The notes beneath the pieces are model-generated. The model ran no database searches. It saw nothing but the letters and a program-made list of their open reading frames with translations, and was not told the origin of the DNA. Positions 1 to 64,000 of a stretch of DNA of 64,000 bases are shown one piece after another; positions within the stretch are counted from its first letter, which is position 1, and the number at the start of each line of letters is the position of its first letter. The position numbers and the translations under genes were made by a program. Source of the DNA: Hexactinellida sp. DTS-2022 (taxonomy: Eukaryota > Porifera > Hexactinellida). The stretch spans positions 14,250,501 through 14,314,500 of the forward strand of contig JAPNXP010000001.1 of assembly GCA_028753945.1 (NCBI GenBank), written 5' to 3'.

Positions 1-1505
1 ATGACGCTCACATACCTGGCTGTATATTTCATTATTGCAGTTGGCCTCTTGGTTGTTGATACTGCGCCTGTGCTGGTGGAGAAGTCCTCAGACAGCTGTC
101 CGTGAAGAGGTTCCACATTTCTCCAGGATTGCTGGGCTGCCGCTGCATGTGGAGAGGATGATGGCTAAGAGGCTCCTTAGGTTGGCAGGAGACTTGGTGA
201 CAGTGGCCTCCTCCATTGCCAGGCTCAGGTGTTGATCGTTTCAGGAGTCCTCTGAACAAGCAGGCTTCCCGAAATGTGTTGCAGATGTTGTTGTTGACCG
301 TTCTGAGGTCCTGGAAAGAAGTGGGGTCGGACACCTCGTTGAGCAAGAGCCGCAGGTAGTAGCATTCTCCAGCTCTGGGACTGAAAGTATAGATTCTACC
401 AATGGCATGAACCCTCCAGATGTCGTCAACTTGATCCTCTCCGTCTACCAACTCTCCTCTCTTGCGTAGCTCCCACTTCTTGGTGCCCTTGTTCCAGGTG
501 TAGTACTCGGAAAACTCGGGGTATTTAATGCTATATGCAAAGCTGTCTTTGGTGCAGAGTTCAAAGAAGGCTGTTAGGATAGTTGTTAGGGGTGGGCCTT
601 GTGCTCTAGGGCGTTGGTTTCGGAGATCATCACCTCCGGCCGTTCTCCAGGTGCACTGTCAGTCCAACCACAGGCGGGAAGTGCTCGTGAGTGGGGTGTC
701 GGGGATGCGCCAGGCTGCTTCGCTGCTGCCCACATACCTGGCATTCTGGAACTGGGCGACTCTTCCACTGCCCTGAGCTGGTGTGGCTGCTCTTGGTGTT
801 TCCCTCCTCTGTGCGCTGCAGTTCGAACACCGCTTGGTCCGTTCCATTAGTACGTATTTCAGTGCGGACTAGATGCTTTTGATGCTGCTGCAGATCTCTA
901 CGCTGATGTGACAGTTGAACTGACGCACCAGAAGGGATTGTATGGCACTACCCACTGGTTGGTGACCTCCTGTCTATCTGCTGGACATACTGGCGCATAT
1001 TTACAGTGCCTGTGCTTCGGCCGTCATCTGGCTTGCGGCGGCGGTATATTGGGTAGCTGTCGTTTCCTTGCTCTGTGCATTGGAGGAACTGATTGGGGAA
1101 ACCCTTGGTGCACTGACCGTCGACCATGCAGGGAGAGTTCTTGTTTAGAGTGCCGCATGGACCGTGAAACATATGAGAGAGGACCAGTTTGTGGAGCGTC
1201 ATGTCATTGGTCTTGTCGGGGATCTCTGCAGAGATGACCAGGTCAATTTCTTAAGGCCTGCACATAGAAATGCATATGAAATTAACATCACAAAGGTTGG
1301 GATTTGATAATTTGCTTTATGAATACACCTAATCTTATCCCCCGGGTCCCGCCAGATGAGGATGTGAGCTTGAGGGATACCACGTTTCTGGTACTCGATT
1401 GAGTACAGCGATGCCGATTGCGTCTTACTTAATCAAGAATTTCATTTATTTTAGTTTCTGAGGAAACCCCCTAATAACTAATTCTGACCGGTCCTGGAGA
1501 TCCTT

Positions 1506-1678
1506 CAGGGCCGGATTTATATCTGTGGGCCCCGGGGCAATCAATCTGTGGGGGTCCTGAAATTTCGTTATTGTACACTAATTTGAATGTATTGGTAGTA
1601 TTATTACTATTGTGGGGGACCTTATGTGTGTGGGCCCCGGTGCAAATATCCTGCATAAGTTCCTTAAGTCCGGCCCTG
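1506..1678. mobile_element. hAT-type MITE inside Helitron copy 1
   Basis: A 173 bp non-coding element with terminal inverted repeats CAGGGCCGGATTTA and TAAGTCCGGCCCTG. The flanking 8-mers agatcctt and ggctcctt match at 6 of 8 positions, as expected for an aged 8 bp target duplication. The same element sits at the equivalent place in Helitron copy 2 (about 32034-32206), so it was present before the two copies separated. Confidence 0.8.
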
Positions 1679-2268
1679 GGCTCCTTGCTTGGCAGCAGGT
1701 TATCCACAATTCGGGCTACTTGGGATTGCAAGTCATTGTGACGAATAAGTAAGCCCTCCCATGCATCGGACGTAGGCCATGGCATCGCACTGTTTCTCAT
1801 GCATGTACCTCGGCCCACCTGTGTGTGTAGCTGGTAGCTCCACCCTCTGACTACTTGGCCATAATCTCCATCTGCTGCCTCAGGCTGTATCGGAGCCTCG
1901 TTAGCTTCCGACCTGAGGGTCTGCTGCTCGCGATCTTGCAGCAGGCATCGACCAAGACTGCTGGAAGAGACCGCACCCTGTAGCAGGTAGTTGCCGTCCC
2001 TGACCATCATATGTAAGCAGTAATACTGCTGCTGTGCTACTTACGCCCGTTTCTCCCCTGCATGTAGATGTGGTAGCCATCAGTGCCATATGGGAACAGC
2101 AGCGGGTATTGCAGCGGGTCGTATCCTGGGTGCAGCTGGAGATACGTTTGAGGTGGCCATCCTTGAGGCGAATGACGATGTCTCTGTTCTCTGTTGGCTC
2201 ATTAGCTATGAGGATTGCCACTTATGCAGCCTTCTGGGTTTGTAGCGTCTCTCGTGTTCGCCCTGGGG

Positions 2269-2424
2269 CATAGGCGTAGTGAATTCAAAAGTCCATCCTT
2301 CGGGCCGCCCGGAAATTCCGGGTAAACTCCGGGTAAACTACGGGTAGAGTATTAGTAGAATAGGAGTGTTTCTTAAGGGCCTTCTGGACATTTCTGGGCA
2401 CCCGGGCGGGTTACGACGCCTATG
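2269..2424. mobile_element. CATAGGCGTCGTAA-family MITE, copy 1
   Basis: A 156 bp element with ends CATAGGCGTAGT and ACGACGCCTATG and a GC-rich interior (CCGGGTAAACTCCGGG-like words). The flanks ccctgggg and ccccgggc match at 6 of 8 positions. Other members are at 7329-7484 and 35875-36041. It is non-coding; the 8 bp duplications point to hAT-type mobilisation. Confidence 0.8.
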
Positions 2425-2976
2425 CCCCGGGCGTCTGTCCTTCAGGGGCGTAGCCAGGGTTTTGGATGGGGGGGGGGGGGGGTCCTGAGCAAGTGAAGTT
2501 AGCTAGTAACGGGATCTGGGGGCATTGCCCCCAGCGATTTAAAAAAATTACTTTAACCTAAGACCGATTGCGGTACGGGAAACTCTATTGCAGTAATCTC
2601 TACCCATTAACAAATGTTTATGTTGCAGTCTATTGCCGAAATTAGTCATTTGCGCAATTGACTAGTTAGTTGCGCAAAAAACTAAATGGTTAGTCATTTG
2701 CGCAATTGACTAGTCTATTGCCGAAGTCAACAAAACATCATTAGTTTTCAGAATTTTCAGTCTTCTATTTTAATGTGGAATTATTATATATTGTTGAATC
2801 TTTACGTACGTAAGCATATCTTCACTATTACTTTCCTCAGTGCCCCGACACTTGCTACGCGCCTGGTTTGTCTTCCTGTATTTAACGTAAATAATTAAGA
2901 AAGTAAATTTTTTAAAGTACCAATGATGTAACTTAAGCATGTAATGATTATGTTGTACGTAAATAATAGCATAGTG

Positions 2977-3591
2977 CAAGTGCGGATTCAGGATTGTGTA
3001 AGTGGGGGGGGGGCGGCACCGGACCGAGCGAAAATAAGGGGGAGTCTGTGGGGGCTTACCCCCTCTGAATTTTTACAAAGTTCCTAAAATCGATAGATTC
3101 CTAGTTTCATAGTACAGTAGAAACCGGGATTTTTTCAACCATTTTTTAAATGTAAGAATAGTTAGAATAAACCGATAGTTATAAAAAAAACTATGGAAAA
3201 TACTAGTCAATTTTTATTACCTCACAAATAGTTAGAATAAACCGTTAAGTTAGAGTAATCCGAGTTAGTAAACACCGATAGAATAAGTAGAATAACGAAT
3301 TAAACTATAATTGCAGTACAAATTCGTTAAATAACAATAATAATTAGAATAACCAAGTGTAAGAAAACCCCGGTTTCAACTGTAGATTTGTTGTTTATTG
3401 TAAAGAGAAATCTCAAGTTTGTTAAATCAATACAAATTATTTAAGAATTCGTTAAATCTGTGTTCTAAAACCGTTATTGTAGTCTATTCTCATATTATTT
3501 GGTTCCACCAGTTAATTTTCCCCATATTTATGGGTAATCTTTTTCCAGGGGGGGGCGTGCCCCCTGTGCCCCCCCCCTAAATCCGCCACTG
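2977..3591. mobile_element. Nested MITE with CAGTGGCGGATTTAGG ends
   Basis: The left end reads CAAGTGCGGATTCAGG and the right end is the complement of CAGTGGCGGATTTAGG, each followed by a long G run (C run at the right). A clean target duplication could not be recognised. It contains a smaller mariner-type MITE at 3115-3382. Non-coding. Confidence 0.65.
3115..3382. mobile_element. Mariner-type MITE nested in the previous element
   Basis: A 268 bp element with ends CAGTAGAAACCGGGATTTT and AAAACCCCGGTTTCAACTG, flanked by TA on both sides (3113-3114 and 3383-3384). This is the third or fourth level of nesting here: Helitron, then hAT-ended element, then MITE, then this MITE. Confidence 0.75.
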
Positions 3592-3760
3592 TAGTGGGAT
3601 TCCCAATTGTAGCTACGCACCTGGACTCAGAAATTCTATTTGAGAATTATTCGTAAGTTTTGCTATATGTGTTACTAGAAAGAAAATAAATCTATCTAAA
3701 CTGATATATTATATATGAATAATGAAAAGTCAGTGATTTTTTCTGAATGAAGCTATCAAA

Positions 3761-6387
3761 CTAGTGCATTTGTACACTTTTACCATTATGGCACCTCGTA
3801 TGGCATTGTTTACTACTCCTTCTGCAAGGGCATCTATTATTCTTACAATTCTTACATTTGCAAGAATAAGTAGTACTCAATGAAGCGTTCTGCATAGCAT
3901 TTGTGTATGGAATTGTTGATTCAGGCATTTCATCCAACATGAGTACTTTTGCTGGACATAAATCAAATTGGTTTCTGGTAAAAGGAGTATCAATCTTTCC
4001 TTGTTTGGTAGCTATTGTATAATATCCATCTCGGTTTTCAGCTATAACCCCAATCATATTTCTACTTCCTAGTGTTGTCCTTACATCAGGTTTAGAAATC
4101 GGCAAAATGACATTATCTCCCACATTACCTGAGGGTAGTTTATTGGCACTATACTTAAGCATACGGTTATGCAATTTTTGTTGCTTGCATTTAATAGTGC
4201 ATCGATTTGATTCTGCTTTCTCACGTTTTCTGTTTAACGAACAATTTTTGCAAAGTATTCTGGAACCAAAGCCCTCTTCACCAAGTTGGATACCACATGG
4301 GACATGAATATACCGTAAGCAATCAGGACAACTATGAAGTTTTGATGTTTCCAGTCCACATTCAACACAGTTTATGTTGAGGATGGCGGAAGGGGAATAA
4401 CTTTGTTCAAAAGGAGATTCATTTGATGGTATTGAATTTGAGTCAACATCAGTTTCAGTAGGGGGAAACTTTGAATTGATATAGGGTTCATAATGAGGAA
4501 GTGATTGGTTAGGTGGATCATACACCTGAAGATTTGAAGGAAGAGGTAGTGATATTTCTTCTATATATGCATCAAAGTTTCCAGAATCAAAACTTTGAGG
4601 ATAGTCTGTAATACCCGTGTTCATTGGTTCGTTTCCATGGGTCTGTTCAATGAATTCTCCCTCCGATTGATTAATATCTTCAATAATTATATCTAGGTCT
4701 TCTTCTGTAATTATGTCATTTGATAGCTCATCAGGAATACCTAATTCTGCTAATCCCAAAGGAGGCTTGCGATTAAAAAGGGCCTCAAATGGTGTCATTC
4801 CGAGTGTAGTATGAAAACTTGTATTTTTTTGATATTGTACCTGTCCAACCAATTTTACCCAGGAATTTGTGGAATGCTCAAGGCAAGAAGTAGTAAAAAG
4901 TTGTTTGATACTTTGATTAGCACGCTCAACAGAACCTTGAGACTGTGGGTAGCGTGGCTTACCATGAATGATCTTCGAATATGGACAGTGTTGATTGAGT
5001 GTTTGGAAGAGCAGCTCGTTTCGGAACTCTCTTCCATTATCACTTTGTAACAATAGTGGAGCACCTAAGTCCCAGAAAATATTCATTAAAACTTTAGATA
5101 CCTCTTGAGCTGATTTATTAATAAGAGGACATATACGAATATATTTTGTGAAATGGTCTTGGTAAACCAATAACCACTTATATCAGGGCTGTATCAACTC
5201 ATTTTGAGTTGGTAAAAAAACTCATTTCCTCGGAACCAATTCATTCATTTATATTGTACCAACTCATTCAACTCATTCATTTGGATGTAACCAACTCATT
5301 CAACTCATTCAATTTATCCAGTTTTATGCAACCAACTCATTTCAACTCATTTCAACTCATTCAACTCATTCAACTCATTTTAAAACTCGTTCAACTCGAC
5401 TCATTTAATTACACATTCAAATGCATGTAACTCACATGCAATTAACTCATTAAAAAAATTGTATACATATGCGATGCAAGCCACTGTTGCTAAAAAACTT
5501 GCTTCAGCACTATTTTCATGATTTCGAGTATTTTTCGAGTATTGAGATGAGATCTGCATCTCACTATGGGTTGACGCAAATACTACTTATGCCACGTGGC
5601 AGGACAATTATTGTCTATGATATATATTTTAACCAATTTTAGAAATGAGTTGGTTCAAACCAACCATTTCTAAAATGAGTTGATTCAACCAACTCATTTC
5701 TAAAATGAGTTGAACTCATTTCAACTCATTCAAGTGAGCTATCAACTCATTCAACTCATTCATTTAGACCACTACCAACTCATTCAACTCATTCAGAAAA
5801 ATGAGTTGATTTTGCCAACTCAAAATGAGTTGATACAGCCCTGACTTATATGGTTCGTTAGTCTCTGGGAAAGTAGACGAAAAATCAATGAGATCCATTT
5901 GACCTCTGGACAAGTAAGCTGAAGAAGATATAGGTTTTACAACTAACGATTTCATTGGTTTCTTATGCTTCTTAAACTGGCAAAATTCGCAATAAAATAC
6001 GTAAATTTGACAAACCTCTTTCGTTATACCATAGTATTTCTGAGAAATAGCTTTATGAAGGCCATCACGACCAGGATGCCCCTGATCTATGTGAATCTTT
6101 TTAATGATAGAAAACATATCTTCAATTGGTACAACTCTCTTATTTAAAGCTGCCTCATCTCCTTTCAAATATAGCAAATTTGAAGTCTGAAACTTAACAA
6201 TTGTGAATCTTTTATTGAGACGATACCACTTATTATAAGTAGAGGAATTGCTCTTCGGAGGTACCCCAGAGAGAAAAAGTATCTTTTCATCTACTTCAAT
6301 GCGTGTAAATAGATCTGAACGATTGGCTTTAGATAATTTGGATAATGTCTCGTAGAAACGAGCTTCAATATTCATAATTAGTCTCAA
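3761..6387 (-). pseudogene. KRBA2/Ginger-like DDE integrase gene, split by a MITE
   Basis: Two open pieces on the minus strand belong to one integrase. The upstream piece (6387 to about 5852) holds an HHCC zinc-binding region (IHIDQGHPGRDGLH, then FYCEFCQ) and the first catalytic Asp in QMDLIDFSS. The downstream piece (about 5183-3761) holds the second Asp in LLLQSDNGREF and the Glu in QGSVERANQS, 37 residues later by my count. Next comes a PHD-like Cys/His cluster (CVECGLETSKLHSCPDC ... HVPCG) and a C-terminal Cys-rich CXC-like tail (CKCKNCKNNRCPC). The 660 bp element at 5184-5843 separates the pieces between the first and second catalytic Asp. Apart from this insertion no stop interrupts either piece, so disruption looks recent. 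The family matches transposon integrases domesticated in vertebrates as KRBA2-type genes; the exact superfamily (Ginger or a relative) is inferred. Confidence 0.82.
5184..5843. mobile_element. hAT-type MITE with CAACTCATT word arrays, inside the integrase gene
   Basis: A 660 bp element starting CAGGGCTGTATCAACTCATT and ending in its complement, flanked by a perfect 8 bp duplication acttatat (5176-5183 and 5844-5851). Both subterminal regions are filled with degenerate head-to-tail copies of CAACTCATT on one side and AATGAGTTG on the other. Non-coding. Such subterminal word arrays resemble hAT transposase binding sites, but that role is inferred. Confidence 0.92.
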
Positions 6388-7328
6388 TTCTCAACCAACA
6401 AAAATGCAAAAATATATCCACGTTTAACTTAATTGGACTCATGCTAGCTTGCGTTTATATACAATTTCCGACTACACAATTTAAGTTACAGTATATAGAA
6501 ATTAACAGTGAAATCAAGATATCATCATCCAAACGTGATTACTTCTCCTTGAGGTTGAAAATGCTTATATCGATACACATCGGTAAAGCCATTTGCTTTG
6601 TTAATGGTAAACTTGTTTCAGCTCCACCGCCCGCATCATATTTTTTCTACCGCACTTTATTGTCACATATTGCCAATTTTGTTGAAGATTACTATTAACA
6701 CACTCTAAAATAGCCAGGGGCGGCATACCTGGCGTAGCAAGTGTCGGGGCACTGAGGAAAGTAATAGTGAAGATATGCTTACGTACGTAAAGATTCAACA
6801 ATATATAATAATTCCACATTAAAATAGAAGACTGAAAATTCTGAAAACTAATGATGTTTTGTTGACTTCGGCAATAGACTAGTCAATTCCGCAAATGACT
6901 AACCATTTAGTTTTTTGCGCAACTAACTAGTCAATTGCGCAAATGACTAATTTCGGCAATAGACTGCAACATTTGTTATAGATTAATAAACATGATAATT
7001 AACAGACAGTAATCAAGTACTATTAAGTAGACCCTATGTATGTTTTTTTGAGGTACTTTTGAAACCTGAGTAGTCCTCTGTTTTTTTATTGCTAATGAAA
7101 ACAAATAAGTCTGACAGATTGGGGGGGTCCTAGGACCCCCAGGACGCCCCCCTCCCTACGCCACTGCTGTCCTCTCGGATCACGATCTTTCGCTCTTCGA
7201 TGTTTCCCTCCTTGATTATTTCCTTTGCCGTATTGAGTTCACGAACATAGTGGTAGTTGTGGTGGAAACAATCGGTGAGGTTTCTGATGATCTCTTGACT
7301 GAGGACTCGTCCGCTCCTAACTGAAGCC

Positions 7329-7484
7329 CATAGGCGTCGTAACCCGCCCGGGTGCCCGGAAATGTCCGGGCGGTCCGGAAGGGTTGCCCCTATGCTACTA
7401 ATACTATACCCGGAGTTTACCCGGGCATTACCCGGAATTTCCGGGCGGCCCGAAGGATTAACCTTTGCATTTAAGACGCCTATG
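7329..7484. mobile_element. CATAGGCGTCGTAA-family MITE, copy 2
   Basis: A 156 bp element with ends CATAGGCGTCGTAA and TTAAGACGCCTATG, flanked by perfect 8 bp duplications ctgaagcc (7321-7328 and 7485-7492). Helitron copy 2 shows the uninterrupted site near 32960. Non-coding. Confidence 0.93.
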
Positions 7485-7744
7485 CTGAAGCCTGCTCTGC
7501 GAAGGTTTCCATAAAGTAGACTTGCAGAAACTTTGGTTGAGCTTCCTCAGGTGGAAGAAAGCTGCCAATACGGTGAAACACCTGCAAAATAATAGTAATC
7601 ATGTTCGCTAACGTGACGTATGATCGTACTTGGCCTTGAATCCTGAAGCTGGGGTTCCAGCCCTGTACGGAGGCATCCTGGTGGCAGAAGCTAGTCATAG
7701 AGAAGCAGCCGTTGTCTATAGCTGCGATGTAGCTGCTAGTCATA

Positions 7745-9250
7745 AATGTCGCAAGTATTTGCTAGCAGCAGTGGATACAGTAGTTTGGACTGAGCACAGC
7801 CCACTTGCGTGGATGCGGAAACAGAAGGACACCAGAGGCAGGTATGCCCGGCGGATTCTGGAGCTCGAACCCATATTGATAAACTACGTTATAAGTACCG
7901 GAGGGTGCTGGAAACCTCGCAGCCCATCAGCTACGCAGATGTCTGACAGGTGAGACAACGCAGTTAACGACGACGTAGGGTACTTTGTAGGGAATGTTTA
8001 CACGTTGAATAGGGAATATTTAGATGGCTGCGATAGTGAGTTCCCGGATTTAGCAAATAATATATTGGAAGCGCATAGGCACGACGAGATGACGGCAGAA
8101 GCAATTATGCAACTACAGACTCACGGTATAGTTGGTTCCGGCCACTTAAGAAGTTTTTCGGCCTTAAGATTAGAAATGAAATCTTGTTTAGACGAAAATG
8201 GATAGTAATACCAGCTTCCTTTGCGATGAGATTTCCGAAATTGTTAATCGCTCAAACTATGAAGAAATGCACCGCACAATTCATGAACTCAAATGAGATT
8301 TTATTGGCGTGGCATGTATACGGACACCGAGAGTGTGTGCAAGCGGTACATATATGGTTTGTGTAAAGAAAAAGAGATCGTACTCCCAGAACAAACATAA
8401 ATCCCATCAAGTTGAGTTGCGAGCTTTCAAGAGCTACAATTGCTTTTGACGTCGCGACCCCAACCGAAGATAAAAGAACTTATATTGTGGCTCTATTCTC
8501 CAAATACATCGAGGCTATGCTATTCCGATGAGGAACCAAACCGCCAGAGCATTGTAGAAGCCTTAGATTCCGGGTGGCTTTTGTGGCATGGGTATCCTGT
8601 CACGATTCTTTCGGACGAGGGCCCGAACGTGGATGGGCATATAGTACGACAGTCATGTCAGCAGCTTGGTATCCAGAAGTGTCATTTCACACCATATCAC
8701 CCCCAAGGGATGGTGAGCATTCAGTCTTGCAAACAATCCTTGCGTTGTCAGCTCGCGGGAAAGGAATTTGTCGTACCGATTGGCCAAAATTACTCCAGGA
8801 AACCAGTTTCATCCACAATGCACATTTAAGCGCTAGTACCGGTGTTACTCCTAACGAGGTCATGTTCGGAACGCGTTTGCAACAAAGGTTGATGGAGAAA
8901 TGAAAGAGAGCTACGACTGGGGATAAAAGTATCCGAAATCTCATCCGGGAATTGGATACTCGTAAAGACGAAGCGCGAACCAATTCACTGTCGCCCGTTT
9001 ACCGCGGACCTTGGAAAGTACTGAAGAGAAGGGAGTTAACGTACACCTCAAGGTCCCGGGTGTAGAGAGAGAGCTCGCGTGGTACATTTGAATAGGTGCA
9101 AAGACTCCCACCACCTGCAATGAGAATGGGGGCAGTACAGGCCATATAACCTGGATAACCCCAGCTCGAGAGTTACATTCTGGGATCACACTCGGGGGCT
9201 GAAGAAGTTGGGACTACCTTTGAAGCGACGAGAGCGTCTCGATACCAGAG
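7745..9250 (+). pseudogene. Ty3/gypsy pol relic (RNase H and integrase)
   Basis: Plus-strand fragments of a Ty3/gypsy polyprotein. The RNase H segment at about 7745-7960 contains the family motif around WTEHSPLAWMRKQKD followed by GRYARRILELE. After a degraded linker (8005-8205), an integrase core piece at 8500-8910 carries GYPVTILSDEG, FTPYHPQGM and then STGVTPNEVMFG in another frame. Frameshifts and stops rule out function. No long terminal repeats were found. The Helitron N-terminus (minus strand) meets the RNase H piece at the same junction here and at about 33235, so the two were duplicated as one composite. Confidence 0.82.
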
Positions 9251-9689
9251 CAAGAATCCAGAAGGTCGTCTAGGCAAAGAAAATACAGAAATATAGACCA
9301 GAGGTCCGTGTCAGTATTTGAATCAACTAGCGATTTAGTACGTATCGGATATAGTGACCTTTTAGCCTGTACAAACGAGTGTCGTGTTCACTGCAATGCT
9401 CACTATGCACTCAAACCTCCCTTTCGGATACTGTCTTCCGGAGGGTGCCCGTCACTGAGATGTCCGAATCTCAGAAATACAATGGCTGGTACATATGCAA
9501 TCGCAAAGGGTCTGATCCATATTTTCTAGATTCATTCAAAGATTACAAATTATATTTTTAATGGGTTGTGGAAAATTTATGATTTGTAATTAACCTCCAT
9601 TATTGGTCAATAATACATATTTAGTTTTGCTCTATACCAATAAGGGTGCCCGTATCTGAGAGGTCCGGATCTCGAGGCTTGAGTGTATG

Positions 9690-11490
9690 CTATTATACTG
9701 TACAATATTGTCCCTTCGAGTCTATAGCTTCGTCACTGGAAATGTCGCTGAAGATAATGGCTATGTTTCCTCCACGCGCCCAGGAACAGTCCGCCCACAG
9801 CCTTCACGTGGTCCCCCATCTGGAAGAACTTCCTAAGTTTGTTGATCGGAACTCTATCTCCGACTTGAGCATGGACCTCCTTGTGGTTCGGCAGAATGGT
9901 TAGTCTTCCCGTCGACGCTTGTCACCTTCCCCAGGAGGTTCTTGAGCTCCCCCGGCACCAGCTTCTTCTCCCTGGAGGTGGTGCTCAGATTAAGATCGAT
10001 GTCCTCTGGGGTAGTTTGGAACTTCTCCAGCTCCTTAAGCGTAGGGGTATGAGGACTGCGTTCTTCGGAAATACTTGTACAGGAATCCGGCCTGTTAGCT
10101 CTCGCCTTCGAATATCTGGTAGCCCCTCTCGTTGGAGACCCGCCCCGCAGTCTTTAAAAGCGTCATCGTCAAATAGATTCTGTTCCGGCCTCTTGAAGCC
10201 CTTATCTTTGCGAATGGGTCTGTTGTTAAGCTTTGAATCGCACTTGAGAGCTATTCCCTTCATATCGAGTGGGGGATTAACTTTAATAGAGCGAGTTCTG
10301 ACAGTTATCCACGTACACAACCTGTGCTATGTCGTCTCGGTAGAATCCTTTCTTAAGCCGCACCCAGGATCCCTTCCTAACCACAGTCGGGTCCCTAACC
10401 AACTTAAGCATGTCAGTCATCCCCTGGATGGGGACCATTTTCTGGTTGTGCAGTCCCATTGTTAGGTAATTATAGCTAGGTCAGGTTGCTGTTCCCCCTA
10501 TGGCCGCTTTACGTGCGACTGTTTGTAAGCCTCCACGTATATGTACCCTTCACACCCTCCGGCGCTACAACAGACCTGATGAGGAGGGACTTGGTGTCGT
10601 TTAAGAAAATCAATTTTCTCATAAGATTGAAGGCGGTCTCTTTCTCACAGCTGAGCCGGCACTTTACCATCAAGAGATTGGGATCCTTCCTACCTATAAA
10701 TAACCAATCAATCTCTGTCATATGTTGATGTGTTGCACGGCGATTCCCATCCTTCTAAATCGTGGACCCCTAAAGCAAATACCAAACATTCTGTGTACCC
10801 CACCCATTGCCAGTGATACAAATTTAAGATATTGTGGACCCCCTACCCCAGGTTGGGAACAACTGTGTAAACATGAAACACGGTTAAAACTCAAACTACT
10901 TTAGTCCCTTCAAAGCATTTTCAATACAAATGGTATGGGTTAATACGAATTCCGGATAAGGCGAAAGCATTTTGATGGTCCCTGGTGTTCCTACTAGCGA
11001 GGTTTTACTGTGGTTATCCAACTTAACCGGCAAGAGCTTCTGCTGCTGTATCTCGTCGTCTTGTAACGCGTATGACCCAGCGTCGTAGCCGGAGAATCGC
11101 TTCGCCATCGCCTCCACTATCTCCTCTCCGTCCAGCTCATTCATCTGCTGCTTGAACTTAATGTGTCCGGAGGGTCCGTCTCCACCTTCCTGCCCCCGGC
11201 CTCACGTGCCCCTCTCTATGGCCGATACAGCTCCTGGATGCCCTCCTCCCGTCCCTCTCGCACTCGTCCTCTCCGTCGCTAACCTCCGCCAGGTCCCGGA
11301 TCAGATCGTTCCGCGGTGCTTCTTGCGGAGTACTCTCCTTGTTCGAGTCGGATATGTCGTCATCGACCTCCGACCCAGACCCGGAGTCCTCCCCCCCCCA
11401 CGGGAAAGCCCCGCGCGGCACCTTAGCGGGCCTCTCCTCTGCGGAGCCGAATCGGATATGCTGGCGTCGCTCTCAGAGTCACTCATGCTA
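9690..11490 (-). pseudogene. SUPT5H: Spt5 (SUPT5H) pseudogene, N-terminal half
   Basis: Minus-strand fragments follow the order of the elongation factor Spt5, the DSIF subunit that binds RNA polymerase II. In order: an acidic start MSDSESDASISDS near 11486; an acidic stretch at 11421-11158; QQQKLLPV near 11050-11030; the NGN domain (DPNLLMVKCRL, IRSVVAPEGVKG) at 10690-10540; NQKMVPIQGMTDMLKLV near 10440; a KOW region (WVRLKKGFYRDDIAQV) near 10350; GFKRPEQNLFDDD near 10200; LKELEKFQTTPEDIDL near 10030; and RKFFQMGDHVKAVGG near 9800. Several frameshifts and stops break it. No introns are seen across most of this span. The exception is about 300 bp of unrelated sequence between 11010 and 10700, which could be a retained intron or an insertion. 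A decayed retrocopy or a captured fragment are both possible. Confidence 0.85.
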
Positions 11491-11734
11491 AATACTCATA
11501 GAGACAAGTATGCTGATCGAAGTATCTACTATATATCGGCCATCTTGCTAAACTCAGAAATATTCAACGAATCCTATAGGAAAAGTTATTTCTAATGTGA
11601 TTTCTGGCACTGACAAGATATTTTTTAACCTCAAAAATTCATCTTTGCAAAGCGGGATTTGTATATTATAAGGGCTCGGAAGCCCTATCATATAAGAGTG
11701 TAATACAATACCACGATAATGGTGCTATAAAGTG

Positions 11735-14700
11735 GTTATAAGTCCGAAACAAAAATATTTGCTTTCGCTTTTAAAAAGGAAAAAAATTGGGTTTGCCTTC
11801 CGGCTTTATCGTTACAAAATTCTCTGCTCGCCTAGATTCAGTTTCAGCTCTCTCACACGCGGCTCAAATACTAAATCTATATTACGTCTATGGGAGCATC
11901 TCTCGACTTGGCGCGCCTAGACAAGTTCCCTTTAAAAATTAAGATGCATGGAAGCGTGTCTCGCACGCTTGGATGAAAACTTGGTTGCCCAACTTAGCTA
12001 CTCGTTCCAATACACACTGTTTTATGGAGACTAATTCATCGCATGGCGACGGTTCACTGGCTAGTAGCTATTATGGTAATTAGACATGCACACCAACTAG
12101 TATTTGTATATAGAACAAATCACGATTATATCTATCATGCAATTTGTATTTATACAAATAGGATTAGTTAAGATACTTCTTTCACTCACTAATCTATTTA
12201 CTAGAATGCGAGAGTGCTCTTGTTCTACTTTGTGCGCAACGTTGATAGTAAACAGTTTGAATTAATTCAACGCCTTATTAAGCCATTGTTAGTGGGAATG
12301 TTGTTTCAGCTCCACCGCCCGCGTCAGATATCATATCACTGGAATATTGTCAGCATTATAATTATTTAATCATTGCAAAACATTCAAATAAGGCTACTGT
12401 TTGTTGACAATTTTGTGGTACGATTAACGATTAACACACTCAAAAACAGCCATAATTAGCTAATACCAAAATCAAGAACTATGACAAGCATTATTACCAA
12501 GATTGAATATTTTATCAATAAGTAATGAGATAATGATAAAGATAAAGTTATTGCTGTCATCAAATAATCAGATAATGATAATGAGATTCCGCCCGCCCCC
12601 ATCCTCACATAGACTTCGTTTTTAGCTGAAACAATATTACCATTAACACCGGCCTTTGTGCTGCAAGAATATACCATGAATCAGGGACGTCGCAGGGATT
12701 TTTCATTTAGAGGGGGGGCATTGAAAGTGTGAGGGACAAACATTATAATGGTGTTAGATCTAAAAGTTGACGCGACGTTACCAAAATCTAGGTGATTAAG
12801 ATGAACTTTTCCAGTTTAATGTTTTGAAAAATATGAAAAGTAGCTTACAAACATCAATACATTAACAATAATTCAGCAATCCGGCCAACCCCAGCAATAC
12901 TACATAAAATCTACTAGCTATAATGACAGGTAAAGGTTCTAAAGTAAAAGGTGTATTGGGTTTGTAAAACAGTTGAATGGAAGTTCGAACCAAAAATTGC
13001 CAAAATAACTAGGAATATCTTATAAGGTGTTACTAGATGAAAGTCCATTCCTGTCAACCGTACATGATTCCTGTACATTGTACAGGGATTTCAACCATTT
13101 TGGTTGTTCTGTCCAGGCATACAGGGATGTAATAAATTTGTATATGGATTATTAGTTTGGAAAAATTATTGATTGTCTGTCGAATAATAGCTATAAAATG
13201 TTTACTCCTTCAAAATGTATTCTTTGTTTTGTGTAAATTAACACTCCCTATTCAAGCGTACAGGGATTCCCTGTACAGTTTATATAATTAATATTTTCTC
13301 CGTTCCTAAGTGATTATTTTGATTTATGTCAAACTTAATAAGAATAAATAACATAATCATATATCTTGACACACATAATGCAATGCTTATGTAAGTCTAA
13401 TTTGTTTCCGTCTAAGTGTAGATTTACTTTTGAGACGAGCGAGCATAGCGAGCGAGAAAAAGATTCGGGGGTGTCCAGGGATCTTGACCAATGTATAGTG
13501 GAAAATTCCACGGGGCACGATATCTTTCCCATTTCCCCCCCTGGTGACGTCCATGCCATTAATTTAGATAACTTTGATATTCTATTGTTTCAATGAAAGA
13601 CTGTAGTGTTCGAATACTTTGGTAGGGCAGTGTATAGGAGATATGTAGCAAAAGGAAACTCATAGACAATGTGTATCAAATTGAATAATTGAATGCATGC
13701 AGAACTTATGTGTCGAGTGAATACTTAACGTTTTTGCAAGTATAAACTATTTTAATCCATTGCCCAATCAGGTTAAGGCTATTCCCTATACATTTTTAAT
13801 GGATCTGAGAATGAGATTTCATTGGTTGGGAATCTATTAGAACGTATAGGCTCATATAAAAAGAACTTTTTATTCTGATTTATAAACGATTATTATTTGC
13901 ATTGTTTAAACAGAATATTATAACGAATCTATTCTATAGATTTATTAACGAATATCAACATTCCAGAGAATCAGATCAAGTGAGTTTCAATTATGGTTGT
14001 TAAACTGACATATAAAAATCCATCGTGATTTAATATATAAGATTGCTAAATTGACATATAATATGCTCACAAATTCTTCGATTAGATTGCAAAAACTAAA
14101 GTAAACTCCGTTATAATGTAACCCTTCGGCAAAATAAAATAGCTCTTACGAGTCACGAATGTAAGTACTAAGTTTACTTCACATATAAATAAGTACATAT
14201 TCAGTGGCAGCACATCTAGTGCGAGACGTGCCGCAAGCTCTGTACTACTTTCTATACCGATACATTTATAAGTTTAGCCCTCTTCAAACTTATCGGATTA
14301 GCGAGAAAATCTGATGATCGGATCAGTAGTGTACTGTCAGGGGCGGGAAAATCAATTTAAACTATGTGTTTATATTTATTCGTAATTTACCGTTGGTAGC
14401 AAAAGTGAGTCACCCCATAATATGACAAATTCGGATAACGAGTTTGACAATTATATGGATAGAGAGAGACATTACTAATGTTAGGAATTTTAATAAAATT
14501 ATCAATGGAATAGGTTATGAAACCAAGAAAATTTATTTATATAAATGTAAAATGTCTTAAACAGTATTATTTTATCATAATATCTCACGTCTGGGCAGGG
14601 GGGCGGAATGATGTGACGGTGCCACACTGAATCGAATTATTTTAGTCCAATGTCCTTTATCATTAAGTCCTGATGGTTACATTGTGAGATTACACTGAGG

Positions 14701-15085
14701 TTATGAGGTCATATATAATTAGCTTACATATCTGTTAGTACTATCTGTATCAGATTAGTGGTACAGTTCAATGTGCCACGTGCTACGCTTCTGATAATGC
14801 ATAGCTTGTGAATAAGTATGCAGATACAGCCATAGCTCTTAGTGTATACTGAGTATAAGAATACTCAGATTAATAGTAGTCATAAAATACTAATCGCTAA
14901 TTCAACTGTAACAACAAACTCAAACAATAATAACAATTCAATAACACTACTTGTAACGATCTACTACATTAGAAGTGAGATTTGCAAGCAAACTGTGCAC
15001 AATGTGAGTTAAATATGTAGATATTATTGTCAGTTTTAAGTTGACAAGCCATTTTTCTGGCTGTAGTGTGATTAAACTATTTGTA
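11735..15085. repeat. Segment A of a ~3 kb non-coding duplication
   Basis: This stretch is collinear with 61071-64000 (segment B) in the same orientation. Clear blocks are 11735-12130 with 61071-61450, 12250-12660 with 61580-61790, 13600-14330 with 61810-62490, and 14640-15085 with 63220-64000. No convincing coding sequence is present in either. A carries the element 12682-13555, absent from B. B carries two elements absent from A. B runs off the window, so the full length is unknown. Confidence 0.85.
12682..13555. mobile_element. Non-autonomous hAT-type element with empty site in segment B
   Basis: An 874 bp element starting CAGGGACGTCGCAGGG and ending in the complement of CATGGACGTCACCAGGGG. 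Flanks are ccatgaat (12674-12681) and ccattaat (13556-13563), 7 of 8 matching. Segment B has the single undisturbed target ccattaat at 61788-61795. No transposase reading frame is present. Confidence 0.85.
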
Positions 15086-16063
15086 GTTCCCCTGATAAAA
15101 TCATATCCGTACTCTTTCCGTCATCAAACTTGAAAATATATTTTAATGAATCAATTATGATTATGATCAACTTGCAATGTTTTGCTGTTCAGCTTAATTG
15201 GGTCATTTTTCGCTGTCACAGAATTATAGTTAAAAGGCTAGAAGAATGAAAAGTAATTTCAGGTTTTACATAATGCAAATTTTGGTTAAGTACATACATC
15301 AAAGTTTGGTTATTCGTGTCCATATTTGGTTACTCTAGGGATATTATATATTTTTGTTATTTTGTATTATGTAATTAAATCAAAGATTCTTTAAAATTAA
15401 CGGTAATTGTGTCAAAGTTCTTATTTAAACATATGGATGTATCACTCGTTTTACTGAATATTATTGCTCACAAGATAGCATATTTTCGGTTTACTGGTCG
15501 CTTCCCCGCACTACTACCTCTGAATTGACTATAATATAGTTATCATTCGAGCTACTATATAATTACATGCTGTAAAAGAACGTAACTTGTAATACATTGG
15601 ATGAGCTCACCAAAGTGTAGTACACTAAAATAATTATTGACATCGATACACTGTTAGTATCAAATTATTCTACGTAATGAACTTTATAATTCCAGAATGT
15701 TCTTAGACAATTATTTCTACTTAGAGTTCATTAATTTATTCTCAATAAACTGTATCGTCTTACAGAGACTAGTACAAACAACTCCAGTAGAGTCTATAAC
15801 ATGCTTTTGAATTATAGCTATTCTAATTACTGCATTCCGATGAACCACACCGTCACTAAGATAATATTTGCTTAAATGCTGTAGAGTGTAGACTAATCGA
15901 TAAACAATTGTAATTAAAATTCGTTTCATTAAACAGAACAAAATTTAGACGAAACAGTTCCACAGACAGTTATTCCCAAATTATTCCACTCCATTAAAAT
16001 ATTTAATAATCTCTCATATTTTGTGTTTCGGTGTTTATCGTATTATTGATTGCTGATTTTATA
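15086..16063. other. Non-coding, nothing recognised
   Basis: AT-rich sequence with only short chance reading frames. I see no transposon ends, repeats or exon-like segments that I can support. Confidence 0.5.
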
Positions 16064-16164
16064 CAGTCGAAATCGGGTTTTTTTGCCCCCAAATGCACGA
16101 CAAAGGGAGGCAAAAAAACCCAATAAGCAAAAAAACCCGTGGCAAAAAACCCCGATTTCGACTG
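16064..16164. mobile_element. Mariner-type MITE, 101 bp
   Basis: Ends CAGTCGAAATCGGG and complement, with TA on both sides (16062-16063, 16165-16166). The interior carries GGCAAAAAACCC words in both orientations. Non-coding. Confidence 0.82.
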
Positions 16165-16912
16165 TATTAACAATTAAATTACCTAGAATAGTTTACTTAC
16201 AGTATTTAAATTATAAAATTGATTGAAGTTCACTTGTGCCATGGATATCATCTTGTATTAATAGCAGTTGTTTAATGGAACACCCAGTTCACATATAAAA
16301 TACAATTATGTTAAGTCGTGTTATTCTATTGGGACTACAGGTTATATATTTGCATTAATTAAACAAAGTACTGAGCAGAATTACAATTGAGAGGAAATAA
16401 CCGCAGTATTTATATAGATTAATTTTTTTTAAGAATTTATTTTATAGCTAAGTACTTGTCTGTTTATTTGATCTAGCTTATTATAATTAATATTTTATCA
16501 CTGCTTGTATCTATTTGCAGAATTGAAGATACGAATCAATCCATTATCGAGAATCAATTCTATTCCAAATAACGCAGAATTAACAATTGAATGCTGTGAA
16601 GTAATATCTGAATACAAAGTGAGTTAGAATTTGCATTAGCTTCGGTCTCGTTGGCTTGCTACGGATCATTCAATTGCTACACAACATCGCTTGTTCACAA
16701 TTTGTTAATAAACTCTAAAATAAGATTATTAAAATTTCGCCAATTTGGTGCCGTATAAACTACAAAAGTTAAGTCACTTAAAGTCATACGATATTTTACA
16801 CACCAATCTTATTCACGCTTTACTATTTTGCTAACAAAAGTATTGTATGACACACATTAGTCAACTCCATCCCCTTTGAAAAACTTCATCGATTTTTACT
16901 TTGAAGTAAATT

Positions 16913-17322
16913 CAGGGTTGATAAAAATCATGATTTAAAAAAAAAAATTAAAAAATCCGTTTTTTAAAATTTAAATCAAAGTTTTAATTTTAATTGTTTT
17001 TTTGCAATCTATATCACACTGGCGTATATTATTTGACTAATAGATTAATTACATTGATAATGACTCATTATCATTGTAATTTGACTCATTATCAATGTAT
17101 TTCTTTTCTTTTCGCAAAAAACAATAGACATAAGAAATCTGATTAAAATAAAAAAAGTCTGATTTAAATCAAAAGAATCCGATTTTTTTGATTTAAATCA
17201 GAATTTTTTGATTTAAATCAGATTTTTGATTTAAATCATGACTTTTATTAATAAATATCATTGATTTAAATCATGACTTAAATCAATGATTTAAATCACT
17301 TGATTTAAATCAAACAACCCTG
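16913..17322. mobile_element. hAT-type MITE built of TGATTTAAATCA palindromes
   Basis: A 410 bp element with ends CAGGGTTGATAAAAATCA and the complement of CAGGGTTGTTTGATTTAAA. The right half contains many copies of the 12 bp palindrome TGATTTAAATCA. Flanking 8-mers do not match, so the target duplication is lost or the ends are slightly misplaced. Confidence 0.75.
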
Positions 17323-18290
17323 TCTCTTTCTATCGTAATATTTTGTAGAATCGACTCAATCAAACACTAACAAACTCCGAGACGAACACACCACACATTC
17401 TGTATCAAGTGAGTTATTATTGAGTTGAGTACAGTGGATACCGGTCTCCGAATATAACAACCAATGAACTTTTAATATTCGTTTAGAACATTTGATTTTT
17501 GGAACATTTAAGCAATGATGAAATTCGGTTAACAGGTTAACCACCGATACTATACAAATAATATAGTAGTGTAGAACATTATTAATTTTCTGCAGTATAA
17601 AATAGAGCACACAACGTATTACTTAATCCATAACTACAGTAATTAACCCACAAGGACTTTACCTATACATTTTATACAGCTGAGTTAATTTGATATTTCT
17701 TTGTTCAGAATCTCTTTAGCTTTGTTCCTAATTCATTTATAACTGATTGTGAGACAGTAAAGCTTTCGCCTGTGTTAGTGAAACAGTAAATGTTACTGTA
17801 TTGTAGATCCATATACTATGTTCTTAAATCCTGATTAACATTGCGAAGTATAGAATACTACACTGTTTACAAGAACATATTGGTTATAAGAATATATCTG
17901 TGATAATATTTTCTCTAAACCGGTATCCACTGTATTGTGTAGTTTGTGAATTGTTTATACCTGCCAATCGTACAGCTTATACACTATTTTCCCAGGGATT
18001 TTAGTTATTTTAAACATTCTGTGTTTGAATTTCACGCACCTAAAATTAGTATGTATACACTAACCCGGCCAAAAGTATTTGAACTACAATAATTAAAATG
18101 AAACTATATGTTGGTGTAATAAAATAGCAAAATATGTATGAATTTATATTTATATGAAGGTGTTACACTCATTAACTAATAATGATCTATTAAATATATA
18201 ATTTCTAATCATTTTGAGGCAATTGGAATATACGTATAATTTAGATTTCAGATTTGCTAACCACATGATCGAATTGCTATATGTACACAA

Positions 18291-18337
18291 TTTCTAATCC
18301 ATGCCATAATTTTGGCATGGATTAGAAAATTCTGAAA
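18291..18337. repeat. Short perfect hairpin
   Basis: Arms TTCTAATCCATGCCA and complement with a 6 nt AT loop. No associated gene. May be a MITE remnant. Confidence 0.6.
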
Positions 18338-18954
18338 AAATTATTAGAAATAATTATTTCAGAGATACAGCCCATTCCCTTATGTTCCCCTTGTGCCCAA
18401 AGTGTCACGTGGCTCAACACTAATGCCACTTCATGAATATTGAATACAAATGACTTAAAATCACAAATTTATGAAATGTATAATTAGTGTAAGATATTTA
18501 ATTAAAGATATTTAATTTTAAGCAGAGTTAATGCAAAACACGGAATTTGTGTCTGGAATTAAATTCCTGTGGTTTAAATAATTTTGGTCGGTTAGTGTAC
18601 ATATAGGTTTCCAGCAATTTCCCTGGACATGTTCCACATTAGAAACATAATTGAAAGATATTCTTCAAATTATTCACATTCCTAAACACATTCATTATTT
18701 GATCACTATTAATGACATCGAGCCTGTATAGAAGGCAGGCGAAATTTCAGAGTCTCGAGCCTTGTAGAAATGTGTCCAGGAAATTCTTGGCATCCATTGA
18801 TTTGTCTTGGCAGGTATTATATTTATTATATCATATTTCAACATGTATTTCCCATGATAATGTGTTAGCTAACTACCAATAATTGCATTTCCCTGCGAAT
18901 TTTATCAGTTACAATTGGATCAAATTTAGCTGAAATGTGTGCCATTAATATTTA

Positions 18955-19107
18955 ATACCTTAGAACTCAGTTATAACGTATCCTCGGGAATAGTACAAAC
19001 CGAGTTTACCCTCATAGAAATAATACTGTTGTTTGGACAAAAATAGAAGTCTTTCTAAGGCAAAGTAGGTACTATTCCAGGCACGTTATAACCGAGTTCT
19101 ACTGTAT
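18955..19107. mobile_element. Aged mariner-type MITE
   Basis: Left end CCTTAGAACTCAGTTATAACG against right end CGTTATAACCGAGTTCTACTG (read as complement), with TA next to both. The same TIR style (AGAACTCGTTATAACG) recurs at 35617-35719, 48663-48818 and about 55222-55371. Confidence 0.6.
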
Positions 19108-19299
19108 ACCCATATTGAGTAATTCTACTATCAAATGTATGTAAACAACATGTTGATTCAAGATTTAACATATTTAACTAAGGGCTAAATTTACTATTAA
19201 ACTAAACAAGTAGAGAAAATAATCTAACGCTTATTCTAACAAAATACTAATGGAGTGGATAGCTATAACTAGTTCCGCACATATTAATATATTTCAAAT

Positions 19300-22200
19300 T
19301 TTCCAAGAGCTAAACTACCCTCCCTTGAATAATTATACTCTCTTAGTCTCTATTTTTGAGGGGAGGCCTCCTATCCCTATTGTATCTCCTCTTGTATAGT
19401 CTATCTGCATGGCTTCCTATTCGGTATGATCATCTTAGCAATTCCGTATCGACACTTATTCAAGTGAGCAACCTTTGATTCCTTTAAATAATCTACATCC
19501 TATGTTAGCACCCAATAGCTCTTTGATAGGATAATGCTAACGAAAATAGGATTTTTCTGAACTATGTTCATTTTTTCAAAACAACTGTGACTCTTAACTG
19601 TACGTTTATTTGTGAGAAGCTACATCTCTATTGTTTTCCATCCTGGAACTTGGCGCTCTTAGATTGGAATTAGCTTTTTTATTCACTTCGCTTCGGGCAC
19701 TATTAACTTCTTGCAGCCATTCTTGAGTAGTGAGACTAGTGACCGCAGTCTCATAGTTTGGACCAGGCTAGCAAGCCAATCCAATGGATGACAACTAATT
19801 TATCCCACCGAACAGCAAAGTTGTTATTTACCTTTTTTAAATCCACTCTCCATTTGGTGTAGTTCCAAAGGTGAATATCAACGTTATCCGAATTTCCGAA
19901 TGCATTCATTGTCATCTAAATAGGAATGACAATCTCATTTCCACTTAAATCTTAATCCTTGATCCTATTGTATACTTCTTGGTTCCTATAAAGACATAAT
20001 CCCATGCTACTAATCGCAATACTCCCGATGATAAATGCAGTTTTCAGTTACAAAACGCACATAAGTGCTTGCATTGTCTAAAAAGGGAAAGATCCGTTTA
20101 TTATGCACAGTCTTTTGAGTTCTGAATAAGCACGCATCTTCGGTGATGAATCGCGATCTATGCCGAGTGATCCCCTCCGAGCGCTCTGATTCACTAGATG
20201 AGAACTCCTGGTGTAGAATCCATGTTTCCTCATTGATGTGATGGATGGTGTCTTTGGGCGAATACCCTAGAATATCCATCCAAAGGTTCGTATATTCGGC
20301 TAAGATGGGTATTATCTTGGACTTTTAATCATAAATTGCTGTGGTTGTTGCGTTCAGTAACAGAGTTACCAGTCTGAGTCCAGAATTTTGGTTATCCTCC
20401 AAAATAAGAAAGCCAACCCAATTCTCTCGGTGTCTATCTCTCCCAGTTCTCCATCAACAGCTCTCCTGCTGAAGCAGGCAACAAGGGATTGGTTTGCTTT
20501 TCCTGTCCCTTCTCTCCGTCATAGATTGCTCGGCACTATCTAGGCTGCCTGGGAAGAGACGCTTCCATTCACCTATTCTGTTTCCTTCGGCGAGTAGGAA
20601 TTATTGATGTTGCAGACATCATTGTACTTTCCTAGAAATTGTACTTATTAGTACAAAATCTCGGATAGTTATGGTAGTTAGTCATGCTGTTATGCTTTAC
20701 TGGAAAATATTGTATTAGTTCAATAGCTCATCTAACACATAAATAATCTCAATAGTCTAGTGCATAAAGATAAAACAAGTAACTAATAGCATAATCTAGA
20801 AGTCTCAGTAGTAACTTATTACAACCTTCCCCTCTACGTTGTTGTACGATCTAATCTGACTGGACTGATCAGAAGGCTTGCTTGTTCTGTTGGACCGACG
20901 CAAGGGTTGCGTCTGCTCTTCCATTTGAATCTCCCCTCACCAGTTCTCCATTGGGTCAGGATTTGGTTATACCAATTCATGTGGACAGTCCAACGAGAGT
21001 CCTTCTTGTATTCCTTGAAACTGTAGATGATCTATAGTGGGCGTACAATCGCCCATTCTTCAACCTAAAATATAATCACTGGGAAAACCATCTGTCGTGT
21101 ACAAGACTAGCGAACCACTTCATATGAGGAGAAATATCCCAAAATTATATCCAACCCCTTTTATCATGTCCTCTTTTTGATCTTCTCGTATGTTAACCAC
21201 TTGACTCGTGTCCGAGAGAAGCTTAAAAGTAACTTGAGCTTCCTGTCCATCATGAGCACCTCGTGTGATATCCCTGTCGTACTGTGAGGCTTAGTACTGT
21301 AGTTAAAGTCAATTAGGAAACCATTGTCTCTATAGAACCTGTGTTTGTTTTCTTAATGGCCTCTATGAATGTTGTACTAACTTTTAACTTGGCAGTTAGA
21401 AGAGGGATGATATTTCGTGCCCGCTTTTCCCAATGAAATTTCGCTCGGAAAATGTCACAAATACTCTACTTGTAAATGCTTTCCCATTATCCACAATAAG
21501 TTATCCGGAAGCACTGGAGTTGAATAATTACCCGAAACTTCTCATCTGTCGATTATGTGGTTTCGGAGTTCACTACTGCAACTACTGCTTCAACTTGCAT
21601 CCATTTTCAATCGGATCTACTATTAATCGAAACATTTTGTACTTGAGTAATCGACGTATATCAGAGCCAAGTGTGCAGAGGTCATTCCCAAGGGTGTAAG
21701 GTAACCTTTGGCGGTGAATGTCTAGAGCCCTGTATTTAAGAAGAATGTCGACTTCTGAGGTCCCAGATTGCCCCTCCATCAAAGAAGAGGTTGATATGTG
21801 GATTGAATAAGTTAATTGGCTCAGTAAATTTTTAGCGTTTCCTTCTCCCGCCTACATCGTCTGAGCATCATTATCCACAGACAGTCATCGTCTTTTTTCT
21901 GGACATCTTATATCGCATTAATCAGGCGATCGCGTTGTATATCCTAAAGGTGGTAATGCGGAAATTTTTCGAATTTTGATTGGAAATTTCGAAACAAAAT
22001 AGGAAATAGTACCACTTTCCTTTTATTATTGTTGGATTCCGGATTCAAAGTCGTTTTTGTCATATCCATGGTTTAGCAACACTAAATTCCAACGATTTCT
22101 TATTTTTGGATTCTAACTATATCCGGTTTTTGTCTTTTGAACCATTTCCACTATACCCCTGAATGCTATCCTCCGAATTGGCAAGGCTCGGATATTTTCT

Positions 22201-22990
22201 ACTGCGCGTTTACATATGCTTTACTGATTCCTATTGATTCGCTGATCGCGAGTGGTAGCCGAAACATTGAACAGTTGAGTAAGCCTTCTTTCTGTTCGAC
22301 GTGGTGTTTCACCAACTGAACTATCTTGGCAAAGCTTTTCACCGTTGGTTGGAACACAAAGCTGCGTTACTAAATATTGCTAACTTTGTGGTCCGGAGAA
22401 TGTGTCCGATGTGCGGTGCCTATGGTCTGACTCTGAGTTCTTCTGAAAATTCATGTTTCTACCGGGATTCGTATCCTCGTATCATGGATGGGCTGGCCAA
22501 ATGAGTGAATGGACAGGGTTAGAAATATAGTTAGTCCATCTTCAAATTATCATTTATCACTAACTAGTAATTACCATCTACTAAAACCAATTGAGTGTAT
22601 AAAAAAGGCACAATGAATAGTCGCCTGAAGCCAACGTTTGAATCAAAATAGGGAAATCTGTGATAAAAAATTGATTGAGTCTAATTGGTGAATCATATGC
22701 GTTAAAGTACCTATATTGAGCGGTTTTGGAAACTTGGGCATCCAGTGTAATCTCGTATCGTTAACTCACAATTCAAATTTATTGTAATGCACACTAGCAC
22801 AACTGTTTATATCAGTTTTCCATGTAAAATTCAGAGTACATCAGGAATAATTGAATAATGTAATTCATGATAGCCACACAAATAATTGTAAAAATTTGAA
22901 AAAATACTTTGTCAAAATTTTCGAAATGATGTATATAATTGACTAGCATCATAAAAGGAGCTTCATAGATGTTATTAAAATAACTGCATT
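19300..22990. other. Non-coding or decayed retroelement-like region
   Basis: No gene is supported. GC content rises over 19.6-22.5 kb and short broken reading frames occur on both strands (for example 20010-20279 minus and 21433-21699 plus), as expected for an old mobile element. On the minus strand a purine run AGAGGGGAAGG (20836-20826) followed by TTGTAATAAG could be a polypurine tract next to a 3' LTR; this is a guess. 22500-22990 is AT-rich and presumably holds the upstream region and 5' non-coding exon of the NLR gene. Confidence 0.35.
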
Positions 22991-23020
22991 GTGAAATGTT
23001 AAATACTAATCAAATTGCAT

Positions 23021-23026
23021 TTACAG
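23021..23026 (+). promoter_or_regulatory. Probable splice acceptor before the NLR start codon
   Basis: The sequence ttacag sits after an AT-rich tract and 4 nt before the ATG. It fits a 3' splice site joining an upstream untranslated exon. No donor could be assigned. Confidence 0.55.
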
Positions 23027-23030
23027 GAAA

Positions 23031-26000
23031 ATGGCACAAATTAACGTGAATGAGACCAAAACAATGAAAAAGATTGCCTCCGAATTAACGCCGAAAGATA
23101 TCAAAATGTTACAGACCTTGCTCGCGATTCCACCCGCTATAATCGAAAGACCCGGCACTGACCCTTTGGAATTCCTGTTTTCAATGAAATATAGTCAGTT
23201 TCTATTTGAACCCAGAATGTTTCTCGACGCACTAGGCTCCATAGGAAGACTCGACCTGCTACCATATGCAGAGAAGCTTTCGTGGTTAAATATTAGCTCT
23301 GCCAAACAAACGCAGGTAATGGCATCAACTTTGTCCCCCGAATCATTTGTAAACCTGCTAAGAACGGAAGTTGAATCCAAAGAGTGGAAACTTATCGTTG
23401 ACACAGGACTATCCGAAAGAGTACCAAATAAAATGGACTTCGACACTGCATTCCAACTGTCCATAGAGAAAGGGCTCATAACCCCTAATCTAGAGGAGTT
23501 GTGCAATATGATGGTGGCAATAGACAGGCATGATATTGTTGATAAAATACAACAATATGCCCCAATGTTCCATAGAATGAAAAAAACTGAATTTGAAAGC
23601 AAATTACTGAATGAACTGGAAACAGATGAAAAAGAGTTTAAAACAAACTGGGTGAGGAGACTAAGAGAGTATACCGTCCAGCAAAATGCAAATGTGTACA
23701 TACACTTTGATGATGAGGAAAGCACCACATTGGAATCCGTCTATACACCTCTAACCATTGTGGAAGAGGAAATAATGAGAATTAAGGAAAATGAAGAGAC
23801 CAGCCTAAACGAAATTGCATTCCTAAGGTCGATGAACCAAAAAGAAAAGGCATTGAAAGTGGTTGATTTCATTTCCATTATATCGCAGCATGACCCGACA
23901 AAACCCAAAGTATTCTGTCTGATAGGGAATCCCGGTTCTGGCAAAACATTCCTGTGCAAATACCTAGCCCTCCAGTATGGAAATGGCACCCACACTAATT
24001 TCAGTTTCGTCATATCGATACAGTGTCGCAGTGAGGAGTGGCACGGCATGGAGAAAACGAGACAAGACGCCGAGAAGGAAATCGACCAAGAATTCATCCA
24101 GAAATGGTTTTCATATGCAATGCCAATGGGCATCAAATGGTCGAAATCCCTAGCGAAACATCTGACTAAGACAGGAGGAGAAGGTCTCCTATTAATCATT
24201 GACGGGGTGGATGAATTCATCAAGGATGTTCCTTTCAAAACGACACTGCTGTACTTCCTGCTGCAGAAACGTGTCCTTAACCGCGCAACGCTACTTGTGA
24301 CCAGCAGGCCCGGCGCATGGAATGACATCAGAGAGGAACACTGTCAGGCCTTGAGCGTGGACTCCAGCTTCCAGGTGCTGGGGTTCTCTCCCCCAGACAG
24401 AGACTGCTACTTTGAGAAGAGGATTAGCACGGTTGATAAACTGAGAGACACAAAGGAGCTGTTCTTCCGACACGATGAAATCAATCAGTTGTCACTAGTG
24501 CCAGTTAACGCTAGTCTCTTCTCGTCGCTATTTAACTCCACAAACAACATTCTATCCCAGACACTGACACATCTCTACTCCGCACTGATTGTGTACATAA
24601 TAAGGCGGCAATTGCATCGCATGGGACTGAAGCGACTAACGCGGGTAGAGCGCATGGCACAATTCCATCCATCCATCCTAGCCTGCATAGACTGCATAGG
24701 AAAGGAAGCCTACGAAGGCATATTCCACAGGGAGCTCAGCTGCAGAGAAGAGGATGTGTCGATTCGCGTGGACTCCCGAGACCACAAGACTGAGCGACTA
24801 GGCATTATGCAGGTGCAAGTGAAGGTTCTAAAGCTAGGCCAGAAAGTGAATGTTTGGACCTTTGCTCACTTGACACTGCAAGAGTACATTGCTGCAGTGC
24901 ATCTTAGCAACAAGAAATGGACAGTTGAATGCATAATAGTTCGATTCATAGTGAGTAGTGAGGAGGTGTTCGCAATGTATAGGATGGTAGTGAGGTTCCT
25001 ATGCGGTCTGCTATCGGATAGAGCTGCCTGTCTCATGCCCATTATCTGCGGGAATATTATACCAGATACAATGCCACTAATCGGTATACCTATGGTACAC
25101 CAACTCAGACACTTAAGAGAAATAATCGATGTCTCTGACTGGAATCAATTTAGTCAGGTCTATCTACACATTTGCACACTGATAGTAGAAACTAACTCTC
25201 GCTCAATGAAAGAGTATTTTGAATATTTTATTACTCTGCTGCCGGAACATGTGCACTTCGATTTCGCTAAATCTATAGCACCAAATGAATTCCATTGTTT
25301 TCTGCTGTCACTGAATTACTTCTCCCAAATAGAAATCCTATACATAGAGACAACTCTAATTACTCCTAAGCAGTTCAGTTTACTACTGCATCAGCTCTCC
25401 TCCTGCAGCCTACACTACCTAGCCATTGTATTCTCTGGAAAAGATACAGAGACAATCCAATCGTACTCGAGCCTCCTATTCTCTGCTGATACACCAATTA
25501 ACTATAAGATCAGTATTAACCTCTATAAGTGTGATCTAACAGAGAGTCTGCATTCCAATCCTCTCTTCCTGACAACAAGCAATACATTGAGTGGAAGCAT
25601 TAGGTTACACCAATCCGCAATATCCAATGAAATGCTGACACATTTGACCAATCAGTTTGCTAGTATTGAGAATCTATTCTATGAACCCAAATCAGATGAT
25701 TCTAATTGGTCTATTCTGCTGCCACTCATATCCAACAACAGAGCTATTAAGGGGCTGTGCATATGGGATCCTGAATCATACCTGCCAGAGACAACAGACA
25801 TACTATCAGGCCTCTCCTCCCTGGAAGAGTTACACTGGTACAATAAGGATCCCTACGCTGCCCTACCTAACCTACAGACTAACAACAGTCTCAGTTCTCT
25901 AGCGCTAATGGCAAATGGAAAGCCTCCTCCTAGGGAGAATTACCAAGACCTTCTCATTAACCTAATTGCTAATAATACCACTTCATTGAGGGAAATACGC

Positions 26001-26444
26001 TTATTTAGTTTATCATCAGTTGGATTGAACAGCTGTACCAGCATCTTATCCCAAATTCAGTCCTGTTGTAATCTGGTATCACTAGCGCTAGCTTATTCTC
26101 CATTCACCTCAGATGATATCAGCTGCTGGGACACTGCTATCCCCTATCTTCGGTCTCTTGTGAAATTGAGTCTCGTTATTATCCCCTTGCAGGACACAGG
26201 ACTAATGGAACTGTGCAAGAGTCTGTACAAACACCCAGCTATTCGTAGCTTAGCGATCTACGGTTGCGAACTAACTTCCGACTCGTGTGAGCCTATTTTC
26301 ATGCTTATCCACACACTCCCGTATCTACGCCTACTTACGCTATACAAGCCTGAGCTCTCTCTCCCCGATCCCAGCCCGCTACAGCTACTCCAGCAAACAG
26401 CAGAGCTATTCTCTGTTAAAGTGGAACTGATGGGAGATACCTAA
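23031..26444 (+). CDS. NLR-type receptor: death-fold-like N-terminus, NACHT, LRR
   Basis: A 1137-residue cytosolic pattern-recognition receptor of the NLR family, uninterrupted. Residues about 10-90 and 125-185 each resemble a death-fold helical domain (FLDALGSIGRLDLLPYAEKL; LEELCNMMVAIDRHDIVDKI), DED-like or DEATH-like. A NACHT NTPase follows: Walker A GNPGSGKT at 299-306, Walker B LLLIIDGVDEF at 386-396, sensor TLLVTSRPG at 420-428, preceded by VYTPLTIVEEE at 237-247. The winged-helix region runs to about residue 700. Degenerate leucine-rich repeats fill about 880-1120 (SSLEELHW, TSLREIRLFSL, RSLVKLSLVII, PAIRSLAIYGCELT). The Met chosen lies 5 nt after a splice acceptor-like ttacag (23021-23026), so an upstream non-coding exon is likely. 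Sponges such as Amphimedon carry large NLR families of this design. The ligand is unknown. Confidence 0.93.
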   Translation: MAQINVNETKTMKKIASELTPKDIKMLQTLLAIPPAIIERPGTDPLEFLFSMKYSQFLFEPRMFLDALGSIGRLDLLPYAEKLSWLNISSAKQTQVMASTLSPESFVNLLRTEVESKEWKLIVDTGLSERVPNKMDFDTAFQLSIEKGLITPNLEELCNMMVAIDRHDIVDKIQQYAPMFHRMKKTEFESKLLNELETDEKEFKTNWVRRLREYTVQQNANVYIHFDDEESTTLESVYTPLTIVEEEIMRIKENEETSLNEIAFLRSMNQKEKALKVVDFISIISQHDPTKPKVFCLIGNPGSGKTFLCKYLALQYGNGTHTNFSFVISIQCRSEEWHGMEKTRQDAEKEIDQEFIQKWFSYAMPMGIKWSKSLAKHLTKTGGEGLLLIIDGVDEFIKDVPFKTTLLYFLLQKRVLNRATLLVTSRPGAWNDIREEHCQALSVDSSFQVLGFSPPDRDCYFEKRISTVDKLRDTKELFFRHDEINQLSLVPVNASLFSSLFNSTNNILSQTLTHLYSALIVYIIRRQLHRMGLKRLTRVERMAQFHPSILACIDCIGKEAYEGIFHRELSCREEDVSIRVDSRDHKTERLGIMQVQVKVLKLGQKVNVWTFAHLTLQEYIAAVHLSNKKWTVECIIVRFIVSSEEVFAMYRMVVRFLCGLLSDRAACLMPIICGNIIPDTMPLIGIPMVHQLRHLREIIDVSDWNQFSQVYLHICTLIVETNSRSMKEYFEYFITLLPEHVHFDFAKSIAPNEFHCFLLSLNYFSQIEILYIETTLITPKQFSLLLHQLSSCSLHYLAIVFSGKDTETIQSYSSLLFSADTPINYKISINLYKCDLTESLHSNPLFLTTSNTLSGSIRLHQSAISNEMLTHLTNQFASIENLFYEPKSDDSNWSILLPLISNNRAIKGLCIWDPESYLPETTDILSGLSSLEELHWYNKDPYAALPNLQTNNSLSSLALMANGKPPPRENYQDLLINLIANNTTSLREIRLFSLSSVGLNSCTSILSQIQSCCNLVSLALAYSPFTSDDISCWDTAIPYLRSLVKLSLVIIPLQDTGLMELCKSLYKHPAIRSLAIYGCELTSDSCEPIFMLIHTLPYLRLLTLYKPELSLPDPSPLQLLQQTAELFSVKVELMGDT

Positions 26445-27050
26445 TGCTATGAGTACACATCCTCCCAATCTAGTTGTTCTATTTCCGATTGTGGTTTGTG
26501 TATACAAACTCTATAGATATAGAAATGTTTTAGATATCTGTTTATTTCTGTTTAATTAATTAATTACATCACAGTGTAATTCAATTATCACATAGAAAAA
26601 GGGGCATATAGGAGTTTTATTACACTAATATTATCTCTAAATTGTGAAATCCAGTTATTATTCAGATTTTCGTCACATAATTATAGTGTGCATTCGCATG
26701 TTAAAATTACATTCTTATTATTCCACTTATTTATATGATCTAAAAATTATTCAAGGCAATATGTATTTAATTAACCCATAGACTCCTTAAGTAAAGGACT
26801 GGAACGTCGCGATCTCGGGGGTTTTAACTTGAGTCTCAGAGGCTCCAATTATAAAAATTGATAAAGCATTAAGTTTCCGGTCTCCAAATGTGATTTTTGG
26901 CATATAGGGGTAACTTTTGGCATCCGTCAACAATTTGAGGTTTTCACTCAAAATTTCTCACACCTCGACAAGTTATGACGTCATTGTCACATTTCGAGAA
27001 CCCTGAAAAGTCACTTAATCGCACATAATTCGCGCACTCTAAGAGATAAT
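26445..27050. other. 3' flank of the NLR gene, nothing recognised
   Basis: AT-rich sequence presumably holding the 3' UTR. No canonical polyadenylation hexamer stands out close to the stop. No coding or repeat structure seen. Confidence 0.4.
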
Positions 27051-27572
27051 AATCTGAAGATTTAATAGAACATGCACATTAATGATGCGGACACTTTGGT
27101 AACACCAGATTGCCAATATGCTTACTCATTATCACATGATGACGTAATCACTAAAATTTCACATTTTTAAATTTGACTATTTAGGCCTATTTACGCTTTA
27201 TTATCAATGTTATAAGTGTATAAACCATACACCAACCGCAAAGTGGTTGGTGTGTGGTTGGGTTATGCCGCAAAGCACGCTAGTATCTATATAGATTGAT
27301 TCTACAGTATATCTATATATACTAGTGCGCTTCGCTTGCTAGGAAGCTTTGTGGCAGAACCCAACCACATGCCAACCGCTTTGCGGTTGGTGTATGGTTT
27401 CTACGCTTCTAACATTGATAATAAAGCGTAAATAGGCCTAAATAGTCAAATTTAAAAATGTGAAATTTTAGTGATTACGTCATCATGTGATAATGAGTAA
27501 GCATATTGGCAATCTGGTGTTACCAAAGTGTCCGCATCATTAATGTGCATGTTAAATTAAATTTTCAGATTT
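27051..27572. mobile_element. Foldback element with ~180 bp arms
   Basis: The left arm 27051-27235 and right arm 27405-27572 are inverted copies (for example CATTATCACATGATGACGTA against its complement). The centre contains further inverted words CCAACCGCAAAG / CTTTGCGGTTGG and an AT-rich loop with TATCTATATAGA. Non-coding. Confidence 0.8.
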
Positions 27573-27628
27573 TTAGTGTGCTTCTTCTAGTAAAAAACGT
27601 TATAGTAGGGTCCTACTATAGTTTTATG

Positions 27629-28045
27629 CAGAGATGCAGCGGTCTGGACCGGACTGCGGTCCAGACCGTATGATAAAAAATATTGGATCAGTCTGGACCG
27701 GTCCAGACCGATCAATGGTCCAGACCGTTATATCCCTTATTTGGACAGTTACAGACCACATAGTAGAGTGGCTAATTATATCCACTTGTATTTATTAGAT
27801 ACTTATTACTTATGTGCTTGTAAACAATAGGAAATAACGGATTAGAGCCTGATCGTTTGTCCAATCTAGGATGAGTCCAGACCTATGAACGGTCCAGACC
27901 GATGAACCGGTCCAGACCGTTATATCGTTAATTTGGACCGGTCGAGACAGCACTTGAAAATAAGCGGACCGGACCGACCTGAAACCGGTTGGTCCGGTCC
28001 GGTCCCGGTCTGGACCGCAGTCCGGTCCAGACCGCTGCATCTCTG
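27629..28045. mobile_element. MITE with CGGTCCAGACC word array
   Basis: A 417 bp element with ends CAGAGATGCAGCGGTCTGG and complement. The inside is dominated by repeated GGTCCAGACCG and GGACCGGTC words in both orientations. No target duplication was recognised. Confidence 0.8.
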
Positions 28046-28447
28046 CTACGTATATATGGAATTATTTAATTAAGCAATAATGCATTTCTATGACATAATT
28101 AACTACAACCCGTTTGACTTCTGAATCGATATACTAAATATGTATCACTTCGAGATCGCATGTGTACTAGCCATTGTATTTCTGAGATCCGGAAAATTCC
28201 CTGTTATGTTCACCCTCCGGACGATAGTGTCCGAATATGGGAGGTTTGAGTATACATTTTAGGGCTGAACGAATATTCGAAATGTAAAGAATGAACCTTT
28301 TCTAAACGAACAAATATTCGAATATTCGTTCGTTTGGATGACTAAGAATTAAATCAATTTCAAGACATAAAATACATTGGAAAATAGGTTTTTAAATTTT
28401 TATTTATGTTACAATGGATTAATAATAGTCACAAATGTATTATACAC

Positions 28448-28641
28448 CAAGGGCGCCCGCAGGCATACGCACTATACGCACGTGCGTATAGCAAATTTTA
28501 TCTGTTAATTAATTTTAACACTCTTTTGTGCTAAGATTTTTAAAAATTAGTCATAAGACTCATCAGTTCGGAAATTGGATACAGAAACTGTCTGAAAAAA
28601 ATATTGTGCGTACATCATTTTTTAACCTGCGGGCGCCCCTG
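28448..28641. mobile_element. hAT-type MITE, 194 bp, perfect 8 bp duplication
   Basis: Ends CAAGGGCGCCCGCAGG and CCTGCGGGCGCCCCTG, flanked by ttatacac at 28440-28447 and 28642-28649. Non-coding. Confidence 0.9.
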
Positions 28642-28774
28642 TTATACACAAGTGTATTATATAACTATTTATCAGCTAGTTTAGGTAGGAATTTCTATTT
28701 ACCATCTCTCCAAGCTAAACAAAAGTCATTTTGTTGTCCAAACGTAGTCAACAAATATCTGTTTCAATCTTATA

Positions 28775-30115
28775 TATTAAATCACAATGATTTTTTTGTT
28801 TTGTTTGTTTGTTCAGAATTGATTGAGGAACTGGTAAGAGTTATAGACTTGAAATTTGGCAGGGGGGTGGAAAATATTGTTTCTAGGAACAAGTTCTAAT
28901 ATCTAAGAAAAATATTCACATCTTCCCTCCCTAAAGGTGAGAAAACCTTCAGCCTATTAAATTCGAGGGTTTTCCAGTATGGATTAGCAGCTAGCATTCA
29001 ATTAGTATAAAAGTATTTTAGTGTCTCTATCAATTGTTAAGTGTGCGTTATAGAATGCCTATACGAGACTGTAATTTAATTGGTCGAGAGGAAGTCCATT
29101 AATCCAATCAATTATTGTGTTCCGTCTGTTTACCCATACATTTCTAACATTCAATTGTGTCTATTTGATTATTACCAATCAATTCAATAATTTCTCCACA
29201 TCCCTAATCAGGGGTCCACAGAGTTGTACCGTTCCTTAGTGATATTTAATTTTCTATTTGGAGTTGATATATTATTATACACAGACAAGCTTTTCATATC
29301 TACAAAATTATCAGTTCTAATTAGCATAAATATTCAACATTACCGGCGCTGATTAGTATTTCTCAAAATATTTGCTCTGTCCTTATTATACGTATATAGT
29401 ATACCTATGGCTAGGGCCCACGGATATAAATAGACAGCTTATGGGGGCACAGCCCTACTCTGAAACAATAGCATTGTGACGAACGAACTCTTACGACTTG
29501 TATAAGAAGTAAACTTTAATTTCGGTAGAAGTACAATTGAGAATACTAACTAACTAACTACATAATATTAACACACGTTTATTAGGGAGTGACTATTGCT
29601 ATTGTGGTCGCATGGAAATGCCTACAAGTTATATAATCCATGACAGCATTACTGTTACGTGGGTCACTAGCGGTCACCTAAATATCACCCATATGATTCC
29701 CCGTAATATAATCAACCTGTGTATAGGGCCTTTGAATTTTAAGTAATGTTACAGCCCGTCCTTTTTATTACAAAATGGCAAAAGCGTGATGTAGGGAGGG
29801 GGTATACAATTTTGTAAATTTTTCGTTACATACTTACATCGTTACATATTTTTTGTTACGTTTATATAGGCGCCTAGATTCAGTTTGAGCTCAATCATGC
29901 ATATAAATTACTCAATTTGCATTACGTCTATTGGAGTATGCAATTAAGTTTTGGCCCCTTTAAGGAGAGAAGATGTGGATTTTTCTCTTAAATATTGTTC
30001 CTGGTTACAATATTTCCTACCCCTGCCAAATTTCAAGTTTGTAGCTCTTACCAGTTACTCAATCAGTTCCGAACAAACAAAAACAACAAAAATCGTTGTG
30101 ATTTAATAAATAAAA
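28775..30115. repeat. Large inverted-end repeat, copy 1
   Basis: The left end (AATCACAATG, a TTTGTTTG run, then CAGAATTGATTGAGGAACTG) recurs in inverted orientation at about 30110-29985. The interior includes GGGCCCACGGATATA and CACAGCCCTACTCTG. Most of it is repeated at 55910-56830. Copy 1 has an extra 169 bp insertion at 29476-29644. No credible coding sequence. Helitron-like or foldback type; not resolved. Confidence 0.7.
29476..29644. mobile_element. 169 bp insertion with 6 bp direct repeats
   Basis: It is flanked by agcatt at 29470-29475 and 29645-29650. The other repeat copy has a single agcatt at 56573-56578 with no insertion. Ends are GTGACG and CATGAC; the family is not recognised. 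Confidence 0.7.
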
Positions 30116-30299
30116 TACTTGTAATAGAGATAAGTACATTTAAGAGCTAACTCTGAGAGGATGAGGTTGATAAGTTACGTTTTGCCCGTCCCGCCCGGAG
30201 GAACGAGAAATATGTTGTTGTTATTATTGTTGTTGTTGTACTGCTCAAGCATTTCGAGTAAAGCGGGCATACCAGGTGATGGTCGTTGGTGATGCTGTA

Positions 30300-33235
30300 T
30301 TGTAGATATTCAAACTGGATAGCTGATTCCTCATGGTCGTAGTACACCCCTCTATGGTACTTCCCTGTATTGTGGTCCTTGGCTACTCTCTCGGGGCCAG
30401 GCAGGCCAAAGACTGGCAGTGACTGATCACCCTTTAAAGCCACCTTGTCTACCAGTCACCAGAGCGCCTAAAAGGCAAGATGATCAAGGATATGTCCATC
30501 GTGATCAAATGGATCTCACATACCTGTTTGTATATTTCTTTATTGCAGTTGGCCTCTTGGTTGTTAATACTGCGCCTGTGCTGGTAGAGAAAGTCCTCAG
30601 ACAGCTGTCCGTGAAGAGGTTCCACATTTCTCCAGGATTGCTGGGCTGCATGTGGAGGGGATGATGGCTAAGAGGCTCCTTAGGTTGGCAGGAGACTGGG
30701 TGACAGTGGCTGCCTCCATTTCCAGGCTCAGGTATTGGTCGTTCCAGGAGTCCTCTGAACAAGCAGGCTTCCCAAATGTGTTGCAGATGTTGTTGTTGAC
30801 CGGTCTGAGGTCCTGGAAAGAAGTGGGGCCGGACACCTCGTTGAGTATGAGCCGCAGGTAGTAGCATTCTCCAGCTCTGAGACTGATAGTATAGATTCTA
30901 CCAATGGCATGAACCCTCCGGATGACGTCAGCTTGATCCTCTCCGTATACCAACTCTCCTCTCTTGCGTAGCTCCCAATTCTTGGTGCCCTTGTTTCAGG
31001 TGTAGTACTCGGGCAACTCGGGGTATTTAATGCTCTTTGCAAAGCTGTCTTTGGTGCAGAGTTCAAAGAAGGCTGTCAGAGTAGCTGTTGGGGGTGGGCC
31101 TTGTGCTCTCTCCAGGACGTTGGTTTCGGAGAACATCACCTATGGCCGTTCTCCAGGTGCCTGCCATGCCAACCACAGACGGGAAGTGCTCATGAGTGGG
31201 GTGTCGAGGTAGCGCAGGCTGCTTCGCTGCTGCCCACATACCGGGCATTCTAGAACTGTGCGATCTCGTCCGCTGCCCTGAGCTGGTGTGGCTGCTCTTG
31301 GTGTCTCCCTGCTCTGTGCGCTGCAGTTCGAATACCGCTTGGTCCCTTCCCTTCGTAACGTATTTCAGTCGGACTAGATGCTTTTGATGCTGCTGCAGAT
31401 CTCCACGCTGATGTGACAGTTGAACTGACGCAGCATGAAGGGATTGTATGGCACTACCCACTGGTTGGTGACCTCCTGTCTATCTGCTGGACAAACTGAC
31501 GCATATTTACAGTGCCTGTGCTGCAGCCGTAATCTGGCTTGCGGCGGCGGTATATTGGGTAGCTGTCGTTTCCTTGCTCTGTACATTGGAGGAACTGCTT
31601 GGGCAAACCCTTGGTGCACTGACCGTCGACCATGCAGGGAGAGTTCTTGTTTAGAGTGCCGCATGGACCGTTAATCATATGAGAGAGCACCAGTTTGTGG
31701 AGCGTCATGTCATTGGTCTTGTCAGGGATCTCTGTAGATATGACCAGGTCAATTTCTTCAGGCCTGCATAGAAATTGCATAGAAAATTAACATCCCAAAG
31801 GGTTGGCAACTCTTAAGTTTAAAAATAATTTGCTTTATGAATATACCTAATCTTTTCCTCCGGGTCCAGCCAGGTGAGGATGTGAGCATGAGGGAGACCA
31901 CGTTTTGGACTCGATTGAGTATAGCCATGCCCGAAGTTTTGCCGATTGTGTCTTTCTTAATCAAGAATATCATTTATATAAGTTTCTGACGAAACCCTCT
32001 AGCAACTAAGTCCGGCCTTTCCTGGAGATCCTTCAGGGCCGGATTTATATCTGTGGGCCCCGGGACAATCAATCTGTGGGGGGCCTAAAATTTCGATATT
32101 GTACACTAATTTGAATATATTGGAAGTATTATTACTATTGTGGGGGTACTTATGTGTGGGGCCCCGGGGCAAATGCCCCGTTTGCCCCGCCTTAAGTCCG
32201 ACCGTACCTAGGACTCCTTTCTTGACAGCAGGTTATCCACAATTCGGGCCACTTGGGATTGCATGTCATTGTGATGAATAAGTCAGCCCTCCCATGCATC
32301 GTACGTGTGCAATGGCATCGCACTGTTTCGGATGCATGTACCTCGGCCCACCTGTGTGTGTAGCTGGGAGCTCCACCCTCTGGCCGACTTAGCCATAATC
32401 TCCATCTGGTGCCAGCAGGCTGTCTCGGAGCCTCGTTAGCTTCCGTCCTGAGGGTCTGCTGCTCGCGATCTTGCAGCAGGCAGCGACCAAGTACTGCTGG
32501 AAGAGACGCGCACCCTGTAGCATGTAGTTGCCGTCTCTGACCATCATGTGTAAGCAGTAATACTGCTGCTGTGCTACTTACGCCCGTTTCTCCCCTGCAT
32601 GTAGATGTGGTAGCCATCAGTGCCATATGGGAACAGCAGCGGGTATTGCAGCGGGTCGTATCCTGGGTGCTGCTGGAGGACGTTTGAGGTGGCCATCCTT
32701 GAGGCGAATAACGATATCTCTGTTCTCTGTTGGCTCATTTACCTTCAGGATTTCCACTTCTGCGGCCTTCTGGGTTTGTGTCTTGTTCGCCCTGGGGCGT
32801 CTGTCCTCTCGGATCACGATCTTTCGCTCTTCGATGTTGCCCTCCTCGATTATTTCCTTTGCCGTATTGAGCTCACGAACATAGTGGTAGACTGGTAGTT
32901 GTGGTGGAAACAATCGATGAGGTTTCTGATGATCTCTTGACTGAGGACTCGTCCGTCCCTAACTGAAGCCTGTTCTGTGAAGGTGTCCGAAAAGTAGACC
33001 TGCGGAAACTTTGGTTGAGCTTCCTCAAGGTGGAAGAAAGCTGCCAATCCGGTGAAATACCTGTAAAATAATAGTAATCATGTTCGCGAACGTGACGTAA
33101 TGATCGTACCTGGCCTTGAATCCTGAAGCTGGGGTTCCAGCCCTGTACGGAGGCATCCTGGTGGCCGAAGCTAGTCATAGAAAAGCAGCCGTTGTCTATA
33201 GCTGCGATGTAGCTGCGAGTCATAAATGGCGCAAG
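30300..33235 (-). mobile_element. Helitron copy 2, decayed
   Basis: The second copy of the Helitron at 1-7740, read from about 33235 down to 30300. The N-terminal domain at 33223-33110 (WNPSFRIQG) continues after a 49 bp intron (33061-33109). Then come LNTAKEIIEEGNIEERK and NEPTENRDIVIRLKDGHLKR (32880-32690) and MVRDGNYML near 32550. Here the HUH motif is intact: RGLPHAHIL near 31901-31875. It is followed by NKTNDMTLHKLVLSHM near 31700 and YVTKGRDQAVFELQ near 31340. The helicase start (AGECYYLRLILNEV, TSFQDLRPVNN) is at 30900-30780 and SLPVFGLPGPER at about 30420. Frameshifts are fewer than in copy 1 but still disabling. It contains one MITE (32034-32206) shared with copy 1. Confidence 0.88.
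32034..32206. mobile_element. hAT-type MITE inside Helitron copy 2
   Basis: Same element as 1506-1678, with left end CAGGGCCGGATTTATATC and a mutated right end. The left flank agatcctt is identical to that in copy 1. Its shared position ties the two Helitrons to one MITE-bearing ancestor. Confidence 0.78.
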
Positions 33236-33940
33236 TGTTTGCTAGCAGCAGTGGATATCGTAGTTTGGACTGACCACAACCCACTTGCGTGGATGCGGAA
33301 ACAGAAGGACACCAGAGGCAGGTATGCCCGGCGGATTCTGGAGCTCGAAGCCATAAACTACGTTGTGAGTACCGGAAGGGTGCTGAAAACCTCGCAGCCC
33401 ATCAGCTAAGCAGATGTCTGACAGGTGAGACAACGTAGTTAACGACGCGTAGAGTACTTTGTAGGAAATGTTTACATGTTGAATAGGGAAGATTTATATG
33501 GCTACGGTAGTGAGTTCCCAGATTTAGCAAAGAAGATATTGGAAGCTCAGAGGCACGACAAGATGACGGCAGACGCAATTACGCAATTATCAAGTTGGCT
33601 CCGACCAACTTGAAAAATTTTTCGGCCCTTAAGATTAGAAATGGAATCTTGTATTGAGGAAAAGGGATAGTAATACCAGCTTCCTTCCGCGAGGAGATTT
33701 CCGAAATGGTTAATCGCTCATATTATGGAGGCATCCAAACCATAATTCATGAGCTCAAAATGGGATTTTGTTGGCGTGACATCGAGAGTGTATGCAAGCG
33801 GTGTATGGTTTGTCCCGAAAGTGGATGTGCATATAGTACGTCAGTCATGTCAGCAGCTTGGTATCAGAAGTGTCATTCCACACCATATCACCCCCAAGGG
33901 ATGGTGAGCATTCAGGACACAGATCAACGTCTGGATTGAA
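33236..33940 (+). pseudogene. Ty3/gypsy pol relic, copy 2, shortened
   Basis: A plus-strand RNase H fragment (WTDHNPLAWMRKQKD, GRYARRILELE) at 33236-33400, followed by linker sequence and a small integrase piece (TPYHPQGM near 33890). Compared with the copy at 7745-9250 it lacks the first part of the integrase core (deletion near 33818) and ends at about 33930. Non-functional. Confidence 0.8.
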
Positions 33941-33949
33941 AGTCCGCAG

Positions 33950-35335
33950 AGCTCCAACGGACGTGACTAGGGTAAATGGGCGCGAGACCCCCCAGCGGGC
34001 ATAAGTTTCCTTAGAAGGAGACAGTTCGTCTGATCCTGAAATACCATTTAGGCAGAATCAAAACTTTCAGACTCAATTTCTTCAGTTTTATCTGACATTC
34101 CATTTGCTTCCTCCTTAACAACAGCTTTCTCTTCAGGAATAGTAATCTCCGATATTCCATTATCTCTCACTTCTTCAGTTCTGTTCCTCCATTACTGGTA
34201 TCCGCTGCCAATTGTGTTTCTGTCTGACAGTTGAGAGTAGGCTCTGCAACAGGTTATGTTGTAGCTTCAATTATTTATCGTTAACACTCGTGTTTTGTTC
34301 AGAAGTTTGTTCCTTAGTTTCTCTCTCTCCGATTTCTTTCGGTCCTTCTTGTCGCCTTTCCCCCTCGATCCTCCTCCCGCCTCTTCTGCTCTCTCTGCTT
34401 AACCGCCTCCACTCCGGGCGTGTGGAGCTGATCAGTTCCCTGCGCAGCCACGAATAGCAGAATAGCCGAGTTTTTGCACTGCTCCTGATGTCGCTGCTGT
34501 GTTCCGATGCGCGCGGAGAGCTGGAGAGAGAGGGAGTGGAACTGGATCAGACTGACACACTCCAAGGGGGACGCTGCAATTGGTCGACTTTTATAGGTTT
34601 GCAATTGGTCGACTATTCTAAGGCATGCAATTGGTCGACTATTCTAAGGCATGCAATTGGTCGACTATTCTAAGGTATGCAATTGGTCTCTTCGGAGAGG
34701 TTTTGTCGGTTTCGCTAATGTGAGAGTTTCCGGAAAACTTTTTCAGAAACAGAGCCTTTACGAAGGAGCTAATGAGCGGGAGATCTGAGTCGATGCTCTT
34801 ATCGAGACTGTCCTCTTTCCTCCGTATGAGAACCTGCTTAGCGGCCAGCAGCTCGGGCCGGACAGACTCCGCCAGACGTACGTGACGTCACGAGAGAGGA
34901 TATCTCACTGGCTCCTTCTTAGCCTCGAATCGAGAGATCTCCTCCCTCATCTCCTGGGAGTGCCACAGGAGCGCCGCAAACGTCGCACGGACCGCTTTGT
35001 CGGCGAGGTACCGCCGTAGCGAGGCTGCTTGAAGCGCTCTGACACACCTGCAGGAACTACAGGGACTTGTGGTGCCCTCCTATCTAATCAGCTGATCCTG
35101 GAACTGGGATATCAGGCTGTCATAGGGAGTGTTGGTTTGGTGCATCCCAGAGTAAGACCGCATAAACCTGGATTTCTGTAGGTCCCTAAGGAATATGCTC
35201 TTACCAATGTCGCTATAAGGAGAATTACCGCCTCCTCTGTCAACGAGTTCTTACCATAGGAGTCAATAGGCACTCTCAGATTCTCTCCACATAACTTACC
35301 AAATAGAGCTTCGAGGGACATGTACAGGTCTTGAG
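33950..35335 (-). pseudogene. Unidentified host-gene fragment(s), frame-shifted
   Basis: Minus-strand pieces look protein-coding but broken. One is MSLEALFGKLCGENLRVPID at 35321-35200, then RDLQKSRFMRSYSGMHQ near 35180-35140. Another is LADKAVRATFAALLWHSQEM near 35010-34950, then LLAAKQVLIRRKEDSLDKSI near 34850-34790. Further down is a charged stretch VKQREQKRREEDRGGK near 34420-34370, and an acidic stretch near 34160-34060. I do not recognise the protein. The fragments lack evident introns and sit directly beyond a Helitron/gypsy composite, as the Spt5 fragment does. Retrocopy or captured sequence are both possible. Confidence 0.5.
34575..34690. repeat. Tandem repeat, ~26 bp unit
   Basis: About four head-to-tail copies of a unit containing GCAATTGGTCGACTATTCTA, with a fifth partial copy ending GCAATTGGTC. 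Confidence 0.85.
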
Positions 35336-35616
35336 GTACGTGGCACCGATCAGTCGCAAAGCGACCGATACCGAAGGCTCTTATTTAATAAATAAAGACT
35401 TAGAAAGAGTTTATTACTGCAACTATTAATAAACGATGATCAGTGGGTAACTCTAATGGCAGGGGGCGGATCGAGCCATTTACCTCCTGGAAGATGCAGT
35501 CCTCAATCGGCGCAGACTTTTCTTATAGTATAAGAGCCACTATTTTAAGGAAATCGAATACACAGTATTGATTTCTATTAAAATATGGAATAGATCTTTA
35601 CATGCATGCCTATATA

Positions 35617-35719
35617 CAGTAGAACCTCGTTAATATGAGCACCAACGGGTTGATAAAATTTTGTTAGCTTTATCCACTGTTTGTCTTCTTATCCGGTTCG
35701 CACTAACGAGATTCTACTG
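35617..35719. mobile_element. Mariner-type MITE, 103 bp
   Basis: Ends CAGTAGAACCTCGTTA and the complement of CAGTAGAATCTCGTTA, flanked by TA at 35615-35616 and 35720-35721. Non-coding. Confidence 0.85.
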
Positions 35720-35874
35720 TAATATGGAAATATCCGTTGAATATAAGATAGGTATTGGTGTCGATTAAACGCAGTCGACTCCGCTTTATAGAGCTACCAG
35801 TTAATAGATTTCTCCGCTTAATCGAGTAAAAGTTTCACAAGACATTTTGGGTTAAAATAGAATTCGGTTAGCAT

Positions 35875-36041
35875 CATAGGCGTCGTAAACCGCCCGGGTG
35901 CCCGGAAATGTCCGGGCGGGCCGAAGGTATTGTCCCCATGCTACTAACACTATACTCAGAATTTACCCGGACATTACCCGGACATTACCCGGAATTTCCG
36001 GGCGGCCCGATGGATTGACCTTTGCATTTACGACGCCTATG
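35875..36041. mobile_element. CATAGGCGTCGTAA-family MITE, copy 3
   Basis: A 167 bp element with ends CATAGGCGTCGTAA and ACGACGCCTATG, and a perfect 8 bp duplication gttagcat at 35867-35874 and 36042-36049. Same family as 2269-2424 and 7329-7484. Confidence 0.93.
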
Positions 36042-36232
36042 GTTAGCATGTAACCCCTCGGGAGAGAAAATTTGTGCATATTATGCAAGTGTAAGTACTA
36101 CGGAATTTACATTATATTGAGATACATATAAATTTACTAAATGATTTAAAAATCAGTACCTACTAAGCCGAAGTACGTACCAACCAAGTTATAATGTAGT
36201 ACATATATGTATACAAAAGCAAATTAACTCTG

Positions 36233-36565
36233 TCAATTGAAGTTTAATACATGTTTAATGCTGATATTCGTAATCAGCATAAGATTTCCAGTCATTATAG
36301 GGGTCACATGACCATGTTTGGGAGGGATGACATTCCTTGACAACGATGGAATGTGATACATTCCATTCTCAAGTATTATTTCTACCCTATCGAGTGACCC
36401 CTCTTTCTTGAACCGCACAGTCATTTGAGAATAACTATGAGCATATAAACACTCTACGAGGTCATTTAACATTAATTGCGAGAGCGGGCTTTTGTCCGAC
36501 ACTTCCCGACAATTTTTGGCCGCCATCTTAAAAATATTAAAATTTCGTGTTGCCTCCATATCCAT
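36233..36565 (-). CDS. Transposon-associated small ORF of unknown function
   Basis: A 110-residue open frame. The part from SDKSPLSQLMLNDLVECLYA through GSLDRVEIILENGMYHIP to LSRN is related to sequence encoded, with stops, in both inverted arms of the element at 39669-42175. There one reads GSLGRVAMISENGMFNIP followed by LSRK in the equivalent place. This makes it part of a repeat family rather than a host gene. No known domain is recognised. It could be an exon of a larger element protein; no expression signal is visible. Confidence 0.4.
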   Translation of the reverse strand: MDMEATRNFNIFKMAAKNCREVSDKSPLSQLMLNDLVECLYAHSYSQMTVRFKKEGSLDRVEIILENGMYHIPSLSRNVIPPKHGHVTPIMTGNLMLITNISIKHVLNFN

Positions 36566-36649
36566 ATCTTTTTATAATATATTTATCTATGTCTGTGCCA
36601 ATTTTCATGCTTGTATCAAAAATTGAACAATTTTATTGCTATGCTGCCC

Positions 36650-36955
36650 CACTATATGGACTATTGGCATCTCAATGGAAGCTGAAATTCTATTGGTTTA
36701 AAATTATTACTCCTTTAGGAGAGAGTTAATAGTTGTTTTCTTTGATACACAATTGACTCAATTAATTGAACCAATTAAACTCGAGTCATCAATATTGTGA
36801 AAACTCTGCAATCTGGTTGGCCATGGTCAGTACAATATAGAAGTGTGGAAATATGCCTATGGTAATTAGCAAAATATGCATTGGGAGGGGTCCACTGAAT
36901 ATCTATTATTTGCTATAAGGGATTACAAGGTTGGGAATACAAACATTCAAGTGAC
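36650..36955. repeat. Downstream flank of lectin-GPCR gene 1, repeated beyond gene 2
   Basis: About 300 bp (CTCAATGGAAGCTGAAATTC ... GCATTGGGAGGGGTCCACTG) recurs at 51660-51955 in the same orientation. Each copy lies 0.6-0.8 kb past the stop codon of a lectin GPCR gene, so it is probably part of the same tandem duplication. Confidence 0.75.
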
Positions 36956-37049
36956 CAAAAATTGTGTTCATAACAGAGAGACTTCATAAAAGGCTAACTC
37001 AACTTAATGCAAACCCTATTTAAGTTGTTATTAGTTAAACGGTTAAATA

Positions 37050-37310
37050 CCGTATATACTCTAATAGTAGCCCCTATTCGAATAATCGCCTACCTACAAT
37101 AATAGCCCCCCCAAATTAGCAAATACAAATTTATCACGGGTACCCTGAGAAAATTTCTTTATCTAATATTAGTCGCAATACGATTATCAACCGACTATAC
37201 TAAATAAATTGTATCAACATGTGATATTCTCGAAAAGTCACAAAGATTATTGGTCAGAAAATGGCTTAAAAAACAATAATCGCCTAGGCTACTATTCGAA
37301 TAAATACGGT
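37050..37310. repeat. Dispersed repeat, also at 57180-57290
   Basis: It begins CCGTATATACTCTAATAGTA and contains AATAATCGCCTACC. The piece up to GGGTACCCTGAGAAAATTTC occurs in inverted orientation at 57180-57290, inside an intron of the lectin GPCR pseudogene. The far end (GAATAAATACGGTATG) mirrors the start, suggesting a terminal-inverted-repeat element. Confidence 0.6.
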
Positions 37311-37590
37311 ATGTACTTATTAGCTAATTTAGCGTCCATTATTCCTAATTAAATTTTTGGAACTGTATATTAGTATCACTTTAATAATTCAAAACAACAA
37401 CATTATGAAATACAAATTAACTGCAAAGTAGTAGCACACAAATAGATTACAAACTAATTAGGCAAATCTAATAACTAGTTACTAAACAAGGGGAATGGGA
37501 ATTCAATCAATTAAAGTATCATAAGAAAAACACTCGACAATATAACAAATGAGTTAGGTACCTGGTTCAATAGAACCATTGGAGTCCACA

Positions 37591-37741
37591 GTACACGGGC
37601 GTCGCATGGCTCTGAAATCTCTCCGGCCAAACAGTTAAAGTGGTCCGGCCAAAACCGGACCCTCCTATATAATATAGTAGAATAAATGAAAAGTGGTCCG
37701 GCCATGGCCGGACCTGCCGTACTGCGTGCTACGCCTATGCA
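37591..37741. mobile_element. Probable MITE abutting the lectin-GPCR stop codon
   Basis: Ends CACGGGCGTCGCATG and the complement of CATAGGCGTAGCACG, with inner inverted words GGTCCGGCC. It lies within 10 bp of the stop codon at 37747. A duplication could not be defined. Confidence 0.55.
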
Positions 37742-37746
37742 GTAGA

Positions 37747-38851
37747 TTATGTTGCAGCAACAGAAAGTGGAATAACGTCATTAGGCCTGTCTCGGTTAGG
37801 TTTAGGGGCTTTTCTAATGATATTAAGGTGGAGGGAATGAGAAATTTGAGCGGGAGTTATTCTGCGACAACAGCAACAATATTTGTGAAGGATTGTTTCC
37901 TTTATCTGACACGTAATTAGTATAAAATGTGCTATGCCGATAGGAGCGTTTATGAGAGAGACGATAAGGGGAGCTATGACATGCTTTAGTGTGCCATAAT
38001 TTCCGACCTCATTCAATTGGATTGCGATCAATGCAATGAAGGGTAGACTCAAAGGGAGACCTAACGCTGGTATCAACAAAATGGCCCCAATAGCAACTCT
38101 ACGGAGTCTCTTCAAATCTCCCTCATGACTATTCTGTTTCCTAAGTGCTAACCAGATCTTAAAGAGACATAGGATTAGCAATATAGCGTTTGTTAGGAGG
38201 ATTGCGACCATTAAACCGAGAAATGACCAACTAATCACTGGCTTTGAGTTTCCATATGAAAGTCCACATGGAATGTTAACAGATACACAGGGTACGACAG
38301 TTAGTGCATCATACGATACCCACGCTGCAGCCCATAAGAGAGAGACACCCCAACAAATAGGAATTAAGTATCTATACAACTTCCTAGCTGTGTGTCTCCT
38401 GCTGACTACCCATATTGTGTAGAAGACTACTATCGCTATTGAGAGAGAGGATAGAAATACGTTAGTCCACAGGAACTGGAGAACGAATGATGTTACAATG
38501 CAGAAAACAAACGGAACATCAAATGGAGGTAGAAGTGGTAAGCTTAACATAGCCAGGAATAGAGCAAGTGTGTTATTGAATTGGAGTACATTGATATCGT
38601 GAGAAAAGAATTTCTTCCAAGACACAATGAATATGATAAGAGATGATGTCAAGAGTACTAAAGACGTCAACCATAGGATTGTGAGTATTGTGAATAAGGA
38701 GTAATTAAACAAATCTAGGGTTAAGTAATAAGACAATGGTTCGGATTTAGTATTAAATCCTACTGTTAGGGTACTTATTCCTTGATGATGGATGGTACAC
38801 AGTATGGTTTTACATGATTTGAATGTCTGCACTCCAATAGTTGACCAATTT
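37747..38851 (-). CDS. Lectin GPCR exon 8: GPS-like segment, seven-helix domain, tail
   Basis: A 1105 nt terminal exon preceded by acceptor tgttcttag. It begins NWSTIGVQTFKSCKTILC and continues TIHHQGISTLTVGF, a GPS-like sequence. Seven hydrophobic helices follow: the first around SLFTILTILWLTSLVLL, the third FLWTNVFLSSLSIAIVVFY, the fourth LIPICWGVSLLWAAAWV, the fifth SFLGLMVAILLTNAILLIL, the sixth RRVAIGAILLIPALGLPL, and the seventh IVSLINAPIGIAHFILITC. The tail has a CCCCRR cluster, possibly palmitoylated. It is closest in style to adhesion (family B2) receptors. No stop or frameshift. Confidence 0.88.
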
Positions 38852-41800
38852 CTAAGAACAGATTTATAATTATCCTAACTTATAACAAACTTATAAATAT
38901 TTATAGAAAAGTATTACTCACCCGTCTGAGCTCAGATATAAACACTCATCATCTTTCTAAAGAATGAATTTCAGTTAACAAATTGAATTATAATCTAAAC
39001 TAATAATTGCATGAATTTAGTAATAGGTACTCTCGATTTATTATCAAACTTACATGGAAATAATAGTAGGAAGGTTCAAAGACAATTGTTAAATTTGTAG
39101 TAGAGTTGTAGCTTGTGTAAATGGTAATTATGTCACTTCCCAAACTAAAGCTGAAACACTAAATGTAAATACGTAACTCTGAGTGAATATGCACTAAGGT
39201 ATTTCACTTTATACTTTGGTGCTATTTCAGTTTCCTTGGTTACTTTTACCATAAAATTGTTTCTCTGATATAACAAGGAACATAAATAACTGAAATTGCA
39301 CGAAGTGTGATAGTGAAATACCCTAAATATGAATCCAGAACTTACTCTAAAGAAGTATTTTCGAATTTGCTTGTATCAGAAGTACTATGAATAACCAGGC
39401 TTGTATTTTCTATAAGAGTGGAATAATAAACATGCAATAATAACTATACAACATCTATGCCTACGTGATTATATTTGATTCCACACTTTTGTACAAAATA
39501 GTTACCAAACAATTATTATTTGTGCAAATTCCCATTATAATCGCCATTCCTTCAAAGCATCTATCTATTTCAAATTAAATGGATACAGTCGAATCTGCTA
39601 ATAACGGCCACTTGACAAAAATGACAAAAAAATTGCGTTTTGTACTGCCATTATACACACGGTTGAATATAATAGTAGGGCAGCTTAAGCCCATATTTTG
39701 AAAGGATGTGGAAATCCCGGACCAAAGCACCAAATTTTTTCCACATATCGACCATTGCTTGGGAACTCGATTTTTGGTAGGATCCACTTCAGCCGGATAC
39801 ATTATGACCTCCATCAGGCATTTTCAAAATGACCACTTTAATATTATTCGGACAAAAGCCCGCATTCACGAACTCATATCAAATGACTACGTATAAGGTT
39901 ATTATATGCATAGTTGTAATCAGAACAGTCTGCGCTGTCGAAAGATGGGTCACTTGGTAGGGTTGCTATGATTTCTGAGAATGGAATGTTCAACATTCCA
40001 CCGTTGTCAAGGAAACTTTTTAATCTGAATATGTTCATGTGACCCCTCTAATTGACGGAAATTCCATGCTGATTACGAATATCTTATTTCCAGATTGGAA
40101 TAAATATCACTTTAAAAGTTATATTACATTTAGTGGTTAATGATTAGCTAGCTTAAGAGTGAAAAGTGGATATGCCATAAATTTATCTATCATGTCCCTT
40201 CGTTTCAATTTTCTATGTAGCCAAAATAAAATAAAGCTGACTTTATGCTAATCAAGTATTTGTTCCATCATAGGCGCCAATTCTGGAGTTTGGGGGGGGG
40301 GACGACTCCCGGGCCTGTCGGTTGATTTATATTTTATATGAAAGTGGTCATTTTGATCGACCAAGGGATGATAGAGGGTGAGAATCACGTTTGTTTACTC
40401 ATTATATCCAGATTTAGTTTCTGAAGAAACAAATCTGAAAATATTTAGTAAACCTCCCGGTGGCCCCCCCAGACCCCCCAAGTGGCCCCCATCTTTGATT
40501 ATATTTCCAAAACTTGACGCCTACGTGTCCCATACATCATTAACCAACTATCAAACACCAAAAGAATGATATAGTATGGGACATATACATCCCCAGGAGC
40601 ATCGAAGAATTTACTAGAAAAAAAAGAGGTATTAAAGGTTACGGAAAAGTTTGCATGTAAGAAATAAGCTCCCAAGAAATTGGACAGATTTCTTACGTGA
40701 TCCAACTAATAAACAAGAACTGTTTGCATTTCTTTCCAACAAAATTGTCCCGAAGGCAAGGAAATAATCATCACGACTGGTGTCACAGCTATTCTTCGAG
40801 GAAGTGATCGTTCTATGGCACTATGTGATCATAGGGAAGCTGACATTAGACTTCTGATCCATTTACAGGATGACATTCTCAATAACTATACTAAATGTCT
40901 AGTACGCGGGTGGGACATGGAAAGTTACACCACTTGATTACCATATGCACAGATGTGAACATTTGAGGTAGCTTTGGTACAGGAAAGAACTTTACATACT
41001 AACATATCATAGCAATCTACGAAGAAGTAGGAGGGGAGAAATCTCTGGCCCTTCCTGTTTTCCATGGTTTCACGGGATGTGATACTACACCTGCATTCTT
41101 TGGGAGAGGCAAGAAGTCAGCATGGGAGGTTTGAAACTGTTATCATGATGTGACAGTTGCCTTTACCTACATGGCACTCAACCCTTATACAAAAGTAGAA
41201 ATCGATGCTCAGCATTTTTAGCTGCTGGAACGCTTTACAGATATTCTAAATGATATAGCAAGTAATTTGTAGTATGTGGATGAAGGAAGAAAAGAAATAT
41301 TTTGTGAGGAGAAAACAATGGAGAGAATACCGCTTACGCGGGATGCACTACTACAACACTCAAAACGAGTTGCATATCAGTCTGGATATGGTGCACCAGT
41401 GAGCAAATTGGACAACGTGTATCTACTCCAGAAGGTCGGGGCTGGACTATTGATGATAAACCCAAATCATGGGTTCCTGTATGGAACAGTTTACCTGTGG
41501 CTTCAAATGCATGCAGTGAATTCGTAAAATGTAGTTTCAAGAGTAGAAGTGACTTTGGCAGTAGATGCGCGTGCAGAAAAGCGCGTTGGATATGCACAGA
41601 ACTTTGTAGTTGTAACTGTGAGAAGCAATATTTTTAGTGACATGGAACGAACCATAATTTTTAGTATACCATCACAGTATTCACACAATTCTCACTTTAT
41701 TACTTTTACTAGCTAATCATTAACCACTAAATGTAATATAACTTTTCAAGTGATATTTAGTCCAATCTGGAAATAAGATATTCGTAATCAGCATGGAATT

Positions 41801-44800
41801 TCCGTTAATTAGAGGGGTCACATGACCATATTCAGGTTAAAAAGTTTCCTTGACAACGGTGGAATGTGGAACATTCCATTCTCAGAAATCATAGCAACCC
41901 TACCAAGTGACCCATCTTTCGACAGCGCAGACTGTTCTGATTACAACTATGCATATAATAACCTTATACGTAGTCATTTGACATGTCTTCGTGAATGCGG
42001 GCTTTTGTCCGAATAATATTAAAGTGGTCATTTTGAAAATGCCTGATGGAGGTCATAATGTATCCGGCGGAAATAGATCCTACCAAAAATCGAGTTCCCA
42101 AGCAATGGTCTATATGTGGAAAAAATTTGGTTTGGTCCGGGATGTCCACATCCATCAGCTAATCTGCCCTACTATAATACAGGAAATCAGATAGGAATTA
42201 TTCACCATTTTGGAATGAAAATGTGGATATTTTATAAAATTTTAAACTTGTTTAAGATAAATTATTCCCCACGGATACCAGATTTAAAGTATGTACGTAG
42301 GTAGCTCGTTCCAGTTCCTCAATTAATTCTTACATCACTATGATTTAATATACATATCTATTTTATTAAGAAAGCTTGGTCCGTCCGTCCGTCCGCCCCT
42401 GTAACTCTTTGCTACATTACTCGATCCTGACGAAATAAATATCAATCGAAAGCTCTTCCAAGGGAGACCTCGGGAAATATACTGGGTTCCACAAAAAGGT
42501 GTTAGTTCCATAATTACACAACATTTTGTGTTTTCGTACTAATGTGCATAATAAGCCTATTGTTAATGGTCTAATCCTATTGGTTACTGCTAACTGGGAT
42601 ATTTACTATTTATGCCGACTAATTCGTCGCAAGGCGACGGGTCACTTGGCTAGTACATATAATAATATTAGTATTAATATTATTAACTATTCACCTTGAA
42701 ATGTATTAGTTCTTATCTGTATACTAGTGATATGTGTAATGTATCCATATATTGGTATTTGTATTTGCGTGTTTGCTCTCAGTTTAGTGATAACAATATC
42801 TATAAATAGAAAGAATGAATATCATTCATTAATCATCATTACGTAAATAGTACTTGCATTAAATTCTTACCTTGTTGATTGTCATAGAAGCCTATAATAT
42901 CATCTGTAGTTAAGTTAAAGTTTAGAGTCAAATTTCTTAAATAGCTTTCTGTTGGGATACCAGAGCTGAACTAAATAAACAGAGTAGATTAATATTATGG
43001 GAGAGAACGTATTTCTTGAATTGTTAATCTATCTCTCATTCTAAGTAAATTGACTGTCAAAAGGCTTAATTAAAACATATTCATAAAATAATAAAATAAC
43101 TCGACATAACATATTATCAAGGAAACTATGCGATTTGTGGGTAAAAATGCTAATCAATATTTTCCTTTCATATTTAGTTGAAAAGTGGGTGACAATGAAT
43201 TTTAACAATAGATATGTAGAATTCAAATAACCAATGAAACAATTTGACAAAGAGAATCCTTATATAGAGCTGAGCTTTGAAGAGTTCAGATTTTTCCCAT
43301 ACTATATTATGCCCAGGCTTACTTTCTAAAGGTCAATTTCAAATTCTGAAAAAAAACTGACCTTTCTCAGTGCCTGAATACACATAGTGAAAAACTGAAC
43401 TCTACTAGATATATAAGTAATTTCTTTGACAAATCCAGGGAAGATGAATAATAATATACAACTTACTACAGAAGAGCAAACGTCCTTATAATATTGTATT
43501 CTGGCATACTCTTGCACTCTGTTTTGACACGTCTCATGATCTATAAACATGTATATGTATCTCCATATCTATCTCTATATTAAAAGCGCAATTGTTGTGT
43601 GTTTGTTTGTTTGTTTGTCCAGAATTAATTGGAAAGACTACGAGTCCTAGAAAGCTGAAAATTTGTATACAGGGGTAATTTTGTACTGCGACAACGATCT
43701 ATTGGTTTTTGAAGATAAATATTCACATTTAAAGGTGACAAAATATGTTAGCCAATTAAATTCGAGGGGTTGTTAGTATGGATTAGCAGATTTCATCAAT
43801 TAGTATAAATAGATTGTGCATAATAGAAATATTTTCTGAGGCTCCAATTTGATTGATTGAAAATAAATTCATTTAACCAATCAATCATTAGTCTATTCTA
43901 TTGCCTGTTTTTCTTTTAGTATTATTTTGATTCGAGCTTTCTTATCGTGTAACTGAAATTTATTGAGCTTTTAAAACTCATTATTAATGTGATTGCTTTT
44001 GGGGAGGGAAAGGCCGCGAAGCGGCCGTTAATTATATTGCGTAGTGCCTAACACAAACGAACAAAAGTCGCTTCGCGACTTTTGTGAGAGAGTGATCCGT
44101 CGCGAAGCGACCGAGACCGAAGGGCTCGTATTATTAAATCTCGATTGTTGTTTGTGTGTTTGTGTGTGTGTGTGTGTGTTTGTTTGTTTGTCCGGATTGT
44201 ATTAAAGTGATGGGAGACTAGAAACCGCATTTATATATGAGATATAAACTAACTTTCAAATGTTATAATTGGTAAACAAATGTTATAATAGGTAAACAAG
44301 TATGCTGAACACGAATTTCGCATTTACAAATTTATGACATGAATATTTATTGTTGTTGTTGCTGACACAAAATAGGTAAACAAATTTATGAAAATTCAAA
44401 ATCAACCTAGAAGTTAGCTTTCAACGGGTATTATTGGTAAACAAGTATGCTAAACACGAATTTCTCATTTATAAATTTATAATATAAATATTTGTTGTTG
44501 TTGTTGTTGACACAAAATAGGTAAACAAATTTATGAAAATTCAAAATCAACCTAGAAGTTAGCTTTCAACGGATATATAGGTTAACAATTATGCTAAACA
44601 CGAATTTCGCATTTATAAATTTATAATATAAATATTTGTTGTTGTTGTTGACACAAAATAGGTAAACAAATTTATGAAAATTCAAAATCAACCTAGAAGT
44701 TAGCTTTCAACGGATATATAGGTTAACAATTATGCTGATTTCGAATTTCGCATTTATAAATTTATAATATAAATATTTGTTGTTGTTGTTGACACAAAAT

Positions 44801-47800
44801 AGGTAAACAAATTTATGAAAATTAAAAATCAAACCAGTAGTTAGCTTTCAAAGGGTATTATAGGTAATCAAGTATGCTTAACACGAATTTCGCATTTATA
44901 AATTTATAATATGAATATTTGTTGTTGTTGTTGACACAAAATAGGTAAACAAATTAATGAAAATTCCAAATCAACCTAGAAGTTAGCTTTCAACGGGTAT
45001 TATAGGTAAACAAGTGTGCTTAACACGAATTTCGCGTTTATAAATTTCTAATATGAATAATTGTTGTTGTTGTTTACAGAAAATAGGTTAACAAATTTAT
45101 GAAAATTAAAAATCAAACCAGTAGTTAGCTTTCAAAGGGTATTATAGGTAATCAAGTGTGCTTAACACGAATTTCGCATTTATAAATTTATAATATGAAT
45201 ATTTGTTGTTGTTGTTGTTGACACAAAATAGGTAAACAAATTTATGAAAATTCAAAATCAACCTAGAAGTTAGCTTTCAACGGATATATAGGTTAACAAT
45301 TATGCTAAACACGAATTTCGCATTTATAAATTTATAATATAAATATTTGTTGTTGTTGTTGACACAAAATAGGTAAACAAATTTATGAAAATTCAAAATC
45401 AACCTAGAAGTTAGCTTTCAACGGATATATAGGTTAACAATTATGCTGATTTCGAATTTCGCATTTATAAATTTATAATATAAATATTTGTTGTTGTTGT
45501 TGACACAAAATAGGTAAACAAATTTATGAAAATTAAAAATCAAACCAGTAGTTAGCTTTCAAAGGGTATTATAGGTAATCAAGTATGCTTAACACGAATT
45601 TCGCATTTATAAATTTATAATATGAATATTTGTTGTTGTTGTTGACACAAAATAGGTAAACAAATTAATGAAAATTCCAAATCAACCTAGAAGTTAGCTT
45701 TCAACGGGTATTATAGGTAAACAAGTGTGCTTAACACGAATTTCGCGTTTATAAATTTCTAATATGAATAATTGTTGTTGTTGTTTACAGAAAATAGGTT
45801 AACAAATTTATGAAAATTAAAAATCAAACCAGTAGTTAGCTTTCAAAGGGTATTATAGGTAATCAAGTGTGCTTAACACGAATTTCGCATTTATAAATTT
45901 ATAATATGAATATTTGTTGTTGTTGTTGTTGACACAAAATAGGTAAACAAATTAATGAAAATTCCAAATCAACCTAGAAGTTAGCTTTCAACGGGTATTA
46001 TAGGTAAACAAGTGTGCTTAACACGAATTTCGCGTTTATAAATTTCTAATATGAATAATTGTTGTTGTTGTTTACAGAAAATAGGTAACAAATTGATTAA
46101 AATTAAAAATCAACCTAGAAGTTAGCTTTCAACAGGTATTATAGGTAAACAAGTATGCTGAACACGAATTTCGCATTTGGAATTTAGAATATGAAAAACA
46201 AGTTAAAACTATGGAAATTTTCTAAAGGGATGTATATAAGTCCCTTTCTGCCATTTTCCATGATAGAAAGGGTGAGGAGTAAGGCCGCACAGCGGCCGTT
46301 AACTTGAGGTGCGTAGCACCGATCCGTCGCAAAGCGACCGAGACCGAAGGGCTCGTATTTAATATATTCTTATGTAATGTAGTGATAATTATACATATTG
46401 AGTTTATCTTATTGAGTATTATACAAGTACCAATTGGCTCTATTATTTTTTGAAACTAAATATTTAATTTGCAATAGTTATTTTGATATTCGATTATTTA
46501 TACGAGCCCTTCTATAGACATATTCAGGGTTGCCTTGGGTATGGGAATTCCCATGGGGATCCCCATACCCATGGGAATGGGATGGGAATGGGAATCAGAT
46601 AATCGTCTGTGGGGATCCCCATATTGGGATTCCGATGGGAATCCCCACAGAAATCCAGTGGGAATGGGATGGGAATGGGAATGGATATTCCCCTCCCACG
46701 GCAACCCTAGACATATTTTAATTTTGACAACAAATTATTCATAATGGGCAAAAATATGCCAGAGATATCTCCTTAGTTAATTTATTAAATATACTTACCA
46801 ATTTCACAAACCGCAGTGTGACTAGTGTTGCAGTCTAACGATAAAAACTCAAAGCTTTCTCCATCAAATACCACACAGTCATTACCATACAGTGGATGAT
46901 TCTCCTTCCAATAAATCTGATAATAATCTGGAAAAGTATATCCATCTGTCGATTGAAATTCAGAAGTATCCCCAACTCTCCTATATCCAGTCCAATAATC
47001 TCCCCCATTATTAGCTTTAACGAATGCATATATCCAGTAGGATATATTCTCATTTGATATGTCTCCTTGCTGCTGTACACAAATAGCATTAGCAATATCC
47101 CAGTTAACTTTCTCATTACTGATAGTATAGCAGTAAGAATTTGAGGATTGGCAATCATAATGAACTACGTTAAGACCTAAATATGTTTCAAATAAGAAGC
47201 TGTGGATTAATTATATAATTAATCTATATTATTATCACATCACAATTCCTTACCAACAGGGTTGAAAAAACACGATCAAATTTCAAAGAATAAACAAATG
47301 GATTTTCTTATTCAAAATTACACAGTTATATATGGAAGACTTTTTATCCTGTATTTAATTGATTGCTCTACGTATTCCATTAACCATAGTTTAACAAACA
47401 ATTAGCGTAAAATAAACTAATAAGTATTCCTAGCTCTAAAATGAAGGAATATTTATGCGTGTATTTAGCAGCTTGTATAGATACAAATGAGAAGATTGAT
47501 TGCTAAGTGATTAATCAGGATCCAATCACCACAGGAAACATATGAGCTGAGGCAATTAAACTTAGGAGTCTACTGCCATAACTACATAGTAAACTATATG
47601 TCTGTTTTTGTACGACACTATCAAGAAAATGCTTCCAACAACAATTTGGAGTGTCGATAATAATTTTTTATTATGGTAAGACATATCGACATTTATATAA
47701 TATAGCATTGAGATAGTCGCTAAATTCACTTTTTCAAGTGGGATTATTTTAACCCAACATTACACGACATTGTGTATCTTACACCACACTTTGGGGACAT

Positions 47801-48185
47801 TGCTAATTAATACGTATATACTTGATCCAAATAAATATTAACAAACAAGTTGTCGTATTTAGACTGTGATGATATGCAAAAATGTAATTAAATCAAGAAA
47901 TCATTTATTTTGAGTGATATTAATAATTATTTTTAGAAATATTGGGACATTAAAGTATGCACTGAGTTTCTAAAATAAATATTTTTTTTAGAAATAGAGC
48001 TCAGATTCCCTTCATATTATGAAATTGTCTATAATGTTGCAAATCATCATTTAATGAATACTTAACGCATATACGTATACTCTAGTTTAACAAATATATT
48101 TAATAATTTTAATATGTTAACCTGTTGTTTGTTGCAAAGATATCCCCGATAAGAGAATAATAGCCAATATTAATAGTATTTTCAT
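37747..48185 (-). CDS. C-type lectin adhesion GPCR, 8 exons, apparently intact
   Basis: A spliced gene for a plasma-membrane receptor. Exons on the minus strand: 48185-48122, 47176-46799, 43540-43467, 42970-42871, 39409-39346, 39144-39054, 38956-38922 and 38851-37747. All introns begin GT and end AG. The phases run 1, 1, 0, 1, 2, 0, 2 and agree at every junction. The total is 1911 nt, 636 residues plus stop. Order: signal peptide (1-20), C-type lectin domain (about 30-147), short GAIN-like stalk (148-257), GPS-like segment (258-310), seven transmembrane helices (about 316-590) and a basic cytoplasmic tail. The GPS cleavage tripeptide is not canonical (HHQGIST), so self-cleavage is doubtful. 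Coupling of carbohydrate or protein binding to G-protein signalling is inferred. Introns hold large repeats (39669-42175, 43573-46360). A decayed paralogue follows at 52587-58365. Confidence 0.85.
38922..43540 (-). CDS. Lectin GPCR exons 3-7: stalk and GAIN-like region
   Basis: Five short exons. 43540-43467 encodes HETCQNRVQEYARIQYYKDV. 42970-42871 encodes FSSGIPTESYLRNLTLNFNL and more. 39409-39346 encodes NTSLVIHSTSDTSKFENTSL. 39144-39054 encodes SDIITIYTSYNSTTNLTIVF. 38956-38922 encodes KDDECLYLSSDG. All have GT donors and AG acceptors (donors GTAAGT, GTAAGA, GTAAGT, GTAAGT, GTGAGT). The last two match the beta-rich end of a GAIN domain, leading into the GPS Cys and Trp. Several Asn-X-Ser/Thr sites suggest glycosylation. 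Exons of this size are easy to miss; the support is the unbroken phase chain and partial agreement with exons of the paralogue (57050-57140, 55559-55646). Confidence 0.72.
40269..40525. mobile_element. Nested MITE, CATAGGCGCCAA ends
   Basis: Ends CATAGGCGCCAATTCTGGAG and the complement of CGTAGGCGTCAAGTTTTGGA, with G- and C-runs inside. Flanks tgttccat and tgtcccat (40261-40268, 40526-40533) match at 7 of 8 positions. Confidence 0.78.
40575..41640 (+). pseudogene. XPG/PIN-like nuclease with CXC tail, transposon-encoded, broken
   Basis: Frame-shifted plus-strand fragments in a consistent order. VRNKLPRNWTDFLRDPTNKQ is near 40655-40715, then ELFAFLSNKIV. ALCDHREADIRLLIHLQDDI is near 40820-40875, with the acidic HxEAD motif. 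FTGC with adjacent Asp and Thr codons is near 41070, then DALLQHSKRVAYQ at 41345-41380. The tail is a Cys-rich stretch CSEFVKCSFKSRS and RCACRKARWICTELCSCNCE at 41516-41625. This order matches a repetitive protein family of sponges and cnidarians with an XPG-like nuclease and a tesmin-like CXC end. The catalytic acidic residues are partly lost to frameshifts. Confidence 0.65.
43573..46365. mobile_element. Two tandem Helitron-like repeats with GC palindromes, carrying a minisatellite
   Basis: Unit starts resemble AATTGTTGTGTGTTTG or CGATTGTTGTTTGTGTG, followed by a TTTG run and GTCCRGA. Unit ends carry short GC-rich hairpins (GGCCGCGAAGCGGCC, GTCGCTTCGCGAC, CGTCGCAAAGCGACC) and then GAGACCGAAGGGCTCGTATT. 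One unit runs about 43573-44130. A second starts immediately after it and ends at about 46360. The head-to-tail junction and hairpin ends suggest non-autonomous Helitron-like elements; this is inferred. Similar modules are at 35340-35390 and, inverted, at 58400-58960. The whole lies in intron 2 of the lectin GPCR. Confidence 0.55.
44235..46185. repeat. ~142 bp minisatellite with 5-unit higher-order repeat
   Basis: Thirteen units with a mean spacing of about 142 bp. Each has a GTTGTTGTTG tract, ACACAAAATAGGTAAACAAA, TTAGCTTTCAA and CACGAATTTCGC. Variant markers (for example ATGCTGATTTCG near 44731 and 45443; CGCGTTTATAAATTTC near 45033, 45745 and 46031) recur at about 712 bp. So blocks of five units were duplicated together. 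Confidence 0.92.
46525..46709. mobile_element. hAT-type MITE with GGGAATGGG words, in GPCR intron 2
   Basis: A 185 bp element with ends CAGGGTTGCC and GGCAACCCTA, a perfect 8 bp duplication gacatatt (46517-46524, 46710-46717), and an interior of CCCATGGGGATCCCC and GGGATGGGAATGGGAATGG words. Non-coding. Confidence 0.92.
46799..47176 (-). CDS. Lectin GPCR exon 2: C-type lectin domain
   Basis: A 378 nt exon between acceptor atatttag and donor GTAAGT. It encodes a long-form C-type lectin domain. Features: N-terminal YDCQSSNSYCYTI, NWDIANAICVQQQG, YWTGYRRVGD, then YGNDCVVFDGESFEF and LSLDCNTSHTAVCEI, with the Cys pairs in the expected places. The calcium/sugar tripeptides EPN or QPD and WND are not present, so classical calcium-dependent sugar binding is doubtful. 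Note that a longer open frame overlaps this exon in a wrong frame (47158-46835). The true frame is fixed by the phase of exon 1 and by the lectin motifs. Confidence 0.88.
47177..48121 (-). other. Intron 1 of the lectin GPCR
   Basis: A 945 bp AT-rich intron with donor GTTAAC at 48121 and acceptor atatttag at 47184-47177. No other feature recognised within it. Confidence 0.7.
48122..48185 (-). CDS. Lectin GPCR exon 1: start codon and signal peptide
   Basis: It starts ATGAAAATAC and encodes the hydrophobic leader MKILLILAIILLSGISLQQ, then TT and one base of the next codon. The donor after CAACAAACAACAG is GTTAAC. The leader has a short basic start and a Leu/Ile core, typical of a secretory signal. 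The single leftover base joins in frame to exon 2. Confidence 0.8.
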
Positions 48186-48252
48186 TTTGAATAATTACAG
48201 TATTTGAAATAAGTCTTCAAATTGTTCAATTTATATAATGAGTCTTAGGAAA

Positions 48253-48305
48253 ACATGCTAACCAATGAGTTACGCACAGAATGCGTAACTCATTGGTTAG
48301 CATGT
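48253..48305. promoter_or_regulatory. Perfect 24-bp-arm palindrome 68 bp upstream of the lectin GPCR start
   Basis: The left arm 48253-48276 (ACATGCTAACCAATGAGTTA then CGCA) and right arm 48282-48305 are exact complements with a 5 nt loop. Each arm contains CCAAT on one strand. It lies where the promoter or 5' UTR of the gene should be. It could be a paired CCAAT-type site, a hairpin in the leader RNA or a tiny MITE. Confidence 0.6.
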
Positions 48306-48662
48306 GAAATATAATATCCTCCTATTAACCTTAATAGAATGCAAAGAGCTAAATAACTGCATAAGATCCTTCCATCTTATCGTATATCCAGATCTTAATC
48401 AATAATTTAGATCTTGCATTTTACTTTATTAAAACTATTATTGGAGATATCTTACACGTTAAAAAAGAGATTCTATTTGGATTTGTTTGCGTATGCCACG
48501 TAAACTTTGAACACAAAACATCAATAACTTAGGCGCTAAATATTTTGTGTTGTGATGCCATTCCTGGATACGACGCTAGCGTGTATTAAGAATTAAATAT
48601 TTTTTGACATTTCATTCAGTTTTAGAAAATATCAAGGATGAATTTATTAAACTCCCGTTATA

Positions 48663-48818
48663 CAGTCGGCTATAACGAAATAACCGCTTTAACAAAATAG
48701 ATATTTACTCTAGAGCTCTAAATACAATGTATTAATTGTTATCCGTTTATAACGAGTATCCGAATATAGCGAAGGGATTTACAGGTCCCAAGCACTTCGT
48801 TATAACGAGAGTTCACTG
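48663..48818. mobile_element. Mariner-type MITE, 156 bp
   Basis: Ends CAGTCGGCTATAACGAAATA and the complement of CAGTGAACTCTCGTTATAAC, flanked by TA at 48661-48662 and 48819-48820. It lies about 480 bp upstream of the lectin GPCR start. Confidence 0.82.
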
Positions 48819-49168
48819 TATGTTTAATTAGAATCTGATACTATATAATGCATAAAATATTGTGGGATGAATTACACAGGTTTTCAGGGTGAATTTACTC
48901 TCAATAACTGATTAAATGCATTAATTACTCTCGACCAATTAAATTACAGTCTCAGATAGGCATTGTGTCATGCACACTTAACAATTGTAAGAGACACTAA
49001 ATCATAGATGTCTATGTATAGAGTATTCTCTAAACAAACGGAGTAAATAGAACCTAACAACTAGATATGTTTCCATTTGAATGTAAAATTATATAATAGT
49101 CCATTATAACAATCGAATTATAAGTAACTATTGTTACCTGTTGTTTGTTGTGGTAATATCTGCAACTA

Positions 49169-50803
49169 CTGTATTTCTCGATCAATTATCCGATTCGGGC
49201 AACCAATTATCCGATTGGGTCAACCAATTATCCGATTCGGGCAACCAATTATCCGATTGGGTCAACCAATTATCCGATTCGGGCAACCAATTATCCGATT
49301 GGGTCAACCAATTATCCGATTGGGTCAACCAATTATCCGATTGGGTCATCCAATTATCCGATCGGAATTACTTTTGATTTTCATTGGTTTATCTATTTAG
49401 GATACTGGGTTGATTAGTATAAAACAAAGTAATAAGAAATAAATATATTCCTAAATATTCAAATATTCATCATAAATTATGGCTTCCAGTTCATACGATG
49501 CAGGACAACACTCTGCCACATCATCTACAGTTGCTATTTCACGAGGTGGGAGAGCAATTTCAAATGAATTACGGCAAAGACTTATCGATGCCCATGAGTC
49601 GGGAGTAACCTATAAACAGATGACCAGATTGTTTGGCGTAAAGAAGGATACCGCTTACAGAATTTGTAGCACCAGACAATATTCTACCAAACTTCGCGGT
49701 GGTCCAAGAGGAAAAAAGTTGGACGAGGATTCGAAAAGTCTTCTCTTAATTTCCATTGAAGCCCGTCCCGATATCACTCTTGGCGAGATGAGAAATAAAC
49801 TACTTCTCGAACGAGGGATAACTGTTTCGATATCTACGATCGCTCGGTGTCTTGAAGGATGCTTAATTACAGTAAAAAAACTTGAATTACTTCCGAGTGT
49901 ACGTAATTCACCCGCAAACAAAGATTGTAGAAGAACTCATGCTCTATGGTTGCAAGAACAGCATGAAATAGGAGCAAGATTCTGTTACGTTGACGAGTGT
50001 GGATTTGGCTTATATACCGCTCGGAATCGTGGTCGATCAATTCAAGGATTGCCAGCTCGAAGGGTTGCTGACAATCAACGAACTCCCCATGTCACTCTGA
50101 TATGTGCTATCTGTCCAGGTGTTGGACTCGTCCATTCAAAGATCCTTTTCGGAGGTGCTAAACAAACACATTTTGATCAATTTATAAGTGAATTATTCCA
50201 TCTCTCGTTTGGTTTGGCATTGGAACCAAGTAGCTCAGTTGACACGGCATTTATCGTACTTGACAACGCTCCTTGTCACCGTGGGATTGAAAATAGACTT
50301 GAAGTTTCTATCCCTTCACACATCGAATTGAAACGCCTCCCTCCATACAGTTGCGAGTTGAATCCGATTGAGTTGTGCTTCCAAAGTCTAAAATCCTATA
50401 TAAAACGAACTCTCAGCGCTCAAGGACCAATTATACCAATTGAGGGCCAAACTATGGTAAGTGCAAGGAGAGATAAACTATTGCAATTATGCCCAAATGC
50501 TTTGGCTCAAATTACTCCAGCAACTTGCCTGAATTCGTTCTACCATGTATTGACAGCAACAGTTCCGAGAGCAATACGCCTTGAAAATCTCTAGCAGCTA
50601 CATTATTCCAATATATATATATGATATCCAATAAATCACTTTATCCTATATTAATTAACTGTATTCATTATCACTATTATATCAAATATATCACTATAAT
50701 TGTTGATTGCTCGAATAGGATAATTGGTTGCCCGAATCGGATAATTGGTTGCCCGAATCGGATAATTGGTTGCCCGAATCGGATAATTGACCGAGAAATA
50801 CAG
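49169..50803 (+). mobile_element. Tc1/mariner element, complete and possibly active
   Basis: A 1635 bp element with ends CTGTATTTCTCG and complement, flanked by TA (49167-49168, 50804-50805). Inside each end is a tandem array of a 21 bp unit (CAATTATCCGATTCGGGCAAC): nine units at the left (about 49182-49366) and four inverted units at the right (about 50708-50789). It encloses one intact transposase gene. The uneven arrays and close similarity of the right-end units suggest recent slippage. Confidence 0.93.
49479..50594 (+). CDS. Tc1/mariner transposase, DD35E, intact
   Basis: A 371-residue transposase that would cut and paste its own element. Residues about 20-70 form a paired-like helix-turn-helix (ISNELRQRLIDAHESGVTYK) and a second DNA-binding helix region lies at 85-135. 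The catalytic triad is visible: Asp172 in CYVDECGFG, Asp262 in IVLDNAPCH, Glu298 in ELNPIELCF. There are 35 residues between the second Asp and the Glu, one more than the DD34E of classical Tc1. No stop or frameshift, and start and stop both lie within the terminal arrays. The length is typical of the superfamily. Confidence 0.93.
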   Translation: MASSSYDAGQHSATSSTVAISRGGRAISNELRQRLIDAHESGVTYKQMTRLFGVKKDTAYRICSTRQYSTKLRGGPRGKKLDEDSKSLLLISIEARPDITLGEMRNKLLLERGITVSISTIARCLEGCLITVKKLELLPSVRNSPANKDCRRTHALWLQEQHEIGARFCYVDECGFGLYTARNRGRSIQGLPARRVADNQRTPHVTLICAICPGVGLVHSKILFGGAKQTHFDQFISELFHLSFGLALEPSSSVDTAFIVLDNAPCHRGIENRLEVSIPSHIELKRLPPYSCELNPIELCFQSLKSYIKRTLSAQGPIIPIEGQTMVSARRDKLLQLCPNALAQITPATCLNSFYHVLTATVPRAIRLENL

Positions 50804-50805
50804 TA

Positions 50806-52586
50806 GTTTGGTACGGAATTTAAGTTTGCCTCCACATTTCCTCCAAATGATGATATATTGGGAGTTATGAAAAGAACAATCAATCACAGTTGATTTCATA
50901 TTAACTATTAGTGACAGATGAACTGATTTCAGTTAAGAACTAACGGTATATTTCGTTGTTATAGTTGGCCTCCTGGTTTTGATGCGGCGCCTGTGCCATT
51001 GAAAGTACTGTAATGTACTAATGTCTCATATAGCATAGAAGCGTGACCTACGTTATAATAAGGCCTATTCACTGTTATCAAAATGTGGACTATGGATACT
51101 GTCGAAGGACATTGTAAAATAGAGGGGACTACTTTATCTCAATTATTCGTAATGGTAGACCTGAATATGTTTTGTAACTATATGGGAACATCCGAATATG
51201 AAATATAAAACCTTTCAGAATTGAAATATGTCATCATTTGATGACGTAATCGTCAATTTTCGTTCGAATTATAATGTTTTTAAAGCCCTGTTTTAACACA
51301 GTTAAACGCGTTATATAAGTTCAACATTGGTACATGATGATACCCAAACCTAGTTAAATAAAATATATCAAAATTATAATAGGAATGTTGACACATTCCT
51401 CGGTTGTCAGGCAAATGTATATTTCCTAAAATGAGCAATAACACCAAAACTATAATCGTTATGCAAACTAGACTACGCCTCATCTATCCGCAATAGGTGA
51501 CTTCCTATTCATCGATAGTACATTTTCTATACCTTACATTGATACTTTTTGAGTTTATGAGATAATTAACTCGTATTCCGTAAATGGTACCGAGCTCATA
51601 AACTCAAAAAGTATCAAAGTAAGCATAGAATTGTTTATACTACCTGGGACCTGCAGGGAATATTATGGGACTATTGACAACTCAATGGAAGCTGAAATTT
51701 TATTGGTTAAAATTATTACTGCACTAGGGGACAGTTAATTGTTATTTCTTTGATACACAAATAACTCATTTAATTAGACCAATTAAACTCGAGTCATGGA
51801 TATTGCGAAAACTCTACAATCTGGCTGGCCATGGTCAGTACAATATTGAAGTGTGGAAATATGCCTATGGTAAAATGCAAAATATGCATTGGGAGGGGTC
51901 CACTGAATATATATTATTTGCTATAAGGGATTACAAGGTTGGGAATCGCTGTCATAAGGTTTTCACTCAGTGATACGTATTTATCTTCAGCGTTTAAACT
52001 TTAGATTGGAGTCACCTCGGGACCAGGTTGCTTTGACTCTGATTAAGCCTAGAAATAATATATTAACAGAATACATTTTAAGACAAAATCAAATTCGGTC
52101 CTATAAATCCTGTGAGATTTTGACCCGATTAAGCGGAGAAATCTATTAACCGGTGGCTCTATTAAGCGGATTCTACTGTATATGCTCAGTTATAATTTGT
52201 TAATAATACAGTGGGGTTCGCGTATATCAAGTCGCATTTTACACGAAATTTTCTTGTTCACAGGCGAATATTGCTATTAGAGGAATTAATAATACGAAAA
52301 CTACAATGTATTTACAATAAAAGATTCCTTATATGTAGACGGTCTATAAGTGCCTTATAATGTACTCCATCAAGTAAGGTACATACTACCAATATATTTA
52401 CTGTATAGATTTATAGATGATCCCCTTCAATTAACAACGAACAAGACTTTAATAATCAAAACACAATCATAATAACTAACACATAAAAGAAATTATCTAC
52501 ATTGAAATACACAAAGCAAATTGTTTACAGTCATTATAACAACATTAAATACATCAATTGAAATTATGTTTGTAAAAGTAACAAAA
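50806..52586. other. Intergenic with repeat shards
   Basis: It contains a short Helitron shard at about 50955-51000 (GTTGGCCTCCTGGTT ... GCGCCTGTGCC, compare 38-75). A hairpin with 23 bp arms lies at 51539-51617 (TTGATACTTTTTGAGTTTAT and complement). The flank repeat is at 51660-51955. No gene recognised. Sequence past 52000 is AT-rich and holds the 3' flank of the GPCR pseudogene. Confidence 0.5.
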
Positions 52587-53523
52587 TCATATGAAGGACA
52601 ATTCCACCATTTCATTTACGTAAGCAATATCAGTAGTATTAGCATTTCTATTGATAGAGTTACCTATTTTAGGCAAAAACCGATTAGCACTGTTATTAGA
52701 ATTTATCGAAGTCTGAGGTTCTTTTCGACGCCAATATTCCGAAATGACCGTATTAGTTAATTGACAGGTTATAAATATGAAATGAAGTATACCAATGAGA
52801 GTAGTGGATATAATGTATACAAGTTCAAATACTGTGTACAAGTTTGTATCGTGTTTATATAAACTTGGTAATGCCAGGGGTAATGAAGAAATGAAATATA
52901 AACTCAGAGCTGGAATCAAACTGACACCTCCAAATGCAACTTTTCGTAATGTTTTGAGCTCCCCTACTGAATTATCTCGTTTTTTAAGTGCTAATCTAAT
53001 CTTATAGAGAGATATTGCAAGTAATAAGGCATTGGTTAGTAGAATTATAAACATTGGGATGATAAACGTCCAAACTAAATTGGTCTCTTTGCTGATGAAA
53101 CATGTCCATATTTGGGTTTTATTGGTGTTATTATTGTTGTTGTTACATTGCTTTTCTGGCTCAGGATTTTATATATCTATGTAATGATTTTTCGAAATAC
53201 CGATTATAAGCCATACTAATGCCCACGAAATTGAGATAAACCAACTAATTGGAACTAAAAACTTGGATAGTTTTCTAGCTGTGTGGTTAATGTGCTTAAT
53301 GCTGACTACACAAATGCTGTAGAATACAAGTATTCCTAAGGCCAAAGAAGATAGAAATACGTTAGTCCATAAGAAATGTAGTAGGAATGCAATTGTTGTA
53401 CAGAATTGAATATTGTACTTAGCTAGATCAACAAACAAGAAGCAACTTACTCCAACCAAAAGAGATAAAGAATGATTAAAATGCAGTACATTAATGTCTA
53501 TAGAAAAGAATGCTTTTCCAGAC
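52587..53523 (-). pseudogene. Seven-helix domain of the paralogue, helices 2-7
   Basis: It reads from KAFFSIDINVLHFNHSLSLL through helices 3 and 4 to GISKNHYIDI, then an in-frame TAA, then continues in the same frame (NPEPEKQCNNNNNNTNKTQ) through helices 5-7 and a tail ending EMVELSFI. The frame is preserved across the stop, so inactivation by this change is recent. Helix 1 is missing beyond the inserted palindrome. Confidence 0.82.
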
Positions 53524-54993
53524 CAGGGACTTCTTTAATATAGGGACTGTAAACTTCGTTTTACGGTAAAATTAGCGTAGGCCTAAAACAGTATTGTTAC
53601 TTATTGATATCCCGTAATCCGCTAATGCTAGACATAGGAAATGTATTATTGTCGTATAGGAAGTCATATTTTGGGAGTCCAACGGTAATATTGGTTTATC
53701 GAAAATATTTGTGGAATGTGAGTTATGCGATTTTCACACCCTTCCATATATGGTAATATTGTTAAAATCTCGAGATTACTTAACTTTATACATATGAAAT
53801 GTATCATTTTCGTACAGGAAATCATATTTTGGGAGTCCAACGGTAATATTGGTTTATCGAAAATATTTGTGGAATGTAAGTTACACGATTCTCACACCTT
53901 TCCATATATGGTAATATTGTTAAAATCTCGAGATTAGTTAGTTTTATACATATGAAATATATTATTGGCGAATGGAAATGGGAATTCATATTTAGGGACT
54001 CAGTAGATCACATTGATTTACCTAAGCCGTTCCCCTTAGCCTATATTATTATTTTGGCACTCTCCATAAGAGGATTGCCCCGACCCTGTTTTGTAGTTTA
54101 GCTAATTCTTACATTATTAAAAAATCTTGATAAGTTTCTTTCAAATCTATATTTAAATCAATGTTGTCCAATAAAATGTATTAAGTGGTGATGAGAAATG
54201 GATTTAGGACTACATATTCTGATAAAATTCAAAAAGAATTAATATTTTATACATTAATTTCCCAATAACTCTACTGTTATTCAACAGACCGGCTAACTGG
54301 TTAATAAAATCTCTAATCGTTAACCGATGTCAGCAACGGTAACCGGTTAACCGAAACCAGCCTTGTTGTTTTTTAATAAACAACATAATGACAGATTCTG
54401 ATATATAAGTATTAGCTAAACTACAAAACAGGGTCGGGGCAATCCTCCTGTGGAGAGTGCCAAAATAATAATATAGGCTAAGGGGAACGGCTTAGGTAAA
54501 TCAATGTGATCTACTGAGTCCCTAAATATGAATTCCCATTTCCATTCGCCAATAATATATTTCATATGTATAAAACTAACTAATCTCGAGATTTTAACAA
54601 TATTACCATATATGGAAAGGTGTGAGAATCGTGTAACTTACATTCCACAAATATTTTCGATAAACCAATATTACCGTTGGACTCCCAAAATATGATTTCC
54701 TGTACGAAAATGATACATTTCATATGTATAAAGTTAAGTAATCTCGAGATTTTAACAATATTACCATATATGGAAGGGTGTGAAAATCGCATAACTTACA
54801 TTCCACAAATATTTTCGATAAACCAATATTACCGTTGGACTCCCAAAATATGACTTCCTATACGACAATAATACATTTCCTATGTCTAGCATTAGCGGAT
54901 TACGGGATATCAATAAGTAACAATACTGTTTTAGGCCTACGCTAATTTTACCGTAAAACGAAGTTTACAGTCCCTATATTAAAGAAGTCCCTG
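53524..54993. mobile_element. 1470 bp palindromic foldback element with near-identical arms
   Basis: Arms 53524-54105 and 54412-54993 (582 bp each) are inverted copies around a 306 bp loop, with ends CAGGGACTTCTTTAATATAG. The two arms encode an identical 70-residue frame on opposite strands (53725-53937 and 54580-54792), so they are essentially identical there. Flanks are tccagac at 53517-53523 and 54994-55000. Each arm also contains an internal direct duplication (GTAATATTGTTAAAATCTCG twice). No transposase. Confidence 0.9.
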
Positions 54994-55221
54994 TCCAGAC
55001 ATAATGAATAATTTTGGTAATGGCAAATCTGTTAGTCATCTCACAAATTTTGTTAGAGGTATAACGAATTTTGGTAGACTTTTACCTAAATTTGTTAGAC
55101 CGATGATTAGGACCCATTTTCTATTAGTAGGCTATTGAGCTACATTAGCAAACTAATTAAGGGAAATTTAATATACCGTACCTGCCATAGTATATCACTG
55201 ATAAAGACTGAATTTATTTAA

Positions 55222-55371
55222 ACATACAGTTCGTTATTACGAAGAGCAGGGAATCGTCAAAAGTGTATTCTTATCTGAAATTCGTATTAGCCAATATCAT
55301 CGAAGTTAAATAGGCTTTGAAGGGAGCTGAAAAAGTAATAACCGTATTCGTACTAACGAGGTTCTAATGTA
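55222..55371. mobile_element. Aged mariner-type MITE
   Basis: Ends CAGTTCGTTATTACGAAG and the complement of CATTAGAACCTCGTTAGTACG, with TA alongside. It lies in the stretch where the missing paralogue exons would be expected. Confidence 0.55.
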
Positions 55372-55909
55372 TGTACGCATATTAGGAATTTATAAAATTA
55401 TCTTGGAAAATGAACCTAAAGATTACTATTGTATCGAGCAATCTTCTATAAGCTAGACTAGGGCATGCCATTGTATTTCACTCAAAAACAAACACATTTT
55501 CACTCTTGTGTTTATTGGAGTTTAATAGTTTATTAGTTTTCATATTTTGCCAACTTACTTTCCCTGTTCACCAGTTGTCAGGATTTGTTCAACAGTAATG
55601 CTGATAATTGTATTATCATGACTAGTGATAATCAACGTTGTATAACCTATAATACATTGAGATATTTTGAATCAAATAATAATAACTTATTGCAATTTGA
55701 AAGTCTATGTTACAGTGAACAAAGGACACGAAGGGATTATAATTAAGTAAATTTTTATAGTTACGTATATATTAATTGTTAATAACAGATAATTGGTTAA
55801 GAGTTTTTGAGAAGCATGAAATAGTAACGAATTATTATTAATTTACCTAGAAATGAACCCTTGGGTATTTTCAGTATAGTTGTTCCGATGTTAATACTTA
55901 TATCTTATA

Positions 55910-56830
55910 TATTTAATCACAATGATTTTTTTTGTTTGTTTGTTTGTTTGTTCAGAATTGATTGAGGAACTGGTAAGAGCTACTGACTTGAAATTTGGCA
56001 GGGGGATAGGGAATACTGTATCTAGAAAGAAGTTCTAATATCTAAGAAAAATATTCACATTTTCCCTCCCTATAGGTGACAAAACTTTTAGCCTATTAAA
56101 TTCGAGGGTTTTCCAGTATGGATTAGCAGCTAGCATTCGATTAGTATAAAAGGATTTTAGTGTCTCTATCATGCCTATCTGAGACTGTGATTTAATTGGT
56201 CTAGAGGAAGTTCATTCATCCAATCAGTTATTGTGTCCCTCTGTCTACCCATACATTTCTAAAATTCCATTGTGTTTATTTGATTATTACCAATCAATTC
56301 AATAACTTCTCCACAGCCCAAAGTCAGGGGTCCACAGAGTTGTACAGTTTGTTAGTGATATTAATTTTCTATTTGGAGTTAGTTTATTAATATATACACG
56401 GACATGCGTTATTATCTAGAAAACTGTCAGTTCTAATTAGCATAAATATTCAACAATACAGGCGCTGATTAGTATTTCCCAATTTATTTTTTATGTCCTT
56501 ATACGTATAACCTATGGCTAGGGCCCACGGATATAGACAGCTTAGGGGGGCACAGCCCTACTCTGAAACAATAGCATTACTGTTATGTGGGTCACTAGCG
56601 GTCACCTAAATATTATCCATATGATTCTCCGTAATATAATCAATTTGTGCTTTTGAATTTAAGTAATGCTCAAGGGGGTTCGTGTTACAACCCGTCCTTT
56701 TTATTACAAAATGACAAAAAGCGTGATGTAGGGAGGGGGTATATAATTTTTCGTCATTTTTCGTTCCATAATCTAAAGTTTTTATAGGAGCCTAGATTCA
56801 GTTTAAGTCTATTGGAGTATATAATTAAAT
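55910..56830. repeat. Large inverted-end repeat, copy 2
   Basis: Collinear with 28775-29880 (CAGAATTGATTGAGGAACTG ... GGGCCCACGGATATA ... CACAGCCCTACTCTG ... CCTAGATTCAGTTTAAG). It lacks the 169 bp insertion present in copy 1 and lacks the inverted right end. It occupies an intron of the GPCR pseudogene. Confidence 0.75.
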
Positions 56831-57540
56831 ACAACGGACATTTAATTTGAAAAGGCATATGTTTTGAAATACAAGCGAGGGCCGCAGGCCCGAGTGCAAG
56901 TTGTAAGAACGCGCGTAGCGCGGACGAGCAGCTTGTACTTATAAATTGGCTTTGATTATACCCAATCACTACCACATCTAGGAATATACACAATAAAACT
57001 ATTCGTAGACAATAAGTGCGGAATTGTATTAGGAGTATGTGTGTATTACCTGCGTTTAGTTCATCACTAATGTACTCTAATATTGTACCAGTTGTTACAT
57101 TAACATTATCGAGTACATTTTGTAAGAATTCCTCTATTTCTTGAAAAGAAGTCGCATTTACATTTATTTATTGGAAAAAGAAATTTACTCAGGGTACCGG
57201 TAGTAAATTTGTATTTGCTAATTTTGGGGGGCTATTATTGGAGGTAGGCGAATAGGGGCTACTATTGAGTATATACGGTATACAGCTAGGTATACTAATG
57301 ATATTGATATATGCTTGATACCTGTCAAAAGAACATAGTTGTTATAACTAATAACCGATACTTTTTCATTATAAATAAATTGAACCGTTTGCTAGAATAT
57401 AATTATTATACAGATATGTTCTTATAACAGATATTCACAGTAATAAACATAAGAACATGTTTACACATGTTCTTACTTCTCAAACGCAAGGGTATACGTA
57501 TATATATATGTAATTTATTAGAATGTTAATGTTTGCTTAC

Positions 57541-57906
57541 CTTTCATACAAAATGCACATCCATATGCCTCACTACGAGTTTTGAAGTCCCATTTTCTTT
57601 CATTCAAACGAAGACCTATAACACCAAACAGATTGTTATCACTACTCTTAGGGCCTAATGGGAAGTCTCCAATTCTCCAATTATAATTCCCTTCACTATC
57701 CGTACTAAATCCAATCCAGCAATAATCATCTGTAGCTCCAACAGGCATATCATTTATTATATTGTCGACATAAATATTTGGGATTTCTGCTAAATAGGAA
57801 TTATGTCCATTACAGTGGTCTATAGCTTCATCCCAATACACTTTATTCGTAAAGTCAAACCTCTTATAACAAATCTCATTTCTGACTCCCCATCCGCTAC
57901 ACACAT
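57541..57906 (-). CDS. Lectin domain exon B of the paralogue
   Basis: A 366 nt exon, phase 1 at both ends, with acceptor ttccatttag and donor GTAAGC. It encodes VCSGWGVRNEICYKRFDF, YWDEAIDHCNGHNSYLAEI, CWIGFSTDSEGNYNW and AYGCAFCMK: a second C-type lectin-like domain. Gene 1 has only one such exon. The first codon inside the exon reads Val rather than a start. Confidence 0.82.
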
Positions 57907-57963
57907 CTAAATGGAAACGATATAAATTATATTGTATGATTAAATATTATTTTACTAACTTAC

Positions 57964-58365
57964 CAGTCTCACAAATGTAGTAATTAGAGTTACCACAGTC
58001 TAACGATACCAAATTGGAGCTATTCCCCTTAACTCCTACACAATCATATCCTTGTATAGGATTGTTAATATACCATTCATTATTGTACGTTAAGTTAGTT
58101 CCATCAGTCCATAGGAACTGTGAAGTGTTCCCAACTCTCTTCAGTCCAATCCAACAATCCTCTCTTCCATTTCTGTTATTGGTAATTCTTTGTATCTCGT
58201 CTCTACTTTCCCAATTGAATATCTTAGCCAGTCTCCCTCCATTGCTCACACAGGTAGTATTAGCAACATGCCAGGTAGCTGTGACGTCACTAATGTTATA
58301 GCAAATGCCTCCTGTTTTGCTAGATACTATTCTGTTGTTGCAAACTTTTGTGAAGGATGATTGAC
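57964..58365 (-). CDS. Lectin domain exon A of the paralogue
   Basis: A 402 nt exon, phase 1 at both ends, with acceptor tactatctag and donor GTAAGT. It encodes VCNNRIVSSKTGGICYNI, WHVANTTCVSNGGRLAKI, DCWIGLKRVG, FLWTDGTNLTY, GYDCVGVKG, and SLDCGNSNYYICETG: a complete C-type lectin fold with WIGL and paired Cys. The sugar-binding EPN/QPD and WND tripeptides are absent. Confidence 0.85.
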
Positions 58366-58399
58366 CTAGATAGTATTTTAAATAACTTATCACCATTCC

Positions 58400-58960
58400 A
58401 TAGTTTCAACTTGTTTACCAATAATACTCGTTGAAAGCTAAGTATACTATGTTGATTTTGAACTTTCATTAATTTGTTTACCAATTTGTGTAAACAACAA
58501 CAGCATTTATTCATATTATAAATTTGTAAATTCGAAATTCGTGTTCAGCATACTTGTTTACCAATAATAGCCGTCCAAAGCTAACTTCTAGGTTAATTTT
58601 GAATTTTCATTAATTTGTTTACCTATTTGTAAACAACAACAAATAATAATATTATAAATTATAAATGCGAAATTCGTGTTCAGCATACCTCTTTACCTAT
58701 TATAACCTTTGGAAGTTAATTACTATCTCGCATATAAATGCGGTTATTTCTATTCCCCTCTATTCCACCATCACTTAAACACTTTAATATCCGGACAAAC
58801 AAACACCCACACCCACACCCACATACACATACACAAACAACAATCGAGTTATAAAAAAACGAGCCTTCGGTCTTGGTCTCGCGACTGTTCGGCGCTTCAC
58901 GCCTCAATTGACGACCGCTGCGCGGCCTTACATGCCTTAATTATACATCTCTGTGGTGTA
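58400..58960. repeat. Inverted relative of the 142 bp minisatellite element
   Basis: Two to three units similar to 44235-46185 but in reverse orientation (TTGAAAGCTAA, TTTGTTTACC, GCGAAATTCGTGTTCAGC). They are followed by a microsatellite of CCCACA words and the GC-hairpin module (CCTTCGGTCTTGGTCTCGCG, then GCTGCGCGGCC). It lies immediately upstream of lectin exon A, where the paralogue's first exon should be. Confidence 0.75.
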
Positions 58961-59188
58961 TTAAATATATTCCACATAAAGTCCCCTTAATAAGAATGCT
59001 ACACAATGTAATTGTAATTTCAAATCCTCCCATTAGTAGCTCAATAAATTTCAGTTGCACGATAAGAAAGCTCGAATCCAAATAATAGTAAAAGAAAAAC
59101 AGGCAATAGAATAGACAAATTATTGATTGGTTAAATGAATTTATTTTCAATCAATCAAATTGCAGCCTCTGAAAATCTTTCTATTATG

Positions 59189-59235
59189 CAGTGGCGTAGG
59201 GAGGGGGATCCTGGGGGTCCTAGGACCCCCAGACG
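59189..59235. mobile_element. Solitary hAT end
   Basis: CAGTGGCGTAGGGAGGGGG followed by GTCCTAGGACCCCCAG, matching the right end of the element at 2443-7166 in the inverted sense. The partner end was not found in the next 2 kb. Confidence 0.65.
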
Positions 59236-59259
59236 ATGAAAGCTCACGGTTTGGACTCT

Positions 59260-60615
59260 GTAAGTATCAGGTCCATAACGGTGCAATTCTCCTTGCTGAC
59301 GTAGGAGTCAGAGAACTCCGGGTTTGTGGCTTCGTGGTTCAGGAGTCCGGACAGCTCCTCCCGCGGCTTAGAGAAGCTTTGTTGAGCAGAGACAGACTCG
59401 GAATTTTCAGGGATTCCTTGTCTGCAGTTATAACGCGGCGTCTATGTACCTGACCAGGAGTGGAATGATCAGATGCATGTTCTCGTGCCCGACTGTTGAG
59501 GAGTGTGCAGGTCCTCATGTCCGTTGGCCGCTGTCTGGGGGGAGTGGTACAGGGGGTGCGAGAAGAAGGAGAGCAGCAGCTCTATGAAATCTCTGTTCAT
59601 GATTGGCGGCGCTTCTCGGAGGAGCGGAGAAGGAGACGGAGTTATGTGCTGCAGGTAGCTTGTAGCTATGTGTGACCAAAGCATTCCTGAAGTGGACATT
59701 TGTCTCAATGGATACGGACGCTGTGGTTGTGAGAATGCAGAGGAGCCAGTAGTAGGTGGCCTTTGCTCGGAGGCTGAGAAAAGGGTGTGCGACTGGTACC
59801 CAGGAGAACGATCCTACCTTGGTATGGCATCCGACCTGAGAACACTCCTTAATGTTAATCTACAAAAGTGATACAGTATAATACAGTATAGTCGGTTAAT
59901 ACAGCCACAGGGTAATTGGGTTCTCTCCTCCATTGGGTTTAATATTTCTGGAGTATCGGGGAAGGTAGTAGTCTGGGACTACTATACCGGCAGGAGGCAC
60001 GAATGGTCGTGACAAGCGTGACCACACACCTTCGCGAGGTGAGTCATTGGGGTACAATGTTTCTGATAATTGCGTCAAATAAAACTCGTACCCAAAATCA
60101 CCTACACAGTTAGACTCTACGAACACTGTGACATCATGAATATGCTCCTGTGCACCAGTCTGTGCAGAGACCCTCGGTGGGACTCCCATAACGTCTGTGA
60201 CTCTAGACATGTAGCTGTTGTCCGAGACGGACACGGTTATACCAAGCTGCTCTACGAACACTGCGGCATCATGAATATGCTCCTGTGCACCAGTCTGTGC
60301 AGAGACCCTCGGTGGGACTCCCATAACGTCTGTGACTCTAGGCATGTAGCTGTTGTCCGAGACGGACACGGTTATACCAAGCTGCTCTACGAATACCTGC
60401 CGCATCATGAATATGCGTATCCAGTGTCTGTCCTGGGTCCCGAGCTCTGCCAGATGGTGCTGTTGTTCCCGTCGAACAGCTGACCCGCCTTTTCGCATTT
60501 GTGGACTGGAGTATGGCTTGTGCACCTTCTGGTAGGGCTCAAACCCGCCACCCAACTCTCCGGAATATATCCAAGATATCTGCTTTGGATGCACGTAGAT
60601 TATCAGAGCTTCCAA
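59260..60615 (-). pseudogene. Unidentified gene-like fragments with a 132 bp tandem duplication
   Basis: The open frame 60615-59896 (239 codons) contains two near-identical tandem copies of a 44-residue block (VFVEQLGITVSVSDNSYM, then VTDVMGVPPRVSAQTGAQEH) and a third partial copy. It ends PFVPPAGIVVPDYYLPRYS and IKPNGGENPITLW. A second open piece at 59708-59469 includes APPIMNRDFIELLLSFFSHP. Composition and GC content are unlike the AT-rich surroundings, as for other captured or retrocopied host sequence in this window. I do not recognise the protein. The position behind a hAT end (59189) may mean capture; this is speculative. Confidence 0.45.
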
Positions 60616-62514
60616 CTTGTTTAATTCGTAATTATATCATTACAATTCAACTTACTCGTTAACTTAATGTTACTAAATTAATACCACCGTAGCTAAGGAG
60701 CAAGGCATAAACTAATTATAGTGCTACATTCGCCTATCAAGTGACTTTTTGAGGGAAAGTCGCCTCTCGGGTACCCCCTATTTCTTCCCAAATCTCCTGA
60801 CCAACGTTTTAGCCGCTTGACGCCGACAGAATCTGATAACAGGTTACAGGGAAATTAGGTAACGTGAAATTAGGTACCGTCCGAATGACACTCTATTTGA
60901 CAATATTGTAATCCAGAAATGCAAATTCTGTCACACATTGGCTAAGCGCCCTCCACCCTTGAAAGCATAACGCAACATTTGAACTGATGCTATTCACCAT
61001 TATATGTCCAGCAGCCAGTGACCCTTAGCCATGCGACGAATTAGTCGCCATAAAACAGTCTTCATTGGGATAAGTACGAAACAAAAATATTTGATTTCGC
61101 TTTACAAACAGGAAAAATTTGGGGTTGCCCTCAGGCTTTCATCGCGGAAAAATTTCTGCTCGCCTAGATTCAGTTTGAGCTCTCTTATACGCGCATAAAT
61201 ACTAAATTTATATTACGTGTATGGGAGCATCTCTCGACTTTGCGCGCCTAGTCAAGTTCCCTATCAAAATTATGCGCCTAGAAGCGTGTCACGCACGCCT
61301 GGATGAAAACTTGGTTGTCCATCTTAGCTACTTATTCCAATACACACTGTTTTATGGAGACTAATTCATCTCATGGCGACGGGTCACTGGCTAGTAACTA
61401 TTATGGGAGTTAAACATGCACACCAACTAGTATTGGTATATAGAACAAATCACGATTATAACTATCATGCAATTTGTATTATACCAATAGCATTAATAAT
61501 GTTAAGATACTTCTTCTACTCACTAATCTTTTATGAGAATGCGAGAGTGCTCTCGTGGATTCTACTCTAGTGCGCAACGTTAATAGTAAACAGTTTGAAT
61601 TAATTCAACGCCTTATTAAGCCATTGTTAGTGGGAATCTTGTTAAAGTTCCACCGCCCGGATCTGATATCACATCAATCGAAATTGTTATCATTGTAATT
61701 ATTCTAGCATTCTCAGATATACTTCGTGTGGAGCTGAAACAATATTACCATTAATTAACACTGGTGTTTGTGCTGCAAAAATTAATACCATTAATTTTAA
61801 TATTTAATAGTTTCAAGAAAACGGTAGTTTACGAATACTTTTGGTAGGGCATTGTATAGGAGATATGTAGCAAAAGGAAACTCACAGACAATGTGAAACA
61901 AATTCAATAATTGAATGAACGGATGTGTCTGATGAATAATTAACGTCTGTTCAAATATAAACTATTTTATGCATCGCCCAATCAGATTAAGGCTATTCAC
62001 TTAACATTTTAATGGATCTGAGACTGAAATTTCATTGGTTGTGGATCTGTTAGAACGTATAGGCTTATATAAAAAGAAAATCTTTAATCAGAAATATAAA
62101 CGATTATAATTTGCATTGTTTAAACAGAATATTCCATATAATCTATTCTATAGATTCATTTCGAATATCAACATTCCAGAGAAACAGATCAAGTGAGTTT
62201 CAATTATAGTTGCTAAATTGACATACGTATATGTATACAAACTCTTCCATTAGAGTTCAAAACCATAGTAAATTCGGTTCTAACGTACCCCTCCAGCAAA
62301 ATAAAATTGGTTACAACATACAAGATTGTAACTACTTACCCTACATAGAAATACGTACATATTATGTGGCAGCACATCTTGTGCGGGACGTGCGGAAAGC
62401 TCTGTACTACTTTTTAAAAGAGAAACTTCGAAGTTTCGGCATAGAGTCATCTGATTAGCGAGAAAATCTGATCATAGAATCGGTTGTGTATTGTGGCCGC
62501 CATGTTACCTCCAT

Positions 62515-62936
62515 CAGAGTGGACCATGGGTCAACATTGGTGACCCATGACCCATCTGACCCATCCCATTTCTGACCCATGACCCATGACCCATTGACCC
62601 ATTGACCCATGACCCATCGAGTGACCCATTGACCCATCACACAATTTAAATATCTAAATACTATAGTGTAACATTAACAGAATAACAGAATAACCGTTTA
62701 AATTACCTCAACAAACCTACTTGTTGCAATGTTGAATACGTTTAGTATTTCAATGGACATCATCAATGTTATAATAATATTGATGATGATGAGTGAAACG
62801 TATTTTAACTGAATATTACATTGAAATTCACATGGGTCATGGGTCATGGGTCACGGAGCCGTGACCCATGACCCATCTGACCCATCGATTTAGGTGACCC
62901 ATCTGACCCATGACCCATGACCCATGGTCCACTCTG
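62515..62936. mobile_element. hAT-type MITE with TGACCCAT word arrays
   Basis: A 422 bp element with ends CAGAGTGGACCATGGGTCA and complement, and a perfect 8 bp duplication acctccat (62507-62514, 62937-62944). Both subterminal regions are dense runs of TGACCCAT or ATGGGTCA. Absent from segment A. Confidence 0.93.
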
Positions 62937-63306
62937 ACCTCCATACAGGTCAAAAAATCAATTAATTCCTATTTACAGTTTGGTAGTAAAATGAGTCACC
63001 CTATATAATGAGTAAAATTCGGTTAACGAGTGTGACAATTCTATCCATAGAGAGAGACATTACCAAAGTTACGAATTTTCACAAATTTATCAATGGCTTT
63101 GAGGTTATGAATTCAAGAAAACTTTTATATAAATGTAAAATGTATCATATTATCTCACGCTTGGGTAAGGGGGAGGACTCTTGTGAAGTATGCCACTTGA
63201 TCGAATCACTTTATTGAAATGCCCTGTATCATTAAGTCCTGATGGTTACATTGTGAGATTACACTGAGGTTATGAGGTCATATATAATTAGCTTACATGT
63301 CTGTTA

Positions 63307-63643
63307 GGCCATATAAAATAAATAACTTGTTTATCATCCCCGTCCGTCCCAATATTTACCTCCCGTCAGGAAATATTTTATTGTTATCTTATTAACATAA
63401 CTATAAACTTGTGTAAAGTACTCCTAATGTAGCAAATTTTAATTAGTCTTGTATTTAGGGCATTACTTTCATTATTTGGGCATTGGCATGTGATTTTATA
63501 TTAAATTCAATTATTAATTTGTATTGTTTGGCATAGGATAATGTTATTTGCATATTAATGGAAATAAAAAATAAAATCCAGTCCGCCGTCCGTGATATCT
63601 GAAAAGATCTGGATGATAAACAATTTATTTATTTAACCTGGCC
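63307..63643. mobile_element. PIF/Harbinger-type MITE
   Basis: A 337 bp element with ends GGCCATATAAAATAAATAAC and the complement of GGCCAGGTTAAATAAATAAA, flanked by TTA on both sides (63304-63306, 63644-63646). Segment A has the undisturbed site TGTTAGTACT near 14733. A 3 bp TTA duplication is typical of Harbinger. Confidence 0.85.
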
Positions 63644-64000
63644 TTAGTACTTCTATCTGTATCAGCTCTATGGTACAGTGCAATGTGCCACGTGCTACGC
63701 TTCTGATAATGCATAGCTTGTGAATAAGTATGCAGATACAGCCATAGCTCTTAGTGTATACTGAGTATAAGAATACTTAGATTAATAGTAGTCATAAAAT
63801 ACTAAACGCAAATTCAACTGTAACAACAAACTCAAACAATAATAACAATTCAATAACACTGCTTGTAACGATCTACTACATTAGAAGAGAGATTTGTAAA
63901 CAAACTGTGCACAAAGTGAGTTAAATATGTAGATATAATTGTCAGTTTTAAGTTGGCCAGCCATTTTCCTGGCTGTAGTGTGATTAAACTATTTGTAGTT

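Follow-up and report, generated by a model that had tools for sequence, protein, structure and literature searches.

A lectin-headed adhesion GPCR gene in a hexactinellid sponge, from a family in which one branch has apparently lost the self-cleavage site

The usual account of adhesion GPCRs involves self-cleavage and the exposure of a tethered agonist. A locus in the genome of Hexactinellida sp. DTS-2022 raises the question of whether a C-type lectin-like head and a seven-transmembrane (7TM) body belong to a single receptor gene of this kind, and whether its product would still be cut. The window, the whole stretch of 64,000 nucleotides that was analysed (G000:C1:14250501-14314500), lies in the 112.4-Mb, 18-contig genome that was searched for paralogs. 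The best explanation found for the locus, which is considered rather probable, is one class B2 receptor gene from a lectin-bearing family, in a branch that lost the cleavage site. Its product would begin with a signal peptide, followed by a single C-type lectin-like domain, a short stalk resembling GAIN, the 7TM body and a short tail, and its branch would descend from receptors with a normal GPS whose cleavage site has since been lost.

The eight-exon minus-strand gene model (Table 1) is almost certainly real, judging from the window and its paralogs. The introns are all GT/AG, the phases match at each junction and the frame is open across the eight exons. A sequence-only reading of the window had already proposed eight exons with agreeing phases, and these were recovered when the minus-strand model was rebuilt and compared with paralog exons; its length of 1911 nt and 636 residues is revised to a spliced total of 1920 nt and 639 aa, two splice sites having been settled by the paralogs. 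An exon 3 acceptor at 42970 breaks the frame and was rejected; the acceptor at 42948 keeps the frame and has AG in the window copy and in all three paralogs. A start of exon 6 at 39150, used in an earlier 641-aa model, was also rejected. At this position AG is present in the window copy only and AA in the three paralogs, while the CTTTAG six bases beyond has its AG in all four copies and keeps the phase, and exon 6 was therefore taken as 39144-39054. The signal peptide of the sequence-only reading survives as a signal-peptide-like exon 1, a character judged by eye. The same reading held that the largest open frame over the lectin exon is the wrong one. This does not apply to stop-to-stop frames, the longest of which (141 aa) is the lectin frame itself, but it does apply to ATG-only calling: the lectin frame has no Met, and an ATG-only ORF caller would therefore pick another frame.

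Table 1. Exons of the receptor gene, repeats and neighbouring elements (positions in the window).
Feature	Position	Strand	Residues	Phase	Content
Exon 1	48122..48185	-	1-22	0 to 1	Start codon and signal-peptide-like leader
Exon 2	46799..47176	-	22-148	1-1	C-type lectin-like domain
Exon 3	42871..42948	-	148-174	1-1	Stalk begins; acceptor AG and donor GT in 4/4 copies
Exon 4	42695..42799	-	174-209	1-1	Stalk; paralog comparison
Exon 5	39346..39409	-	209-230	1-2	Stalk; paralog comparison
Exon 6	39054..39144	-	230-260	2-0	Stalk; AG at 39144 common to 4/4 copies
Exon 7	38922..38956	-	261-272	0-2	GPS-like region, first part (ECLYLSSDG)
Exon 8	37747..38851	-	272-639		Remaining GPS-like region without H-x-T/S, seven helices, tail, stop
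Tandem array, intron 2	44284-46195				142-bp unit, 13.4 copies
Inverted repeat, intron 4	39729-42131				423-bp arms, 97% complementary
Perfect hairpin	48253-48305				24 bp, 5-base loop, about 70 bases upstream of start codon
Tandem repeat	49183-49362				21-bp unit, 8.6 copies
Tc1/IS630-type transposase frame	49476-50594	+			About 370 aa
Degenerate neighbour relative	52570..58380	-			7TM remnant about 53530-52570, internal stops, no first helix
Its lectin exons	about 58320-57965, 57906-57541	-
Its stalk exons	57139-57050, 55646-55559	-
Inverted repeat in the neighbour relative	53524-54993				591-bp arms, 99% complementary

The assignment of these exons to one gene is carried by the paralogs. 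A genome search with exon 8 returned 47 rows, the best three after the window itself being C2:6023635 (71%), C2:5190033 (69%) and C2:5138860 (68%), and a search with the lectin exon returned 17 rows, led after the window by C2:5184921 (83%), C2:6021300 (80%) and C2:5135745 (77%). The three best lectin-exon paralogs from the one search sit upstream, on the same strand, of the three best 7TM-exon paralogs from the other. Counterparts of exons 2-8 occur in order and in frame in all three closest 7TM paralogs (77-100% DNA identity); all their donors are GT, and any difference in exon length from the window copy is a multiple of 3. Because of this shared order and these length differences, the exon chain is not regarded as a product of chance. 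A counterpart of exon 1, with the same ATG and a GT donor, was found in two of the three close paralogs; none was seen in the about 2.6 kb of sequence upstream of the third.

The arrangement recurs more widely in the same genome. At 14 of 18 related 7TM loci, a Lectin_C match on the same strand is present no more than 15 kb upstream (no more than 10 kb at 11). This count is generous, since in at least one case, C15:3476144, the closest lectin exon is part of a truncated window-type copy and does not go with that 7TM. These 18 loci, of which the window gene is one, represent the 21 strongest of the 47 exon-8 rows, merged by hand; the other 26 rows, comprising general adhesion GPCRs and short fragments, were omitted from the count. 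No upstream lectin was present within 20 kb at four of the 18. Downstream Lectin_C matches on the same strand occur at 4/18 loci, and a jittered control of the upstream count gave a mean of 1.1 and a maximum of 6/18 in 5000 draws. The paralogs thus support the single gene of the sequence-only reading, ordered as CTLD, compact stalk with a GPS-like end and 7TM, and the gene belongs with other lectin-bearing adhesion GPCRs of its genome in a multigene family.

It is accordingly very improbable that the model, joined by eye over repeat-filled introns, conflates two adjacent genes, one for a secreted lectin and one for a 7TM receptor with a short ectodomain. Introns 2 and 4 each exceed 3 kb and hold the 142-bp tandem array and the 423-bp inverted repeat; furthermore, a lectin exon at C18:5449271 (63% identical) lies on a contig without a related 7TM match, and at C15:3470041 lectin and stalk exons occur in a copy for which no 7TM of its own was found. 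However, only about 2 kb separates the lectin exon from the 7TM exon in the paralog C2:6021300-6024780, and the same stalk exons lie in that interval; the phases of the window gene fit at all junctions, and its stalk exons have no other obvious partner.

The 7TM body of this single gene identifies its relatives. In a Pfam run on the earlier 641-aa model, 7tm_2 (PF00002) scored 26.7 bits against a cut-off of 20.6 (E 4e-6), and the nearest solved 7TM by sequence is ADGRL3 (E 4.9e-4). The model of exon 8 folded by itself was poor (mean pLDDT 47.7); when 16 relatives were included, the model showed seven long helices and a short eighth (mean pLDDT 61.1, pTM 0.54). A Foldseek search with the latter model, which is of low-to-middling confidence, ranked ADGRF1, ADGRL4, ADGRL3, CD97 and GPR110 (ADGRF1 again) as the top five, followed mostly by class B hormone receptors, with class A receptors lower (A3AR at rank 28, FFAR2 at rank 34). 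Both the seven helices and the adhesion-GPCR kinship of the sequence-only reading are borne out by these matches, and there is little doubt that the receptor is kin to class B2. Descent from GPS-bearing receptors is likewise recovered on two 7TM-core trees built without vertebrate receptors. As in vertebrate ADGRL3, ADGRF1, ADGRL4 and CD97, a 7tm_2 bundle is preceded by an ectodomain and a GPS-like region that adjoins the first helix; unlike these receptors, the window receptor carries a lectin-like head and has neither H-x-T/S nor a GPS score. Its stalk, from the lectin domain to the first helix, measures about 165 residues and is shorter than a full GAIN domain, which comprises about 320.

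The head qualifies as a C-type lectin-like domain on its profile and cysteines, as the sequence-only reading had it. Lectin_C scored 31.8 bits against a cut-off of 22.6 (E 2.6e-7) in the same Pfam run on the 641-aa model, and the six long-form cysteines are kept at residues 30, 37, 54, 122, 137 and 145. The nearest solved structure for this part by sequence is lymphocyte antigen 75 (E 3.3e-6). Calcium-dependent sugar-binding C-type lectins are marked by the motifs EPN or QPD together with WND. In the alignment with lymphocyte antigen 75 neither EPN/QPD nor WND is present in the window domain, where HPL stands opposite EPN and FLS at the place of WND. The domain therefore does not class as a calcium-dependent sugar-binding lectin and classical binding of this type is not supported; it may bind protein ligands, or glycans in another mode. 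The ectodomain contains nine N-glycosylation sequons. As a protein query, the lectin exon found no homologue in a large protein set (no candidate with three shared words).

The GPS-like region is where the window gene departs from its relatives. The Cys/Trp region pointed out in the sequence-only reading is present at the expected GPS place, but it gave no Pfam match to GPS (PF01825) or GAIN (for GPS, E up to 5 in one search and up to 1 in another), and the cleavage motif in it is broken up. The corresponding stretch in relatives from this genome is W-S-T-E-G...C-T-T-N-H-L-T-T-F-A-V-L (C-x-x-x-HLTTFAVL), and two of three relatives tested exceed the GPS Pfam cut-off. The window gene reads W-S-T-I-G...C-T-I-H-H-Q-G-I-S-T-L-T-V-G, with two residues inserted and the agonist strand altered, so that HHQGISTLTV replaces the NHLTTFAVL that holds the H-x-T/S site and tethered agonist. 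The region was also compared with that of P0027 from the glass sponge Oopsacas minuta, one of 54 relatives of the C2:5267918 receptor, which has both GPS and 7tm_2 domains. Its GPS starts QCVFLTSDGTWSTEG, close to ECLYLSSDGNWSTIG in the window gene, and its QCVFLTSDG is resembled by ECLYLSSDG of exon 7.

The distribution of the site was read on a tree of the 7TM core only, with 81 of 82 rows (P0048 was too short and was left out); the H-x-T/S labels on it rest on a simple pattern and the alignment. The clade that contains the window gene (SH-aLRT 100) has 27 rows, four from the genome of the window and 23 from the protein set. Within this clade, H-x-T/S is found in 0/21 scorable rows, six rows ending before the region, and the His is mostly gone. 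The 71-row family has 44 further rows; the site is present in 32/33 scorable ones among them, the exception being P0026, and 11 end before the region. L006, which lies outside the 71-row family, also lacks H-x-T/S. A smaller, careful tree of 38 rows agrees, with support of 100/100 for the window clade. The contrast of 0/21 with 32/33 on the tree suggests that the site was lost once, at the root of a branch that is expanding. Since no scorable row of the clade keeps H-x-T/S, most lack the His and two extra residues stand in the motif, the window receptor is likely not to be self-cleaved.

A small chance of cleavage remains, because the window gene has a Ser close to the nucleophile position. 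Self-cleavage could in principle persist at a shifted site, ...HQG-I-S-T..., with Ser replacing the usual Thr: in the alignment the nucleophile position is taken by the Ser (ISTLTV against LTTFAV), with a His two residues away. This is judged unlikely, given that the His is missing there in 16 of the 21 scorable clade rows (one of these, P0055, has an adjacent His), that six of the 21 (P0008, P0011, P0013, P0053, P0059 and P0060; alignment read by eye) lack Ser/Thr at the nucleophile place, and that the window gene has no GPS score. In addition, of the three cysteines that the window copy has in the GPS-like region, only two are kept in the three close paralogs.

The window copy could be a recent pseudogene in an otherwise working family. 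Its stop codon comes 7 to 14 residues before those of the three paralogs, the exon 6 acceptor has changed, the exon 1 donor looks weak (gttaac against gtaaac in one paralog), and the adjoining relative is broken. Against the three paralogs, dN/dS is 0.57-0.64 overall, with 0.41-0.81 for the lectin part, 0.65-1.94 for the stalk (where synonymous changes are few) and 0.57-0.64 for the 7TM. Ratios of about 0.6 might be expected of a decaying copy; they also fit mild constraint in a fast-changing family, and alone they are no proof of function. Nevertheless, the 1920 nt contain no frameshift or internal stop, indels relative to the three paralogs are multiples of three, the splice dinucleotides are all standard, and the early stop costs only 7 to 14 tail residues. 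Recent pseudogenisation is thus thought improbable, and an intact member of the lectin-bearing family is preferred.

In the proposed mechanism, the ligand of the lectin-like head would be a protein or glycan of cell or microbe surfaces, bound without a classical calcium site. The uncut stalk would then stay one chain and relay ligand binding or pulling force to the 7TM through a change of conformation and not through shedding, and the 7TM would couple to G proteins. The whole chain, from binding at the head to G-protein coupling, is offered tentatively, as plausible yet somewhat short of probable. More speculatively, sponges of this lineage may recognise self, non-self or microbes by means of a lectin-headed adhesion GPCR repertoire that evolves fast and keeps duplicating. 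One of its branches would have dropped self-cleavage once, radiated into more than 20 genes and come to signal uncut, triggered by force or ligand; this wider picture is doubtful at present. The open-frame radiation has apparently lost the site once, and sister genes in the same genome keep it, which offers a natural comparison. If the radiated branch is indeed uncut, it would constitute a natural experiment on the need of adhesion GPCRs for cleavage.

Polycystin-1 (PKD1) combines a C-type lectin domain and GAIN/GPS in one protein with eleven transmembrane segments; it is not a 7tm_2 protein, as the window receptor is. Lectin C-type domains on adhesion GPCRs are reported from another lineage, amphioxus, many of whose receptors are stated to carry GPS (PMC2246102). 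In the demosponge Amphimedon, 40 adhesion receptors are reported in the passages available, of which 12 lack GPS and some have SRCR repeats (PMC4302439). The GPS-less receptors are described there as lacking N-terminal domains (PMC4302439), unlike the window receptor, a sponge adhesion GPCR likewise, whose head is present and whose GPS region is degenerate. The word lectin is absent from the main text of the Amphimedon survey by term search (PMC4302439) and from the available passages of a choanoflagellate survey (PMC12716839), and no lectin-bearing sponge adhesion GPCR is mentioned in the available passages of four sources (PMC4302439, PMC12716839, PMC6208332, PMC6040629). Thus, a lectin head on an adhesion GPCR is known from amphioxus, and a sponge family of lectin-headed receptors, one branch of which has apparently lost its cleavage site, may be new. 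Such a head adds to the known ectodomains of sponge adhesion GPCRs and bears on the recognition of cells and microbes without adaptive immunity.

Repeats and related fragments occur around the gene and elsewhere in the genome. A Tc1/IS630-type transposase frame lies directly upstream of the receptor gene on the opposite strand (DDE_3 E 1e-17, HTH_Tnp_IS630 barely above cut-off), and the inverted repeat in intron 4 is probably a mobile element. The inverted repeat in the degenerate neighbour stands at the expected first helix of that copy and is probably the insertion that broke it. Two lectin exons precede the stalk and 7TM in this neighbour and at locus C2:5262801-5270377; the two among them that can be delimited at both ends are phase 1-1 modules, like exon 2 of the window gene. 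Elsewhere, L047 (G000:C15, about 3470041-3472371) has a window-type lectin exon, stalk exons and a GPS-like exon reading C-T-T-Y-I-H-G-L-T-T, but no 7TM of its own was found; the copy may be truncated, or it may possibly encode an ectodomain that is secreted. The isolated lectin exon on C18 spans G000:C18:5449271-5449651. Dense clusters of Lectin_C exons were also observed in the same genome at G000:C15:940390-997662, C2:5986131-6012378 and C1:12424416-12683200.
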